DNA of 64,000 bases from Bradyrhizobium sp. ISRA430 (GTDB lineage Bacteria > Pseudomonadota > Alphaproteobacteria > Rhizobiales > Xanthobacteraceae). Positions 1 through 64,000 of this stretch are shown here, one piece after another. The position numbers were made by a program, and so were the translations under genes. The notes under the pieces were generated by a model. It saw only the letters and a program-made list of their open reading frames with translations, was not told the origin of the DNA and made no database searches. How positions within the stretch are numbered: the stretch's first letter is position 1; every line of letters begins with the position of its first letter. The DNA is taken from contig NZ_CP094516.1 of the NCBI RefSeq assembly GCF_029909975.1, forward strand, positions 8,472,501 through 8,536,500, given 5' to 3'.

Positions 1-37
1 GCGCTGAGGTGATTGGCGCACATCGTCGCCTGGAATC

Positions 38-70
38 AAAAAGCCCCGGAGCATGCTCCGGGGCTTTGTT
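38..70. terminator. Bidirectional intrinsic terminator
   Basis: A perfect GC-rich hairpin has arms AGCCCCGGAGC and GCTCCGGGGCT around a short AT loop. It is flanked by an A-run on the left and a T-run on the right, so it can stop transcription in both directions. It lies just past the stop codon of the minus-strand FAH-family gene. Confidence 0.8.
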
Positions 71-90
71 ATTTGGGGAACGTGTCGTGG

Positions 91-792
91 TTATTCCGGC
101 TGGCCGATCGAGACCTTCAGCGTGCCGACACCGTCGACGCCGCATTCGAGCTTGTCGCCGGGCTGAAGCTGCGACACGCCAGCGGGCGTGCCGGTCATGA
201 TGATGTCGCCGGCAGCGAGCTTCACCTGCTGCGAGAGCTGCCAGATGATCTCCGGCACGTTCCAGATCAGCTCGGTGAGATCGCCCTTCTGGGCTTCCTT
301 GCCGTTGACCGTGAGCCAGATCTTGCCCTTGGATGGATGGCCGATCTTCGAAGCCGGCTGCACCGCGGAGCAGGGCGCCGAATAGTCGAACGATTTGCCG
401 ATCTCCCAGGGGCGTTCTTTCTTGCGCGAGGCGATCTGGAGGTCGCGGCGGGTGAGGTCGATACCGACGGCATAGCCGTAGACGTGGTCGAGCGCCTTGT
501 CGGAGGGAATGTTCAGTCCGCCGCTCTTCATCGCGACGATCAGCTCGACCTCGTGATGCAGGTCCTTGGTCAGCGGCGGATAGGGAATGGTGGCGCCATC
601 GGGCACCAGCATGTCGGCGTGCTTGGCGAAGAAGAACGGCGGCGCGCGCTCGTCATTGCCCATCTCGCGGATGTGCTCGAGATAGTTGCGACCGACGCAC
701 CAGATGCGGCGCACCGGATAGCGGCCGCTCTCCCCGACGACGGGAAGCGATGCCTGGGGCGGAAGCGGAATGACGTAGGAGGCGGCGTTCAT
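91..792 (-). CDS. Fumarylacetoacetate hydrolase (FAH) family protein
   Basis: The 233-residue product is a single-domain FAH-fold enzyme. This family hydrolyses or decarboxylates 2-oxo or beta-diketo acids such as fumarylpyruvate or 2-hydroxyhepta-2,4-dienedioate. The family core is visible: WCVGRNYLEH near residue 31, the metal-binding glutamates E81 and E83 in HHEVELIVAM, D112 in GIDLTRRDLQ, and the C-terminal MTGTPAGV segment. The length matches short bacterial members (NagK/YcgM-like). The ATG at 792 has only a weak upstream ribosome site. The gene has the same orientation as the ABC exporter upstream (36 bp gap) but no clear functional link. The exact substrate cannot be read from the sequence. 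Confidence 0.88.
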   Translation of the reverse strand: MNAASYVIPLPPQASLPVVGESGRYPVRRIWCVGRNYLEHIREMGNDERAPPFFFAKHADMLVPDGATIPYPPLTKDLHHEVELIVAMKSGGLNIPSDKALDHVYGYAVGIDLTRRDLQIASRKKERPWEIGKSFDYSAPCSAVQPASKIGHPSKGKIWLTVNGKEAQKGDLTELIWNVPEIIWQLSQQVKLAAGDIIMTGTPAGVSQLQPGDKLECGVDGVGTLKVSIGQPE

Positions 793-827
793 GAAGCGGT
801 CTCGCTGCTCTTGGGGTGAAGGAAATG

Positions 828-2636
828 CTAGGCGGTTGCGCTAATCGGCGCCAGCCCCAGAGGGCCGGCGTCGTGGTGCTGGAGGCGGAAGAACGAGGCG
901 TAGCGGCCCGAGCGGCGGAGCAGCTCGTCGTGCCGGCCCTGCTCGATGATCTCGCCGCCCTCGACCACCAGGATCGCGTCGGCGTGCATGATGGTGTGCA
1001 AGCGGTGCGCGATCACGATCGTGGTGCGGTTCTGGCAGAGATGCTCGATCGCCTCCTGCACCTGCTTCTCGGACTCGGAGTCGAGCGCGGCGGTGGCCTC
1101 GTCGAGCAGGATGATCGATGCGTTCTTGATCAGCGCGCGCGCCACCGCGATGCGCTGGCGCTGGCCGCCCGAGAGCTGCGTGCCGTGCTCGCCGACCGGC
1201 GTGTCGTAGCCGAGCGGGAAGCTCATGATGAAATCATGCGCGCAGGCGGCCTTGGCCGCCTCGATGATCTCGTTCTCGGTCGCGCCGGGCCGGCCGAAGG
1301 CGATGTTGTTGCGGATGGTATCGCGGAACAGATAGACGTCCTGACCGACATAGGCGGTCTGCGCCCGCAGCGACTTTCGCGAGACCGAGGAGATCGACTG
1401 GCCGTCGATCACGATGTCGCCCTGCGTCACCTCGTAGAAGCGCAGCAGCAGCGCCAGCACGGTCGACTTGCCGCCGCCGGAGGGGCCGACCAGCGCAGTG
1501 ACCTTGCCGGGCTCGGCGGTGAAGCTCATGCGGTTGAGGACGGTCTCACCGGTGCGATAGGCGAAGCTGACGTCGCGCAGCTCGATCCGGGCGTCGGACA
1601 GTTTTAGCGATGGTTTGTCGTCGTCGGAGTGCTCACTGGCCGGGCTGTCAACCACCTCGAGCAGCATACGCGCGCCGACGAGCTGGCTGTTCAGATCGAT
1701 GTTGAGCCGCGCCAGCCGCTTGGCCGGCTCGGTCGCCATCAGGAAGGCGGTCATGAACGAGAAGAACTGGCCGGGCGTCGCGCCGAGCGCGACCACGCTG
1801 TAGCCGCCATAGAGCAGACAGCCGGCGACCGCGAAGCCGCCAAGCATCTCCATCAGCGGGTTGGAGCGGTTGGCGACGCGGGCCATCTTGTTGGCGTTGC
1901 GCTCGACGATCGCGATGTTCTCGTCGATGCGGCTTTGCATCGTCTCTTCGAGCGTGAAGGCCTTGACCGTGCGGATGCCCTGCAGCGACTCCTGCATGGT
2001 CTCCAGGATGTCGGCTGTGCCGGTGAACTGGTTGTAGGCGAGGCCCTTGATGCGCTTGACCAGCTTGCGCAGCACCAGCATCGCCGGCGGCACCGCGACG
2101 AGGCCGATGAACGACATCAGCGGATCCTGCCACACCATGACGCCGATCATGCTGAGCAGCATCAACAGGTCGCGCCCGATGGCATTGACCAGCATGTTGA
2201 GGACATCGGTGATCGACTTGGCGCCGGCGGTCAGCCGCGCCAAAAATTCCGAGGAGTGCCGCTCGGAGAAGAAGCCGACGCTCTCGCGCATCAGCTTGGC
2301 GAAGAGTTGCCGCTGGTTGGTGGCGAGGATGGCGTTGCTGATCTTCGTCAGGATCACCATGTGGCCGTACGTCGCCACGCCCTTGATGAAGAGCAGGATC
2401 ACCGTGACGCCCGACAGCATGGCGATGCCGGGGATGTTCTTGTCGACATAGGCCTGGTTGATGACCTGGCCGAGGACGTAGGTCGCCGCCGCAGTCGCAG
2501 CGGCAGCCGCCGCCATCAGCGCGAAGGCAACGAGATAACGCCGCCAGTAGGTGATCCCCTGTTCCATGACGAGGCGGCGAATCAGGATCGCTGCCGCATA
2601 GGGATCGTCGGTGATTTTCTTTGGAAACTGGGCCAT
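828..2636 (-). CDS. MsbA-like ABC exporter, fused permease-ATPase
   Basis: This is a 602-residue half-transporter that exports lipid or peptide substrates across the inner membrane, probably as a homodimer. The N-terminal half (about residues 25-315) has six hydrophobic segments of the ABC type-1 membrane domain. The C-terminal half is the ATPase, with Walker A GPSGGGKST near residue 382, signature LSGGQRQR near 490, Walker B IILLDEATAALD near 510, and the H-loop in IVIAHRL. The ATG at 2636 was chosen because the reading frame extends 31 codons further upstream with no family-like sequence. Its position beside LPS genes suggests a lipid A or envelope-lipid role, as for MsbA, but this is inferred from context. 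Multidrug export is an alternative. Confidence 0.88.
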   Translation of the reverse strand: MAQFPKKITDDPYAAAILIRRLVMEQGITYWRRYLVAFALMAAAAAATAAATYVLGQVINQAYVDKNIPGIAMLSGVTVILLFIKGVATYGHMVILTKISNAILATNQRQLFAKLMRESVGFFSERHSSEFLARLTAGAKSITDVLNMLVNAIGRDLLMLLSMIGVMVWQDPLMSFIGLVAVPPAMLVLRKLVKRIKGLAYNQFTGTADILETMQESLQGIRTVKAFTLEETMQSRIDENIAIVERNANKMARVANRSNPLMEMLGGFAVAGCLLYGGYSVVALGATPGQFFSFMTAFLMATEPAKRLARLNIDLNSQLVGARMLLEVVDSPASEHSDDDKPSLKLSDARIELRDVSFAYRTGETVLNRMSFTAEPGKVTALVGPSGGGKSTVLALLLRFYEVTQGDIVIDGQSISSVSRKSLRAQTAYVGQDVYLFRDTIRNNIAFGRPGATENEIIEAAKAACAHDFIMSFPLGYDTPVGEHGTQLSGGQRQRIAVARALIKNASIILLDEATAALDSESEKQVQEAIEHLCQNRTTIVIAHRLHTIMHADAILVVEGGEIIEQGRHDELLRRSGRYASFFRLQHHDAGPLGLAPISATA

Positions 2637-2754
2637 CCGTAGTCCATTGACAGCGCAGGGAAAAGCCTGCCCGCGCGTCAGGGATCGAATGGCCTCTGTG
2701 CCCGCTAAAGCGGGGCTTTTCAAGCCCAATTAAGGACTTGCGCAGGGGCGGATT

Positions 2755-3768
2755 TTAGGCCGAGGCGGCGTGGCGCAGCTCGCCATGGCGCTCGCGGAAC
2801 AGCTTTTCCTCCCAGGCGAGTGCATGTGCCGCGATGGTCTCGAGGTCGTCGTATTGCGGCCTCCAATCGAGCAGGCTGCGAATCCGGCTGGTATCGGCAA
2901 CCATGGTCATGATGTCGCCTGGCCGGCGCGGCGCGTACTGGACGGCGAAGCTGCGCCCCGAAACCCGCCGCACCGCGTCGATGGTTTCCAGCACGGAATA
3001 GCCGCGGCCATAGCCGCAATTCAGCGTCGCCGAGGCGCCGCCGCGGCGCAGGTACGACAGCGCCGAGCGATGCGCTTGCGAGAGGTCGGTGACGTGGATG
3101 AAGTCGCGGATGCAGCTTCCGTCCTGGGTCGGATAGTCGGTGCCGAACACGTCGATCTTGGCGCGCTGGCCGGTGGCCGCCTCGACCGCGATCTTGAGCA
3201 GATGCGTGGCGCCGACGGTCGCGAGCCCGATGCGGGCCTGCGGATCGGCGCCAGCGACGTTGAAATAGCGCAGCACGACATATTGCATGCCGTAGGCGGA
3301 GGCGACGTCGTGCAACATGATCTCGGTCATCAGCTTCGACGAGCCGTAGGGCGAGAGCGGCCGCGTCGGTGCATTCTCGGGCACCGGCACCTGGTCCGGA
3401 TTGCCGTAGACGGCCGCGGTCGAGGAGAAGATGAAGCGGCCAATGCCGCGCTTGACTGCGACGTTGAGCAGGTTGCGCGCGGTCATGAAGTTGTTGCGGT
3501 AATAGCCGAGCGGATCGCGCATCGAATCCGGCACGACGACGGAGCCCGCGAAATGTATGACGCTCTCGATGTTGTGTTGCGCGATCACCCCTTCGAGCAG
3601 GTTCTCGTCGCCGGCGTCCCCGATGAACAGCGGCACGCCTTCGGGCAGATAGGCGGAGAAGCCGGTGGAGAGATCGTCGATCACGACGACGTCCTCGCCG
3701 GCTTCCGCCAGCGAAAGAACCGTGTGACTTCCGATATAGCCGGCGCCGCCGGTGACTAAGACAGTCAT
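2755..3768 (-). CDS. galE: UDP-glucose 4-epimerase
   Basis: The 337-residue extended short-chain dehydrogenase interconverts UDP-glucose and UDP-galactose in the cytoplasm, supplying galactose for surface polysaccharides. The NAD-binding motif GGAGYIG is at residues 7-13, SSTAAVYG around 115-122, and the catalytic Tyr-Lys pair is Y141/K145 in PYGSSK. The reading frame continues about 113 codons upstream of the chosen ATG without homology. The start at 3768 places the glycine motif six residues from the N-terminus, as is usual for GalE. It is divergent from the glycosyltransferase at 3895 across a 126-bp spacer. Length and motifs fit GalE fully. A related specificity such as UDP-GlcNAc 4-epimerase cannot be excluded. 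Confidence 0.93.
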   Translation of the reverse strand: MTVLVTGGAGYIGSHTVLSLAEAGEDVVVIDDLSTGFSAYLPEGVPLFIGDAGDENLLEGVIAQHNIESVIHFAGSVVVPDSMRDPLGYYRNNFMTARNLLNVAVKRGIGRFIFSSTAAVYGNPDQVPVPENAPTRPLSPYGSSKLMTEIMLHDVASAYGMQYVVLRYFNVAGADPQARIGLATVGATHLLKIAVEAATGQRAKIDVFGTDYPTQDGSCIRDFIHVTDLSQAHRSALSYLRRGGASATLNCGYGRGYSVLETIDAVRRVSGRSFAVQYAPRRPGDIMTMVADTSRIRSLLDWRPQYDDLETIAAHALAWEEKLFRERHGELRHAASA

Positions 3769-3894
3769 GATCTCACCCGTCTTCCGATCATCCGCGAAGC
3801 TAACGTTTGCGCGGTGAAGAGGGGGTTTCGGCGGCCCTGAACTGGTCACTATGCTTAATGTTGCGTATAGGGGACTTCCGAAACGGAGCGTGAA

Positions 3895-4932
3895 GTGGCG
3901 AATTTCCCCGGCGATCTCCAGGTGATCGTGCCAAATCTGCACAGGCGCTATTCCGGCGTCACCGCGACCAATCGCATGGTGGCGCCGCGGGTGGCAAAAC
4001 TGTTTCGCGCGGCATGGTTCGGCTCGAACGCGCCGGAGGGGATCACGCGATTGAGCGCTACCGATTTTCTGAAATTGTGGCGCTGCAGGGCGCCCCTGAT
4101 CTGGCATGCGCGGCGCAACAACGAGATGATCGCGGGCGTTGTGCTACGCGCGCTCGGCTGGCCGCTCAAACTCGTCTTCACCTCGGCCGCGCAGCGGCAT
4201 CATAGTTGGATCACGCGCTGGCTGATCCGGCGGATGGATGCGATCATCGCGACCAGCGAGATCTCGGCGTCGTTCCTGAAAGTGAAGGCGACTGTGATTC
4301 CCCATGGCGTCGACACCGACGTCTATGCGCCGCCAAGAGATCGCGCTGCAGCCTTCGCCGAGAGCGGGCTGCCGGGCCGCTATGCCATCGGCTGTTTCGG
4401 CCGCGTGCGCGCGCAGAAGGGCACCGATGTCTTCGTCGATGCGATGTGCCGCCTCTTGCCGCGCTATCCCGATTTCACCGCCGTCATCGTCGGTCAGATC
4501 ACGACTGAGCAACTTGCCTTCGCGAACGATCTGAAGAAACGGATCGAGGCCGCCGGCCTGCAATCGCGCATCATCATCGCCGGCGAGTTGCCGGTCGCAC
4601 AGGTGCAGCGCTGGTATCAGCGGCTGACGATCTACGCTTTCACCTCGCGCAACGAAGGATTCGGGCTGACGCTGATCGAGGCGATGGCGGCGGGCAGCGC
4701 GCTGGTGGCCGCGCGTGCGGGGGCCGCGGAGCTCGTGGTCGAGGATGGCGTCACCGGCGTGCTGACGCCGCCCGGTGATGCGGACGCGCTGGTCGCGGCG
4801 CTCGAGCCGCTGATGCGTGACGCTGCCACAGCGACAGCGATGGGCGAGCGCGGGCGCGCGCGCGTGCTAGCGCAGTTCAGCCTCGATGCGGAGGCGGCGC
4901 GGATCGCAGAGGTCTACCGGCCCTTGCTCTGA
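3895..4932 (+). CDS. LPS core glycosyltransferase, family 4 (LpcC-like)
   Basis: This 345-residue GT-B glycosyltransferase has the N-terminal pattern VIVPNLHRRYSGVTAT, which resembles the opening of the rhizobial LPS core mannosyltransferase LpcC. Other signs are the PHGVDTDVY loop at residues 136-144, a phosphate-binding GRVRAQKG at 169-176, and the retaining-transferase E-x7-E motif at E254 and E262 in NEGFGLTLIE. It starts with GTG, preceded by GGAG at 3885. The gene converges on waaF with a gap of only 5 bp. A role in adding mannose to the LPS inner core is likely from similarity and context. Donor and acceptor are not proven. Confidence 0.85.
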   Translation: MANFPGDLQVIVPNLHRRYSGVTATNRMVAPRVAKLFRAAWFGSNAPEGITRLSATDFLKLWRCRAPLIWHARRNNEMIAGVVLRALGWPLKLVFTSAAQRHHSWITRWLIRRMDAIIATSEISASFLKVKATVIPHGVDTDVYAPPRDRAAAFAESGLPGRYAIGCFGRVRAQKGTDVFVDAMCRLLPRYPDFTAVIVGQITTEQLAFANDLKKRIEAAGLQSRIIIAGELPVAQVQRWYQRLTIYAFTSRNEGFGLTLIEAMAAGSALVAARAGAAELVVEDGVTGVLTPPGDADALVAALEPLMRDAATATAMGERGRARVLAQFSLDAEAARIAEVYRPLL

Positions 4933-4937
4933 CGAGG

Positions 4938-6008
4938 TCAGGTGGAAGCGCGGGCGCGCGTTTCGCTGAGCACCCGCTGCGCGATCGCCACGACCTCGGA
5001 GGCCGCGATATCGCGCATGCAGCGATGGTCGTTCATCCGGCAGATGGTGCTCTGGCAGGGCTGGCAGGACAGCACGCTCTTGTCCTGGCGCACGGTCGCG
5101 GCAAGGCCGTTGAGCGGGGCCCAAAGGTAAGGGTCGGTCGGGCCGAAAATGCCCATGGTCGGCGTTCCCAGCGCCGCCGCGATGTGCATCAGCCCGGAGT
5201 CGTTGGAAATCGCGACGCCGGCCGCGGCCATGGCGAGGACGCCGTTGCGCAAGTTCGTGCCGGTCAGGTCCCGCACGCCCGGTCCGCCCGCCGCGACGAT
5301 CTCCTGGGCGAGCCCCTTTTCCGCGGGGCCACCGACCACCCAGACCTCCAGACCTTGCTCGGCCAGCAGGCGGGCTGTCTCGGGATAATAGGTCCAGCGC
5401 TTGGAGACGCCGACTGAGCCCGGTGCGAGCGCTACTGCGGCCCCGGCGCTGAGCCCATTGGCCTGCCGCCAGCGGGCGATCTCCTCCGCCGGAACGCGCA
5501 ATTGCGGCACCGGCCATTCCGGCGGCAGGGGCGCGCCATCGGGCTGGGCGAGGGCGGCGTTCTTGTCGATGAAGCGGGGGAGCTGCTTCTCGCCCCAACG
5601 CCAGCGGTTGATCAGGCCGAACCGGAACTCCCCGACAAAGCCGACCCGCTCGGGGATGCCGGCCAGGGCCGGCGCGATGGCGGCCTTCCAGGTCCGCGGC
5701 AGCACCAGGGCGGTCCCGTAGTTCCGTTCCCGCAGCAGCCGCGCCAGGCCGAGCTGGCGGGTGACGGCGAGCCGGCTGCGCGGCAGGTCCCAGATGATTC
5801 CTCGGCGGACGCCGGGCATGTAGTCGACCAGGGGGGCGCAGAGGGGCGTGGTCAGAAGGTCGACCGGCCGGTTCGGCCAGCGTTCCTTCAGAACCCGAAC
5901 GACCGTGTGATTCCGGACGAAATCGCCGATCCACATATAGGGGATGATCAGGATCGGGCGGGTGTCGCCTGGGTCCTCATTTCCGCTAAGATGCGAATTT
6001 AGATTCAT
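4938..6008 (-). CDS. waaF: Lipopolysaccharide heptosyltransferase, family 9 (WaaF-like)
   Basis: The 356-residue GT9 enzyme transfers L-glycero-D-manno-heptose from its ADP-sugar onto the inner LPS core at the cytoplasmic face. Visible features are IPYMWIGDF (residues 22-30), the heptosyltransferase signature SKRWTYYPETARLL (202-215), the donor-binding TGTNLRN (249-255), and SNDSGLMHIAAALGTP (268-283). It is divergent from hldD and hldE, which make the donor ADP-heptose, so the three form a functional unit. It resembles heptosyltransferase II (RfaF) more than WaaC, but distinguishing them needs alignment. The ATG at 6008 fits the family length. Confidence 0.9.
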   Translation of the reverse strand: MNLNSHLSGNEDPGDTRPILIIPYMWIGDFVRNHTVVRVLKERWPNRPVDLLTTPLCAPLVDYMPGVRRGIIWDLPRSRLAVTRQLGLARLLRERNYGTALVLPRTWKAAIAPALAGIPERVGFVGEFRFGLINRWRWGEKQLPRFIDKNAALAQPDGAPLPPEWPVPQLRVPAEEIARWRQANGLSAGAAVALAPGSVGVSKRWTYYPETARLLAEQGLEVWVVGGPAEKGLAQEIVAAGGPGVRDLTGTNLRNGVLAMAAAGVAISNDSGLMHIAAALGTPTMGIFGPTDPYLWAPLNGLAATVRQDKSVLSCQPCQSTICRMNDHRCMRDIAASEVVAIAQRVLSETRARAST

Positions 6009-6166
6009 TTGTCAGTGGGCTTGGGTGCGCTGATTATAGCGGATCGGTTAGCCGCTCCGGGCCGGAACGTAAAGCCGGGAGGGGACCGGGTCCCAAAACC
6101 GCTTACACTTTGGCGGATCATGCGCTACGGCAGGACCGGGCCGCACGATCGGGCAGGAAAATTGGT

Positions 6167-7147
6167 ATGTTGCTGGTGACCGGCGGGGCCGGATTTATCG
6201 GATCGAACGTCGTTGCCGCGTTGAATGACGCCGGTCGCAGCGACGTCGTGGTCTGTGATCTCCTCGGCACCGACGGCAAGTGGCGCAATCTTGCCAAGCG
6301 GCAGCTTGCCGACATCGTCCCGCCGGCCAAAGTGCTCGAATGGCTGAAGGGCCGCAAGCCCGACGGCATCATCCATCTGGGCGCGATTTCCGAGACCACT
6401 GCCACCAACGGCGACCTCGTGATCGAGACCAATTTCCGCCTGTCGATGCGCCTGTTGGACTGGTGCACGACGAACGCGGTGCCGTTCATCTACGCCTCGT
6501 CGGCGGCGACCTATGGCGACGGCGCGGAAGGCTTTGGCGACGACGCCTCGCTCGCAGCGTTGAAGAAATTGCGGCCGATGAATCTCTACGGCTGGAGCAA
6601 GCACCTGTTCGATCTTGCCGTCGCCGAGCGCGTTGCCCGCGGCGAGAAGCTGCCGCCGCAATGGGCGGGCCTCAAATTCTTCAACGTGTTCGGCCCGAAC
6701 GAGTACCACAAGGGCTCGATGATGAGCGTGCTGGCGCGGCGCTTCGACGACGTCAAGGCGGGGCGCGTCGTGCAACTGTTCAAGTCACATCGCGAGGGCA
6801 TCGCCGATGGCGATCAGCGCCGTGATTTCATCTATGTCGACGACGTCGTGCGGGTCATCATGTGGCTGCTCGCGACGCCTTCGGTATCCGGCATCTTCAA
6901 TGTCGGAACCGGCAAGGCGCGCAGCTTCAAGGACCTGATGCTCGCGGCCTATGTGGCGCTCGGCACCAGGCCCAACATCGAATACGTCGACATGCCCGAG
7001 GCGATCCGCGGCGCGTACCAATATTTCACACAGAGCGAAGTCGATCGGCTCTGCCGTGCCGGCTACAACGGCGGCTTCACGACGCTCGAGGATGCGGTGA
7101 AGGCTTACGTGGGCGGATATCTCGACCAGCCCGACCGCTTCCGCTGA
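6167..7147 (+). CDS. hldD: ADP-L-glycero-D-manno-heptose-6-epimerase
   Basis: This 326-residue NAD(P)-dependent epimerase converts ADP-D-glycero-D-manno-heptose to the L-form used by WaaF. The nucleotide motif GGAGFIGSN lies at residues 6-14, YASSAATYGDG at 109-119, and the Y141/K145 pair is in LYGWSKHLFD. The later KFFNVFGPNEYHKGSM is typical of HldD/RfaD. The frame opens 19 codons earlier at a TTG, but the ATG at 6167 follows a GCAGGAAA ribosome site and puts the Rossmann motif at the N-terminus. hldE follows after 12 bp, so the two are surely co-transcribed. Confidence 0.94.
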   Translation: MLLVTGGAGFIGSNVVAALNDAGRSDVVVCDLLGTDGKWRNLAKRQLADIVPPAKVLEWLKGRKPDGIIHLGAISETTATNGDLVIETNFRLSMRLLDWCTTNAVPFIYASSAATYGDGAEGFGDDASLAALKKLRPMNLYGWSKHLFDLAVAERVARGEKLPPQWAGLKFFNVFGPNEYHKGSMMSVLARRFDDVKAGRVVQLFKSHREGIADGDQRRDFIYVDDVVRVIMWLLATPSVSGIFNVGTGKARSFKDLMLAAYVALGTRPNIEYVDMPEAIRGAYQYFTQSEVDRLCRAGYNGGFTTLEDAVKAYVGGYLDQPDRFR

Positions 7148-7159
7148 GGCCCAAGGACC

Positions 7160-8644
7160 ATGCCGACGCCCATTCTGGACTTCGATGCCCTCGCGCAAGA
7201 CATCGCGCGCCGTACCGTGCTGTGCATCGGCGATGTCATGCTGGACGAGTTCGTCTATGGCGAGGTGTCGCGGATCTCGCCGGAAGCCCCGGCGCCGGTG
7301 ATCGCCGCGCAGCGCAGCGAGATCCATATCGGCGGCGCCGGCAATGTCGCACGCAACGTCGCCTCCCTCGGCGGTCGCTGCATCTTCGTCGGTCTCGTCG
7401 GCGATGACGACGCTGGCAGGCGGCTGGCGGCCGCGCTTGACGATCAGGCCGGCATCGACAGCGTGCTGGTGTGCGATCCGTCGCGGCCGACCACGCGAAA
7501 GGTCCGCTTCGTCTCCGAACATTTCTCAACGCACATGCTGCGTGCGGATTGGGAGCAGGGGCTGCCGGCCTCCGACGCGGTCGAGACCAAGCTGATCGAG
7601 GCGATCCTGCCGCACGTTTCCCACGCCGACATCGTGCTGCTCTCCGACTATGCCAAGGGCGTCCTGACCGCGCGCGTGATCCGCCACGTGATCGATGCCG
7701 CGCGAAAGCTCGGCAAGCCCGTGATCGTCGATCCCAAGAGCCTGAACTGGGCGATCTATCGTGGCGCCACGCTGCTCACGCCCAATCGTAAAGAGTTTTC
7801 CGAAGCCACCCGCAGCCGCGCCGACACCACGCAGAGCATCGTCGATGCCACCGAGGACTTGATGCGGCTCGCCGATTGCGAGGCGATCCTCGTCACGCAA
7901 GGAGAGCACGGCATGACGCTGGTGCCGCGCAACGGCGAGGCGGTGCATGTGCCGGCTTTCCCCGTGAAGGTGCGTGATGTCTCCGGCGCCGGCGACACCG
8001 TCGCCGCGGCGCTCGCGGTGTCGCTTGCGGCGGGTGCGGACTGGGACACGGCCCTGCGGATGGCCAATGCAGCGGCCGCCGTTGCCGTCGGCAAGCAGGG
8101 CACGGCCAGCGTGAGCACAGCCGAGCTGCGGCGAAAGATCCTGCCGCATGCCTATCTCGCGGCCGAGGAGAAGATCGTTCTGGAGGCCGATGCGCTGGAC
8201 GCGCAGCTTGTCGAATGGCGCAGGCAGGGACAGCGCGTCGGCTTCACCAATGGCTGTTTCGATATCCTGCATCCCGGCCACGTCAAGGTGCTGACGGCGG
8301 CGCGCGCAGCCTGCGATCGGCTGATCGTGGGCCTCAACAGCGACGCCTCGGTGCGGCGGCTGAAGGGCGCCGATCGCCCGGTCCAGGACGAGCGTGCGCG
8401 CGCCGAGGTGCTGGCGGCGCTGGAAGCCGTCGATCTCGTCGTCATCTTCGAGGAGGACACGCCGATCGACCTGATCACCCGGATCAAGCCTAGCGTGCTG
8501 GTAAAGGGCGGCGACTACACCCGCGAGCAGGTAGTTGGCTATGAGGTCGTGGAGGCCGCGGGCGGCACGGTCGTGCTGGTCGACATCCTCAAGGGCTTCA
8601 GCACGACCGCGCTGGTTCATCGTGCGCGGGGAGGGGGGAAGTGA
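7160..8644 (+). CDS. hldE: Bifunctional D-beta-heptose 7-phosphate kinase / heptose 1-phosphate adenylyltransferase
   Basis: The 494-residue fusion carries out the phosphorylation and adenylylation steps of ADP-heptose synthesis. Residues 1 to about 330 are a PfkB/ribokinase domain, with [15 protein letters not shown] early and the ATP/anion-hole motif [13 protein letters not shown] near 273. Residues from about 350 to 494 are a nucleotidyltransferase domain with [13 protein letters not shown] near 363-375 and the KGGDYT motif. Both domains look intact. The stop overlaps the GTG start of the O-antigen ligase by 4 bp, consistent with translational coupling in an hldD-hldE-waaL operon. Confidence 0.95.
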
Positions 8645-9924
8645 CGACGCTCGCGAAGGAATCGACGGGCGCGCTGCTGCTGCGGCGTTTGCGCAGTCCG
8701 GCGGCCTGGAGCGAGACGGTCGACGTGCTTGCGGTCCTGACTGCGGCCTCGCTGCCCTGGTCGACGTCGCTTGTTGGCATCTTCAATGCCTTGATGCTCG
8801 TCTGCATGGTGCCGTTTCTCGATCTCAAGGCATTCCTGCAACACCTGAAGCGTCCGATCTGCGCGGCGCCGATCGCGCTTTTCTTGCTCGCGCTGCTGGG
8901 GACGCTGTGGTCGGATGCGGCCTGGGGCGCGCGGCTCTATGCGGTCAATCCCACCGTCAAGCTGCTCGTGCTTCCGATCCTGCTCTACCATTTCGAGCGC
9001 TCGTCGCGTGGACACTGGGTGTTCATCGCCTTCCTCGTCTCCTGCGCACTTTTGGCGGTGGCGTCCTGGCTGGCCGCCTTCTACCCGAACCTCACGATCA
9101 AGCCGGGCGGCATCGAGCGCGGCATCATCGTCAAGAATCACATCGACCAGGGCCAGGAATTCACGCTATGCGCGGTCGCGCTCGCCTATCCGGTCGTGAT
9201 GCTGCTGCGCGAGAAACGGTACTGGCTCGCCGGGCTGCTCACCGCGCTTGCGATCAGCTTCTTCGCCAACATGGCCTTCGTGGTGGTGTCGCGCACGGCG
9301 CTGGTCACGGTTCCGATCATGTTCGCGGTGTTCGCGCTGCTGCACTTAAGGTGGCGCAGCATCCTGCTCATCGCCGCCGGCCTGCTTGCCGTCGCGCTGC
9401 TCGCCTGGCAGGTCTCGCCGCAGTTGCGCGGGACGGTCGACAGATTCTCGAGCGACTATGAACTCTACAAGGAGAGGGGGGCGCCGACCTCGCTCGGGCT
9501 GCGGCTCGAATTTTGGCGGAAATCCCTCGGCTTCTTCGCGGAGGCCCCGATCAAGGGCCACGGCACCGGTGCGACGCGCGGACTATTCGAACAGGTCGCG
9601 ATCGGAGGCAGCGACAAGGCCTCCGGCGAGGTGATCGGCAACCCCCACAACCAGACGCTGAATGTCGCCGTGCAGTGGGGCGTTATCGGCATTGTCATTC
9701 TCTACACGACGTGGATTCTCCATCTTCTCCTGTTTCGCGGCGATGGACTTGCCAACTGGATCGGACTATTGGTCGTGGTGCAGAATATCTTCACCTCGTT
9801 GTTCAACTCCCATCTGTTCGACTTTCACGAGGGCTGGATGTACGTCCTCGGCGTCGGCGTTGCCGGCGGCATAGTCTTAGGAGCGCGGCGCGACGCGCCG
9901 AAGGTGAAAGAAGCAGGTTCCTGA
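8641..9924 (+). CDS. O-antigen ligase family protein (WaaL-like)
   Basis: The 427-residue polytopic membrane protein has about ten to twelve hydrophobic segments and the Wzy_C domain pattern. This includes the periplasmic loop with a conserved arginine (VVVSRTALV near residues 217-225) and the segment GHGTGATRG with a downstream histidine ([15 protein letters not shown]). WaaL proteins join undecaprenyl-linked O-chain to the lipid A-core at the periplasmic face. It starts with GTG inside the hldE stop (GTGA), indicating coupling. Position directly after heptose genes favours WaaL over a Wzy polymerase, which has the same fold. That distinction is an inference. Confidence 0.85.
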
Positions 9925-10040
9925 GCCGCCACGCTGCTGGCTAATCTTGTGCTGGCAAGTCTCATGCTGGCAAGTCTTGCCGAGATGGGCTATCACCACG
10001 GGTCAGGTTGCATCAAACACGGATATTCATCGGTCGGCGG

Positions 10041-11954
10041 ATGACGCGTCTTTCGCATCTCACCTTGCGCAAACTCCTCATCGCGCTCCACGACCTCCTG
10101 GCGACCACGGCGGCGCTGTTCGTCGCCTTCTATCTGCGATTCGAGGGCCACGAGGGCTTCTTCCACCGCCTGCCGTTGCTATTCCAGATCCTGCCCTACT
10201 TCCTCGCCTTCAGCGTAGTCGTATTCTTCATCTTCAACCTGACCGACACGAAGTGGCGCTTCATCTCGCTGCCCGACGCGCTGAACATCATCCGCGTCGC
10301 AACCGTGCTGACGGTGGCGCTTGTGGTTCTCGATTATATCTTCGTGGCCCCCAACGTCCGCGGTGCCTTCTTTCTCGGCAAGGTGACGATCGTCCTTTAC
10401 TGGTTCCTTGAAATTTCCTTCCTCAGCGCGCTGCGCCTGACCTATCGCTATTTTCGCTATACCCGCGTGCGCCGCCACGCCCGGATCGACGATGCCGCAC
10501 CGACGCTTCTGATCGGCCGCGCCGCGGATGCCGAGGTGCTTCTGCGCGGCATCGAGAGCGGTGCCATCAAGCGCCTCTGGCCGGTCGGCGTGTTGTCGCC
10601 GTCGCACGCGGACCGTGGCCAGACCATCCGCAATGTGCCGGTGCTGGGCGGCCTTGACGATCTCGAGGATATCAACAGCGACTTCGCCAAGCGCAACAAG
10701 GCAATCGCCCGCGTCATCATGACACCGTCCGCCTTCGAGCCCGAGGCTCATCCGGAGTCGATCCTGATGCGGGCACGCAAGCTCGGCATGATCGTCAATC
10801 GCATGCCGTCGCTCGAGAGCGGCGACACGCCGCGGCTCACCGCAGTTGCGGTCGAGGACCTACTGTTGCGGCCGAGCGAGAAGATCGACTATGCGCGCCT
10901 CGAAGCCCTGATCAGTGGCAAGGCGGTGATCGTCACCGGTGGCGGCGGCTCGATCGGGGCCGAAATCTGCGAGCGCCTCGTCGCCTTCGGCGCGGCGCGT
11001 CTTCTCATCATCGAACATTCCGAGCCGGCGCTCTACGCGGTCACGGAAGCGCTCGCAGCACAGGGCGCCGCTGCCGCGATCGAGGGCCGGATCGCCGACA
11101 TCCGCGACCGCGAGCGGATCATGCGCGTGATAGCCGAGTTCAAGCCGGACATCGTGTTCCACGCCGCTGCGCTCAAGCATGTGCCGATCCTCGAGCGCGA
11201 CTGGAGCGAGGGGGTCAAGACGAATATCTTTGGCTCGATCAATGTGGCCGACGCTGCGTTGGCCGCAGGCGCCGAAGCCATGGTGATGATCTCGACCGAC
11301 AAGGCGATCGAGCCGGTGTCGATGCTCGGCCTGACCAAGCGCTTCGCGGAAATGTACTGTCAGGCGCTCGATCACGACCTCGCAGTTCAGGCCGGCACCG
11401 CCAAGCCGCCGATGCGGCTGATCTCGGTCCGGTTCGGCAATGTGCTGGCGTCGAACGGCTCGGTGGTGCCGAAATTCAAGGCCCAGATCGAGGCCGGCGG
11501 CCCGGTGACAGTGACGCATCCCGACATGGTCCGCTACTTCATGACCATTCGCGAGGCTTGCGATCTCGTCATCACGGCGGCGACGCACGCGCTCGGCACG
11601 CAGGGTTCGGATGTCTCCGTCTACGTGCTCAACATGGGCCAGCCGGTCAAGATCGTCGATCTTGCGGAGCGCATGATCCGCCTGTCCGGCCTGCAGCCCG
11701 GCCACGACATCGATATCGTGTTCACGGGGATGCGGCCGGGCGAGCGCTTGCACGAGATCCTGTTCGCCTCCGAGGAGCCGCCGGCTGAGATCGGTATCGC
11801 CGGCATCATGGCCGCACAGCCGAACCAGCCGCCGATGCAGGTCTTGCGCAAATGGATCGCGGCGCTCGAGCATGCGATCGCGCGGGATGATCGGGCCACC
11901 ATCAGGACCATTCTGAAGGATGCGGTTCCGGAATTCGGCTCGACCGCCGCCTGA
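10041..11954 (+). CDS. Membrane-anchored nucleoside-sugar 4,6-dehydratase/epimerase (WbpM/FlaA1/CapD family)
   Basis: The 637-residue protein has four or five N-terminal membrane helices (about residues 10-140), then a CoA-binding-like domain, then a large SDR catalytic domain. GGGGSIGAEI near residue 300 binds NAD(P). STDKAIEPVSMLGLTKR carries the M-x3-K variant of the Y-x3-K catalytic pair, as in FlaA1 and WbpM. Such enzymes act on UDP-GlcNAc and often set up the first sugar of the O-chain. An upstream TTG at 10008 would add 11 residues; the ATG at 10041 was preferred. It converges with the WecA-like gene downstream. Confidence 0.9.
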   Translation: MTRLSHLTLRKLLIALHDLLATTAALFVAFYLRFEGHEGFFHRLPLLFQILPYFLAFSVVVFFIFNLTDTKWRFISLPDALNIIRVATVLTVALVVLDYIFVAPNVRGAFFLGKVTIVLYWFLEISFLSALRLTYRYFRYTRVRRHARIDDAAPTLLIGRAADAEVLLRGIESGAIKRLWPVGVLSPSHADRGQTIRNVPVLGGLDDLEDINSDFAKRNKAIARVIMTPSAFEPEAHPESILMRARKLGMIVNRMPSLESGDTPRLTAVAVEDLLLRPSEKIDYARLEALISGKAVIVTGGGGSIGAEICERLVAFGAARLLIIEHSEPALYAVTEALAAQGAAAAIEGRIADIRDRERIMRVIAEFKPDIVFHAAALKHVPILERDWSEGVKTNIFGSINVADAALAAGAEAMVMISTDKAIEPVSMLGLTKRFAEMYCQALDHDLAVQAGTAKPPMRLISVRFGNVLASNGSVVPKFKAQIEAGGPVTVTHPDMVRYFMTIREACDLVITAATHALGTQGSDVSVYVLNMGQPVKIVDLAERMIRLSGLQPGHDIDIVFTGMRPGERLHEILFASEEPPAEIGIAGIMAAQPNQPPMQVLRKWIAALEHAIARDDRATIRTILKDAVPEFGSTAA

Positions 11955-12012
11955 CCACAGCAGTCTTTCGGCAAGACACTCTCGATGAGGGCCTGCAGCT
12001 CGCGCTGTCGTC

Positions 12013-13038
12013 TCAGGCCGCCTGAGGGCGGGAGAAGCGCCGCAGGACGATGCCGATCGCAATCGCTCCTGCGACGAGCGCGAGCGTCGTGATCGCGATC
12101 GAGCCGGCGCGGACCGTGACGATGGCGAGCAGCGCGAGCACGAGGTTGAGCGCGAACACGTCGCCGACAACCCGAGGGACCTTGAAGCCATTGTCGGTGG
12201 CGCGCTGATAGAAATGCGTGCGATGTGCCGACCAGAACGGCTCGCGCCGCGCGATGCGCTGAAACAGCGTTATGGTGGCATCCGCGAGATAGTACCCGGG
12301 CAGCAGCAGCGCCGCGGCGATCTGGCCCCGCCAGGCGAGCTCCAGCAGGCACCAGCCGAGCAATAGTCCAATCGGCAGGCTGCCGACATCGCCGAGAAAG
12401 ACCTTGGCGATCGGGCGATTGAAGGGCGCAAAGCCGAGCATGGCGCCGCAAAGGGCCGTCGCGAGCAGTCCGGTGGACGGAGAGAGGTCGCCAAACCATC
12501 CGAGCAGCCCGAGCGCGGCCGTCGTCGGCACCACCTCGGACACCGTCATCAGGTCGAGACCGTCCATGAAATTGACGAGGTTCACGAACCAGACGCCGGC
12601 GATGACGATAAGGACGCGTTCAAAAGCCAGCGGCAGGGCGGGCACGATGCGCAGCGTCTCCGGTGCCGAGAACACGATGGTGGTCACGGCGGCAGCCTGT
12701 AACGAGAGCCGTACGATGACCGGCAGCGGCTTGATGTCATCGACAAGCCCGACCAGTGCGACCAGCACAGTGGCGCCGATCAGGGGCAAGGGAATCGCGG
12801 CATGGGTCCAGGCGGCCCAGAGCGCAGCGACCAGCAGAGTGGCCGCGACGACCGCGATACCCGCGCCCTGCGGCGTCGGGATCCGATGCGAGGAGCGTGC
12901 GTTTGGCCGGGCCAGCGCGTAGCGCTGCAGCAGCGGCATGCTCCGCCAGGTGATACAGGCAGAAAGCAGTGCGGCCAATGCGAGGGCGAGCAGCATCAGC
13001 CCCAACGCATTTTGCGGACCGGCGACGAAAATCGTCAC
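12013..13038 (-). CDS. Undecaprenyl-phosphate sugar-1-phosphate transferase, MraY/WecA family
   Basis: This 341-residue polytopic enzyme is of the kind that starts O-chain synthesis by moving a sugar-1-phosphate from a UDP-sugar to undecaprenyl phosphate. Family motifs are in order: the aspartates in VGLVDDIKPLP (about residue 98), NFMDGLDLMT (about 160), FLGDVGSLPIG (about 218), and the cytoplasmic HRTHFYQRA histidine motif (about 274). About ten membrane segments are present. The GTG start overlaps the stop of the upstream flippase-like gene by 4 bp, so the two are co-translated. WbpL/WecA-type specificity (GlcNAc, QuiNAc or FucNAc) is plausible given the neighbouring FlaA1-like dehydratase, but unproven. 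Confidence 0.88.
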   Translation of the reverse strand: MTIFVAGPQNALGLMLLALALAALLSACITWRSMPLLQRYALARPNARSSHRIPTPQGAGIAVVAATLLVAALWAAWTHAAIPLPLIGATVLVALVGLVDDIKPLPVIVRLSLQAAAVTTIVFSAPETLRIVPALPLAFERVLIVIAGVWFVNLVNFMDGLDLMTVSEVVPTTAALGLLGWFGDLSPSTGLLATALCGAMLGFAPFNRPIAKVFLGDVGSLPIGLLLGWCLLELAWRGQIAAALLLPGYYLADATITLFQRIARREPFWSAHRTHFYQRATDNGFKVPRVVGDVFALNLVLALLAIVTVRAGSIAITTLALVAGAIAIGIVLRRFSRPQAA

Positions 13039-13994
13039 TCCGGCACCTCGATCGGGGCCGATCCTTGCGCTGCCTTCTCGGCGCTGAAGATCCAGACCAG
13101 CCCGCCGAACGCGCCGACGATGAACGAGACGGCGCCGAACAGCAGCGAGACATTGACGCCCTCATTGGCGGCGAGGCCGGCGAAGCCGAAAGCCAGGCCC
13201 ATGGTCGCCTCGCGGACGCCCCAGCCGGCGATCGATATCGGCATCAACGTGATCAGCATGACCGGCGGAATGAGCAGAAAGACCTGGCCGAAATTGACCG
13301 GCGCGGCGATCGACTGCACCACGCACCAGGCGATCACGACCGCCAGCACGTGAATGACGAGCGACAGGATCGCGACACGTGGGCCCCGTGTGCGGTTGAA
13401 GATCACGCGGTTCGCGATTACGGCGCAAGCGTGGATGTGATGCGTGGCCCACCAGCTCTTGAGCCACGACCATTTCAACGCACCGAAGATCAAAAAGCCG
13501 ACGCCGCCCGCGAGTGCGGCGAGGTCGAGCAGCAGCAGCGCCGAACGCCCATTCGGATCGGTGATGAGACTGTAGCTCCACGGCAGGCTCGCGACGATGA
13601 GGATCGCGAGCGCAACCAGCCCGATCGCGCGATCGACGAAAATCGAATAGGTCGCCGCACGCCAGCCGGCGCCGGCACGCGCGACGAGCCAGAGCCGGAC
13701 CGCGTCGCCGCCGATCGCGGAGGGCAGGGTCTGGTTGAAGAATGCGCCGATCACGTTGTAGCGCATGGCCCGGCCGAGCCCGAGCGGCGCGCCGCACTCG
13801 GCGCTGATCTCGCGCCAGCGCAGCACGCCGACAAAGATCTGCAGAAACGTGACCGCGATGGCCATGCCGATCCAGAACAGGCTGCTCAAGGTGAAGCGCG
13901 AAAACAGCTCGGACGGGTTGACCTTGCGCAGCGCCAGATAAAGCAGCGCCGCGGAAATCAGGATTTTAGCCGTCGACAGCAGGATTCGGCGCAT
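13035..13994 (-). CDS. Flippase-like membrane protein (lysylphosphatidylglycerol synthase TM-region family, UPF0104)
   Basis: The product is an integral membrane protein with about eight hydrophobic segments, matching the flippase-like domain first defined in MprF and common next to glycosyltransferases. Family signs are LRKVNPSELF near the start, the NQTLPSAIGGDAVRLWLV segment, and PISIAGWGVREATMGL. The frame is open upstream to a TTG at 14090 and a GTG at 14033. The ATG at 13994 begins right at the first membrane helix and gives 319 residues, but the longer forms remain possible. It is co-translated with the WecA-like gene and divergent from the UDP-glucuronate epimerase. Substrate unknown; a polyprenyl-sugar role is inferred from context. 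Confidence 0.8.
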   Translation of the reverse strand: MRRILLSTAKILISAALLYLALRKVNPSELFSRFTLSSLFWIGMAIAVTFLQIFVGVLRWREISAECGAPLGLGRAMRYNVIGAFFNQTLPSAIGGDAVRLWLVARAGAGWRAATYSIFVDRAIGLVALAILIVASLPWSYSLITDPNGRSALLLLDLAALAGGVGFLIFGALKWSWLKSWWATHHIHACAVIANRVIFNRTRGPRVAILSLVIHVLAVVIAWCVVQSIAAPVNFGQVFLLIPPVMLITLMPISIAGWGVREATMGLAFGFAGLAANEGVNVSLLFGAVSFIVGAFGGLVWIFSAEKAAQGSAPIEVPE

Positions 13995-14086
13995 TTCGCC
14001 CGCATGAACAGGGTTTGCGATGGTTGAGGTCACCCGACGCGAGGCGCCGAATTTGGCCGCTTTGGTATGGTTTTGGCGCCGATCTT

Positions 14087-14148
14087 GCAATAGCCGTTAT
14101 GAGAGAGCTCTCATGAGAGCGTCGAGGCTATTGCGACCCCCTCGACGC
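14087..14148. promoter_or_regulatory. Nested inverted repeats in a divergent promoter region
   Basis: A perfect 16-bp palindrome, ATGAGAGAGCTCTCAT, spans 14099-14114. It sits inside an outer inverted repeat, GCAATAGCC (14087-14095) and GGCTATTGC (14126-14134). A third pair overlaps: GCGTCGAGG (14119-14127) and CCTCGACGC (14140-14148). All lie between the flippase-like gene and the plus-strand epimerase at 14203. This could be a dimeric regulator's operator or a mutually exclusive RNA hairpin set. No known regulator motif was recognised. Confidence 0.55.
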
Positions 14149-14202
14149 AGCGGCTAAAGAGGCCCGCGGTGTGGGCGCGGCGACGCATGCCTTGGGAACA
14201 GG

Positions 14203-15192
14203 ATGACGGATCAGGCAATTTTGGTCACGGGCGCCGCCGGCTTTATCGGCTTTCACGTCGCCCGGCAGCTCCTGGCCGAAGGCCGTCCGGTCGTCGGGCT
14301 GGACAATCTCAACAGCTATTACGATCCGGCGCTGAAACGGGCACGCCTGGAGCTTCTGCGGGGCGATCGCGGCTTCTCCTTCGTGCAGGCCGATCTTGTG
14401 GATCGGGAGGCGATCGCGGCGCTGTTCGCGGAACACCGGTTCGTGACGGTCGTGCATCTCGCGGCCCAGGCCGGCGTGCGCTATTCGATCGACCATCCTC
14501 ACGCTTACGTCGACTCCAATCTTGAGGGATTTCTGAACGTGCTCGAGGGCTGCCGGAACAACGGTTGTCGTCATCTCGTCTACGCTTCGTCATCCTCCGT
14601 TTACGGCGCCAATACAAAACTGCCGTTCGCCGTGGCGGATCGCACCGATCACCCCATTAGCCTCTACGCTGCGACCAAGAGAGCCAACGAGTTGATCGCA
14701 CAGTCTTACAGCCATCTCTACCGGCTGCCGGTCACGGGCCTGCGCTTCTTTACCATATACGGTCCGTGGGGCCGGCCCGATATGGCCATGTTTCTGTTTG
14801 TGAATGCCATCATCGAGGGCAGGCCGATCCAGCTCTTTAACCGTGGCAGGATGCGTCGCGACTTCACCTATATTGACGACGTCACCCGTGTAGTGTCCAA
14901 GCTCATCGATCGGGTGCCCGGGGATAATCCGGCTGCCGCAAATGCGCCGTCTCGCGTCTACAATGTTGGCAATCACCGCCCTGAGGAGCTGATGCATGTC
15001 GTCGGTCTTCTGGAGCGCGAGCTGGGTCGAACAGCGATGAAGGATCTGCTGCCGATGCAGCCGGGAGATGTGCTCGAGACGTTCGCCGATATCGGGGATT
15101 TGATGCGCGACACCGGGTTTGCGCCATCGACGCCGCTCGAGCACGGGGTCCGCAACTTTGTCGCGTGGTATCGCGACTACTTCAAGGTTTGA
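14203..15192 (+). CDS. UDP-glucuronate 4-epimerase (LspL/WbnF-like)
   Basis: The 329-residue extended SDR enzyme probably interconverts UDP-glucuronate and UDP-galacturonate. Motifs are GAAGFIG (residues 10-16), the family signature HLAAQAGVRYSIDHPHAYV (85-103), YASSSSVYG (127-135) and the Y155/K159 pair in LYAATKR. The AAQAGVRYS pattern is characteristic of UDP-glucuronate epimerases and separates it from GalE. manC follows immediately, with one base between stop and start, so they form an operon supplying uronic acid and mannose precursors for O-chain or exopolysaccharide. Confidence 0.88.
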   Translation: MTDQAILVTGAAGFIGFHVARQLLAEGRPVVGLDNLNSYYDPALKRARLELLRGDRGFSFVQADLVDREAIAALFAEHRFVTVVHLAAQAGVRYSIDHPHAYVDSNLEGFLNVLEGCRNNGCRHLVYASSSSVYGANTKLPFAVADRTDHPISLYAATKRANELIAQSYSHLYRLPVTGLRFFTIYGPWGRPDMAMFLFVNAIIEGRPIQLFNRGRMRRDFTYIDDVTRVVSKLIDRVPGDNPAAANAPSRVYNVGNHRPEELMHVVGLLERELGRTAMKDLLPMQPGDVLETFADIGDLMRDTGFAPSTPLEHGVRNFVAWYRDYFKV

Positions 15193-15193
15193 G

Positions 15194-16612
15194 ATGACGA
15201 TGGACAAGCGAATTATCCCCCTGATCATGTGTGGTGGCGCCGGTACGCGGCTGTGGCCGGCCTCGCGCGAGGTGCGCCCCAAACAGTTCCTGCCGCTGTT
15301 CGGCGCGCGCTCGACCTTCCAGGACACGCTGTTGCGCGTCTCGGATGAATCGCTGTTCGATCGTCCGATCGTGATTACCAGCGCGTCCTACCGCTTCATG
15401 GTGCTGGAGCAGCTCGCGGAGATCGGCATCGAGGCCGACGTGCTCCTCGAGCCGATGCGGCGCGACTCCGGTCCCGCCATCGCCGCGGGCGCTGTCTTTG
15501 CGCAAGGCCGCTCCAATGACGCGATCGTGCTCGCACTCGCCGCTGACCATGTGGTGCGCGACAACGCCGCCTTCGTCGCTGCGTGTCGCGAAGGTCTCAC
15601 TGCTGCCGAAGCCGGACGCATCGTGACGTTCGGCGTCAAGCCGGAGCGGCCGGCGACCGAATACGGCTATATCAGCCCGGGCGAGGCAATCTCCGGCCAG
15701 GTGAACGCGGTTGCAAGATTCGTCGAGAAGCCCGACGCGGTGAAGGCGGCCGACTACGTCAATTCGGGTTACCTCTGGAACAGCGGCAACTTCATGTTCC
15801 CGGCCGCCGTGCTGCTCGACGAATATCGCAAGGTCGACGCGACGAGCGTGCAGGCAGTCTCCGATGCCGTCGCCGATGCGGGCCGCGATCTCGGCTTCGT
15901 GACGCTCGAGCCGAAGGCGTTTGCTTCCGCGAAGGCAATCTCGATCGACTACGCCGTGATGGAAAAGACCGCGCGCGCCGCAGTGGTGCCGGTATCCTGC
16001 GGCTGGTCCGACGTCGGCTCCTGGCACGCGGTATGGGAGCTGTCGGAGAAGGATACGCAGGGCAATGCCGCGCACGGCACCGTCGTGTTCGAGGATTCCC
16101 GCAATTGCAACGTCACGACCGATTCTGCGCTGGTCGCGCTCGAAGGCGTCGATGACCTCGTCGTGGTGGCGACGGCGGATGCGGTCCTGGTCTCGCGCCA
16201 GAAGGATGCCAACGGGCTGAAGCGCCTGGTCACGAAGATCAAGACGGTCGCGCCGAAGGTCACCGAGGAGCATCTCAAGGTGCACCGGCCCTGGGGCAGC
16301 TATCAGTCCGTCGACAATGGCGAGCGCCACCAGGTCAAGCGCATCGTGGTGAAGCCGGGCGGGCGGCTGTCGCTCCAGAAGCACCACCATCGTGCCGAGC
16401 ACTGGATCGTGGTCCGCGGCGCCGCCCGGGTGACGGTCAATGACGATGTCAAGACTGTGCACGAGAACGAGTCGATCTACATCCCGATGGGGGCCGTCCA
16501 TCGCATGGAAAACCCGGGCAAAATCATGCTCGAGCTGATCGAGGTCCAGACCGGGAGCTATCTCGGGGAAGACGACATCATCCGGATTGAAGACGACTAT
16601 CAAAGGTCGTAA
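15194..16612 (+). CDS. manC: Mannose-1-phosphate guanylyltransferase / mannose-6-phosphate isomerase
   Basis: The 472-residue type II enzyme makes GDP-mannose from mannose-1-phosphate and GTP and usually also isomerises fructose-6-phosphate. The N-terminal nucleotidyltransferase signature is CGGAGTRLWPASREVRPKQF (residues 12-31), and FVEKPD marks the sugar-binding region. The C-terminal part is a cupin isomerase domain with RPWGSYQSVD, LQKHHHRAEHWIVVRG and the GAVHRMENPGK end. The reading frame is open 25 codons upstream, but the ATG at 15194, right after the epimerase stop, gives the usual length. A second ATG at 15200 is possible. Confidence 0.93.
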   Translation: MTMDKRIIPLIMCGGAGTRLWPASREVRPKQFLPLFGARSTFQDTLLRVSDESLFDRPIVITSASYRFMVLEQLAEIGIEADVLLEPMRRDSGPAIAAGAVFAQGRSNDAIVLALAADHVVRDNAAFVAACREGLTAAEAGRIVTFGVKPERPATEYGYISPGEAISGQVNAVARFVEKPDAVKAADYVNSGYLWNSGNFMFPAAVLLDEYRKVDATSVQAVSDAVADAGRDLGFVTLEPKAFASAKAISIDYAVMEKTARAAVVPVSCGWSDVGSWHAVWELSEKDTQGNAAHGTVVFEDSRNCNVTTDSALVALEGVDDLVVVATADAVLVSRQKDANGLKRLVTKIKTVAPKVTEEHLKVHRPWGSYQSVDNGERHQVKRIVVKPGGRLSLQKHHHRAEHWIVVRGAARVTVNDDVKTVHENESIYIPMGAVHRMENPGKIMLELIEVQTGSYLGEDDIIRIEDDYQRS

Positions 16613-16634
16613 CCAGCACGCTCCGAATCACGCG

Positions 16635-16692
16635 ACCCGGGCCGAAAAGGCGGCATCTTTCGCCGCTAAGGCCCGGGGAACGTGTAATTTTT
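16635..16692 (+). terminator. Candidate terminator after manC
   Basis: CCCGGGCC at 16636-16643 pairs with GGCCCGGG at 16670-16677. A second inner pair (GCGGC and GCCGC) lies in the loop, and a T-rich stretch (aatttttt) starts about ten bases later. The gap between the stem and the T-run weakens the call. Confidence 0.45.
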
Positions 16693-16794
16693 TGAATCAA
16701 ATCGTGTCCGGATCGCTATCTCGGCGTTCGCCACAAATGTGGCGCCCGTGCTAGGAGAGGCACGGGGATTTGCATTGAATCGGGGTTCGATCAG

Positions 16795-17799
16795 ATGAGT
16801 TCCAAAGGCTCTGCACCGGCGAAGGCCGGCTTGCGCGTCGGCGTCATTGGCGCGGGCGTGATGGGCAGCAACCATGCGCGGGTGCTCGCCGGACTTCCCG
16901 GCGTCAGCCTGGTCGGCGTCGTCGACCCCTCGCCGGCGCACCGGGTGCGCGCGACCGAGCTGACCAATTGTCAGTGCTTCGAGACGCTCGATCAGCTCGT
17001 CGCCGAAGGCGTCGATGCCGTCACCGTGGCGGCGCCGACCCATCTGCATCACGAGATCGCGCTCGCTTTGATCGCGAAGAACGTCCACGTGCTGGTCGAG
17101 AAGCCGATTGCATCCACGGTGGAGGAGGGGCGCGAGATCGTCGCCGCTGCGCAAAAGGCCGGCGTCACGCTGATGGTCGGTCATGTCGAGCGCTTCAATC
17201 CGGCGGTGGCTGCCGTCAAGCAGGCGATCGCCGGCGAGGACATCCTGTCGATTGCGATCACGCGCGTCGGACCGTTCCCGCCGCGCATGTCCAATGTCGG
17301 CGTGGTCATCGATCTTGCCGTGCACGACATCGACCTGATCCGCTGGTTCACCGAATCCGACATCGTCGAGGTGCAGCCGCAATTGTCGAGCGCGGTCGCC
17401 GAGCGCGAGGACATCGCGCTACTCCAGTTTCGCACCGCCTCGGGCGTGCTGGCCCACATCAACACCAACTGGCTGACGCCCTTCAAGGCGCGCAGCGTCA
17501 CGGTCGCGACCCGCGGCAAATACGTGATGGGCGATCTCTTGACACGCCAGGTCACCGAGTGCTTCGGCTTCAAACCGGACGGCAGCTATTCGATGCGACA
17601 TCTCCCGGTCGGCCATGACGAGCCGCTGCGCGCCGAGCTGATCGCGTTCCTCAATGCCGTGCGCCACGGCGAGACGCCGGCGGTGACCGGCGATGAGGGC
17701 GTCGCTAGCCTCGAGATCGCCACGCAGTGCCTGGAAGCGCCGTCGCGGCCCGCGGCCGCTTCGCCCGTCCGCAAGGCGCCGCGCCGCGTTGCCGGCTGA
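16795..17799 (+). CDS. Gfo/Idh/MocA-family NAD-dependent sugar oxidoreductase (WbpB-like)
   Basis: The 334-residue protein has an N-terminal Rossmann fold with VGVIGAGVMGSNHARVLAG near residues 14-32, the EKPIA motif (EKPIASTVEEG) with the family lysine, and the C-terminal alpha/beta domain with DLAVHDIDLIRWF. This family oxidises sugars or nucleotide sugars at C3 or another ring carbon. The next gene is a WbpE-like aminotransferase. That pairing is the one used to make 3-amino sugars such as UDP-2,3-diacetamido-glucuronate, so a WbpB-like role on a UDP-sugar acid is inferred. The companion acetyltransferase (WbpD) is not in this window. Confidence 0.82.
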   Translation: MSSKGSAPAKAGLRVGVIGAGVMGSNHARVLAGLPGVSLVGVVDPSPAHRVRATELTNCQCFETLDQLVAEGVDAVTVAAPTHLHHEIALALIAKNVHVLVEKPIASTVEEGREIVAAAQKAGVTLMVGHVERFNPAVAAVKQAIAGEDILSIAITRVGPFPPRMSNVGVVIDLAVHDIDLIRWFTESDIVEVQPQLSSAVAEREDIALLQFRTASGVLAHINTNWLTPFKARSVTVATRGKYVMGDLLTRQVTECFGFKPDGSYSMRHLPVGHDEPLRAELIAFLNAVRHGETPAVTGDEGVASLEIATQCLEAPSRPAAASPVRKAPRRVAG

Positions 17800-17851
17800 T
17801 CCCTCTCACATGTCGACCGCTCAAAACTTGCAGGAAAATCGGCAAGGCGCC

Positions 17852-19003
17852 ATGAACCAGCATTTGCGTTCCGATCCCATCCCGTTCATCGACATTGCCG
17901 CGCAGCGCCGCAGGCTTGGCTCGGCCATCGACGATGCGGTTGGCCGGGTTCTCACCCATTGCCAGTTCGTCAACGGACCCGAGGTCACCGAACTCGAGGC
18001 GCAGCTTGCGGCCTATTGCGGTGCCAAGCATGTCGTGAGCTGCGCCAGCGGCACGGATGCGATTCTGATGGTGCTGATGGCGGAGAAGGTCGGGCCCGGC
18101 GATGCCGTGCTGTGCCCCTCGTTCACCTTCATCGCAACCGCTTCGCCGGCGGCGCGGACTGGCGCTACGCCGATCTATGTCGACGTGGACGAAGCGACCT
18201 TCAACATGAGCCCTGAGTCCTTGAAGCGCGGCATTGTGACCGCGCGGAAGGCCGGCCTCAAGCCTGCGGCGATCATTCCGGTCGATCTGTTCGGGCAGCC
18301 TGCCGATCACGACGCCATCGCCGAGATCGCGAAGGCCGAAGGCCTCTTCGTGCTCGATGACGCCGCACAGGGTTTTGGCGCGAGCTACAAGGGCCGCAAG
18401 CTCGGCACGCTGGCACACGCGACCACAACAAGCTTCTTCCCGGCAAAGCCGCTCGGCTGCTTCGGTGACGGAGGCGCTATCTTCACCGATGACGACGAAC
18501 TCGCCGCCACGCTGCGCAGCATCCGCGTGCATGGGCAGGGTGTGGACAAATACGACAATGTCCGGCTCGGCCTGACTGGTCGGCTCGACACCATGCAAGC
18601 TGCGATCCTGATCGAGAAGCTGAAGATTTTCGACGACGAGATCGCCGCCCGCAACAAGGTCGCCGAGCGCTACGCGCGGGGGCTCGGCAACGTTGTGACC
18701 GTGCCGCGCCTTGCGCCCGGCTGCACCTCGATCTGGGCGCAATACACCATCCGCCTGCCTAAGGGCACCGATCGCGACGGCTTTGCCGCCGCGCTGAAGG
18801 CCCAGGGCGTGCCGACCGCGATCTATTATGGGAAGTCGATGCATCAGCAGACGGCCTACAAGCAGTATCCGGTCGCAGAGGGCGGGCTGCCGGGTTGCGA
18901 GAGCCTGTCGCAGGACGTCATCAGCCTGCCGATGCACGCCTATCTGGACGAGGCCGCCCAGGAGCGAATCATCGCCGCCGTGCGCGGCGCGCTTTCAACC
19001 TGA
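17852..19003 (+). CDS. DegT/DnrJ/EryC1/StrS sugar aminotransferase (WbpE-like)
   Basis: The 383-residue PLP enzyme transfers an amino group to a keto-sugar nucleotide. Family features are IPFIDIAAQRRR at the start, SCASGTDAILMVLMA (63-77), the cofactor-stacking LDDAAQGFGASYKG, the Schiff-base lysine K199 in SFFPAKPLGCFGDGGA, and GRLDTMQAAIL. Resemblance to WbpE, which makes UDP-3-amino sugars from glutamate, is strong along the whole length. The frame is open further upstream, with another ATG at 17810. The ATG at 17852 follows GGCAAGG and aligns with the family N-terminus. It sits 52 bp after the oxidoreductase gene, consistent with an operon. Confidence 0.88.
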   Translation: MNQHLRSDPIPFIDIAAQRRRLGSAIDDAVGRVLTHCQFVNGPEVTELEAQLAAYCGAKHVVSCASGTDAILMVLMAEKVGPGDAVLCPSFTFIATASPAARTGATPIYVDVDEATFNMSPESLKRGIVTARKAGLKPAAIIPVDLFGQPADHDAIAEIAKAEGLFVLDDAAQGFGASYKGRKLGTLAHATTTSFFPAKPLGCFGDGGAIFTDDDELAATLRSIRVHGQGVDKYDNVRLGLTGRLDTMQAAILIEKLKIFDDEIAARNKVAERYARGLGNVVTVPRLAPGCTSIWAQYTIRLPKGTDRDGFAAALKAQGVPTAIYYGKSMHQQTAYKQYPVAEGGLPGCESLSQDVISLPMHAYLDEAAQERIIAAVRGALST

Positions 19004-19046
19004 TTTCGCCATTTTGCGGAGCCGGCTCTTCCTTTAGAAGGAGCGG

Positions 19047-20576
19047 ATGCTCGGGCGGATTTTCACGGTTGGCGGATATACGCTGCTCTCGCGGCTGACG
19101 GGGTTTGCCCGCGACATCATGCTCGCGGCGATCCTGGGCGCTGGCCCCGTGGCCGACGCCTTCTTCGTGGCACTCCGCCTGCCCAATCATTTCCGCGCGA
19201 TCTTCGCCGAGGGCGCCTTCAACGCCGCCTGGGTGCCGGCCTATGCCCACGTCCATGGCGAGCGCGGGGAGGCGGCCGCAAGACTGTTCGCCGACCGCAT
19301 CTTCACGCTGCTTCTGGCCTCGCAGGTTCTGCTCCTGGTCGTCGCCTGGCTATTCATGCCGCAGGCCATGAGCATTCTGGCGCCCGGTTTCACCGAGGAC
19401 GCCGAGCAGCGACGCCTCGCAATCGAGCTGACCCGGATCACCTTTCCCTATCTCTTGCTGATCACGCTGGTGACGCTCTATGGCGGCATGCTCAACGTGA
19501 TGCAGCGCTTTGCCAGTGCCGCAGCCGCCTCGATCTTCCTCAACGTCACGATGATGATGACGCTGGCACTGGCCGCCTGGTTTCCCAGCGCGGGCCACGC
19601 CGCCGCCTGGGGCGTGCTGATTTCGGGCTTCCTGCAGTACTTCTTACTCGCGGGGGATCTCGGGCGCCATGGCGGCCTGCCGCGCTTTGCGCCGCTCAAG
19701 CTCGATGAAGACGTCCGCGGCTTCTTCAAGGCGCTTGGACCCGCCACGCTGGGTTCGATGGGCACCCAGGTTGCCCTGTTCGCCGACACTATCATCGCGA
19801 CCTTCCTGCCGGCTGGTGCGCTGTCGGCGCTCTATTACGCCGACCGTCTCAACCAGTTGCCGATCGGCGTCATCGGCATCGCCATCGGCACGGTGCTGCT
19901 GCCGGAGATGTCGCGGCGGATCACGGCCAATGACCACGACGGCGCAATGAAAGCGCAGCGCCGCGCCTTCGATTTCACGCTGCTGTTCTCCGTGCCGTTC
20001 GTGGCTGCCTTCATGACCGTGCCCGATGTGATCGTGCGCGCGATGTTTGCGCGCGGGGCCTTCTCCAAGGCCGATGCCGCGGCCGCCGCCGCAACCTTGG
20101 CGGCTTACGCCGTGGGTCTAATCCCATTCGTGATGATCCGCAGCGCAGTAGCAACTTTCTATGCCCGCAAGGATACAGCGACACCAGTCCGGGCCATGCT
20201 GAATGGCGTAGCGATCAATGTCGCCTTGAAAATTGCGCTGATGGGAGCGCTTGCTCAAATCGGGCTTGCGCTGGCGACCGCCGCCGGCCAGTGGACCAAT
20301 CTGCTGCTGCTGTTCGCTTTCGCAGTGCGGCGAGGCTATCTGGAGATCGACAGAGCGCTGACCTCTTCGCTGGCCAAGTTCGTCCTGGCCGGGCTGATCC
20401 TTGCAGCCGGCCTGTGGCTGACCGCACGCTTTGGCGCGGCCTATGTCTTGACCATGCCAAGCTTCCGCGACGAGATGACGCTGGCCCTGCTGATCGTCAC
20501 CGGCACCGTCATCTACGGCCTCTGCATCCTGGTGCTGTTCGGCCGGGGCTGGCTGGTCTCCCTGGTGCGCAGCTAG
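19047..20576 (+). CDS. murJ: Lipid II flippase MurJ
   Basis: The 509-residue polytopic protein of the MOP/MATE-like superfamily flips lipid II across the inner membrane for peptidoglycan synthesis. About fourteen hydrophobic segments are present. The MurJ signature runs near the N-terminus: SRLTGFARDIMLA, ADAFFVALRLPNHFR and AEGAFNAAWVPAYA, with the conserved basic and acidic residues of the central cavity. The ATG at 19047 follows AGGAGCGG. A Wzx O-chain flippase has a similar fold, but this N-terminal signature is specific to MurJ. It closes the polysaccharide region. Confidence 0.93.
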   Translation: MLGRIFTVGGYTLLSRLTGFARDIMLAAILGAGPVADAFFVALRLPNHFRAIFAEGAFNAAWVPAYAHVHGERGEAAARLFADRIFTLLLASQVLLLVVAWLFMPQAMSILAPGFTEDAEQRRLAIELTRITFPYLLLITLVTLYGGMLNVMQRFASAAAASIFLNVTMMMTLALAAWFPSAGHAAAWGVLISGFLQYFLLAGDLGRHGGLPRFAPLKLDEDVRGFFKALGPATLGSMGTQVALFADTIIATFLPAGALSALYYADRLNQLPIGVIGIAIGTVLLPEMSRRITANDHDGAMKAQRRAFDFTLLFSVPFVAAFMTVPDVIVRAMFARGAFSKADAAAAAATLAAYAVGLIPFVMIRSAVATFYARKDTATPVRAMLNGVAINVALKIALMGALAQIGLALATAAGQWTNLLLLFAFAVRRGYLEIDRALTSSLAKFVLAGLILAAGLWLTARFGAAYVLTMPSFRDEMTLALLIVTGTVIYGLCILVLFGRGWLVSLVRS

Positions 20577-20657
20577 TTTTTATCGTCAAGCCGTTTGCGC
20601 TGCCCGCCGATCCGCTGCAATATGCCGGCAAAACAACCATGAGGACATGGAGAGAAA

Positions 20658-22967
20658 ATGGCTGCCCCCATCAAGTTCGGCGTTGGCCAAAGCGTGCTGC
20701 GCAAAGAGGACGATGCGCTGATCCGCGGCAAGGGCCGCTACACCGACGATTATGCGCCGCAGGCAGCCCTCCGTGCCTTGATGCTGCGCTCGCCGCACGC
20801 GCATGCCAAATACACCATTGATGTGAGCCGCGCCCGCACGCTGCCCGGCGTCGCGCTGATCCTGACCGCCGATGACGTCAAGGATCTCGGCAATCTGCCG
20901 TGCCTGTTCAATCTAGAGACCGATCCGTTCACCGGCCCGCCTTACCCGATCCTCGCCAAGGACGAGGTGCGCCATGTCGGCGATTCCATCGCGTTCGTCG
21001 TGGCCGAGACCATCGACCAGGCTCGTGATGCAATCGAAGCGATCGAGGTCAAGTGGACGCCGCTGCCGGCGGTGACCGGCGTCGTCAACGCCGTGAAGAA
21101 GGACGCGCCTCAGGTCTGGCCGGACAAGCCCGGTAACGTGCTGTTCGATGTCTCGATCGGCGACAAGGCGGCGACCGAAGCTGCGTTCGCCAAGGCGCAT
21201 ACGGTCGCCGAAATCTCCATCGTCAATCCGCGCGTGGTCGCGAACTTCATGGAGACGCGCGCGGCCGTTTGCGAATACGACGCCAAGCGCGATCATCTGA
21301 CGTTGACGGTGGGCAGCCAGGGCAGCCACCGCCTGCGCGACATCCTCTGCCAGAATGTGCTCAATATCCCGACCGACAAGATGCGGGTGATCTGCCCCGA
21401 CGTCGGCGGCGGCTTCGGCACGAAACTGTTTCCGTACCGCGAATATGCCCTGATGGCGGTCGCCGCGCGAAAGCTGAAGAAGGCCGTGAAGTGGGCGGCG
21501 GACCGCTCCGAGCATTTCATCGGCGATGCGCAGGGCCGCGACAATGTAACCACCGCGAAGATGGCGCTTGCCGAGGACGGCAAATTCCTCGCGATGGATT
21601 GCGACCTGATGGGCGACATGGGCGCGTATCTGTCGACCTTCGGGCCCTACATTCCCCATGGCGGTGCCGGCATGCTGCCGGGCCTCTACGACATCCAGGC
21701 CTTCCACTGCCGGGTGCGCACCATCTTCACCAACAGCGTCCCGGTTGATGCCTATCGCGGAGCGGGGCGGCCCGAGGCCGCCTACGTCATCGAGCGTCTC
21801 GTCGATGCCTGCGCGCGCAAGCTCGACATGACGCCGGACGCGATCCGTCGCAAGAACTTCATCCAGCCGAAGGCGCTTCCTTACAAGACTGCGACCGGCA
21901 AGGTCTACGATTCCGGCGACTTCGCCGCGCATCTGAAGCGCGCGATGGAGATCGCGGAGTGGAAGGAGTTTCCCAAGCGTGCCAAGGCGGCCAAGAAGCA
22001 GGGCCTGATCCGCGGCATTGGCTTCGCGAGCTATGTCGAGATCTGCGGCGTGATGGGAGAAGAGACTGCGAACGTCAGACTCGACCCCAACGGCGACGTC
22101 ACCGTCCTGATCGGCACGCAGTCGAGCGGGCAGGGCCACCAGACGGCTTACGCCCAAATCGTTGCCGAGCAGTTCGGCCTGCCGCCGGAGCGCGTCCATA
22201 TCCACCAAGGCGACACCGACGAGATCGCGACCGGGCTCGGCACTGGCGGCTCGGCCTCGATCCCGACTGGCGGCGTCTGTGTGGAGCGGGCCACGGGGGA
22301 TCTGGGCAAAAAGCTGAAGGAGATCGCGGCGCAGGCGCTGGAGGCAAGCGCCGGCGACCTCGAGATTTCGGGCGGCGCAATCCGTATCGCCGGCACCGAC
22401 CGCTCGATCTCCTTCGCCGATCTCGCCAAGCGGCCGGGTGTTGATCCATCGAAGATGAACGGCAGCGCGACCTTCGCCAGCGCCGACGGCACCTATCCCA
22501 ACGGCACGCATCTGGCGGAAGTCGAGATCGATCCGGCCACCGGCATCATCAAGATCGTCAACTACGTGATCGTCGATGATTTCGGCAAGACGCTCAATCC
22601 GCTGCTGCTGGCGGGGCAGGTGCATGGTGGCGCCATGCAGGGCATCGGCCAGGCCCTGATGGAGCAGGTTGTCTATGGCGCAGGTGACGGCCAGCTCATC
22701 ACCGCCACCTTCATGGACTATGCGGTGCCGCGGGCGGCGGACGGTCCGCCCTTCGTGTTCGAGACCCACAACGTCCCCTGCAAGACCAACCCGATGGGCG
22801 TGAAGGGCGCGGGCGAAGCCGGCGCGATCGGCTCTTGTCCCGCCGTCGTTAATGCGATCGTCGACGGTCTCTGGCGCGAATACAAGATCGACCACATCGA
22901 TATGCCGGCGACCCCGGAGCGCGTGTGGATTGCGATCAACGAGCACCGTCGCCGTCACAGCCTCTAA
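20658..22967 (+). CDS. Xanthine dehydrogenase-family molybdopterin-binding subunit (CoxL-like, form II)
   Basis: The 769-residue large subunit binds molybdopterin cytosine dinucleotide and oxidises a carbon substrate by hydroxylation. RKEDDALIRGKGRYTDD at the start is typical of CO-dehydrogenase-like large subunits. The active-site loop reads AYRGAGRPEAAY, the form II signature, in place of the AYXCSFR of true CO dehydrogenase. The catalytic glutamate lies in VKGAGEAGAIG near the C-terminus. The ATG at 20658 follows GGAGAG. No medium FAD subunit or small iron-sulfur subunit gene is adjacent, so the partners must be elsewhere. The substrate is unknown, and CO oxidation is not supported. Confidence 0.88.
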   Translation: MAAPIKFGVGQSVLRKEDDALIRGKGRYTDDYAPQAALRALMLRSPHAHAKYTIDVSRARTLPGVALILTADDVKDLGNLPCLFNLETDPFTGPPYPILAKDEVRHVGDSIAFVVAETIDQARDAIEAIEVKWTPLPAVTGVVNAVKKDAPQVWPDKPGNVLFDVSIGDKAATEAAFAKAHTVAEISIVNPRVVANFMETRAAVCEYDAKRDHLTLTVGSQGSHRLRDILCQNVLNIPTDKMRVICPDVGGGFGTKLFPYREYALMAVAARKLKKAVKWAADRSEHFIGDAQGRDNVTTAKMALAEDGKFLAMDCDLMGDMGAYLSTFGPYIPHGGAGMLPGLYDIQAFHCRVRTIFTNSVPVDAYRGAGRPEAAYVIERLVDACARKLDMTPDAIRRKNFIQPKALPYKTATGKVYDSGDFAAHLKRAMEIAEWKEFPKRAKAAKKQGLIRGIGFASYVEICGVMGEETANVRLDPNGDVTVLIGTQSSGQGHQTAYAQIVAEQFGLPPERVHIHQGDTDEIATGLGTGGSASIPTGGVCVERATGDLGKKLKEIAAQALEASAGDLEISGGAIRIAGTDRSISFADLAKRPGVDPSKMNGSATFASADGTYPNGTHLAEVEIDPATGIIKIVNYVIVDDFGKTLNPLLLAGQVHGGAMQGIGQALMEQVVYGAGDGQLITATFMDYAVPRAADGPPFVFETHNVPCKTNPMGVKGAGEAGAIGSCPAVVNAIVDGLWREYKIDHIDMPATPERVWIAINEHRRRHSL

Positions 22968-23090
22968 ATCATGATCATCCCGCGCGGGAATAAACGCCCT
23001 GCGCGGGGTTCTATTCGTGATGGACCGCGCTACCCCCGGTGCGGTGGACGCTGCTTTCCGTAAACCTCTGCGGGCCGGAGAAACGAGCCA

Positions 23091-23540
23091 ATGAAACGGA
23101 CGATGATTGTCGCGGGCACCCTGTTGCTGGGTGCGGGCGCCGTGATGGCGCAGCAGGAGATTGCCGTTCAGCAGGACAATTTGATGCGCTCGCAGGCCAA
23201 GAGCCTATACACGGTCATCCAGAAGATGACGAAGCGCGAAATCCCCTACAATCAGAAGGCCGTCGACGAGGCGCTGACGAACCTCGAGGCCGACGTCGCC
23301 AAGATCGCCAAGACCTTCGAGGTCAATCCCAAGCAGGACGTGGTGAACGCGACCTACGGCGCCTCGCAGAAGGTCTGGCAGAACAAGGCCGACTTCGATT
23401 CCAAGATCCCGCCGGTGCAGAAGGCGATCGCTGACGTCAAGGGCAAGGTCCACAATCTGGCGACGCTGAAGGCCGCCTACACCAGCATCAATGATCGCTG
23501 CACCGACTGCCACGAGACGTACCGCGTGAAACTAAAGTAG
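23091..23540 (+). CDS. Class II cytochrome c (c556/c-prime type)
   Basis: The 149-residue periplasmic cytochrome has a signal peptide (residues 1-20, ending VMA-QQ). It is largely helical, with a single heme-binding motif C137-T-D-C140-H141 close to the C-terminus, as expected for the four-helix-bundle class II cytochromes. The ATG at 23091 starts at the signal peptide. It lies downstream of the CoxL-like gene (123 bp) and could accept electrons from it or from another periplasmic dehydrogenase, but this is only positional inference. Confidence 0.88.
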   Translation: MKRTMIVAGTLLLGAGAVMAQQEIAVQQDNLMRSQAKSLYTVIQKMTKREIPYNQKAVDEALTNLEADVAKIAKTFEVNPKQDVVNATYGASQKVWQNKADFDSKIPPVQKAIADVKGKVHNLATLKAAYTSINDRCTDCHETYRVKLK

Positions 23541-23599
23541 CCGGCTCGCGCATCCTGCTTTTCGGGAGCGTCCTGGTATCGCGCGGCGAGAATAATTGC

Positions 23600-23878
23600 T
23601 CAGCCGGGTCCCGAAACTTTCCGAGCGGCAGGCGTGCGGGTCTCATTGTCGAGTAGCCACCCCAACGCCTTTGCGGGGTTCGACCAGCGCACCTCATCGA
23701 TCTCTTCGGCGAGCGTCAGCGCATGCGTCGTCAGCACCTCTATGTCCTGAGGATTGACGTCGGCTTTTTCCAGCACGTCGATGCACCGGTTGAACGCTGC
23801 CAGATCGAGCTGAAGTTGCTCGATAGTTGCGTGGTGATGTTTGGCCCCCGCGACCTTCCATGTTCTATGTGCGCGCAT
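23600..23878 (-). CDS. Small conserved-looking hypothetical protein, 92 aa
   Basis: The product is a soluble, acidic, helical protein with no membrane segment or motif I recognise. Its central part reads IEQLQLDLAAFNRCIDVLEK and its C-terminal part EEIDEVRWSNPAKALGWLL. The frame is open 34 codons upstream, but the ATG at 23878 has a very good ribosome site (GGGGAG, 8-10 bases upstream) and marks where the sequence becomes protein-like. It converges with the cytochrome gene. No function is offered. Confidence 0.6.
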   Translation of the reverse strand: MRAHRTWKVAGAKHHHATIEQLQLDLAAFNRCIDVLEKADVNPQDIEVLTTHALTLAEEIDEVRWSNPAKALGWLLDNETRTPAARKVSGPG

Positions 23879-24251
23879 TTTTTTCTCCCCATACGCGGTC
23901 ACGCAGTCGTGAGCGCTGTTTGTGGCGGCAACACGAAAATGGGGGGACGGAATCAGGGATGTTTGCAGGCGGCGCGTCAAAGGTATGGCACCGGCGGCAT
24001 TTGGGCTCGAACGGCGCCCGGAGGTGAAATCTGCACCGCTTTCCGGCTTGCGTTGTTCAATTGTACTCGGGCACCGCCGCGGTTCTCAGTTCGGAGTCGG
24101 TGTCAGAGCGCAGCGTATGAGCTATCCTCAAGTGCAGCCGCCGCAGCGTTGATGAGATTCGTCGGATGCCGGCGCATCCGAACCCTGATTGCTTCGCCCG
24201 CAGAGTTCCAACGTACGGCGAGGATCTGAATCACGAACAGCGAGACAGGCC
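23879..24251. other. Intergenic region, no supported gene
   Basis: About 370 bases separate the hypothetical gene and the PLP enzyme, which are divergent. Several overlapping frames are open here, but none has a ribosome site or protein-like composition. A short hairpin (CGGATG and CATCCG, near 24162-24180) is visible. I saw no riboswitch of the SAM or SAM-II type ahead of the PLP gene. Confidence 0.5.
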
Positions 24252-25535
24252 ATGGCAAAACCGTTTCCGTCGAAGACCCACATCGGCAACCACATGCTGC
24301 ATCCCGAAACGTTGATGCTGACCTACGGCTACGATCCGCAGCTCTCGGAAGGTGCGATCAAGCCGCCGGTGTTCCTGACCTCGACCTTCGTGTTCAGGAC
24401 CGCCGAGGACGGACAGGATTTTTTCGATTTCGTCGCCGGTCGGCGCGAGCCGCCGGAGGGAATGGGCGCCGGCCTCGTCTATTCGCGCTTCAATCACCCC
24501 AACAGCGAAATCGTCGAGGACAGGCTCTCGGTCTACGAGCGCGCCGAGAGCTGCGCGTTGTTCTCGTCCGGAATGTCGGCCATTGCGACGACGATTCTCG
24601 CCTTCGTCCGGCCGGGCGACGTCATCCTGCACTCCCAGCCGCTTTACGGTGGGACCGAAACCCTGCTTGCCAACACGCTTGCACGCCTCTCGATCAGCGC
24701 TGTCGGCTTTGCCGACGGCATAGATGAGGCGGCTGTGGCGCAGGCCGCCGAGGCAGCCGCGCAAAAGGGCCGGATTGCGATGATCCTCATCGAAACGCCG
24801 GCCAACCCGACCAACGGCCTCGTCGATATCGCCATGATCCGCCACGTCGCCGACGCGATCGGCAAGAACCAGGGGCACGCGCCGATCATCGCGTGCGACA
24901 ACACCTTGCTCGGGCCGGTGTTTCAGCGACCGATCGAGCATGGTGCGGACCTCTCGTTGTACTCGCTGACCAAATATGTCGGTGGTCATTCCGACCTGAT
25001 CGCGGGTGCCGCGCTCGGCTCAAAGGCGATCATGAAAGACATCAAGGCGCTGCGAGGCGCCATCGGCACCCAGCTTGATCCGCACTCCTGCTGGATGATC
25101 AGCCGTTCCCTTGAGACCTTGAGCATCCGCATGGAGAAAGCCGACAGCAATGCGCGCCTTGTGGCGGATTACCTGCGCGACCACACCAAGGTGGCGAAGG
25201 TCCACTATCTCGGTCATCACGAAGCTGCGTCGGCGTCCGGACGTGTCTTCGCAAGGCAATGCCTCGGAGCTGGATCGACGTTCTCATTCGACATCGTCGG
25301 CGGGCAGCCGGCGGCGGTGAAATTCCTGAACGCGCTGCAGATCTTCAAGCTGGCGGTGAGCCTCGGAGGAACCGAATCGCTCGCCAGCCTGCCTGCAACC
25401 ATGACCCATTCCGGCGTTCCCGCCGACATCCGCCAAAAAATCGGCGTTCTCGATTCCACGATCCGGCTATCGATTGGTATCGAAAATCCGTCGGACCTGA
25501 TCGCGGACCTCACGCAGGCGTTGAGCGCGGCATGA
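24252..25535 (+). CDS. Cystathionine gamma-synthase-family PLP enzyme
   Basis: The 427-residue Cys/Met-metabolism PLP protein catalyses beta/gamma elimination or replacement on sulfur amino acids. Characteristic segments are [15 protein letters not shown], the cofactor-binding [21 protein letters not shown], and the Schiff-base lysine in [11 protein letters not shown] near residue 240. The C-terminal [19 protein letters not shown] is also typical. The insertion with [12 protein letters not shown] in the N-terminal third suggests the subgroup often annotated only as cystathionine gamma-synthase family. The ATG at 24252 is preferred over the more upstream frame opening. Synthase, lyase or methionine gamma-lyase activity cannot be separated by sequence reading. 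Confidence 0.88.
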
Positions 25536-25642
25536 GCACGATTGGAGGTGAGCGCAGGCTGCGCACGTTGTCAGGGCATGAGACATCGCGCAAAGCTGGT
25601 TCGGCGTGATCATTGCAATGACGGTTGTTGGGGCAAGCATGC

Positions 25643-25715
25643 CACTTTCTCCAATCGTCATTCCGGGGCGTCGCGCAGCGAGGATTTCTTCGCTGCGCTC
25701 GCAATGACGATGCTC
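25643..25715. repeat. Dispersed intergenic repeat copy
   Basis: CGTCATTCCGGGGCG on the left and CTTCGCTGCGCTCGCAATGACG (25688-25709) on the right form an imperfect inverted element. The right arm is the reverse complement of the sequence at 53557-53580 and is close to one at 37362-37388, so this is one member of a multi-copy repeat family. Confidence 0.7.
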
Positions 25716-25729
25716 AGGCACCACCTACG

Positions 25730-25761
25730 AAAAGCCGGGCGCCCTATGAGCGCCCGGCCTT
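25730..25761 (-). terminator. Intrinsic terminator of the CHRD gene
   Basis: GCCGGGCGC (25734-25742) pairs with GCGCCCGGC (25750-25758). Read on the minus strand, it is followed by CTTTT, just past the stop of the CHRD-domain gene. Confidence 0.75.
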
Positions 25762-25786
25762 GTGTCCTCGACGTGTATGGAAACGC

Positions 25787-26203
25787 TTACTTCGTCACCT
25801 GACCGCGGATCTCGCCGCCCGGATTGGCCGCGGTGTGAATGTTGACGTAGAGCTTGCCGGCGAGGAGATCGGCGGCCTGCGCGTCGGTGAGCGTCGCGCT
25901 GCCTTCGACCGGGCTCGACGTCGCGTTGGGGATCGCGACCGCGACGCCAGCGTTCTTGCCGGACTCGGCCGGCCCGTGGAAATGGGCGGCGGTGGCGGGG
26001 CCGGAGAGGCCCGAATAGGTGACCTTCCAGGACAGCTTCTTGCTGGCCGCATCGTAGTCGAGATCGGCCGTCCCGGTGCCGCTGCTGGTCGTGGCCGGCA
26101 CCTCGGACTTGCCGCTGAGCGTTGCTTTCAGCTTTTCGGCGCTGGCCGGCCCCGCAAAAGCGACGGCGCCCAGCGCTAACACGGCGATGATGGTCTTGTT
26201 CAT
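25787..26203 (-). CDS. CHRD domain-containing secreted protein
   Basis: The 138-residue protein has a clear signal peptide (MNKTIIAVLALGAVAFA, cleavage near ASA-EK). One CHRD domain follows, with AAHFHGPAESGKNAGV and the C-terminal LYVNIHTAANPGGEIRGQV. CHRD is the chordin-type beta domain found in many exported bacterial proteins of unknown role. The ATG at 26203 has GGGAG upstream; the frame opens 14 codons earlier without signal-peptide character. It has its own terminator and appears to be a single-gene transcript. Confidence 0.88.
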   Translation of the reverse strand: MNKTIIAVLALGAVAFAGPASAEKLKATLSGKSEVPATTSSGTGTADLDYDAASKKLSWKVTYSGLSGPATAAHFHGPAESGKNAGVAVAIPNATSSPVEGSATLTDAQAADLLAGKLYVNIHTAANPGGEIRGQVTK

Positions 26204-26347
26204 GGCACTCTCCCTGGTGGCCTCATTAGCTTGCCAAACTTCCAACAGCCTGCGTTTCAGTTTATTCCCGTTTCCGGCGGGGACGGGCTAAATTCTTCGT
26301 GGCTGGAGTTGCAGCGACAGCGGTCCTAGCTTCGACACAACGCGTGG

Positions 26348-27283
26348 ATGGACCGCATGTTGCAACGAACAATTTCCGTGGCGCTGTTCGCAGTGATTGC
26401 CACAACAGGGGTCTACTGGTGGCTCAGCGCGCCGGCCGTGGGCTTTGTCACCACGGCACCTGCTCACACGCCGAACCTTGCGAACGGCGAGGAGATGTTC
26501 AACGCCGGTGGCTGCGCCTCATGCCATGCCGTGCCCGAACAGCCCGACCGCACGCGGCTCGGCGGCGGCGTCGCGATCGGCTCACCCTTCGGAACGTTCT
26601 ACGCGCCCAACATCTCGCCCGATACCAACGATGGCATCGGACGATGGAACGAAGCAGACTTCGTCAACGCTGTCATGAAGGGGGTGTCGCCGGCCGGACA
26701 ACATTATTTTCCGGCCTTCCCCTACACGTCCTATCGGCATGCCAAGCGCGAGGACGTGCTCGATCTCTTCGCCTATTTGAAGACACTTCCGCCGGTTGCG
26801 GGCAAGGTGCGCGACCATGACATCCGCTTCCCCTTCGACATCCGCCGTAATGTCGGCATCTGGAAGCTCCTGTTCATGGACGGAAAATCCTTCACGCCTG
26901 ACGGTGCGCAGTCGGCGCAATGGAATCGCGGCGCCTATCTCGTGAACAGCTTTGGCCATTGCGCGGAATGTCACAGCCCGCGCAATGTTCTCGGCGGCAT
27001 CATCGCTGGAGAGCGCTTTGCCGGCGGTCCCAATCCGGAAGGAGAGGGCTGGATTCCCAACATCACCCAGAAGCACCTTGGCGACTGGAGCGCGAAGGAT
27101 ATCGCCTATTTCCTGGAGACCGGCGAACTGCCCGACGGTGACAGCGCCGGCGGCGCGATGAGGCGGGTGATCAAGAACACCTCGCTATTGTCGGAAGCCG
27201 ATCTTGCGGCGATCGCCGAGTACGTCAAGTCGCTCCCGCCGGTCGATGGACCGACGCCGCCGAAGCGCAAGGAGGGCGGCTAG
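26348..27283 (+). CDS. Membrane-anchored diheme cytochrome c
   Basis: The 311-residue protein has an N-terminal hydrophobic anchor (about residues 8-26) and two cytochrome c domains. Heme sites are C56-A-S-C59-H60 and C205-A-E-C208-H209. The pattern FGTFYAPNISPDTNDGIGRW after the first heme, with the methionine-containing loop, resembles the cytochrome subunit of membrane alcohol or aldehyde dehydrogenases and related diheme cytochromes. No dehydrogenase gene is adjacent, so its electron donor is unknown. The ATG at 26348 or the one at 26357 could be the start. Confidence 0.87.
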   Translation: MDRMLQRTISVALFAVIATTGVYWWLSAPAVGFVTTAPAHTPNLANGEEMFNAGGCASCHAVPEQPDRTRLGGGVAIGSPFGTFYAPNISPDTNDGIGRWNEADFVNAVMKGVSPAGQHYFPAFPYTSYRHAKREDVLDLFAYLKTLPPVAGKVRDHDIRFPFDIRRNVGIWKLLFMDGKSFTPDGAQSAQWNRGAYLVNSFGHCAECHSPRNVLGGIIAGERFAGGPNPEGEGWIPNITQKHLGDWSAKDIAYFLETGELPDGDSAGGAMRRVIKNTSLLSEADLAAIAEYVKSLPPVDGPTPPKRKEGG

Positions 27284-27293
27284 CGCCCCAGCC

Positions 27294-27539
27294 CTAGCCG
27301 CTCCCGAAAGCCTTGAAGGTGATGATGGTGTGGGTGTCCTGGATGCCCGGCAGGATCTGCACCTTCTCGTTGATGAAGTGGCCGATGTCAGTGTCCTTGT
27401 CGACGTAGAACTTCACCAGGAGGTCGTAGTCGCCGGCCGTGGAGTAGATCTCGGAGGCGATCTCGGCTTCGGCGAGCGCGTTGGCGACCGTGTAGGACTG
27501 GCCAAGCTTGCATTTGATCTGGACGAAAAAAGGAACCAT
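27294..27539 (-). CDS. Stand-alone Lrp/AsnC effector-binding (RAM) domain protein
   Basis: The 81-residue protein consists only of the alpha/beta ligand-binding domain of Lrp/AsnC regulators: VPFFVQIKCKLGQSYTVANA, then EIYSTAGDYDLLVKFYV, then IQDTHTIITFKAF. It has no helix-turn-helix. Such proteins form ring-like oligomers that bind amino acids and may modulate full-length Lrp proteins. The ATG at 27539 is preferred over one at 27560 because GGAG lies nine bases upstream. It is divergent from thiD, separated by 153 bp, and converges with the diheme cytochrome gene. Confidence 0.85.
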   Translation of the reverse strand: MVPFFVQIKCKLGQSYTVANALAEAEIASEIYSTAGDYDLLVKFYVDKDTDIGHFINEKVQILPGIQDTHTIITFKAFGSG

Positions 27540-27692
27540 CGCGGTTGCTCCGAAGGGCATGATCTAGCGGCTAATAGGCCAAAACCGGGCCGATTTAGCA
27601 AGCGAACTTGCTGCCCCCGGGTGCAAGCTTGCTTGCTACCCGGCATGCGCGCTAGGACAAATCATGGCCTCCGAAAAGCGGAAAATCGCTGC

Positions 27693-28493
27693 ATGACGAC
27701 GCCCGTTGCGCTGACCATCGCCGGCTCCGATTCGAGCGGCGGCGCTGGCATTCAGGCGGACCTGAAGACCTTTGCCGCGCTTGGTGTCTTTGGCGCCTCC
27801 GCCATCACGGCGTTGACGGCGCAGAACACCAAAGGCGTCACCGGCATCCATGCGGTGCCGGCCGATTTCGTCACCGCGCAGATCGACGCGGTGTTCTCCG
27901 ATCTCGACGTCGGCGCGGTGAAGATCGGCATGGTGGCGCAGGCTGCGAGCATCGATGCGATCGCCGCCGCGCTCTCGCGCTGGACGCCCCGGCACGTTGT
28001 GCTTGATCCCGTGATGGTCGCAACCTCCGGCGATCGCCTGCTCGCCACCGAGGCCGTCGAAGCCCTGCGCACCAAGCTGATGCCGCTCGCATCGGTGATC
28101 ACGCCCAACCTGCCGGAGGCAGCCGCTCTCCTGGATGAGCCGGTCGCGGCAAGCAAGACCGACATCGAGGGCCAGGGGCGTCGCCTGCTGGCGCTCGGTT
28201 GCCGTGCGGTGGTGATCAAGGGCGGGCACGGCGAGGGCGCCGAGAGCATCGACTATCTCGTCGATTCGGAAAACACGATCGCGCTCGCCGCACCCCGCGT
28301 TGCCACCAAAAATACTCATGGCACCGGCTGCTCGCTGTCCTCGGCGATTGCGGCCGGTCTTGCCAAAGGCGACGATCTCGCGCAGGCCGTGCGCAATGCC
28401 AAGACCTGGATCAGCGCGGCGATCGCGGCCGCCGACCGCTTCAGCGTCGGCCACGGCCATGGGCCGATCCATCATTTCCACCGGTTCTATTGA
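27693..28493 (+). CDS. thiD: Hydroxymethylpyrimidine/phosphomethylpyrimidine kinase
   Basis: The 266-residue ribokinase-fold enzyme phosphorylates HMP and HMP-phosphate to HMP-pyrophosphate for thiamine synthesis. It shows TIAGSDSSGGAGIQADLKTF at residues 8-27, VLDPVMVATSGDRLL, VIKGGHGEG, and the catalytic anion hole NTHGTGCSLSSAIAA. The frame is open far upstream through unrelated sequence; the ATG at 27693 fits the family start. No thiamine pyrophosphate riboswitch was found in the leader. A hairpin of ATCCCGGC and GCCGGGAT begins at its stop codon (28493-28518) and may end the transcript. Confidence 0.94.
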   Translation: MTTPVALTIAGSDSSGGAGIQADLKTFAALGVFGASAITALTAQNTKGVTGIHAVPADFVTAQIDAVFSDLDVGAVKIGMVAQAASIDAIAAALSRWTPRHVVLDPVMVATSGDRLLATEAVEALRTKLMPLASVITPNLPEAAALLDEPVAASKTDIEGQGRRLLALGCRAVVIKGGHGEGAESIDYLVDSENTIALAAPRVATKNTHGTGCSLSSAIAAGLAKGDDLAQAVRNAKTWISAAIAAADRFSVGHGHGPIHHFHRFY

Positions 28494-28682
28494 TCCCGGC
28501 TGCGATTGCGGCCGGGATACGCGCTGCGGTCCGCCTTCGTAAGCCAATAAACCTATGGGTTCCCGGGATTTTGCGGAGACCTGTGCGGCACCATGTCGCC
28601 TGATTGTCGCATGCGGCTGGTATCCGGCTGACAGGGCGAGGCGAAGTTTGATTCGTATCTGAGGGTGCCTCACGGGTTCAAT

Positions 28683-28700
28683 CGGTCATCCCCCTGTCAC
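28683..28700 (+). promoter_or_regulatory. Pho box (PhoB binding site)
   Basis: CGGTCATCCCCCTGTCAC contains two seven-base repeats spaced exactly 11 bp apart, against the PhoB consensus CTGTCAT-N4-CTGTCA(C/T). Thirteen of the fourteen repeat positions match. It lies 23 bp upstream of the metallophosphoesterase ATG, in the position expected for a phosphate-starvation promoter. Confidence 0.7.
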
Positions 28701-28723
28701 GGGACATTGTTACAGGCTGGCGC

Positions 28724-29536
28724 ATGGGAAGTTACGATGTGAGTGACGAAAGCCCGGAGCGGCGCTTTCGCACGTTGTTCATCTCCGACGTCCATCTCGG
28801 AGCCCGCGGCTCGCAAGCCGACCTTCTGCTGGATTTCCTGCGCTACCATGATGCCGATACCATCTACCTCGTCGGCGACATCGTCGACGGCTGGGCGCTG
28901 AAGTCGAGCTGGCACTGGCCGCAATCGCATAACGACCTCGTCCAGAAACTGCTGCGCAAGGCGCGCAAGGGTGCCAAGGTCATCTACATCCCAGGCAATC
29001 ACGACGAGTTCCTGCGGAAGTATTACGGCACGCATTTCGGCGGCATCGACGTCGTCGAAAACACCGTCCACACCGGCCCCGACGGCAAGCGCTATCTCGT
29101 CATTCACGGCGACATCTTCGACCTCGTGGTGCAGAACGCGCGCTGGCTCGCCCATCTCGGCGACAAGGCCTACGACTTCGCGATCCAGATGAATCGCTTC
29201 GTCAACTTCTTCCGCCGCATGCTTGGCGTGCCCTACTGGTCGCTGTCGCAATGGGCGAAGCAGAAGGTCAAGAAGGCCGTCAATTACATCGGCGCGTTCG
29301 AGCAGGCGCTCGCGGCCGAAGCGCGACGGCACGAGGCCGACGGCGTGATCTGCGGTCACATCCACTATGCCGTGATCCGCGACGAGGCCGGCATCCGCTA
29401 CATGAACTGCGGTGACTGGGTCGAGAGCTGCACGGCGCTCGTCGAACATGACGACGGCCATTTCGAGATTATCACCTGGGCGGATCAGTTGCACAAGCCG
29501 GCGCAGGTCCCCCAAGTCGCCGCAAGAGCTGCCTGA
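28724..29536 (+). CDS. plcP: Metallophosphoesterase, probable PlcP-type phospholipase C
   Basis: The 270-residue calcineurin-like phosphoesterase has metal ligands in SDVHLG (D22, H24), GDIVDGW (D52), GNHDE (N92, H93), a later HGD, and CGHIH. It belongs to the group usually annotated UDP-2,3-diacylglucosamine diphosphatase (LpxH-like). Two things favour PlcP, which removes phospholipid head groups to leave diacylglycerol during phosphate starvation: the next gene is an Agt-like glycosyltransferase coupled by a TGATG overlap, and a Pho box precedes it. LpxH remains the alternative. A GTG at 28739, preceded by GGGAAG, could be the true start, because the Pho-box promoter would leave almost no leader before 28724. 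Confidence 0.8.
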   Translation: MGSYDVSDESPERRFRTLFISDVHLGARGSQADLLLDFLRYHDADTIYLVGDIVDGWALKSSWHWPQSHNDLVQKLLRKARKGAKVIYIPGNHDEFLRKYYGTHFGGIDVVENTVHTGPDGKRYLVIHGDIFDLVVQNARWLAHLGDKAYDFAIQMNRFVNFFRRMLGVPYWSLSQWAKQKVKKAVNYIGAFEQALAAEARRHEADGVICGHIHYAVIRDEAGIRYMNCGDWVESCTALVEHDDGHFEIITWADQLHKPAQVPQVAARAA

Positions 29537-30579
29537 TGCGCATCCTGGTCGCGACCGACGCTTGGCACCCGCAAGTCAACGGTGTCGTTCGGACGCTGAC
29601 CAAGCTGGCCGATGCGGCCAAAGCGCTCGGCGTCGAGTTCGCGTTCCTCACACCGCAATCGTTCCGCACCTTTGCCATGCCGAGCTATCGCGACGTGCGG
29701 CTCGCCGTGCCGCGCCCGGCCAGAATCGCGAGGCTGATCGAGGAGGCTCGGCCCGACAGCATCCATATCGCGACGGAAGGGCCGATCGGCCTGATGGTCC
29801 GCCGCTATTGCCGCCAGCGCAAGCTGCCGTTCACGACCAGCTTCCACACCCGCTTTCCCGAATATGTGCGCGCCAGGGTGCCGGTTCCGGGCTCCCTGAT
29901 CTGGCGGGCGCTGCGCCGCTTTCATGGCGCGAGCAGCGCCGTGATGGCGGCGACGCCGGCGCTGGCCCGTGAGCTCGGCGAGCGCGGCTTCGACAATGTC
30001 GTGCTGTGGCCGCGCGGCGTGGACACCGGGTTGTTCCACCCGCGCGCGATCGATCTCTGCCTGCCGGCGCCGGTGTTCCTCTCGGTCGGCCGCGTGGCGG
30101 TGGAGAAGAATCTCGAGGCCTTCCTCGCGCTCGACCTGCCTGGCACCAAGGTGATCGTCGGCGACGGCCCGGCGCGCGCGTCGCTCGAAGAGGCCTATCC
30201 GGAGGCGATTTTTCTGGGCGAGAAGCACGGCGAGGCGCTGGCGGAAATCTATGCTGCGGCCGACGTCTTCGTGTTTCCCAGCAAGACCGACACGTTCGGC
30301 CTGGTCCTTTTGGAAGCGCTGGCGAGCGGGCTGCCGGTCGCGGCCTTCCCGGTGAAAGGGCCTCACGACGTGATCGGCGATGCGCCGGTCGGCGCGCTGG
30401 ATCACGACCTGCGCGGCGCGTGCCTTTCGGCGCTCGACATTTCCCGGCAGGCCTGCGTCGAATTCGCCGCCAACCACACCTGGGAGGCCTCGGCGCGGTC
30501 CTTCGTCGACAACATCCGGGCGGTCGGCGCGGTGTTGCCGGGCAGGGGCGAGGCGGAGCCGGCGCGCTTCGTCGCCTGA
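29536..30579 (+). CDS. Family 4 glycosyltransferase, probable diacylglycerol glycosyltransferase (Agt-like)
   Basis: The 347-residue GT-B enzyme begins RILVATDAWHPQVNGVVRTL, has TSFHTRFPEYV and VLWPRGVDTGLFHP. It ends its catalytic part with FPSKTDTFGLVLLEALASG, which contains the donor-binding acidic residue. It resembles phosphatidylinositol mannosyltransferase and the alphaproteobacterial Agt/Pgt enzymes that glycosylate diacylglycerol. The start overlaps the plcP stop (TGATG), so the two are translationally coupled. In this context it would convert diacylglycerol released by PlcP into glycolipid replacing phospholipid. Sugar donor (UDP-glucose, -galactose or -glucuronate) is not readable from sequence. 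Confidence 0.8.
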   Translation: MRILVATDAWHPQVNGVVRTLTKLADAAKALGVEFAFLTPQSFRTFAMPSYRDVRLAVPRPARIARLIEEARPDSIHIATEGPIGLMVRRYCRQRKLPFTTSFHTRFPEYVRARVPVPGSLIWRALRRFHGASSAVMAATPALARELGERGFDNVVLWPRGVDTGLFHPRAIDLCLPAPVFLSVGRVAVEKNLEAFLALDLPGTKVIVGDGPARASLEEAYPEAIFLGEKHGEALAEIYAAADVFVFPSKTDTFGLVLLEALASGLPVAAFPVKGPHDVIGDAPVGALDHDLRGACLSALDISRQACVEFAANHTWEASARSFVDNIRAVGAVLPGRGEAEPARFVA

Positions 30580-30643
30580 CGGCCGAAACTCCTCACGCCG
30601 GGGTGTCTTGCCCGCGCCTCGCCAGCCGCGATACAAATCCCCC

Positions 30644-31627
30644 ATGACGGAACAGCCCCTCCCGGTCGGCCCCGCCGACATCGACGCCGCAGCGCGCGTG
30701 ATCGCGCCCTTCGCCATCCGCACCCCGCTGTTGTCCTTTCCCGTGCTCAATGAGCGCGTCGGCGCAAAGGTCTTTCTGAAGCCGGAGATGCTCCAGCGCA
30801 CCGGCTCCTTCAAGTTCCGCGGCGCCTTCAACAAGGTTTTTTCGATCCCGCAGGACAAACGCTCCGGCGGCGTCGTCGCTTTCTCGTCCGGCAACCACGC
30901 CCAGGGCGTGGCGGCCGCCGCAAAGATCCTCGATATGCAGGCGACCATCGTGATGCCGTCGGATGCGCCGCTGTCCAAGCGTGAGCGCACCAAGTCTTAT
31001 GGCGCCGAGGTGGTGCTGTACGATCGCGACCGCGACGATCGCGAGGCGATCTCGCGCGGCATCGCCGAGAAGCGCGGCGCGACGCTGGTCAAGCCCTATG
31101 ACGATCCCTTTGTGATCGCGGGACAGGGCACCGCCGGCCGCGAGATCGCCGAGGACATGGCGAGCCTCGGCATCGCGCCCGACATCGTTGTCGCGCCGGC
31201 CTCCGGCGGCGGCCTGATCGCGGGCGTCGCGACCGCGGTGAAGGCGCGTTACCCGCAGGCCCAGGTCGTCGTGGCCGAGCCCGAGGCGTTCGACGATCAC
31301 ACCCGATCGCTCGCCGTCGGCCATCGCGAGCCGCATCCGCCTGCGGCCCGCACCATCTGCGACGCGTTGATGGCCTTGATGCCGGGTGAGATGACGTTTG
31401 CGATCAACAGCAAGCTGCTGGCGCGCGGCGTCACTGCGTCGGATGCCGAAGTCGGCGCGGCCGTGGCCTTCGCCTATCGCGAGCTGAAACTCGTGGTCGA
31501 GCCGGGCGGCGCCGTCGGCCTCGCCGCACTGCTCGCCGGGCGCCTCGATGTCGCCGGCAAGAACGTCGTGATCGTGCTCTCGGGCGGCAATGTCGACGCC
31601 GACCTGTTCGCCGAGCTGGTTGCCTGA
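30644..31627 (+). CDS. Threonine/serine dehydratase-like PLP enzyme
   Basis: The 327-residue fold type II PLP protein matches the catalytic domain of threonine ammonia-lyase. It has the cofactor lysine K57 in TGSFKFRGA, SSGNHAQGVAAAA, the phosphate-binding loop SGGGLIAG, and VVEPGGAVGLAALL. It lacks a C-terminal ACT regulatory domain, so it resembles catabolic (TdcB-type) dehydratases or serine racemase more than biosynthetic IlvA. The frame is open upstream into the glycosyltransferase gene; the ATG at 30644 gives the family length. The stop is followed by a strong terminator. Confidence 0.87.
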   Translation: MTEQPLPVGPADIDAAARVIAPFAIRTPLLSFPVLNERVGAKVFLKPEMLQRTGSFKFRGAFNKVFSIPQDKRSGGVVAFSSGNHAQGVAAAAKILDMQATIVMPSDAPLSKRERTKSYGAEVVLYDRDRDDREAISRGIAEKRGATLVKPYDDPFVIAGQGTAGREIAEDMASLGIAPDIVVAPASGGGLIAGVATAVKARYPQAQVVVAEPEAFDDHTRSLAVGHREPHPPAARTICDALMALMPGEMTFAINSKLLARGVTASDAEVGAAVAFAYRELKLVVEPGGAVGLAALLAGRLDVAGKNVVIVLSGGNVDADLFAELVA

Positions 31628-31641
31628 TCTTTCGATATGAA

Positions 31642-31671
31642 GAGGGGCAGAGCGTTGTCGCTCTGCCCCTT
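31642..31671. terminator. Intrinsic terminator between convergent genes
   Basis: AGGGGCAGAGC and GCTCTGCCCCT form an eleven-base-pair stem around GTTGTC. It follows the plus-strand dehydratase stop and precedes the stop of the minus-strand Na/Pi cotransporter, so it could serve both. Confidence 0.75.
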
Positions 31672-31710
31672 GTCGTGTGCCGGATGCTTCCTGACCCCCG
31701 CGGACGTGAT

Positions 31711-33387
31711 TTAGCCCCGACCGACAAGATGAACCGCAGAGCGCCAGGCGTGCTGCGACAGGGCTTCGAGGGTTCGAACCGTTTCGACGCGAAGCAGGGC
31801 AACGTCGGCGGTGAGGGTGCCATCGGACACCGCGCCGAGCGTCGCGCTGCGATGCCTGCGCAGCACCTCGTCGAGTTCCGTCGTACAACGCTCGAGCTCG
31901 GCGATGGCCTCGTCAGGCGGGTTCGCGCGCGGGCCGGCCATGGCGTCGGCATGTGACGCTGGCGGCGATCCAGCGACGCGAGGCGGCGCCGCGACACCGC
32001 GCGCAATCGCGACAGCGCTTCGCATCACTTCTGCGCATACCTCTGCAGCGCGGATGTCCTCCGGTCCGTTTGCAATCGCACCGAAATTGGTTTCTCCATT
32101 CGCCAGGTCCGTCAGTCGGGACGCGCGGTCGAGTGCGTGGAGCGTGCTGGTGAGAGACCGTTGTTCGTCGTCGATGTCAGGGGGGCCGGTGACGTCCGAC
32201 AGGAAGACTTGTGCCTGACGCAGCGCGTCGGCCGCCTCTTGGACGGATACGGCGGTCTTTCCCAGGCGTATGGGGCCAGCGCGGCCGGCCAGTCGCGCCT
32301 CGACCGAACCGCACACCGTCACGAGCACGCGCGCGATGGTTTGTCGCACCGCCTGCACCGCCACGATCGGGGTCGCGAGCGCGGACGGGTCGAGACATCG
32401 TGTCAGCGGCGAGCCGCGCTCGGGCAGGATCCACTCGACGAGGCCTGTGAACCAGTTGATCAGCGGCAGCAGCACCGCCACGCCGACGACATTGAACGCA
32501 GTGTGGTATCCGGCGAGCAGCATGACGCCGTCGGTCGTGTCAGAGGCGCGCAGAAGCAGAGGCGTGACGACGGGAAAAGCAACCAGCGCGATGAGCGCGG
32601 CGATCAGCTTGAAAAGCACATAGGCAATGGCGAGCCGCTTGGCCGTGGTGCTCGCGCCGATCGCGGCGAGCGCAGAGCTCGTCGCCGTGCCGATATTTTG
32701 GCCGATGATCAACGCGCAGGATTGGTCCAGTCCGACCGCGCCGGCGTAATAGCCGGACAAGGTCACCGCGATCGCGGCTGTCGACGATTGCATCAGCGCG
32801 GTCATGACCAGTCCGGTCACGACCAGCGCCAGCACGCCGAACAAGCCTAACCACCATGGGGTCCCGGGGCCACCGAGAACGGCAGGCAGGTCCGCCGGGT
32901 GCAATCGTTCCGCGAGCCCACCCATGCCCTGCTGCAGGGTCGTCAGGCCGAACAGCACGAGTCCGAAGCCTGCGAGCGCGGCGCCCACCCCGGAGATCCG
33001 TCCCTTGCCCAGAAGTTTGGTCAGCGCACCGACGAAAATCATCGGCAGCGCCGCGGCCGTGAGCGAGACGCGGACGCCAATTAGCGCCACCAGCCAGCCC
33101 GTGCCCGTGGTGCCGATGTTCGCGCCGAAGACGAGGCCCAAGCCTTGCTGGAACGTCAGCAGGCCGGCGCTGACCAGACCGATCGTCGTCATGGTCGTTG
33201 CGCTCGAAGACTGCACCAGCAGCGTGACGACGGCGCCCCAAAGCGAGCCAAGCAGCGGCGTTGACGCCGCTTTGCTGAGCACCGCGCGCAGGGCGGAGCC
33301 GGCCAGCGCTTTCAGGCCCTCCGTCATCACGGTCATGCCAAGCAGGAAAAGACCTACGCCGCCGAGTGTCGCGACTGCCGTAGACAT
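31711..33387 (-). CDS. Na/Pi cotransporter family protein (NptA/YjbB-like) with PhoU-like tail
   Basis: The 558-residue protein has about eight to nine membrane helices in residues 1-310. It shows the duplicated QSSS signature of sodium-phosphate cotransporters: LVQSSSATTMTTIGL and LMQSSTAAIAV. The last 180 residues are a soluble, helical PhoU-like region. Members of this group (YjbB) can export phosphate. The ATG at 33387 follows AGGAG at a good distance; the frame opens 21 codons earlier without homology. I found no Pho box in front of it. Its nearness to the Pho-box operon is suggestive only. Confidence 0.88.
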   Translation of the reverse strand: MSTAVATLGGVGLFLLGMTVMTEGLKALAGSALRAVLSKAASTPLLGSLWGAVVTLLVQSSSATTMTTIGLVSAGLLTFQQGLGLVFGANIGTTGTGWLVALIGVRVSLTAAALPMIFVGALTKLLGKGRISGVGAALAGFGLVLFGLTTLQQGMGGLAERLHPADLPAVLGGPGTPWWLGLFGVLALVVTGLVMTALMQSSTAAIAVTLSGYYAGAVGLDQSCALIIGQNIGTATSSALAAIGASTTAKRLAIAYVLFKLIAALIALVAFPVVTPLLLRASDTTDGVMLLAGYHTAFNVVGVAVLLPLINWFTGLVEWILPERGSPLTRCLDPSALATPIVAVQAVRQTIARVLVTVCGSVEARLAGRAGPIRLGKTAVSVQEAADALRQAQVFLSDVTGPPDIDDEQRSLTSTLHALDRASRLTDLANGETNFGAIANGPEDIRAAEVCAEVMRSAVAIARGVAAPPRVAGSPPASHADAMAGPRANPPDEAIAELERCTTELDEVLRRHRSATLGAVSDGTLTADVALLRVETVRTLEALSQHAWRSAVHLVGRG

Positions 33388-34499
33388 GCGCACTCCTGAG
33401 CTGGCTGACGACCGGGGGAGCGCCCACACTGTAGCGCAGTTGCAGCGCAAGCACAGCCGCCAAACTGGCGCGCATAAGGTCGCAACGCGATCTCATCGTT
33501 TCTGTCTTCCCATACCTCCCACAACGTAGTTTGACCCACCTGCGCGGGCCTGAAAAACGTCACCTATGTCGAGCGACCGAACGCAAGCTTCCCGTTTGCC
33601 CCCACGGGCAAAACATCTGCGCCGCTTCCGAGGCCTGTCAAGTCGGTCCGACGCAAATATTCCGTGTTACCGAAATTCGGATTTGTCGTATGTCTCGCCC
33701 ATCCCGGTCCACCGAGAGGGGCGATCGTACGTCGTCGCGATTTCGCGGACCGGGTTGCGGTGGACGCGGCAGCGTCGGCACGAGGGGCGCGGGCAGGGCG
33801 GATAGTCCCTGTGAAGCCCGAGGGCAGCGTGCAGACGAGCGGCGCTGTAAGGTTCGTCTCGCCAACATTTTGATGGCTAATGTGCATGACGCCATCGAAC
33901 CCCGTGGCGATCAGCGAACGCGCGTACGGCAAATCCGTGTGGTCCTTTCTGCAAGCAGCTTTTCGAGGGCTGTGGAAATCGGCCTAAGCCCCTGAAGGTA
34001 CTTCTCAGTCGTGGCTGGAAAACGGAGAGCCCGCCCGAAACCTGCCGGGCCCTATTAGGCCCTATGTCACAGATGCGCGGGCGCGGCCCGATCTGGTGAC
34101 GTTTCGCCGCTCTCTGCGACGTCGCTGTAACGGCCTCTCCGCGACCTTGCCGCGCTGCCGTCCGGGTGTGCTGGTAGCCCTGCCGCTCCCGGCGCCCGTA
34201 CGGCCGTCCTGCGGCCCCGCGCCGGTCGCCTCTTCTCGCCCGCGATAGTGACGCCTGCGACGTTGGCGCGGGACCGCGCTGCCCTGCCGCTATGTCCGCT
34301 TAGCGAAGGCTGACATAATGAAGGTCAGGTCGAATGTCGCAGAAGGGCCCACTTGCAGACGTGCGGTCGTCGGACACACCGGCCTTCCCGGCGGTAGCCA
34401 CGCCACGTCGATCAATTCGATCACCCGGAAACTCTTGCCGCTCTCCGACGACGTCGACTTCATCCGCGGCCACGCGCCGGTTCGAGGTCGCAGTTTCGT
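33388..34499. other. Gene-poor region, about 1.1 kb
   Basis: No open frame here has a convincing ribosome site, start or protein-like composition. Overlapping frames on both strands (for example 33531-33995 plus and 33564-33932 minus) are open mainly because of high GC. The stretch 34060-34310 is arginine- and proline-codon-rich in every frame. It may hold decayed genes or regulatory DNA of the flanking genes. I can name nothing in it. Confidence 0.5.
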
Positions 34500-35591
34500 T
34501 CAGCCCTTCGGGCGCGTGCGGATCATGAAGGTTTCATATGAGTACTCCGCGACCTGCCACCAGAGATTTTCGTCGTTTCGAAAGTCCATTTGTGAATCGT
34601 AGATCTTCTTGAAATCAGGGTTGGACGCGGAGGTTTCCGCATTGACCTCGTTGGAAGCCTTTAAGCACGCTTCCATCACCGCCTGGCTGAACGGACGCAG
34701 CAGTGTCCCGTTGGCGACGAGGCGCTTGAGGGCTGGCGGATTGCGTGCATCGTAGCGCGCCTGAACGTCCATATTGGCATAGCCGCAGGCGACAGCGAGG
34801 AGCGCCTTGTAAGCCTTCGGCAGAGCGTTCCACTTGTCCAAATTGATGAAGAAATGCAGGGCCGTGCCACCTTCCCACCAACCGGGATAATAGTAATACT
34901 TGGCGACCTTGTAGAAGCCGAGCTTCTCATCGTCGTAGGGGCCGACCCATTCGGTCGCGTCGATCGTGCCTTTCTCCAAGGCCGGATAGATGTCGCCACC
35001 CGCGATCTGCTGCGGGACCGTACCGAGCTTGGACAGCGTCTTGCCTGCCCAACCGCCGATCCGCATTTTAAGTCCGTTGAGATCTTCGACGCTGTTGATC
35101 TCCTTGCGAAACCAACCGCCCATCTGAGTCCCGGTATTGCCGCCCGCAATGCCGTATATACCGTACTTCTTGCCGAACTCGTTCAGCATGTCCTGACCGC
35201 CGTGATCCTGAAACCATGCATTCTGCTGGCGCGAGTTCAGACCGAACGGAACGGAGCAATAAAGTGCGAAGGTCGGATCCTTGCCGATGAAGTAATAGGC
35301 GGCTGTGTGACACATCTCGACAGTTGCATTGCTCACTGCATCGACCGCCTGCAATGCAGGAACGATCTCGCCGCCTGCGAAGGGCTGAATCTGAAATTTG
35401 TTGTCGCTGGCTTCCGCAACATATTTCGAGATCGTCTCTGATGCGCTGAATGGCACATCCAGCGACTTCGGCCAACTTGTGGTGCAGCGCCACTTCATTT
35501 CAGGCATCGACTGCGCGATGGCTGGCGCAGCAACAGCGGCCGACGCGGCGAGGCCAGCGCCTGCCGTTTTGAGAAAATGACGACGTTTCAT
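34500..35591 (-). CDS. TRAP transporter substrate-binding protein (DctP family)
   Basis: The 363-residue periplasmic binding protein has a twin-arginine signal (MKRRHFLKTAGAGLAAS, cleavage near AIA-QS). This suggests export in folded form. The family pattern runs MKWRCTTSWPKSLDVPF, then GGEIVPALQAVDAV, IGGWAGKTL with the ligand-binding arginine, and GTIDATEWVGPYDDEKLG. The subgroup resembles those for keto acids, mannitol or chloroaromatics (TakP/FcbT1). The ATG at 35591 follows GGAGGGGAAA. No DctQ or DctM membrane genes are nearby, so it is an orphan. Its codon use is less GC-rich than neighbours, compatible with acquisition. Confidence 0.9.
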   Translation of the reverse strand: MKRRHFLKTAGAGLAASAAVAAPAIAQSMPEMKWRCTTSWPKSLDVPFSASETISKYVAEASDNKFQIQPFAGGEIVPALQAVDAVSNATVEMCHTAAYYFIGKDPTFALYCSVPFGLNSRQQNAWFQDHGGQDMLNEFGKKYGIYGIAGGNTGTQMGGWFRKEINSVEDLNGLKMRIGGWAGKTLSKLGTVPQQIAGGDIYPALEKGTIDATEWVGPYDDEKLGFYKVAKYYYYPGWWEGGTALHFFINLDKWNALPKAYKALLAVACGYANMDVQARYDARNPPALKRLVANGTLLRPFSQAVMEACLKASNEVNAETSASNPDFKKIYDSQMDFRNDENLWWQVAEYSYETFMIRTRPKG

Positions 35592-36069
35592 GGCGTTTCC
35601 CCTCCGGATTCTTGCGCACTGAACAAAGCGCCCGCCCGCGGCCATTTCGGCAGCGGTGCTCCTCCGGGGATCAAGTCTTCATGCTAGCGGGCATTCCTTG
35701 GATGAACCCGGAAAGCCACCAATTATAACAGGCATTGGGATGCGCAGGAGATGTGAAAGCCACCATCGGCGAGTCAAAAAGATCTCGATCAGTCCGCTCC
35801 CGGCGTGGCGCCGCCTGTCGCCGCCGCGCTCGATGGTGATGACGCGATGCGGCGCCAGCGATGGACCGTGGAGGGATGGCTGCTCCCTCCGCACGGTCGT
35901 CCGGGTCCTCTGGGGCGCGTGGAAACCGCGGGGTGCGCGACCGCGACCTTTGAAGATATTTGCCATCCATCAATCGCGCTTAAATTTTTGTGCGGATCGG
36001 TACACAAAGGCGTGCGCGATGTGACGCAATGAGGTCGTCCGGCATCGTCGAAGTCCGCTTCCCGTGGCC
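35592..36069. other. Intergenic region, no supported gene
   Basis: About 480 bases hold several short overlapping frames, including one of 95 codons on the minus strand starting at 35966. None shows a recognised domain or a convincing start context. The region precedes the TRAP binding protein gene and may carry its promoter. Confidence 0.45.
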
Positions 36070-36276
36070 TCACTTGCCAAACACCGGCTGGCCTGGTGCG
36101 CGGTCCAGTGGCGCGTGTGGCTTAGCGAGGCCTGTCGTACCGGGCGGGGTCTCGTTGCTAGCGGTCCTAGTGTCGACCCGCTCAAACGTCGTGACGAGTG
36201 CCGCGATTGTTGCGATTGTCACAGCAAGCGCGAAAAGTACGATAGCGGTACGGTGGCTGTTCTGCTCGTTACTCAT
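36070..36276 (-). CDS. Small single-pass membrane protein, hypothetical
   Basis: The 68-residue product has one membrane helix (about residues 11-31, TAIVLFALAVTIATIAALV) after a short polar N-terminus, then a proline-rich tail ending PGQPVFGK. The ATG at 36276 begins MSNEQNSHRT; an in-frame TTG lies four codons upstream. The ribosome site is weak. Its membrane helix and polar flanks look like a real protein, but no family was recognised. Confidence 0.5.
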   Translation of the reverse strand: MSNEQNSHRTAIVLFALAVTIATIAALVTTFERVDTRTASNETPPGTTGLAKPHAPLDRAPGQPVFGK

Positions 36277-36314
36277 GAGGGCACTCAACAGGTGATATCG
36301 GGCTAACGAGCACG

Positions 36315-36345
36315 AAAGAGGCCGCCAACTGAGGCGGCCTCTGGC
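36315..36345 (-). terminator. Intrinsic terminator of small secreted-protein gene
   Basis: GAGGCCGCC (36318-36326) pairs with GGCGGCCTC (36333-36341). On the minus strand it is followed by TTTCG, just past the stop at 36349. Confidence 0.65.
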
Positions 36346-36348
36346 TTG

Positions 36349-36558
36349 TTACGAGCAAGCTGCCCCAGACATCTTTTGACGCGATGTGCAGGTAGTCATC
36401 ATCGGCCTTTTCTTCGCGGCCATACCTTTGCCGGATTGCTGCATCGTGGCAGGGGTCTTTGTCGCCCCGCTAGAAGGTTGCGCCGATTGCGCCATTACCT
36501 CTGACGAAAGTGAGATACCCAGAGCAGCAATAGCAATGACGGCAAGTAAGTTCCTCAT
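36349..36558 (-). CDS. Small secreted protein, hypothetical
   Basis: The 69-residue product has a clear signal peptide (MRNLLAVIAIAALGISLSS, cleavage near VMA-QS). A Ser/Thr/Lys-rich mature part of about 45 residues carries two cysteines near the end (TTCTSRQKMSGAACS), which could form one disulfide. The ATG at 36558 has GGGGAG nine bases upstream, a strong site. The gene has its own terminator. Family and function are not recognised. Confidence 0.7.
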   Translation of the reverse strand: MRNLLAVIAIAALGISLSSEVMAQSAQPSSGATKTPATMQQSGKGMAAKKRPMMTTCTSRQKMSGAACS

Positions 36559-36788
36559 TGTATACTCCCCACGTTTGCGATGAGCGCATACAACCACAGG
36601 TCATGTCAGCCCGCACTATGGCGGGGGTGGTAATCCAAAAGTAGCAACACCACGACCGCCTATGACGCGGGCGTCCGGGTTGAAATCAGCTCAGAGCGGA
36701 CCGGACGTTCACGGCCTGCCCCGCTGCTTGATGGCCCAGAGGCGATGGGCTTCCTCGATGTACGGATCGGGGGCGGTCGGCTCCGGTA

Positions 36789-37080
36789 TCAACTTCGCGC
36801 CTTCCTCACGCGCCGCTTCTTGACCCGCTTCAGCGGCACATCAAACCGCGGGTTCTCGCCGTCGAGGTCAAACAATTCGTCGCGGTGCGCGCCGAGCAAC
36901 TCGCTCGACCGCAGCATGGTCACTAGCTCGAACTTCAGCGCCAGCCGCGTTCTGCGATCCCATGACCGCATCAAATTCTCATCGTCGAGGCCTGCCAGAA
37001 TATCTTGATCTCGTCCTCGGAAAGGACGCGGGTGCGGGCATCGAGCTTCGGCAGATTGATGTGTTCTCCCACGCCTCCAG
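36789..37080 (-). pseudogene. Tyrosine recombinase (phage-type integrase) fragment, frameshifted
   Basis: Two adjoining minus-strand frames read as one integrase. The first contains INLPKLDARTRVLSEDEIKIFWQA and ends at a stop near 36971. The second continues DDENLMRSWDRRTRLALKF, then ELVTMLRSSELLGAHRDEL and RFDVPLKRVKKRRV. This corresponds to the start of the catalytic domain, with the first catalytic arginine expected in the LRSSELLG segment. A one-base shift around 36985 joins them. The C-terminal H-x-x-R and tyrosine parts are missing. It marks a decayed mobile element; no attachment site or tRNA was found nearby. Confidence 0.7.
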
Positions 37081-37318
37081 CCGGGGCCGCATCTCGCCGT
37101 CCGGCTTGCGGACGGGCGTCTTCATCCAGTTGATCCGCTCCTCGATGATCGATTTCCCTCTGGCCTCTCTCACTCCCCTGAATTGACGGTGCCGTCCGCC
37201 CTGCCGCCGCCCCCTCAGCCAAGCGGGGCCGCAAGTGCAGCGTCATCCTGACCGACCGCATGTGCGAGAAGCGGGTGACTGAGCGCACCAAATCTACGAC
37301 CGCAAATGCCCCGGCCTC

Positions 37319-37388
37319 GGCGCAGCGAAGTAATCCAGAATCCCTCCGCGGCAGCAGCCTGGATTGCTTCGCTTCGCTCGCAATGACG
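37319..37388. repeat. Dispersed palindromic repeat copy
   Basis: GCGCAGCGAAGTAATCC on the left is the imperfect reverse complement of GGATTGCTTCGCTTCGC on the right, with a GC-rich loop between. The right end runs into CGCTCGCAATGACG, shared with copies at 25688-25709 and 53557-53580. Confidence 0.7.
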
Positions 37389-37420
37389 ATGTGGACACAG
37401 GTGCACGCCAGAACTTCGGT

Positions 37421-37576
37421 CGTCATGCCCGGGGCTTGCCGTCTTCGCTGAAGCTACGCCGGCCCAACACCGGTAGCCGGCGAAGCCTCGGCGGAGCCGG
37501 GTCCCGGACATCCACATCTACCCTCACGTGCGGTGATGCGTGGATGGCCGGGGACAAGCCCGGCCATGATGAAGTG
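37421..37576. repeat. Second type of dispersed inverted repeat
   Basis: The element starts CGTCATGCCCGGGGCTTG and ends GACAAGCCCGGCCATGATG, giving an imperfect terminal inverted repeat about 155 bp overall. An internal CCGGACATCCACATC pairs partly with GATGCGTGGATGGCCGG. It has no coding capacity and looks like a miniature palindromic repeat. Confidence 0.6.
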
Positions 37577-37586
37577 ACCGCTCGTC

Positions 37587-38963
37587 TCAGGAGAAGAACG
37601 CGATCTTCTCCGCCTGGGTCATGCGGCGGATCGGGGCGAGGGGATCGTTCGCGGGAGCGCGGGGCTTTTGCAGGATGCCGCTAGCGAGAATGGTTGCGCC
37701 GAGCGAAGGCTCGGGCAGGGGGGACGGCATGGGCAGCGTCGCGGTCGGCGCCATGGGGAATGTCGCCGTGACTGCCACGGCCGGGGCCGGATGCTCCATC
37801 ACCTCAGCCGCAGCCTCGGCGATCGCGTCGGTGAGGCGCGCGAGCGATTCAGCCGCAATCGGCGCCTCGACAGCCGGCGCCTGTGCTGCAATCGGCGCGA
37901 CGGCAGGCTCTTCCTCGATCGGTGCGACGGCCGGCTCGGCTGCGATCGGCTCAGCGACGTCAGCGGCCATCGGCTCGCGGATGTCCGCGGGCATCTCCAT
38001 CGGCTCGATGATCTCGTCGAAATCCGGATCGGGCGCGGCCATCTCGAATGCGATCCGCTCGAGCACGGCTTCGTCCTCGGCCTCCGCGGCGGCATCGAAC
38101 GGAAGCTCCGTCATCTCCGCGATCGCAGCAGGTTCAACGAGGCTCTCTTCAGCCGCGACCTGGCTTTCGGCAACGATCTCCGGCTCAACCGCGACGTCCA
38201 TCGCTTCGTCAGCGCCGGAGTTCGCCTCGGTGGCGCCGATCTCTTCAAGGGCCGCTTCAGGCTCGGCCGGCGCTGCAACGCCCTGCGGCGCCTCCGTAAA
38301 GGCCGTGGGCGCTTCGCTGGCCATTGCGGCAGGTGCAGCCTCGACAGCCGCTGCTTCCACCACAGTCGGCGCTTCCTGCACCGGAGCCGACGAAGGACGT
38401 GCGGCTGTCTGCGGCGCTGCGCTGCCGTCAACGTCGGTCTGCTCGATCCGGTCCTTGAGCAGATCGAAGGCGGCCTTGAGCTCGGTGCGCAGGTCGATGG
38501 TCGAGACCTGCGTGCAGGCGCTCTCGATCGAGGCGAGCTGCGAATCAATCAGGTCGCAGATTCGCCCGTCGGCGCCGATCTCGCGCCAGCGCCAGGAGAT
38601 CTCCTTGATGATGCGGACGCCGCGCTGGATCGGCGCGAGGGCCGCCTCGATCGCCGACGGATTGAACGCCGCGGCGGCTGCGCCTTCGGTGTCCTCGACC
38701 GCGCGGCGGATCGCCACCAGCGCCTCGGGCAGGCGATCCTCGATGACAGGTTGCCGCTGCGCCGCAAGGGTTTCTTCGATTTTCGCGACCGCATCAAGCA
38801 CCATGCGGGTGTCGGCATTTCGGTTGCGCTTGGCGTATTCGCCGAGGAACCAGCGGCCGCGCGCAGTCTCCATGAAGGCTTCGCGGATCGCGTCGTAGTC
38901 CTGCTCGTTCGGCTCGGCCGCGCGGGCAGACATGGGCGAGAGGGCAAATGCTTCAGTGGCCAT
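37587..38963 (-). CDS. Hypothetical protein with conserved N-terminus and long acidic disordered tail
   Basis: The 458-residue cytoplasmic protein falls into three parts. Residues 1 to about 170 are helical and well ordered, with DYDAIREAFMETARGRWFL and EYAKRNRNADTRMVLDAVAK, a pattern I associate with a conserved Hyphomicrobiales family of unknown role. Residues of about 175-430 are very rich in Ala, Glu, Pro and Val and surely disordered. The last 20 residues (LAPIRRMTQAEKIAFFS) look conserved again, as a possible short interaction motif. The ATG at 38963 is preferred over one 16 codons upstream. It is divergent from the MFS transporter. Confidence 0.75.
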   Translation of the reverse strand: MATEAFALSPMSARAAEPNEQDYDAIREAFMETARGRWFLGEYAKRNRNADTRMVLDAVAKIEETLAAQRQPVIEDRLPEALVAIRRAVEDTEGAAAAAFNPSAIEAALAPIQRGVRIIKEISWRWREIGADGRICDLIDSQLASIESACTQVSTIDLRTELKAAFDLLKDRIEQTDVDGSAAPQTAARPSSAPVQEAPTVVEAAAVEAAPAAMASEAPTAFTEAPQGVAAPAEPEAALEEIGATEANSGADEAMDVAVEPEIVAESQVAAEESLVEPAAIAEMTELPFDAAAEAEDEAVLERIAFEMAAPDPDFDEIIEPMEMPADIREPMAADVAEPIAAEPAVAPIEEEPAVAPIAAQAPAVEAPIAAESLARLTDAIAEAAAEVMEHPAPAVAVTATFPMAPTATLPMPSPLPEPSLGATILASGILQKPRAPANDPLAPIRRMTQAEKIAFFS

Positions 38964-39038
38964 GGCAATCTCGTCGCGCAAATCAGTGCGCGTTACAGTA
39001 ACGATCACCACGATATCGACCGAATCGCAATTGGTTTG

Positions 39039-40235
39039 ATGGCACCCGAATCACAAATCCCCGTTGCTGCACCTCTGAAGCAGCGATTCGCCGTACGCCT
39101 GGCGCTGTTCTATTCGGCGGTGTTCGCGGTGTCGGGCGCTCATCTGCCGTTCTTCTCGGTCTGGCTGAAAGCGATCGGCATCGATGCGGCCTGGATCGGC
39201 GTTATCATGGCGCTGCCGGCGATGACGCGTTTTACCACGCTGCCTTACGCAACCGCTTTGGCCGAAAAGCGCCGCGCCATTCGCGCCGGCATGATGGTGT
39301 CGGTGTTCGCGACCGCCGCGGGCTTTGCCGTGCTCGGCCTGCAGCAACAGCCGCTGGCGCTGTTCCTGGTCTACGCTGTGACCTGCGTGCTCTGGACGCC
39401 GACGATCCCGCTGACTGATGCTTATGCATTGCGTGGCGTCGCTCACTACAAGCTCGACTATGGGCCGGTGCGGCTGTGGGGCTCGGCGGCCTTCGCCGCC
39501 GGTTCTCTCGCTTGCGGCTTTCTGGTCGACACGATAGCCGCGCGCGACCTGATCTGGGTCATCGTCGCGCTTGCCGTCGTCGCCGCGCTCGCAAGCCTCC
39601 TGCTTCAGCCGCTCGACGATGTGCGGCGAAAGGGCGCGGAGCTGCGCGGCGGAACGGCACTGCTGCGCGATCCCGCCTTCTGGGCCATCATCGTCTCGGC
39701 TGCGCTGATCCAGGACAGCCATGTCGCCTACTATACATTTTCGGCGATCAACTGGCGGGCCCACGGCCTCGGCGGGCTAACCATCGCGGGCCTGTGGACG
39801 CTCGGCGTGATCGCCGAGATTTGCGTCTTCGCGCTGTCGCGCCGCTTCTCGCTGCACGCCTCGTCACTCATGGCGATCGGCGGTGCGGGCGCCGTCGCGC
39901 GCTGGATCGTCACCGCGAACGAGCCGCCGCTTGCACTGCTCGCGATCGTGCAGCTTGGCCACGGTCTTACCTTCGGCATGACCATCCTCGGCACCATGAG
40001 TCTCCTGGTGCAGCGCGTGCCATCGCATCAGATCGCACGCGGGCAGGGCTACTACGCTGCGTGCATCGGGCTGTTGGGTGCGGCGACCTCGATCGTCTCG
40101 GGCGCGATCTACGCGCGCATCGGCGAGGGCCTGTATTACGTGATGGCTGCGATGGCCGGCGTTGGTGCGCTCGTGATCTGGTCGACGCGGCACCGTCTCA
40201 GGGCTCAGCCCCAGAGCGAGGAGTCCGGCGGATAG
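39039..40235 (+). CDS. MFS transporter (HcaT/PPP-like family)
   Basis: The 398-residue protein has about twelve membrane segments. The motif DYGPVRLWGSAAFAAGSLACG is typical of the phenylpropionate/nucleoside-symporter-like group (MFS_1-like, HcaT). The frame is open far upstream across the opposite-strand hypothetical gene, but that part is only a shadow; the ATG at 39039 begins at the true N-terminus. The ribosome site is weak. Its 3' end overlaps the convergent dipeptide-epimerase-like gene by 31 bp. Substrate unknown; the neighbouring epimerase might suggest peptides, but this is weak. Confidence 0.85.
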   Translation: MAPESQIPVAAPLKQRFAVRLALFYSAVFAVSGAHLPFFSVWLKAIGIDAAWIGVIMALPAMTRFTTLPYATALAEKRRAIRAGMMVSVFATAAGFAVLGLQQQPLALFLVYAVTCVLWTPTIPLTDAYALRGVAHYKLDYGPVRLWGSAAFAAGSLACGFLVDTIAARDLIWVIVALAVVAALASLLLQPLDDVRRKGAELRGGTALLRDPAFWAIIVSAALIQDSHVAYYTFSAINWRAHGLGGLTIAGLWTLGVIAEICVFALSRRFSLHASSLMAIGGAGAVARWIVTANEPPLALLAIVQLGHGLTFGMTILGTMSLLVQRVPSHQIARGQGYYAACIGLLGAATSIVSGAIYARIGEGLYYVMAAMAGVGALVIWSTRHRLRAQPQSEESGG

Positions 40236-41197
40236 ACCAGGCTGCCGTCATAGCGCAGGGCGTGATCGCGATCGCGCGCCAGCAGGAGCGGTCCGTCGAG
40301 ATCGACGAAGCGCGCCTGCGGCGTGACCAGCATCGCGGGTGCCATCGACAGCGAGGTGGCGACCATGCAGCCGACCATGATCTTGAAGCCGAGCGCCTGT
40401 GCCGCATCGGCCATGGCGAGCGCCTCGGTGAGGCCGCCGGTCTTGTCGAGCTTGATGTTCACGGCGTCATAGCGCTCGCGCAAAGGCGCGAGCGAAGAGC
40501 GGTCATGCACGCTCTCATCGGCGCAGACCGCGAGCGGGCGCTTGATCCGTGCCAGCGCGCCGTCCTGCCCGGCCGGCAGCGGCTGCTCTACCAGCGTGAC
40601 GCCGACCGCGGCGCAGGCGGCGAGGTTGCGTTCCAGATTGGCCTCGGTCCAGGCCTCGTTGGCATCGACGATCAGTTCCGATTCGGGGGCGGCCTTGCGC
40701 ACCGCTGCGATCCTGGCTTCGTCGCCATCGCCGCCGAGCTTGATCTTGAGCAGCGGCCGGTGCGCCGCCTTGGCGGTGGCCGTCGCCATCGCCTCCGGGC
40801 TGCCCAGCGAGATCGTGTAGGCCGTGGTGCACTCGCCCGGCACCGGGCGGCCCAGCAGGTTCCAGGCTCGAACGTCCGCTGTCTTGGCTTCCAGGTCGAT
40901 CAGGGCGCAGTCCAGCGCGTTGCGGGCCGCGCCCGGCGGCATAGCCGTTTGCAGGGCCTTCCGGGTGAGGCCCCCGGCAATGGCGTCCTGCATGGCCTGG
41001 AGGGCCCCAAGCGTTCCCTCGGGCGTCTCGCCATAGCGTGGATAAGGAACGCATTCGCCCCGGCCGGTCAGCCCATCCCGGCTAATTTCCGCCACAACGG
41101 TGACGGCCTCTGTCTTGGCACCTCGACTGATCGTGAAGGTCCCGGCGATCGGGAAGCGCTCGATGCGCGCCAACATCGAAAGTTTGCTGGAAGTCAT
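40205..41197 (-). CDS. Dipeptide epimerase-like enolase-superfamily enzyme (L-Ala-D/L-Glu epimerase type)
   Basis: The 330-residue muconate-lactonizing-enzyme subgroup protein has the lysine motif LLKIKLGG, metal ligands in IVDANEAW, VEQPL and CADES, and the second lysine in NIKLDKTGG. This two-lysine arrangement fits the epimerases acting on Ala-Glu dipeptides from murein recycling (YcjG/YkfB). The N-terminal capping domain with GRGECVPYPRYGET is also typical. The ATG at 41197 is preferred to a TTG five codons upstream. The last 31 bp overlap the MFS gene from the other strand. Other dipeptide specificities are possible. Confidence 0.85.
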   Translation of the reverse strand: MTSSKLSMLARIERFPIAGTFTISRGAKTEAVTVVAEISRDGLTGRGECVPYPRYGETPEGTLGALQAMQDAIAGGLTRKALQTAMPPGAARNALDCALIDLEAKTADVRAWNLLGRPVPGECTTAYTISLGSPEAMATATAKAAHRPLLKIKLGGDGDEARIAAVRKAAPESELIVDANEAWTEANLERNLAACAAVGVTLVEQPLPAGQDGALARIKRPLAVCADESVHDRSSLAPLRERYDAVNIKLDKTGGLTEALAMADAAQALGFKIMVGCMVATSLSMAPAMLVTPQARFVDLDGPLLLARDRDHALRYDGSLVYPPDSSLWG

Positions 41198-41340
41198 TTG
41201 GAACTCTGGCAATTTCTGAACCGGCTGGTTACCTGATGCAACTAACAGTGGCTAGTTGGGGGTACCTTCTCTAGGTAGGGGCGCGTGCGCAACCATCTCT
41301 ATTCTTCCGCCTCGGATGCCTCGGCACGGGAGCGGACATC

Positions 41341-42474
41341 TTGAGCGGCGATCCGAAGCTGGAGCGGATTGCCAAAGGCAATGCGCTGGCACTCTGCGCC
41401 ACCGGAACCTGGACCGCGAGCTTCGCGCCGGTCCTGGAGCGGATGGTGGCTGAGGCCGAGAAACTCGCCGGCAGCCCGCAGAGCATTTTCATCGACGTCT
41501 CCGAAGTCGCGAAACTCGACACCTTTGGTGCCTGGCTGATCGAGCGGCTGCGCCGCAGCCTCACGCAAGGTCCCGTCGAGGCGCAGATCGCAGGTCTGTC
41601 GGCGGACTATTCGAGCCTGGTCGACGAAGTGCGGCGGGTGAAGGCGACGCCGGTCGTCGAGACCGGCGCGGTCACGATCACCGGCATGCTGGAGCAGATC
41701 GGCCGGGCCGTGGCTGGTGTTGCCGGCACGGTAGCGGGCCTCGTCGACATGCTCGGCGCGGTGCTTGCGGCGAGCGGCCGCGTGCTGATCCACCCGCGAT
41801 CGCTCCGCCTGACCTCGACCGTGCATCATCTCGAGCAGGTCTGCTGGCGCGCGGTGCCGATCATCGTGCTGATCACCTTCCTGATCGGCTGCATCATCGC
41901 ACAGCAGGGCATCTTCCATTTCCGCAGGTTCGGCGCCGATATCTTCGTCGTCGACATGCTGGGCGTGCTGGTGCTGCGCGAGATCGGCGTCTTGCTGGTC
42001 GCGATCATGGTCGCGGGCCGTTCCGGCAGTGCCTACACCGCCGAGCTCGGCTCGATGAAGATGCGCGAGGAGATCGACGCGCTGCGGACTATGGGTTTTG
42101 ATCCGATCGAGGTCTTGGTGCTGCCGCGCATGCTGGCGCTGGTGCTGGCGCTGCCGATCCTCGCCTTTCTCGGCGCCATGGCGGCGCTCTATGGCGGCGG
42201 GCTGGTGGCGTGGCTCTATGGTGGCGTCGATCCCGAGGCCTTCCTCTTGCGCCTGCGCGACGCCATCTCGATCGACCATTTCATCGTCGGCATCGTGAAG
42301 GCGCCGGTGATGGCCGCCGTGATCGGCATCGTCGCCTGTGTCGAAGGGTTAGCTGTGCAGGGCAGCGCGGAATCGCTCGGGCAGCACACGACGTCGTCTG
42401 TGGTGAAGGGCATCTTCTTCGTCATCGTCATGGACGGCGTGTTCGCCATCTTCTTCGCATCGATCGGAATGTGA
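41341..42474 (+). CDS. mlaE: MlaE-family ABC lipid transporter permease with N-terminal STAS domain
   Basis: The 377-residue protein joins an N-terminal STAS (anti-sigma-antagonist-like) domain of about 110 residues to a MlaE permease domain. In the STAS part, FIDVSEVAKLDTFGAWLIE is recognisable. The permease part has five or six membrane helices and the conserved GRSGSAYTAELGSMKMREEIDAL loop. It is the membrane part of a retrograde or anterograde phospholipid transporter between inner and outer membranes. In Escherichia coli the STAS subunit is a separate protein (MlaB); here it is fused. It starts with TTG after GGGAGCGG and overlaps mlaF by TGATG. Confidence 0.88.
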   Translation: MSGDPKLERIAKGNALALCATGTWTASFAPVLERMVAEAEKLAGSPQSIFIDVSEVAKLDTFGAWLIERLRRSLTQGPVEAQIAGLSADYSSLVDEVRRVKATPVVETGAVTITGMLEQIGRAVAGVAGTVAGLVDMLGAVLAASGRVLIHPRSLRLTSTVHHLEQVCWRAVPIIVLITFLIGCIIAQQGIFHFRRFGADIFVVDMLGVLVLREIGVLLVAIMVAGRSGSAYTAELGSMKMREEIDALRTMGFDPIEVLVLPRMLALVLALPILAFLGAMAALYGGGLVAWLYGGVDPEAFLLRLRDAISIDHFIVGIVKAPVMAAVIGIVACVEGLAVQGSAESLGQHTTSSVVKGIFFVIVMDGVFAIFFASIGM

Positions 42475-43259
42475 TGATGGCGCAAGAAATCCAAACCGCG
42501 ATTCAAAATCCCATCATCCGCGTCCGCGACATCACCGTGCAGTTCGGCGCGACGCGCGTGCTCGACGGCCTCAATCTCGACGTCAAGCGCGGCGAGATCC
42601 TCGGCTTCGTCGGCCCGTCGGGCGCGGGCAAATCGGTGCTGACGCGCACCATCATCGGCCTCGTGCCGAAGGTCGCCGGCCGCATCGAGGTGTTCGGCGT
42701 CGATCTCGATGCGTCCGGCGGCGCAGAGCGCCGCGGCGTCGAACGGCGCTGGGGCGTGCTGTTTCAGCAGGGCGCGCTGTTCTCCTCGCTGACCGTACGG
42801 CAGAACATCCAGTTTCCGATGCGCGAATATCTGCGGGTGTCGCAGCGGCTGATGGACGAGATCACCATCGCCAAGCTCATCATGGTCGGCCTCAAGCCCG
42901 AGGTCGCCGAGCGCTTCCCGTCGGAGCTCTCCGGCGGCATGATCAAGCGCGTGGCGCTGGCGCGGGCGCTGTCGCTCGATCCGGACCTTGTCTTCCTGGA
43001 TGAGCCGACTTCTGGCCTCGATCCGATCGGCGCCGGCGATTTCGACGAGCTGGTCAGGACCCTGCAGCGTACTTTGGGCCTGACCGTTTTCATGGTAACC
43101 CACGACCTCGACAGCCTCTACACAGCCTGTGACCGCATCGCCGTTTTAGGGAACGGTAAGATCATTGCGGCAGGGTCGATGGCCGACATGCAGGCCTCGC
43201 AGCATCCCTGGCTGAGGCAGTATTTTCATGGCAAGCGCGCCCGCGCGGTCATGGGTTGA
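42474..43259 (+). CDS. mlaF: ABC transporter ATP-binding protein MlaF
   Basis: The 261-residue ATPase has Walker A GPSGAGKS at residues 47-54, signature LSGGMIKRVALARAL, Walker B LVFLDEPTSGLDP and the switch histidine in MVTHD. The variant signature with GMIKR is characteristic of MlaF-type ATPases. The ATG overlaps the mlaE stop (TGATG), with a second ATG immediately after. It energises lipid movement through MlaE. Confidence 0.92.
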   Translation: MMAQEIQTAIQNPIIRVRDITVQFGATRVLDGLNLDVKRGEILGFVGPSGAGKSVLTRTIIGLVPKVAGRIEVFGVDLDASGGAERRGVERRWGVLFQQGALFSSLTVRQNIQFPMREYLRVSQRLMDEITIAKLIMVGLKPEVAERFPSELSGGMIKRVALARALSLDPDLVFLDEPTSGLDPIGAGDFDELVRTLQRTLGLTVFMVTHDLDSLYTACDRIAVLGNGKIIAAGSMADMQASQHPWLRQYFHGKRARAVMG

Positions 43260-43275
43260 GTAGCCGGAGCACCTG

Positions 43276-44154
43276 ATGGAAACGCGGGCGAATTACGTAC
43301 TGATCGGGTCGTTCACGCTGGCGGTGATCGCCGCTGCGATCGGCTTCGTGCTGTGGTTTCAGTCGCTGCACACCACCAAGCAGCGCAGTCCCCTGCGTGT
43401 CGTGTTCGAGGGACCGGCGGCCGGCCTGCGCAATGGCGGTAGCGTCAACTTCAACGGTATCAGGGTAGGTGAAGTTGTTTCGGTGAAGCTGGACAACCCG
43501 CGGCGGGTTGTCGCACTCGCCATGGTCGAGAACAATGCCCCGATCCGCAAGGACACCCTGGTCGGCCTGGAATTCCAGGGTCTAACCGGCGTCGCCGCGA
43601 TCTCGCTCAAGGGCGGCGAGGAGGCCGCGCCCGCGCCGCCGCTCGACGAAGACGGCATCCCGACGCTGACGGCCGACCCGAACAAGCTCCAGGATGTCAC
43701 CGAGGCGATCCGCGGCACGCTCCAGAACATCAACAAGCTTGTCGCCGACAATCAGGAATCGGTGAAGAAGTCGCTGAGGAACCTCGAGACTTTCACCAAC
43801 TCGCTGGCGCGCAACTCCGAGAGGGTCGACGCCGTGATGGCCAAGGTCGACGGCGTGATGCTCAAGGCCGACAACCTCATGCTCGGCCTCAATACGCTCG
43901 CCGGCGGCAAGGACGGTGGCGAGCTATTCCAGGCGGTGAAGTCGATCCGCGAGCTCGCCGATGACTTCGACAAGCGCTCCGGTGCGCTGATGGCCGACGG
44001 CCGCCGCACACTCGGCGACATCAGTCGCGCCGTGAACAATTTCGACCGCAACCCCACGCGCGTGCTTTTCGGCGCCAGCAACAGCACGCAGGCCGCGCCG
44101 CCACCGGCCGAGCCGCCGAAGCCCACGTCTTCGAACGAGCGCCGGCGGCAGTAG
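43276..44154 (+). CDS. MlaD-family MCE domain protein
   Basis: The 292-residue protein has one N-terminal membrane helix (about residues 8-29) and a periplasmic MCE domain (about 40-115; VVFEGPAAGLRNGGSVNFNG). A long helical region follows, then a Pro/Ser-rich tail. It is the lipid-binding hexamer subunit of the MlaE-F-D transporter. It begins 16 bp after mlaF, completing the operon. No MlaC-like periplasmic carrier follows. The helical C-terminal half is longer than in Escherichia coli MlaD, like those of alphaproteobacterial and chloroplast TGD2-type relatives. Confidence 0.9.
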   Translation: METRANYVLIGSFTLAVIAAAIGFVLWFQSLHTTKQRSPLRVVFEGPAAGLRNGGSVNFNGIRVGEVVSVKLDNPRRVVALAMVENNAPIRKDTLVGLEFQGLTGVAAISLKGGEEAAPAPPLDEDGIPTLTADPNKLQDVTEAIRGTLQNINKLVADNQESVKKSLRNLETFTNSLARNSERVDAVMAKVDGVMLKADNLMLGLNTLAGGKDGGELFQAVKSIRELADDFDKRSGALMADGRRTLGDISRAVNNFDRNPTRVLFGASNSTQAAPPPAEPPKPTSSNERRRQ

Positions 44155-44159
44155 AGGGC

Positions 44160-44272
44160 GCGAATGGCGCGTGGCGAATAGCCATAGGGCCCTCCACACA
44201 GCGTCGATCCAAAACAAAACGGAGCCCGCGAGGGCTCCGTTTTTCATGCGCTATTCGCTACTCGCCATTCGC
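44160..44272. repeat. Long imperfect inverted repeat flanking a terminator
   Basis: Twenty-three-base arms at 44160-44182 and 44250-44272 match in 21 positions as reverse complements. The left arm begins GCGAATGGCGCGTGG; the right ends CTCGCCATTCGC. The inner space contains the bidirectional terminator. Confidence 0.75.
44213..44246. terminator. Bidirectional terminator between mlaD and the polar-growth gene
   Basis: ACGGAGCCC (44219-44227) and GGGCTCCGT (44232-44240) form a nine-base-pair stem with loop GCGA. An A-rich run precedes it and TTTTT follows, between convergent genes. Confidence 0.85.
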
Positions 44273-44282
44273 GAGCTTCGTC

Positions 44283-47200
44283 TCACCCCAACCGTCCCGC
44301 TGCATGTGCGAGCAGGGTGTAGACCAGACCCGTCTCCGAGGTGAGGTGGCTGCGCAGCTCCTGCGGGCCACGGCCGTCGCGGGCGACTTCGTCGAGCAGG
44401 CGTTCGAACTCCGCGATGTAGCGGTCGACCGTGCTCTTGAAGTTGCGGTCGGCGCGGTACTTGCGGGCGACCTCGTCGAAGGCCTTCTGGCCGGCGGGCG
44501 TATAGAGCCGCTTGGTGAAGGCCTTGTTCTCGCCGCGCTGATAGCGGTCCCACATCTCGGATGCGAGGTTGCGGTCCATCAGCCGGCCGATGTCGAGCGA
44601 CAGCGACTCCAGCGGATTGCCACCATTCTGCGGGGCCTGCGGCTGCTGCGGAGCCGGAGCACGGCCGCGCGGTGCCTCACGGCCCGCGGGGGCGGCAGGA
44701 CCGGTGTCGGCGCGGTTCAAGAGGTCCGACAGCCAGCCGTCACGGCCCTGGTCGTTGCCGGCGGGCGCGACCGGGGGAGCCTCGGGGCGGCGCGAGGCGG
44801 GCACGCCGAGGTCGGGCGGCGGCAGGGTCGAGGCGCTGGTGCTCTCGCGCATGCGCGTCTCGGTGCCGCGGCCGGCGACGGCTGCCAACATCGGCTCTTC
44901 CTGACGCTGGACCGTGGCGCGGCCTGTCGTCGTGACATCGAGACCGCGGCCGTGCTGCGCCACGATGCGGTTGAGCTCGGCGAGCGCCTCGATCTGGTCG
45001 ACGATCACCTTGCGCATCTGCGCGGTGCTCTCGGCGGCCTCCTGAGGCATCTCGAGCACACCGCGCCGCAGCTCGTTGCGGGTGGCTTCGAGCTCGTTGT
45101 GCATCTCGAACGCCATCTGCTTCATGCTGGAGACGAGGTTGGCGAACTTCTCGGTCGATTGCTTGAACATCGCATCCGCCTCGTCTGTGGTCTGGCGGTA
45201 GATGTCGTGCATGGCCTCGATGGTCTGCCGGTGTTCCTCTTCGGACGCGGACCGCACCGCCTCGAACTGGCGGGTGATCGCGGCCGAGCCGGCGCCGGCG
45301 GTCTCTGCCACGACGCGGGCGATGTCGCGGGCGCGCTCTTCGGCTGCGGCGAGCGATTCATCGAGCAGGCCGGTGAAGCGCGACAGCCGCTGGTCGAGAT
45401 CGGCCGTGCGCAGGTCGATCGTGGTGACGAGCGACTCCAGCGCCTGCTTGCGCTCGGCAAGCGAAGCGGTGGTGTTCTTGTTGCTCTGCTCGACAACGGT
45501 CGCGGCATCGACGAGCGCCTTGCCGTGAGCGTCGAACTGGGTCGACAGCTCGCCGAGATCCTGGAGCGCCTTCGTGGTCTTGGTGTTGAACACGTTGAGC
45601 TGCTCTTCCAGGTTCTGCGTCGCCGTGCCGTTGCGGGCGGTGACGTCGTTCATCGCCGAGACGAAGTCGGCGACGCGCGTCACCAGCGCCCGCTCGAGCG
45701 AGTTGAGGTTGTCGTGCGCCCCGGTCAGCACCTCCTGGAGGAGGATGTTGCCTTCGCGCAGCCGCTCGAACAGGGCCACCGTGTCGGTGCGCAGGATCTT
45801 GCTGGTCTCCTGCATCTCGGTGACCGCCGCGATCGAGACCTGGCGCGACTGGTCGATCGCGGAACGCGAGGCTTGCTCGAGGTCCTTGAGCGACTTGGCG
45901 ACCGCGCCAGTGGCGAGCTCGCTCGCCGCGTTGATGGTGCGCGCCACCTCGGAGCCGTTGCCCATCATCGCCTGCGAGAACGCCTGGCCGCGCGTCTCGA
46001 TCGACTTCAGCGCGTCCGACGTGACGCGGTCGATGTCGAGCGTGAGCTGACTGGCCTTCGAGCCGATCGCATCGATCAGCGCACCGCGCTTGGCGTCGAT
46101 CATGTTCGACAGGCGGTCGGCCTGCTGCTGCACGTAGGTGACGATCTCGTCGGTCTTGCCGGTCATAGCCTGGCCGAAGCTGCTGCTGGCGGCGAGCACT
46201 GAGCGCTCGACGTCGGCCGAGCTCGACTTGACTCGCGAGCTCGCCTCGTTGGAGGCGCTGATCAGCGCGTTCTGCGCGTTGAGCGCGCTGGTCTGGATGT
46301 CGTTGGTCGCGTTCGCGGTGGCCGCGCCGAGCGCACGCTCGATTTCGGTCGAGATCGTGCGGATCTGGCTGGCGGCGTCCGCCGACGTCGAGGTCAGGGA
46401 CGTCTGCGCTTCGCGCGCGCTGTTGAGGATCGTCGAGGCCGTGTCGGCGCCGACCGCGGTCAGCGTGCGCTCGATGTCCGTGGTCAGCGACTTGATCTGG
46501 CTTGCTGCGTCCGTCGAAGCGGAGATCAGCGTGCCTTGGGCCTCGCGCACGCCGCTCGTGAGCGCCTCGATGGTAGCGCCGCCGGCGGTCGCCAGCGCGC
46601 GCTGCATCTCGGCCGCGAGCGAGCGGACCTGGCCGGTCTGCTCGACCGAGACAGCGAGCAGGGTGCTCTGGGCGTCGCGGGCGCTGGCCGTGATCGTTTC
46701 GGCCGTCATCTGGCCGGCCTGCGAGAGCGAACGATGCACCTCGGCTGCGAGCGACTTGACCTGGTTTGCCGCATCCGAGGACGCCGTGACCAGCGTGGTC
46801 TGGGCCTCGCGGGCGCCGGCCGTGATGGTCTCGGCCGTCGAGGTACCCGCCATCGAGAGCGAGCGCTGCACGTCCGAGGACAGCGCTTTGATCTGATTGG
46901 CGGTCTCGGTCGAAGCCGCGATCAGCGTGCCCTGCGCATCACGCGCACCGGCGGTGATCGCCTCGGCCGTGGTGGCACCGGCCATCGACAGCGAGTGCTG
47001 CACGTCGGCGGTGAGCGTCTTGACATGGGTCGCCGCATCCGCGGAGGCGGTGACGAGCGTGGTCTGCACCTCACGGGCGCCGGCCAGGATCGAGGCGGCC
47101 GTCGCCGATCCCGCTGCCGACAGGGTGCGCTCGATGTCGGCCGACAGGGCCTTGATCTGGTTCGATGCTTCGCCCGACGCCCCGACCAGGGTCGACTGCG

Positions 47201-49823
47201 CCTCACGGGCGCTGGCCAGGATCGAGTTCGCGGCGCCCGTGCCGACCGCAGTCAGCGCGCGCTCGACCTCGGCCGAGGTCAGATTGAGCTGCGCATTGAC
47301 CTCGGAGGAGACCGTCATCAGCGACTGCTGGGCGGCGCGCGCGCCGGTCTGGATCGTCTCGCTGGTGTTGACCACGAGGTTGGTGAGCGAGCGCTCGGCG
47401 TCCTCGACATGCGAGCGGATCGCGGTCGAGATCATCTCGGAGCGTGACATCAGGTCTTCGCTGGCCTGGCGTCCGCTGCTCTCGATGCGGCCGGCAACGG
47501 CCTCGACACGCGAGCCGAGCAGGTCCTCGAACTGCGCCACGCGCACGTCGATGTCGTTGGCGACCGAGCCGACCTTGGCCTCGATGGCCTGGTGGATCTC
47601 CTGGAAGCGCGCCGTGACCGTGTCGGTCAGGTGCAGGCTGCGGCCGTCGATGGTCTCGGTGACGCCGGCGATGCGGCGGTCGACCGCCTCGATCGCCTGC
47701 GCTGTGCCGTCCGTGAGCGTCGAGGTCAGGAGGGTGAGGCGCGTGTCGATCGACTGCACGGCCTGCGATGCGCCGTTCGTCAGCGTCGCCGTCAGATGGG
47801 TGAGGCGGGCATCGATCGACTGGATCGTCTGCGAGGCGCCATCCGTGAGCGACGTCGTGAGGTGGGTGAGGCGGGAGTCGATCGATTGGATCGCCTGTGT
47901 GGCGCCGTCGGTCAGCGACGTCGCCAGTGTGTTGAGACGTGCGTCGATGGTCTCGGTGACGGATTTCGCGCGCGCATCGAACGACTGTTCGAGGACGCCG
48001 ACGCGGCCGCCGAACTGCTCGTCGAAGGTCTTGATGTGGCCCTCGATCGACGAGTCGAGGTTGGTGACGCGTTCGCCCAGCGTGGTTTCGAACTGCACCA
48101 GGCGCTGATCCAGCGCCGCGGTGATCTGGCCGCCGTTCGAGGTGAGGCGGGTGTCGAAGTTCTCGACGTACGTCTTCAGCGTTTCGGCAATGTCCTGCGT
48201 GCGCTGACCCATGCGATCGACGATCTCGCCGCCGAACGTCTTCACGGTGCGGTCGAACTCGGAGATGTGGCGCGTGATCAGCGCCCCCAGCGTGCCGGAG
48301 TCGCGGGCGAACTTCTCGACCAGCTCGGCACCCTGGTTCTTCACCAGCTCGTCGAATGCGCTCATCTGCAGCGACAGCGAGTCATGCGCGGTCTCGGTCT
48401 GGCTCACCACCTTGGCGACCAGCGTGTTCACGGTGGCGTCGAGCGCCTCGCTGGCCTTATCGCCGGAGCTCATGATCTGGCCGGCCAGCCGGTTGCCGGC
48501 GTCGTCGATCTTGGCGGAGAGGTCGTTGCTGCGCAGCTCGAGTTCGAGCAGCAGCGAGTCGGACGAATTCTTCAGGGAGTCGTGCACCTGCTCAGTACGC
48601 TCGGAGATGCCATCGACGATCGCGGCGGAGCGCTGCTCGAACTCGCCGGTGATGCGGTCAATGCGCTCGTTCAGCATTTCGTGGACGCGGTCGGCGAGGT
48701 CGACGAACTCATCGTGGACGTGGCCGGTCTTGAAGTTGAGGCTGGTAGTCAGCCGCTCGCTGGCGTCGAGCACGGCGCGCGTGGTCTCGTTGCTGGCCTC
48801 TTCGAGGCGGTCGAGCAGGTCGCCGCCGCGCTCGCCGAGCGCCAGGATCATGTTGTCGCCCGCGTTGCTGAGCGCCTGGGTGATATGGGCGCCGCGCTCT
48901 TCCAGCGCGCCGGTGATGCTCTTGGCGACCTCGTCGACGCGCGAGGCGATCGCATCGGAGATCAGCGCAATGTCGTGGCGCAGGTCGATCTGTACGCCCG
49001 AGATGGCGCTGCGGACTTGCTCGGCCTGGCCGACCAGGTTGTCGCGCTGGTGGGCGATGTCCTGAAGCAGGGCTCGGATGCGCACTTCATTGTCGGAATA
49101 GGCGCGTTCGAGCGCCGCGACTTCGTTCGCGACCAGCGTTTCGAGCTCGCCGGCGCGCGCGATCGCGCGCTCGATACCGTCGCCCATGGCGGCGACTTCG
49201 CGGCGGATCGCCTGGCCGACGGTGACCATCGAATCGGAGGCCGAGCCTTCCGGCTCGGAGAAGCGCATCGCCACTTGTGCCATGGCCTGCGCGATCATGC
49301 GCATCTCCTGGCCGCGCCAGACGAGGCTCGCGAGGAAGTAGAACAGCATGATGGGCGCGAAGAACATCGCGATCAGGCCGGCGATGACCAGCACGCCGCC
49401 GCTCTGGCCCATGGCAGCCTGGATCGAGGGCAGGAAGCCGACGCTCAGCGCGGCGCAGGCAGCGAGCCAGATGCCGGCGAACACGGTCGCGAAGGTGTAC
49501 ACGCTGCGGGCGGGGCGGCCCTTCTGCAGTGCCTGGAGCAACTGGCCGATGGTCTCGCGGTCGTCGTTGGCGGCGCGGTGCGAGGGGCGAGGCTCCTCGA
49601 TCGACTCGAACACCGCCCGCTCGTTGGCGGCAGACCGCGGCTCGAAAGCGGGATCGTCGAACACGGGAGGTGCGGGCGGCGCCACCGGAGGCACCGCGTC
49701 GTTGCGCGCTGCCGATGCAGCGCGGCTGGTGTCCGCAGCGGTGTCGCTGATGTTCAGGGCTTCCTGGATCGCAGAAAGTGCCACTTCAGTTGGGTCTTTG
49801 ACCTTTTTGGGAGTGTTCGCCAT
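44283..49823 (-). CDS. Giant coiled-coil, apolipoprotein-like polar growth protein (GPR/RgsE/TipN-like)
   Basis: This 1,846-residue protein has a disordered Pro/Ala-rich N-terminus (1-100) and two membrane helices (about 109-130 and 143-168). The rest is almost entirely helical. Within it, four 22-residue repeats (units like RLTHLTTSLTDGA, about residues 625-715) are followed by about nine 44-residue repeats (units like AREAQTTLV...DIERTL, about 825-1210). The tail (1600-1846) is first Pro/Gly-rich, then ordered. The 11/22-residue periodicity is that of apolipoprotein A/E domains. Architecture and size match the growth pole ring protein of Agrobacterium and RgsE of Sinorhizobium, which organise unipolar growth. 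Homology is inferred from architecture, not alignment. The promoter carries a CtrA box. Confidence 0.8.
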   Translation of the reverse strand: MANTPKKVKDPTEVALSAIQEALNISDTAADTSRAASAARNDAVPPVAPPAPPVFDDPAFEPRSAANERAVFESIEEPRPSHRAANDDRETIGQLLQALQKGRPARSVYTFATVFAGIWLAACAALSVGFLPSIQAAMGQSGGVLVIAGLIAMFFAPIMLFYFLASLVWRGQEMRMIAQAMAQVAMRFSEPEGSASDSMVTVGQAIRREVAAMGDGIERAIARAGELETLVANEVAALERAYSDNEVRIRALLQDIAHQRDNLVGQAEQVRSAISGVQIDLRHDIALISDAIASRVDEVAKSITGALEERGAHITQALSNAGDNMILALGERGGDLLDRLEEASNETTRAVLDASERLTTSLNFKTGHVHDEFVDLADRVHEMLNERIDRITGEFEQRSAAIVDGISERTEQVHDSLKNSSDSLLLELELRSNDLSAKIDDAGNRLAGQIMSSGDKASEALDATVNTLVAKVVSQTETAHDSLSLQMSAFDELVKNQGAELVEKFARDSGTLGALITRHISEFDRTVKTFGGEIVDRMGQRTQDIAETLKTYVENFDTRLTSNGGQITAALDQRLVQFETTLGERVTNLDSSIEGHIKTFDEQFGGRVGVLEQSFDARAKSVTETIDARLNTLATSLTDGATQAIQSIDSRLTHLTTSLTDGASQTIQSIDARLTHLTATLTNGASQAVQSIDTRLTLLTSTLTDGTAQAIEAVDRRIAGVTETIDGRSLHLTDTVTARFQEIHQAIEAKVGSVANDIDVRVAQFEDLLGSRVEAVAGRIESSGRQASEDLMSRSEMISTAIRSHVEDAERSLTNLVVNTSETIQTGARAAQQSLMTVSSEVNAQLNLTSAEVERALTAVGTGAANSILASAREAQSTLVGASGEASNQIKALSADIERTLSAAGSATAASILAGAREVQTTLVTASADAATHVKTLTADVQHSLSMAGATTAEAITAGARDAQGTLIAASTETANQIKALSSDVQRSLSMAGTSTAETITAGAREAQTTLVTASSDAANQVKSLAAEVHRSLSQAGQMTAETITASARDAQSTLLAVSVEQTGQVRSLAAEMQRALATAGGATIEALTSGVREAQGTLISASTDAASQIKSLTTDIERTLTAVGADTASTILNSAREAQTSLTSTSADAASQIRTISTEIERALGAATANATNDIQTSALNAQNALISASNEASSRVKSSSADVERSVLAASSSFGQAMTGKTDEIVTYVQQQADRLSNMIDAKRGALIDAIGSKASQLTLDIDRVTSDALKSIETRGQAFSQAMMGNGSEVARTINAASELATGAVAKSLKDLEQASRSAIDQSRQVSIAAVTEMQETSKILRTDTVALFERLREGNILLQEVLTGAHDNLNSLERALVTRVADFVSAMNDVTARNGTATQNLEEQLNVFNTKTTKALQDLGELSTQFDAHGKALVDAATVVEQSNKNTTASLAERKQALESLVTTIDLRTADLDQRLSRFTGLLDESLAAAEERARDIARVVAETAGAGSAAITRQFEAVRSASEEEHRQTIEAMHDIYRQTTDEADAMFKQSTEKFANLVSSMKQMAFEMHNELEATRNELRRGVLEMPQEAAESTAQMRKVIVDQIEALAELNRIVAQHGRGLDVTTTGRATVQRQEEPMLAAVAGRGTETRMRESTSASTLPPPDLGVPASRRPEAPPVAPAGNDQGRDGWLSDLLNRADTGPAAPAGREAPRGRAPAPQQPQAPQNGGNPLESLSLDIGRLMDRNLASEMWDRYQRGENKAFTKRLYTPAGQKAFDEVARKYRADRNFKSTVDRYIAEFERLLDEVARDGRGPQELRSHLTSETGLVYTLLAHAAGRLG
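46190..47340 (-). repeat. Tandem 132-bp coding repeats within the coiled-coil gene
   Basis: About nine degenerate 132-bp units encode 44 residues each (four 11-residue turns), with the recurring core AREAQ-x-TL, then A-x-Q-I-K-x-L, then DIERTL and a small-residue linker. The copies have diverged, so the array is old and under coding constraint. Confidence 0.75.
47680..47950 (-). repeat. Tandem 66-bp coding repeats (22-residue, apolipoprotein-like)
   Basis: Four consecutive 22-residue units of the form ID-x-RLTHLTTSLTDGA-x-Q are visible at protein residues of about 625-715. The period equals two 11-residue helical turns, as in exchangeable apolipoproteins. Confidence 0.75.
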
Positions 49824-49999
49824 GTTCAGTCTGAGCCCTCGTTACTTGTCACGCCCCCCGCGAGCCCCGCGCGCCACGCAAGCCCACAGACCGGATCATG
49901 CCGCTTATGCGGATCTCCGAGCCGTCCCCACCCGAACGGCTTGTCCGCTAATTTCCGCAACATCCTATTGGCAGAGCGTCGCGAATGAAATGCCCGCGA

Positions 50000-50014
50000 T
50001 TAAGACATTCTTAA
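50000..50014. promoter_or_regulatory. CtrA box TTAA-N7-TTAA
   Basis: TTAAGACATTCTTAA is a perfect full CtrA site. Another TTAA follows at 50021, giving an overlapping TTAA-N6-TTAA. It lies about 180 bp upstream of the giant coiled-coil gene and about 200 bp upstream of the Hpt gene. Confidence 0.7.
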
Positions 50015-50140
50015 TCATCGTTAACAGGATCGGGCCGTAACGCCTTAGCACTAAATGGAATTTTCCACGGAACTCGGCCGATTGCGGCAACTTTTCGTCA
50101 ATAAACGGGCAGAATTACGTAAAGCTGTCCAAACACTTCG

Positions 50141-50148
50141 TTAACCAT
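50141..50148 (+). promoter_or_regulatory. CtrA half-site TTAACCAT
   Basis: TTAACCAT, the extended half-site common in CtrA-controlled promoters of alphaproteobacteria, lies 72 bp upstream of the chosen Hpt start. With the full box at 50000 it makes a second site in the same intergenic region. Confidence 0.55.
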
Positions 50149-50220
50149 TTCCATGCTTGGGTGGAGCAAAGCTCGCCGCCCATCGGCGGAGCGCCGCGCG
50201 ATGCCGGGGGGCCTGTCGCC

Positions 50221-50595
50221 ATGATGCCTGACCTGCAACGGATGGACTGGATGCCCTCGCCGCCGCTTGCACCTCTCGACAGCCCCCTTGATCTCGACCA
50301 TCTCGCGCGCATGACCCTCGGCGATGCCGGGCTGGAACAGGAAGTGCTCGCGATGTTCGCCGAGCAGTCGGTCCGGCTGATCGCCGCGATGTCGGCCGTG
50401 CCGGCCGACGCCGCTGTGCTCGCACACAAGCTTAAAGGGTCCGCGCGCGGGGTCGGTGCCTTTGCGGTGGCCGATGCCGCGGCGAGCCTCGAGACCGCGA
50501 TCCGGACCGGCGACAACCCGTCCCGCGCCTTCGCCGCGCTGAAGGAGGCGGTGGCCGAGGTCCGTGCCGTCATCGCGACGATCCTGAAGGCCTGA
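50221..50595 (+). CDS. Hpt (histidine phosphotransfer) domain protein
   Basis: The 124-residue protein is mostly a single four-helix Hpt domain. The phosphorylatable histidine is H69 in AHKLKGSARGVGAF, with the H-x-x-K-G motif intact. It would relay phosphate between receiver domains of sensor kinases and response regulators. The ATG at 50221 has GGGGGG about nine bases upstream; a GTG at 50161 would give 144 residues but lacks a ribosome site. It is divergent from the polar-growth gene and shares its CtrA-type promoter region. Partner kinases are not in the window. Confidence 0.85.
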   Translation: MMPDLQRMDWMPSPPLAPLDSPLDLDHLARMTLGDAGLEQEVLAMFAEQSVRLIAAMSAVPADAAVLAHKLKGSARGVGAFAVADAAASLETAIRTGDNPSRAFAALKEAVAEVRAVIATILKA

Positions 50596-50708
50596 GCCGC
50601 GATCCCGCGGCGACCCGGTGGCTTGCGCACTAGCGCAGGCCGGATCGACCCGTTATAGGACAGCCCGGACCCTCCCTTATTCCAAAGATCCCGGCAGCAC
50701 GAGCACAC

Positions 50709-51029
50709 ATGGCCAAGATTCACTTCATCGACCACAAGGGCGAAACCCGCACGGTGGACATCGAGAACGGCGCGACCGTGATGGAAGCCGCCATCCGCAA
50801 CAGCATTCCCGGGATCGAGGCCGAATGCGGCGGCGCCTGCGCCTGCGCCACCTGCCATGTCTATGTCGATGAAGCCTGGCGCGAGAAGGTCGGCAGCCCG
50901 ACGCCGATGGAAGAGGACATGCTCGACTTCGGCTTCGACGTGCGTCCGAACTCGCGCCTGTCCTGTCAGATCAAGGTGAGCGACGAACTCGACGGGCTCG
51001 TGGTGTCGACGCCGGAACGCCAGGCCTGA
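50709..51029 (+). CDS. 2Fe-2S ferredoxin (adrenodoxin/putidaredoxin type)
   Basis: The 106-residue electron carrier has the vertebrate-type cluster motif C-x5-C-x2-C in [14 protein letters not shown] (an extra cysteine lies between the first and second ligands) and the fourth ligand in [18 protein letters not shown] is the acidic partner-binding helix of adrenodoxin-like ferredoxins. The ferredoxin reductase 700 bp downstream is a likely partner. It could support cytochrome P450s, iron-sulfur assembly or other oxygenases. Confidence 0.92.
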
Positions 51030-51053
51030 TCCTTCTTACATATTCCATATGTT

Positions 51054-51521
51054 CTAGCCGCTCGGCGGCGCGACCTCGATACCGCGCTTGTGCCAGGGTC
51101 TGAGCTTCTCGACGATCTCGGCGGTGAGGGGTGCCGGCCGCCGCGTCGCCTCGTCGAGCATGACGCCGACCGACGTAGCCGAGGCGATACACGTTCCTTC
51201 CGAAAACACGACCTGCTCGAAGGTCACCGAGGTCCGACCTATTTTCACGACGCCCAGGCCGAGTTCGATGGTGTTGGGCCAGTGCAGCTCGGCGCGGAAA
51301 TGGATGTCGAGCCGCACCATGATCCAGGCGAGGCCCGGCGGCGTCAGCCCGTATTGCGGGCTCTTCATCAGCGTGACGCGGCCGGTCTCGAAATAGGTGG
51401 CGTAGACCGCGTTGTTGACGTGCTGGTTGGGATCGAGATCGCCGAAGCGGACGTTGTCGCTGAGCCGATAGGGGAAGTCCTCCAGTCGCGGCGTCGTATC
51501 GAGGTGGCTTGGTGCGTTCAC
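51054..51521 (-). CDS. Acyl-CoA thioesterase, hotdog fold (4HBT family)
   Basis: The 155-residue protein has the 4-hydroxybenzoyl-CoA thioesterase signature VRFGDLDPNQHVNNAVYATYFE around residues 24-45, with the catalytic aspartate in GDLDP. It would hydrolyse acyl-CoA esters. The ATG at 51521 fits the family length. It lies between the ferredoxin and its reductase but on the opposite strand, so it is not part of their transcript. The exact acyl substrate is unknown. Confidence 0.9.
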   Translation of the reverse strand: MNAPSHLDTTPRLEDFPYRLSDNVRFGDLDPNQHVNNAVYATYFETGRVTLMKSPQYGLTPPGLAWIMVRLDIHFRAELHWPNTIELGLGVVKIGRTSVTFEQVVFSEGTCIASATSVGVMLDEATRRPAPLTAEIVEKLRPWHKRGIEVAPPSG

Positions 51522-51695
51522 CGATTGATCTCCGTCATATCCCTCATCCCTTACAGCTCAGTTATTTTGACCCGGCAAGTAGGCCAGGCTGCGGGGTGCT
51601 CCTGCTTTTATGCCTTCCCTGATCTATCCTCGTTGGCTAGACAGGAAAGGTTCCCTCTGCCCGCCTGGCGCCGTCCAACCGATAACGACCGATAA

Positions 51696-52733
<1,038 letters not shown>

Positions 52734-52840
52734 GCTTACCGCGGCGGGAAGGCGATGCCCCATGTTTCTGATGCTGGAACCCTTCGCGAAATCGCCGTAG
52801 TCTGCGGCCATCCCAGTCGTGGCTTAGCAAGGTGATCATA

Positions 52841-53431
52841 ATGCGGAATCTCGTTTCCAGCCCTCGGCTGCTCTCGCTTCTCGCGATCGGGCTCGCGCTC
52901 GGTGCGGTTCGCCCGGCTACCGCGCAAGCGCCGGAGCCCACCGCTGCGGGCCTCTGGCAGAAGGTCGAAGACGGCAGGCCGGTGGGATGGTTTCTCTTCG
53001 TCGACCACAATGGCGTCTTCGAAGGCGTCATCGCCAAGACCTTTCCGCGGCCCGGCGACAATCCGAACGAGATCTGCGCCAAGTGCACGGACGACCGCAA
53101 GAACGCGCCGCTGCTCGGCATCTCCTTCGTCCGTAACATGAAGCGCGAGGGATTGAAGTACGAAGGCGGCAACGTGCTCAATCCGCGCGACGGCAACATC
53201 TGGAAGGCCAACATGAAGGTCAGCCCGGACGGGCAGACGCTGACCTTGCGCGGCTATCTCGGCATTTCGCTGCTCGGCAAGGACGAGACCTGGACCCGCC
53301 TGCCGGACGCCAACATGGCGCAGATCGATCCGGCCATCATCGCCAAATATCTCCCCGCCCAGGCCGCCGCGGTGAAGCCGCCACCCGCGGCGAAGAAGGG
53401 CGGGGCGATGATGGCGCCGGCGAAGCAGTAG
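52841..53431 (+). CDS. DUF2147 domain-containing exported protein
   Basis: The 196-residue protein has a signal peptide ([20 protein letters not shown], cleavage near ATA-QA). A DUF2147 beta-barrel-like domain follows, with [19 protein letters not shown] and the paired cysteines in EICAKCTDD, then [20 protein letters not shown]. The tail is Ala/Pro/Lys-rich. The ATG at 52841 is preferred to the GTG at 52832, because AAGGTGAT there is a good ribosome site for it. The family's role is unknown. Confidence 0.87.
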
Positions 53432-53556
53432 GGCCACGTCGCGGGTCCTTCTCGAGCGCTTCCCTCACACACCGCTGTCATAGCCGGCCCCCAGTGCGTA
53501 ATTGCGCACAAGGCGGTCGATGACAGCATTGGTGTGGAACGTGCGGACCTCGAGCT

Positions 53557-53580
53557 CGTCATTGCGAGCGCAGCGAAGCA
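53557..53580. repeat. Dispersed repeat copy (single arm)
   Basis: CGTCATTGCGAGCGCAGCG followed by AAGCA matches the reverse complement of copies at 25688-25709 and 37362-37388. Only one arm of the palindrome is seen here, so it may be a decayed copy. Confidence 0.65.
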
Positions 53581-53681
53581 CTCAAGGGCCTGCGCAACGC
53601 GGTTCCGGTCTCCTCATCCATCGCGGCACTTGGTGCGTTCTCGTGCGTTACAGAAAGTCCGCCGAGCGTGCGGAGGTCGGG

Positions 53682-55187
53682 ATGGCCGTCGAAGCCGAAT
53701 TAAAATTCCAGGTTCCTGCGCGTCGCCTCGCGACAATAGCGCAGGGGCGGGTGCCGGGCGGCAAGGCGGGAACGCGCGCCACAAGCGACTTGCTCTCGAC
53801 CTATTTCGATACCACCAAATGCAGGTTGAAGCGGCATGGGTTGACGCTTCGCGTGCGACGGGATGGCCACACGCACGTTCAGACCGTGAAGTCGGCGAAC
53901 GGGGCCGAGTTCGGTCGCGGCGAATGGGAAAGCGAGATAAGGGATGACGTGCCGCACCTCGGCAAGGCCGATGGCACGCCACTGAAGCCGATCGCCTCGA
54001 AAAAGCTGTGCCGCAAGCTGAAGCCGGTCTTCGAGACGTCGGTCCGTCGCATCACGTTGCCGATCCGCACCAGGCGCAGCGAGATCGAACTCGCCATCGA
54101 CCGTGGCCGGATCATTGCCGGACCGCGCTCGAGCCCGATCGCTGAGCTCGAACTCGAGCTCAAGCGCGGCCGCCCTGTGGACCTGTTTCGGATGGCCAAG
54201 ACGCTCGAGCGCAAGTCGCAGGCCGAGCTCGACTTGCGGTCAAAATCTGATCGCGGCTATGCGCTCGCGCGCGGCGAGGAGCATCCGGTCATGTCCGCCG
54301 ACGGCATCATGCTGGATGCCGATATGAGCGCGGACGCCGCATTCAGGATCGTTGCCCGCGCGACCGCGCGCCATTTCTCCGGCAACGCCAACGCCGTACG
54401 CCGCGGGGATGCGGAAGGTATTCACCAGATGCGGGTGGGCCTGCGGCGTCTGCGCGCGGCCATCTCGTTGTTCTCTGGAATCCTGTCGCGAACGGGTCGC
54501 GAAAAGGCCAAGACGGATCTGAAGTGGCTGTCGAACGAGCTCGCGCCTGCGCGTGAGATCGACGTGTTCGTGAAGGACAATATCGAGCCGGCTAGCCGCG
54601 ATGCGCTGCTGCGCCGCGGCGGCAAAGCGATCAGACAGGAGTTTTCGGAGCGGCGGGAGCGGGCCTTCGAGCGTGCGAGGAAAGCGGTCTGTTCGGAGCG
54701 ATTTCGCGCGCTGCTGATCGATACGTTGCAGTGGATCGAATCCGGCTCAACGATCGCACCGGACCAGGGCAAGACACGAATCGGAAAATTCGCGCGCGAC
54801 GTGCTCCATCGCCGCATCAAGAAGGTCCGCAAGGATGGCCGGCATCTCGACCGGATGTCCGCGCGGGAGCGGCACAAGTTCCGGATCGGGATCAAGAAGC
54901 TCAGATACGCGATCGAGTTTTTCGAGAGCCTGTTCGCGGATAAAGGCGAGCAGAAGCAGCTCGCGCGCCTGTCGAAACATATGAAGAATATCCAGGATGC
55001 TTTGGGCTCGCTGAACGACTTCGTCGCCCATCACGAGATGGCCGTCGATGCCGCACTTCATGCGCCACGCCGCAACGGCAGAGCCGGCGCCTTTGCTTCG
55101 GGCGTGATCGTCGGTCGCGAGGATCGGGCCGTGAAGCCGCTGATGGCGACCGCAGCACGCGAGGTGCGGGCGCTCGAAAAATTCTGA
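53682..55187 (+). CDS. CYTH and CHAD domain protein
   Basis: The 501-residue protein has an N-terminal CYTH domain (about residues 1-200) with the E-x-E-x-K motif in VEAELKF, typical of triphosphate-tunnel enzymes. The CHAD helical domain follows (about 220-490), rich in Arg, Lys and conserved histidines, with IHQMRVGLRRLRAAI and ERHKFRIGIKKLRYAIEFFE. CHAD domains bind polyphosphate, so a role in polyphosphate or triphosphate metabolism is likely. The ATG at 53682 follows GGAGG; upstream in-frame sequence is repeat DNA. Confidence 0.9.
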   Translation: MAVEAELKFQVPARRLATIAQGRVPGGKAGTRATSDLLSTYFDTTKCRLKRHGLTLRVRRDGHTHVQTVKSANGAEFGRGEWESEIRDDVPHLGKADGTPLKPIASKKLCRKLKPVFETSVRRITLPIRTRRSEIELAIDRGRIIAGPRSSPIAELELELKRGRPVDLFRMAKTLERKSQAELDLRSKSDRGYALARGEEHPVMSADGIMLDADMSADAAFRIVARATARHFSGNANAVRRGDAEGIHQMRVGLRRLRAAISLFSGILSRTGREKAKTDLKWLSNELAPAREIDVFVKDNIEPASRDALLRRGGKAIRQEFSERRERAFERARKAVCSERFRALLIDTLQWIESGSTIAPDQGKTRIGKFARDVLHRRIKKVRKDGRHLDRMSARERHKFRIGIKKLRYAIEFFESLFADKGEQKQLARLSKHMKNIQDALGSLNDFVAHHEMAVDAALHAPRRNGRAGAFASGVIVGREDRAVKPLMATAAREVRALEKF

Positions 55188-55308
55188 CGTGCGCCAGCGC
55201 GCGTCATTGCTGCGTGGTGCGGCCGCAACGAAGCGGAGCAGACGTTTTTCCGCGCCAATGTTTCCGGACAGTGTCGAGGCCGTCGCGTGACGACGCGCGG
55301 ATTGTGCC

Positions 55309-56514
55309 TTACGCGCCAAGCTTCGACTCTCGCACCACTGCGTCCGCACGGCGATGCAAGTCCGGGTTGAGCGCAAGTCCGAGGCCGGGTGCAGTCGGCG
55401 CGGATACGATGCCGTTGTTTACAATCGGAAGCGCGGTGACGAGATCGCGATACCAGGTCGACAGCGTCGCACGAACCACCTCCTGGAAGATCGCGGTCGG
55501 CGCATGCAACGCCAAGTGCAGGCCCGCCATCAGCGCCACCGGTCCCGTGCAATCGTGCGGAGCGAGCGGCTTGTTGTAAGACTCGGCAAGGGCGGCGATC
55601 TTGCGCGTTTCGCTCAATCCGCCGCACCAGGCGATATCGAGCATGACCACGTCGATGGCATCGGCCGCGAGCAGATTGCGGAAGCTCGCCGCGCCGGCCA
55701 GCGTCTCGCTGCCGCAGATCGGCGTCTTGACGCGGCGCCTGAGGTCGGCAAGGCCCTGCACGTCGTCCATCTTGCCAAGCGGATCCTCGACCCAGAACAC
55801 GCCGTAATCTTCCAGCGCACGGCAGATGCGCTCGGCGGTGTGCGCGCCCCACAGGCTGTGCAGCTCACACATGATCTCGATGCGATCGCCGACGGCGGCG
55901 CGAATCTTACGGAACGGTTCGAGACCGGTGTTGAGGTCGGCGAGCGAAATCGAATGGCCGCCATTGGCGGCAAAGGGATCGAACGGCCAGATCTTCATCG
56001 CGCCAAAGCCTTCGCTGACGAGGCTTTCGGCGAGCGCGCCGGCGTCGCGCATGAAGGCGATCTGGTCGTCATAGGGGCCGAGCGCGGCATCCTCAGCGCC
56101 GATCTCGCGGCGCTTGGCGCTCTTGGTGTTGTAGGCATAGCCGGCGCAGGTGTTGTAGGCACGGATCTCGAGCCGGCTCGCGCCGCCGAGCGCCTCGTGC
56201 ACGGGAATGCCGTGGCGCTGGCCCTTGATGTCCCACAGCGCGATGTCAATGGCGCTAGCGGCGCGCACCTCGGCGCTGACGCTGTGGAAGCCGAGATACG
56301 GCGTCAGCAATTGGCGCGAGATCGCCTCGATCCGGCGGGAATCCTGGCCGAGCAGCAGGGGCGCGGCGAGCTCATGTACGGCGGCTTCGACGGCCTGCGC
56401 GCCGCGGAAGCTCTCGCCTAAGCCGGTCAGTCCTTCGTCGGTCTCGATCTCGACCCAGATCAGGTTCGGCCGCTCATCGATGCGGATGGTGCGCAGGGTC
56501 GTGATGCGGGACAT
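55309..56514 (-). CDS. Enolase-superfamily enzyme, mandelate racemase/muconate lactonizing type
   Basis: The 401-residue sugar-acid dehydratase-like protein has the MR-type active site: MKIWPFD near residue 178, the first metal ligands in IMCELHSLW, the EDP motif, the third ligand in CGSETL, and the catalytic histidine in LAPHDCTGP. The histidine base and the KIW variant of KxK place it in the mandelate racemase subgroup. It sits next to garD, same strand, in a sugar-diacid locus, so a dehydratase or epimerase of a related acid sugar is likely. The specific substrate is not recognised. Confidence 0.85.
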   Translation of the reverse strand: MSRITTLRTIRIDERPNLIWVEIETDEGLTGLGESFRGAQAVEAAVHELAAPLLLGQDSRRIEAISRQLLTPYLGFHSVSAEVRAASAIDIALWDIKGQRHGIPVHEALGGASRLEIRAYNTCAGYAYNTKSAKRREIGAEDAALGPYDDQIAFMRDAGALAESLVSEGFGAMKIWPFDPFAANGGHSISLADLNTGLEPFRKIRAAVGDRIEIMCELHSLWGAHTAERICRALEDYGVFWVEDPLGKMDDVQGLADLRRRVKTPICGSETLAGAASFRNLLAADAIDVVMLDIAWCGGLSETRKIAALAESYNKPLAPHDCTGPVALMAGLHLALHAPTAIFQEVVRATLSTWYRDLVTALPIVNNGIVSAPTAPGLGLALNPDLHRRADAVVRESKLGA

Positions 56515-56555
56515 TCAGGAGTCCTCTTGGTCTTAAAGCGCGATTATCGTGAGCT

Positions 56556-56694
56556 GTCATTCCGGGGCGACGCGTAAGCGTCGAGCCCGGAATCCATAAC
56601 CACGAACTGGGGATATGGATTCCGGACCTGCGTCGGAGCCTGTCATCGGGCCGGCCGAAGGCCGGACCCGGTGGGCGCATCCCGGAATGACGAC
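56556..56694. repeat. Palindromic dispersed repeat, about 140 bp
   Basis: Ends read GTCATTCCGGGGCG and CATCCCGGAATGACGAC, an imperfect terminal inverted repeat. Inside, GGAATCCATA and TATGGATTCC make a ten-base stem. A related left end appears at about 25660. It lies in the gap between the enolase-superfamily gene and garD. Confidence 0.7.
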
Positions 56695-56706
56695 GGGAAG
56701 ATACAA

Positions 56707-58248
56707 CTAGGTCACCGGAGCTGGATTGAACAATGTGAGATCGTTGTGGATGCCCCAGCGGTCCGACCAGGGCTTGGTGCGGCCGCTGGCGACGTCGAGG
56801 ATCAGGCGGAACAGGTCCCAGCCGGTTTCCTCGATGGTCTTCTCGCCGGTGGCGATGCGGCCCGCATCGAAGTCGATCAGGTCCTTCCAGCGCCGCGCAA
56901 GCTCGCTGCGGGTTGCGACCTTGATCACGGGTGCAGCGGCAAGGCCGTAGGGCGTGCCGCGGCCGGTGGTGAACACCTGCAGCGTCATGCCAGAGGCAAG
57001 CTGGAGCGTGCCACAGATGAAATCGGACGCCGGCGTTGCCGCGAACAGCATGCCCTTCTGCGTCGCCTTCTCGCCGGGCGAGAGCACGCCGGTGATGGCA
57101 CTTGATCCGGACTTGACGATCGAGCCGAGCGACTTCTCGACGATGTTGGCGAGCCCGCCCTTCTTGTTGCCGGGCGTGGTGTTGGCGCTGCGGTCGGCGC
57201 CGCCGCGGGCGAGATAGGAATCGTACCAGGCCATCTCGCGCACCAGCGCGCGGCCGACATCCTCGTTGATGGCACGGCGGGTGAGGAGCTGGATGGCGTC
57301 GCGCACCTCCGTGACCTCGGAGAACATCACGGTGGCGCCGGCGCGCACCAGAAGGTCGGCGGCGAAGCCGACGGCGGGGTTCGCGGTGACGCCGGAGAAG
57401 GCGTCGCTGCCGCCGCATTGCAGGCCGATGACGAGGTCGGAAGCCGGGCAGGTCTCGCGCTTGCGCGTGTTGAGGACTTTCAGCCGCGCCTCGGCCTGGG
57501 TCGTGATCGCATCGACGATCGCGCCGAAGCCATCGAAGGCCTCGTCCTGCATGCGGACGATGGCGTCGCCCACGCCTTCCGGCACCAGCCGTTCGGGCGC
57601 GAGCTTCTCGCAGCCGAGGCCGACGACGAGGATCTCGCCACCGAAGTTCGGATTGAGCGCGAGGTTCTGCAGCGTGCGGATCGGCACGACCGCGTCGGGC
57701 GCGGTGATCGCGACGCCGCAGCCATAGGCATGGGTGAGGGGAACGACGTCGTCGACGTTCGGATATTTCGGCAGCAGCTCGGTGCGGATGCGCTTCACAG
57801 CATATTCCATCGTGCCCTTGACGCATTGCACGGAGGAGGAGATGCCGAGGATGTTCTTGGTTCCGACCGAGCCGTCGGGATTGCGATAGCCCTCGAATGT
57901 GTAGCCTTCGAGCGGCGGCAGCGGAGCGGGGACGGCGGTGGAGATCTCCAGCTTGTCGAGCGGTGGCGCCTCCGGCATGCGGATGCTTGCCTCATCGACC
58001 CATTCGCCGGCGAGGATTGGCGCCAGCGCGTAGCCGATCACCTCGCCATAGCGGATGATCGGCGCGCCTTCCGCAATATCGACCAGCGCCGTCTTGTGCC
58101 CCTGCGGCACGAAAGCGCGCAGCGTGAGCCCGCAGGCGAAGCGGGAGCCGGCGGGAAGCCCGAAATCATTGACCACGATCGCGACGTTGTCGCGCTCGTT
58201 GAGCTTGATGTAGCGGGGCTGCTCTTTCGCCGCGATGTCCTGGTCCAT
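56707..58248 (-). CDS. garD: Galactarate dehydratase (UxaA/GarD family)
   Basis: The 513-residue iron-dependent dehydratase converts galactarate to 5-dehydro-4-deoxyglucarate. The N-terminal SAF domain (about residues 1-90; [15 protein letters not shown]) is followed by the large C-terminal UxaA domain with [28 protein letters not shown] and the metal-binding cysteines. The length matches GarD (about 520) rather than the slightly shorter altronate dehydratase, and gudD and kdgD nearby support galactarate. Altronate dehydratase is the alternative. Confidence 0.86.
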
Positions 58249-58271
58249 GCGCTTTCCTCAAGAACAGAATT

Positions 58272-58356
58272 GTAGGGTGGGTTAGCCGAAGGCGTAACCC
58301 ACCATGCTTCATGCGTTGTGGCCGAGGTGGGTTACGCTGACGCGAACCCACCCTAC
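58272..58356. repeat. Short inverted repeat with perfect 12-bp ends
   Basis: GTAGGGTGGGTT (58272-58283) and AACCCACCCTAC (58345-58356) are perfect reverse complements. Between them are further matching pieces (GGCGTAACCCACC and GGTGGGTTACGC). It fills the gap between garD and the aldehyde dehydrogenase gene and looks like a miniature palindromic element. Confidence 0.75.
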
Positions 58357-58368
58357 GGTGTTGGCCTA

Positions 58369-59817
58369 TCAGCCGGGATTCGTGTAGGCGGTCTTCACCG
58401 CGGTGTAGAACTCGCGGGCGTAGGAACCCTGCTCGCGGGCGCCATAGCTCGAACCCTTCCGGCCGCCGAACGGCACGTGATAGTCGACGCCGGCGGTCGG
58501 CAGGTTGACCATCACCATGCCGGCCTCGCTGTTGCGCTTGTAGTGCGTGGCGTATTTCAGGCTGGTGGTGCAGATGCCGGAGGCGAGGCCGAACTCGGTG
58601 TCGTTGGAGATCGCGAGCGCCTCCTCGTAATTCTTGGCGCGGATGACGGTGGCAACCGGACCGAAGATTTCCTCACGCGCGATGCGCATGTTGTTGTTGG
58701 CTTCCGTGAACAGCGCCGGCTGGAGGTAGTAGCCGGGCGTCTCGCGGTTCAGCAGCTCGCCGCCCCAGGCGAGCGTGGCGCCTTCGTCCTGGCCGATCTT
58801 GAGATAGCGCAGGTCCTGGTCGAGCTGGCTCTGGTCGACCACGGGGCCGATATGCACGCCGGCCTTGAGCGCATCATCGACCGACAGCCCCTTCATGCGC
58901 TCGGTCATCGCCGCGACGAAGCGGTCGTGGATGCCTTCGGTGACGATCAGGCGGGAGGAGGCGGTGCAGCGCTGGCCGGTGGAGAAATAGGCGCCGTTGA
59001 CGGCGACTTCGACCGCAGTCTTGAGATCCGCATCGTCGAGCACGACCAGCGGATTTTTGCCGCCCATCTCGAGCTGGAATTTCTTCATGGGGTTCGACAG
59101 TACGCAGGCCTGCGCGATCTTGCGACCCGTCTGCACCGAACCGGTGAAGGAGATCGCGGCGACGTCGGGATGCTCGAGCAGGGTCTGGCCGACCACGGAG
59201 CCGGAGCCGACGACGAGGTTGAACACGCCGGCCGGAATTCCGGAGCGGGTGATGATCTCGGAGAGCGCATGCGCAGAGCCCGGTACGAGCTCGGCGGGCT
59301 TGAACACGACGGTATTGCCGTAGCACAGCGCGGGTGCGATCTTCCAGGCGGGGATCGCGATCGGGAAATTCCAGGGAGTGATCATGCCGACGACGCCGAC
59401 CGCCTCGCGGGTGATTTCGACTTCGAGTCCGGGACGGACGGATGCGCCCTTCTCGCCGGTCAGCCGCAGTGCTTCGCCGGCAAAGAATGCGAAGATCTGA
59501 CCGGCGCGCGCGACCTCGCCGATGCCTTCAGGCAGCGTCTTGCCTTCCTCGCGGGCGAGCAGGCGGCCAAGTTCCTCCTTGCGGGCGAGGATTTCGGTTG
59601 AGATCTTGTTCAGCGCGTCATAGCGCTCCTGCGGCGTCGAGCGCGCCCAGGCGGGGAAGGCGGCCTTAGCGGCCGCGATCGCCTTCTCGGTCTGCGCCTT
59701 ATCAGCCTTGGCGTATTCGCCGACGAGATCGTTGGTGTTGGAGGGGTTGATGTTCCTGGTGACGCCGGAGCCATCGACCCATTCGCCACCGATGAAGTTC
59801 TTCAGGATCGCAGTCAT
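58369..59817 (-). CDS. Aldehyde dehydrogenase, probable 2,5-dioxovalerate (alpha-ketoglutarate semialdehyde) dehydrogenase
   Basis: The 482-residue NAD(P)-dependent enzyme has the catalytic cysteine in FSTGQRCTASSRLIV, the general-base glutamate in LEMGGKNPLVVLDDAD and the NAD-binding ITPWNFPIAIPAWK. In the glucarate/galactarate route it would oxidise 2,5-dioxovalerate, the product of KdgD, to 2-oxoglutarate. The assignment is by operon context; family motifs alone only say aldehyde dehydrogenase. It lies 18 bp downstream of gudD on the same strand. Confidence 0.88.
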   Translation of the reverse strand: MTAILKNFIGGEWVDGSGVTRNINPSNTNDLVGEYAKADKAQTEKAIAAAKAAFPAWARSTPQERYDALNKISTEILARKEELGRLLAREEGKTLPEGIGEVARAGQIFAFFAGEALRLTGEKGASVRPGLEVEITREAVGVVGMITPWNFPIAIPAWKIAPALCYGNTVVFKPAELVPGSAHALSEIITRSGIPAGVFNLVVGSGSVVGQTLLEHPDVAAISFTGSVQTGRKIAQACVLSNPMKKFQLEMGGKNPLVVLDDADLKTAVEVAVNGAYFSTGQRCTASSRLIVTEGIHDRFVAAMTERMKGLSVDDALKAGVHIGPVVDQSQLDQDLRYLKIGQDEGATLAWGGELLNRETPGYYLQPALFTEANNNMRIAREEIFGPVATVIRAKNYEEALAISNDTEFGLASGICTTSLKYATHYKRNSEAGMVMVNLPTAGVDYHVPFGGRKGSSYGAREQGSYAREFYTAVKTAYTNPG

Positions 59818-59835
59818 CGCTTCCTCCAGGGTTTC

Positions 59836-61179
59836 TTAACGCACTAGGCAGGGACGCTTGTCGTCAAAGGTCCAGCCGGGGATCAGGTCCTGCATGGCAA
59901 TAGCGTCATCGCGGGCGCCAAGTCCATGCTGCTTGTAGAGCTCATGCGCGGCGTCGATAGCTGCCCGGTCAATTTCGACGCCAAGGCCGGGACGATCGGG
60001 CACGGCAATCTGGCCGCCCTTGATCTGGAGCGGCTCCTTGGTCAGCGCCTGGCCATCCTGCCAGATCCAGTGGGTATCGATCGCGGTGACCTTGCCAGGA
60101 GCGGCGGCGCCGACATGGGTGAACATGGCGAGCGAAATGTCAAAGTGGTTGTTGGAGTGCGAGCCCCAGGTCAGGCCGTTGTCACGGCAGGTCTGGGCAA
60201 CGCGCACCGAGCCTTGCATCGTCCAGAAATGGGGGTCAGCGAGCGGAATGTCCACCGCCCCTAAGCGCAGCGCGTGGGAGAGCTGCCGCCAGTCGGTCGC
60301 GATCATGTTGGTCGCGGTCGGCAGCCCGGTGGCGCGGCGGAACTCGGCCATGATCTCGCGGCCGGAGAAGCCCGCTTCGGCGCCGCAGGGATCCTCCGCA
60401 TAGGCGAGGATGCCGTGCATGTCCTTGCAGAGCCGGATCGCCTCGTCGAGCGACCAGGCGCCGTTCGGGTCCAGCGTGACGCGCGCCTTGGGGAAGCGCT
60501 TGGCGATGGCGGTGACGGCCTCGATCTCCTGCTCGCCGCGCAGCACGCCGCCCTTCAGCTTGAAGTCGGCGAAGCCGTAGTGGTCGTGGGTGGCCTCCGC
60601 GAGCCGCACCACTGTCTCCGGCGTCATTGCTTCCCGATGGCGGAGATTGAACCATTCGGGTTTGCCGGTCTCGCCCTTAACGTAATCGAGCTTGCTCTTG
60701 TTGATGTCGCCGACGAAGAAGAGATAGCCGAGCGTCTTGACGCTCTTGCGCTGCTGGCCTTCGCCGAGCAGCGCCGCAACGGGCAGGCCGAGATGCTGGC
60801 CGAGCAGATCGAGCAGCGCGGATTCCACGGCTGTAACGGCATGGATCATGACTCGCAGGTCGAACGTCTGCTTGCCGCGGCCGCCGGCGTCCCGGTCGGC
60901 AAAGGCCGTGTGGATGTCGGCAAGAATGTTGTTCAGGGCGCCGATGGTCTTGCCGATCACGAGATCGCGCGCGTCCTGCAGCGTCTGCCAGATTTTTTGC
61001 CCGCCCGGCACCTCGCCGACGCCGGTGTGACCGGAGTTGTCGGTGAGGATGACGATGTTGCGGGTGAAGAACGGTGCATGCGCGCCGCTTAAGTTGAGGA
61101 GCATGCTGTCGCGGCCCGCGACCGGAATCACCTGCATCGACGTGACGACTGGTGCGCCGGAGATTCCGCTCTCGACCAT
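59836..61179 (-). CDS. gudD: Glucarate dehydratase
   Basis: The 447-residue enolase-superfamily enzyme dehydrates D-glucarate to 5-dehydro-4-deoxyglucarate. It shows the acid/base lysine motif FKLKGG, metal ligands in [19 protein letters not shown] and TNMIATD, and the histidine-bearing [13 protein letters not shown], which is the glucarate dehydratase pattern. Length equals GudD of Escherichia coli (446). It is followed at once by the aldehyde dehydrogenase and preceded by kdgD with a 24-bp gap. Confidence 0.93.
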
Positions 61180-61203
61180 CGGCTGCTCCTCCCTTTTGTG
61201 TCG

Positions 61204-62157
61204 TTATTCTGCCGCTTGTTGTGTCGATCGGATGGCGGGCAGTTTCTCGACCAGCGCGGTCAGTTCCGCAATCTCCTGGCCGGTGAGGTCGGTGAGCGGC
61301 GGGCGGACCGGGCCGGAGTTGCGGCCGATCACCTTCATGCCGGCCTTGATGATCGAGACTGCATAGCCCTTCTTGCGGTTGCGGATCGCGATCAGGGGCA
61401 GGATGAAGTTCTTCAAGCCTGCATGGATCGTCTCATGGTCGCGTTTGCGCACGGCGGCGTAGAATTTGGTCGCGAACTCCGGCACGAAGTTGAACACGGC
61501 CGAGGAGTAGGTCGTCACGCCCATGTCGAGATAGGGCAGCGCGAAAGTTTCCGCCGTCGGCAGGCCGCCGATATAGGTCAGGCGATCGCCGAGCTTGGTG
61601 TAGACGCGGGTCATCAGCTCGATGTCGCCGATGCCGTCCTTGTAGCCGACGAGGTTCGGGCAGCGCTCGGCGAGACGCGCCAGCGTATCGGGCTGCAGGA
61701 TGGCATTGTCGCGGTTGTAGACGACGACGCCGATCTTCACGGCGGCGCAGACCGCCTCGACATGGGCGGCAAGGCCGTCCTGCTCGGAATGTGTGAGATA
61801 GGGCGGCAGCAAGAGCAGGCCGTCAGCGCCTGCCTTCTCCGCACCGATCGCGATCTCGCGCGCGATCGCAGTGCCGTAGCCGGTGCCGGCGAGCACCGGC
61901 ACGCGGCCCTTGGTCTCTTCGACAGCGACCTTCACCACTTGCGGAACTTCGGTCGGCGTCAGTGAGAAGAACTCGCCGGTGCCGCCGGCGGCGAACAGAC
62001 CCGCGACGTCGTAGCCGCAGAGCCAGTCCATGTTGGCACGGTAGGTGGTCTCGTCGAAGGAATAGTCAGCCTTGAAGGGCGTGACGGGGAAGGACAGGAG
62101 GCCAGAGCCGATTGTCTTGGCCATCTCCTGCGGGGTCATCTTGCTCATGGGCGCCAC
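61204..62157 (-). CDS. kdgD: 5-dehydro-4-deoxyglucarate dehydratase
   Basis: The 317-residue DapA-fold enzyme dehydrates and decarboxylates 5-dehydro-4-deoxyglucarate to 2,5-dioxovalerate. It has [14 protein letters not shown] near residues 58-71, the tyrosine in VVYNRDNA and the Schiff-base lysine in VGYKDGIGD near 190. It is first in the kdgD-gudD-dehydrogenase group and the entry point shared by glucarate and galactarate. The LysR gene lies 116 bp upstream on the same strand. Confidence 0.92.
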
Positions 62158-62273
62158 TCCCTTCTCTCATGTTGTGGAGGACGCAACCAAAGCCGCGTCC
62201 ATGCGGCGTTGTTTAAGAGACCGTTCGATGCGCGTCCAAGCCAAAGCCTATATCGACTGATGCGGAATCAGCA

Positions 62274-63179
62274 TCAATCTTCCGCGGTGTCCTGCGAGGC
62301 CAGTTCGCCCGCGATCTTCACCAGGGCCGAGAGCAGCGGGTTCTCGTCGTCGCGGCGCCAGACCATGAACAGCTCCACGGGGACGCGTGTGCGCAGCTTG
62401 AGCGGGCGCAGGCGCACGTCGGAGATCTTCAGGCTCGCAGCCGCGGCCGGCACGATGGCAAGGCCGAGGCCGGCACGAACCATAGCGAGGATCGAGTGGA
62501 TCTGACTGAGGTGCTGGACATAGCGCGGCAGGATGTCAGCGCGGGTGAAGAGTGCCACCAAGAGGTCGTGGAAGTAGCGGCTCTCATAAGGCGAGTACAT
62601 CACGAAGGGCTGGTCGTCGAAATCTTTGATGGTGATGTTCTCGGCATTCGCCAGCGGATGCTTCTTCGGGATCGCGGCGAGCAGCGGCTCGGCGACGACG
62701 CGGCGGCTGGTGAGCTCCGGGCGCGCGATCGGCGGCCGCAACAGGCCGGCATCGATCTGGCCCGAGGTCAGCGCCTCGAACTGGTCGCCAGAGACCATCT
62801 CCTTCAACGAGAAATCGACCTCGGGCAATTTCGCGCGGCAGGCCGCGATGAGCTCGGGGAGGAAGCCGTAGGCGGCGGCCGCGGTGAAGCCGATCTTCAG
62901 CGAGCCGGTCTTGCCGAGCGCGATGCGGCGGGCGACCTGCGAAGCGCTCTCTGCAAGCTTGAGGATGCGCTGCGCCTCCGGCAGGAAGCTGCGCCCGGCC
63001 GGCGTCAGCCGCACCGAGCGGCTGGTGCGCTCCAGAAGCGGCGCATCGATGATGTGCTCGAGCACCTGGATCTGCCTGGATAGCGGCGGCTGGGTCATGT
63101 TCAGCCGCGCGGCGGCGCGGCCGAAATGCAATTCCTCCGCCACTGTGACGAAGCAGCGGAGTTGGTTGAGGTCGAACAT
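62274..63179 (-). CDS. LysR-family transcriptional regulator
   Basis: The 301-residue regulator has an N-terminal winged helix-turn-helix (residues 1-60; FDLNQLRCFVTVAEELHFGRAAARLN, then PPLSRQIQVLE) and a C-terminal ligand domain. The ATG at 63179 is the family start; the frame runs 16 codons further upstream. The N-terminal AARLNMTQPPLSRQI is typical of the CatR/BenM-like branch. It lies upstream of, and in line with, kdgD, so it probably responds to a glucarate or galactarate pathway intermediate. That target is inferred from position only. Confidence 0.9.
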   Translation of the reverse strand: MFDLNQLRCFVTVAEELHFGRAAARLNMTQPPLSRQIQVLEHIIDAPLLERTSRSVRLTPAGRSFLPEAQRILKLAESASQVARRIALGKTGSLKIGFTAAAAYGFLPELIAACRAKLPEVDFSLKEMVSGDQFEALTSGQIDAGLLRPPIARPELTSRRVVAEPLLAAIPKKHPLANAENITIKDFDDQPFVMYSPYESRYFHDLLVALFTRADILPRYVQHLSQIHSILAMVRAGLGLAIVPAAAASLKISDVRLRPLKLRTRVPVELFMVWRRDDENPLLSALVKIAGELASQDTAED

Positions 63180-63236
63180 CGATACATGCCTTAGATGGAT
63201 AAGGCGTTTCCCCGGCATTTCTAGCATCGATCACCC

Positions 63237-63272
63237 CCAAAACAAAGACGGCGGCTGTGAGGCCGCCGTTGA
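63237..63272 (-). terminator. Intrinsic terminator of the MFS transporter gene
   Basis: ACGGCGGC (63248-63255) pairs with GCCGCCGT (63262-63269). Read on the minus strand, the stem is followed by CTTTGTTTT, downstream of the transporter stop at 63302. Confidence 0.75.
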
Positions 63273-63301
63273 GTTGCCTGGTCAAGCTCCCATGGGAGCC
63301 C

Positions 63302-64000
63302 TCAGGAGGAACGCTTGAGCACCACCCGCTCGATCTTGCCGACCACGACGAGATAGGCGATCGCGGCGATGAGCGCGTTGATGCCGACGAATACGAGGGC
63401 GCCGTTGAACGAGCCAGTCGCGGCCACGATGTAGCCGATCACGATCGGGGTGGTGATCGAGGAGAGGTTGCCGAAGGTGTTGAACAAGCCGCCGGAGACG
63501 CCGCCGGCTTCCTTCGGCGAGGTATCGGAGACGACCGCCCAGCCGAGCGCGCCGATGCCCTTGCCGAAGAAGGCGAGCGCCATGAAGCCGACAACGAGCG
63601 CCTGTCCGTTGACATAGTTGCAGGCAATGATCGACATCGACAGGAGCATGCCACCGACGATCGGGATCTTGCGCGCCATAGTCAGCGAGTTCGTCTTGCG
63701 CAGGATGAAATCAGAGATGATGCCGCCGAGCACGCCGCCGATGAAGCCGCACAGCGCCGGCAGCGTCGCGACGAATCCGGCTTGCAGGATCGACAGGCCG
63801 CGCTCCTTGACGAGGTAGACCGGGAACCAGGTCAGGAGGAAGTAGGTCAGCGTATTGATGCAGTATTGGCCGAGATAGACGCCGAGCATCATGCGGTTAG
63901 AGAGGAGCTGGCGGATATGGTCCCATTTCGGGCCGGAGTCCGGCGCGCGCTCGTCCTTGGGCGCGTCGAGATCGACCAGCGCGCCGCCTTCCTTGATGTA
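63302..64000 (-). CDS. MFS transporter, anion:cation symporter (glucarate/galactarate type), 3' part
   Basis: The C-terminal 232 residues are in the window; the gene continues past its right edge, so the start is not seen. The readable part has about six membrane helices and the ACS-family features LGQYCINTLTYFLLTWFP, VSDTSPKEAGGVSGG and FNTFGNLSSITTPIVIGY, as in the glucarate and galactarate permeases GudP and GarP. Together with gudD, garD and kdgD it probably imports the diacids. The sequence before the first internal methionines (63893-64000) continues in frame with YIKEGGALVDLDAPKD, a cytoplasmic loop. Confidence 0.87.
   Translation of the reverse strand, partial: YIKEGGALVDLDAPKDERAPDSGPKWDHIRQLLSNRMMLGVYLGQYCINTLTYFLLTWFPVYLVKERGLSILQAGFVATLPALCGFIGGVLGGIISDFILRKTNSLTMARKIPIVGGMLLSMSIIACNYVNGQALVVGFMALAFFGKGIGALGWAVVSDTSPKEAGGVSGGLFNTFGNLSSITTPIVIGYIVAATGSFNGALVFVGINALIAAIAYLVVVGKIERVVLKRSS

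Follow-up and report, generated by a model that had tools for sequence, protein, structure and literature searches.

A conserved three-box CtrA-type array between a gpr/rgsE-family gene and a divergent Hpt gene in Bradyrhizobium

A giant gene of the gpr/rgsE family and a short gene encoding an Hpt-domain protein are transcribed away from each other in the stretch of Bradyrhizobium sp. ISRA430 DNA analyzed in this study, which has a length of 64 kb and is referred to as the window. The gap between the two genes possesses TTAA boxes and promoter-like elements, and the features of the locus are the following.

44283-49823, minus strand: gpr/rgsE-family gene, 1846 aa, with an N-terminal hydrophobic pair, apolipoprotein-type repeats and a conserved C-terminus
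49824-50220: intergenic gap of 397 bp, divergent, between minus-strand gpr and plus-strand hpt
49962..49967, minus strand: TAGGAT, conserved, predicted -10 of gpr, 32 nt from the array
49984..49990, minus strand: TTTCATT, conserved element 9 nt from the array, a weak -35 or an alternative -10
50000..50014, no strand assigned: perfect TTAA-N7-TTAA, a full CtrA-type site, kept in all same-genus loci
50000..50024, minus strand: three-box array TTAA-N6-TTAA-N7-TTAA, reading TTAACGATGATTAAGAATGTCTTAA on the gpr strand, predicted CtrA operator of gpr
50020..50025, no strand assigned: GTTAAC box, 10 bp from the middle box and within the 15-mer GTTAACGATGATTAA
50141..50148, plus strand: TTAACCAT half-site ahead of hpt, with the core GTTAA on the gpr strand
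50221-50595, plus strand: hpt, Hpt-domain protein of 124 aa, with HKLKGSARGVGA around the likely phospho-histidine

The giant size, the N-terminal hydrophobic pair, the apolipoprotein-type repeats and the conserved C-terminus are shared with GPR of Agrobacterium (Atu1348) and RgsE of Sinorhizobium (SMc00190), although the protein is shorter, with 1846 aa versus 2,115 aa in GPR and 2,089 aa in RgsE (PMC8262873, PMC7327166). Seven stretches match the apolipoprotein repeat family (PF01442, E 1.9e-57). Hydrophobic segments were found within residues 107-138 and 136-170 using 19-residue hydropathy windows, and two N-terminal membrane helices are predicted from them. The N-terminus of the 1846-aa protein has a match in 195 of the 199 genomes of the order, almost always one per genome. 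A BLASTP comparison with a 2237-aa homolog from a different family of the order gives an alignment (4e-64) that runs mostly along the repeats and includes the C-terminal region. The few named matches of this homolog include Pseudochrobactrum, Liberibacter, one Beijerinckiaceae and one Hyphomicrobiales assembly (33 hits, with 8000 candidates scored), and we infer that its source genome is Rhizobiaceae-type. As judged from these similarities, the 1846-aa protein is a member of the GPR/RgsE family, homologous to the Rhizobiaceae-type protein along its length. The order-wide N-terminal matches, the repeats and the alignment to the homolog thus bear out the initial annotation, which had described a GPR/RgsE-like protein next to an Hpt protein. 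The latter possesses a genuine Hpt domain (PF01627, 3.7e-9), whose HKLKGSARGVGA motif was judged by eye in the translation.

Reading along the gpr strand, the array extends from 50024 to 50000; TTTCATT comes 9 nt beyond it, and another 16 nt separate TTTCATT from TAGGAT. The TTAA at 50021 had initially been listed only as an additional TTAA; its position is right, and since it lies N6 from the middle box, it belongs to an array of three boxes, with periods of 10 and 11 bp. The perfect TTAA-N7-TTAA (N7 site) at 50000-50014 and the TTAACCAT half-site at 50141 are present just as they had been described, and each is a single copy in the 64-kb window, where shuffled sequences give means of 0.02 (100 dinucleotide shuffles) and 0.20, respectively. 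Four of the 19 TTAA words of the window fall in the 397-bp gap, and no TTAA pairs of the window other than the N7 and N6 pairs of the array have a spacing between N3 and N11. The whole genome contains 48 N7 sites versus 36 matches to a backward control pattern, so that a bare N7 match is weak evidence, and it is the conservation across loci that places the array above chance. The rarity of the triple array was dropped as an argument, as the genome has three copies of it versus two of its backward control. No consensus sigma-70 promoter was found in the gap by a simple scan, and no structured RNA was matched there in Rfam up to E 0.1. Control through GANTC (CcrM) was also considered and rejected, with zero GANTC in the gap of the window.

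A total of 63 same-genus loci were compared, including 59 from 60 genomes of the genus (the genome of the window among them) and four from an order-wide search; one genome was left out because its contig starts inside the gene. The N7 site is present in all 63 loci, with a shuffle expectation of 0.44, and the triple array in 61, the two exceptions displaying an extra, partly degenerate repeat. The control patterns N5, N8 and AATT-N7-AATT were each found in 0 of 63. The most conserved 15-mer is GTTAACGATGATTAA, present in 61 of the 63 loci. Mean pairwise identity is 0.728 over the 460-bp region; column conservation reaches 0.965 in the array and 0.912 in the block from TTTC to TAGGAT, and falls to 0.705 and 0.752 in the two outer stretches of the gap. 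The distance between array and TAGGAT is 32 nt in all 61 genus triples. A named set from another collection, consisting of the best 80 of 491 confirmed loci, is mostly Bradyrhizobium, with three Rhodopseudomonas and one Tardiphaga, and some of its members look like strains of the 63-locus set. Among these best 80 of 491, the N7 site is found in 80, the triple in 78, and the 32-nt spacing to TAGGAT in all 78 triples. The comparison of orthologous promoters proposed with the initial annotation, in which absence from close relatives would have refuted the interpretation, comes out in its favor, with the N7 site kept in both sets, the three Rhodopseudomonas included. Four boxes at steps of 10, 10 and 11 bp occur in loci L033, L085 and L074, and with a degenerate box in L071 and L101, as if the array had grown by tandem duplication.

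For the other genera of the family, 46 loci were taken from 83 matched ones, with preference for best matches and clean starts. The N6 pair is present in 43 of the 46 and the N7 pair in 29, which indicates that the GTTAACGATGATTAA part is more widely kept than the strict N7 part; a triple is found in 41 when TTA[AC] is allowed as the last box. The set for other families comprises 54 of 188 matched loci, 53 of them with sufficient upstream DNA. Locus L162 was left out of these counts for too little upstream DNA, and two loci stayed in although their gene starts differ from the ones used, by 51 nt in the upstream direction for L163 (hand count) and, as judged by similarity, also for L161. Outside the family, the strict N7 site occurs in 8 of 53 loci, and TTAAC[CG]A in 33 of 53 (expected 2.4). 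With one locus per other family (n=23), 20 loci have TTAAC (expected 6.7) and 8 have N7 (expected 0.2). The strict N7 form is not order-wide. Among the Rhizobiaceae-type loci with upstream DNA (n=3), L160 possesses the N7 site, and the other two have half-sites and TTAA-N8-TTAA. Families f29 and f41 count against CtrA control, as 10 of their 12 loci have gpr promoters without any TTAA in 450 bp (L037, L038, L041, L043, L044, L047-L049, L052 and L057). The f29 loci retain an ATTAGGAT element, and since their promoters are free of TTAA yet carry this element, CtrA control may have been lost there with the core promoter kept.

The divergent arrangement itself is widespread. All 63 genus loci have an Hpt gene divergently upstream of gpr, and so do 44 of the 46 loci of the family's other genera and 42 of the 54 other-family loci, with upstream DNA mostly limited to 1.5 kb in these counts. 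Because the gap is divergent, with the array at a median distance of 192 from the hpt start and 203 from the gpr start (101 loci), the array could also be a CtrA site that represses or that works mainly for hpt, gpr being a mere neighbor. This reading is unlikely. It is opposed by the spacing to TAGGAT on the gpr side, which is invariant in the genus triples, and by the family members with gaps of 787-983 bp (L131, L132, L135 and L136), where the array still lies about 200 bp from gpr, even with the Hpt gene almost 1 kb off. The fixed TAGGAT spacing and the persistence near gpr in longer gaps are the reasons why we assign the array to gpr. Also against the reading, hpt has a separate half-site. 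All 63 genus loci keep GTTAA on the hpt side, with a median distance to the hpt start of 72 nt (5-95%: 68-77) that varies less than the distance to gpr; the full TTAACCAT form is seen in only 33 of the 63. The half-site near hpt is often absent from the long-gap loci. The initial view that CtrA-type sites precede both genes is thereby retained and refined, in that the array goes with gpr and hpt has its own half-site.

CtrA is the master cell-cycle regulator. Its ortholog is encoded in the genome of the window at G000:C1:7777829-7778506 (NF045991, 422 bits, cut-off 350) and is 84% identical to the CtrA query sequence used; TTAACCAT lies about 100 nt upstream of the ctrA start. The 47 other N7 sites of the genome were mapped, 38 of them outside any ORF according to a simple ORF caller, and 49 of the 55 distinct genes adjoining N7 sites were scanned for families. 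The products of these genes include a flagellin, MinC, an AmiC-like amidase, an RlpA-like protein, three outer-membrane barrels and a HisKA kinase, together with many that are unrelated or without a family match. The kinase matches the TorS, DivJ and PdhS models, all below their cut-offs. Retention of the N7 site was followed at 30 loci for each of five such genes, own genome included, among the 31 genomes searched, with the number of loci capped at 30. The minC gene retains the site in 30 of 30 loci and the AmiC-like amidase gene in 24 of 30. Two sites chosen as negative controls, before an aminotransferase (L193) and a GNAT gene (L194), were likewise kept in 30 of 30 each. The site of an exonuclease (L192), kept in 2 of 30, behaves as a chance site and is the sole negative control that stands. 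With four of the five tested non-gpr sites kept in at least 24 of 30 loci, the motif is supported as the mark of a regulon.

The two retained sites that had been chosen as controls differ in position. At L193 (G000:C1:5502010), an identical TTAATCGCGTCTTAA on the strand of the gene is located about 62-65 bp before the class I/II aminotransferase in nearly all of the 30 genus loci, with one locus at 77, and this site looks like a real target. At L194 (G000:C1:5571183), the N7 site is 23-24 bp before the start of the GNAT acetyltransferase in 30 of 30 genus loci; being so near the start codon, it may be a repressor site or serve another gene. The genome possesses only two other three-box TTAA arrays, at G000:C1:134-159 and G000:C1:8560132-8560156 (loci L165 and L209). 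One of the two ends 84 bp before a flagellin gene, and the other is situated between a gene that looks flagellar by eye and a gene of 261 aa for which the limits used gave no family match.

Direct repeats bound by OmpR-family regulators typically have such a 10- and 11-bp period, and another member of this family could bind the array instead of CtrA. The envelope regulator CenR would be an example, as it governs envelope and division genes and its TGA-N8-TGA is predicted also in Rhodopseudomonas (PMC9275681). We consider such a substitution very improbable. Only 4 of the 63 genus loci have TGA-N8-TGA close to the array, to which the 46 family loci add 9 locus-strand cases, whereas all 63 have the CtrA motif. 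CenR was rejected as the regulator because its direct repeat is not conserved here. Very little weight is also given to the conservation being that of a promoter or DNA-shape element, or of MucR-type binding to AT-rich steps, without CtrA: the conserved block does carry the promoter-like TTTC-TT and TAGGAT, and MucR is reported on CtrA target promoters in Caulobacter (PMC4287350), but the exact 10- and 11-bp TTAA spacing is kept, the control patterns being absent from all 63 loci, and where a fourth box is present, degenerate in some loci, the period is unchanged (L033, L074, L071 and L101).

Direct control of gpr by CtrA is the reading we hold to be probable; it is a strong prediction from sequence and not a demonstrated fact. 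Under it, CtrA would control a divergent promoter region in the gap between gpr and hpt. The phosphorylated form of CtrA is predicted to bind cooperatively to the three TTAA boxes at 50000-50024, whose 10- and 11-bp steps would place them along the same face of the helix, an arrangement in keeping with tandem binding by an OmpR-family regulator. Bound there, it would regulate, and most likely activate, a gpr promoter with TAGGAT as the -10. Transcription of gpr would then peak when CtrA is high, in predivisional cells, and supply the scaffold for the growth poles that division soon creates, while the half-site at 50141 may give CtrA a second, weaker hold on hpt. Whether CtrA activates or represses is the least certain step of the proposal. 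A hand count that sets the -10 hexamer at -12 to -7 puts the beginning of the N7 site near -59 with TAGGAT as the -10 and near -36 with TTTCAT in that role. The invariance of TAGGAT favors the placement at -59, and TTTCAT as the -10 appears to fit the conservation less well. Activation is accordingly proposed from just upstream of a weak promoter. Full CtrA sites in Caulobacter usually start near -35 and activate (PMC4287350), and a position at -59, away from the -35, would count against the CtrA model.

The full CtrA motif is TTAA-N7-TTAA in Caulobacter (PMC4287350) and TTAA-N7-TTAAC in Hyphomonas (PMC7200025). The full motif, the TTAAC type of half-site, an encoded regulator, and motifs at flagellin and minC are common to these systems and the genome studied here. 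Two boxes are present in Caulobacter and Hyphomonas versus three here (N6 plus N7, and four in some relatives), and the site over the -35 in those promoters contrasts with an N7 site upstream of the likely -35, in front of a growth-pole scaffold as target. The three-box layout is unusual. In S. meliloti, the direct CtrA regulon comprises 54 genes, with flaA and divJ named (PMC4433202); in our genome the motif precedes a flagellin gene and the HisKA kinase gene with the sub-cut-off DivJ match. The minCDE genes are among those changed on ctrA depletion in S. meliloti (as cited in PMC9022086). The main text on this regulon (PMC4433202) names neither SMc00190 (rgsE) nor Rgs proteins, and of the three Rhizobiaceae-type gpr promoters two lack the N7 site and one has it; both points count against the CtrA model. 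The available text of PMC8262873 and PMC7327166 reports no CtrA control of GPR or RgsE, and the main text on S. meliloti RgsE does not contain the word CtrA. A paper of 2024 applied the same two motifs in silico to LD-transpeptidase genes of Agrobacterium and states that CtrA sites had not been identified in the species studied (PMC11527210). In the literature covered, with subscription papers and supplements outside its scope, we found no statement of CtrA controlling gpr or rgsE.

GPR in Agrobacterium and RgsE in Sinorhizobium are reported to localize to the growing pole and organize it (PMC8262873, PMC7327166). Their loss or excess alters cell shape, and excess leads to extra poles or branches (PMC7327166, PMC8262873), so that when and how strongly gpr is expressed should be important. 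The conserved array suggests that the building of a new growth pole may be timed directly by the cell cycle. A CtrA-type array conserved in front of gpr would represent a direct and easily testable link from the master regulator to the pole scaffold, and the array region points to the divergent Hpt protein as a possible partner. More tentatively, and with some doubt on our side, CtrA control of the growth-pole organizer might be ancestral to Hyphomicrobiales, surviving as half-sites in most families, reinforced in the Bradyrhizobium family to a cooperative array of three or four boxes, and lost from a few lineages; gpr with its divergent Hpt gene would then be where the timing of a new growth pole is set by the cell-cycle regulator.

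Other genes are found close by on both sides. Downstream of hpt, and on its strand, positions 50709-51029 of the window encode a 2Fe-2S ferredoxin. Just downstream of gpr and convergent with it, the region 42210-44154 encodes an ABC ATPase (MlaF-like, below the model cut-off) and an MlaD/MCE-domain protein, a lipid-transport neighbor of the apolipoprotein-repeat protein.
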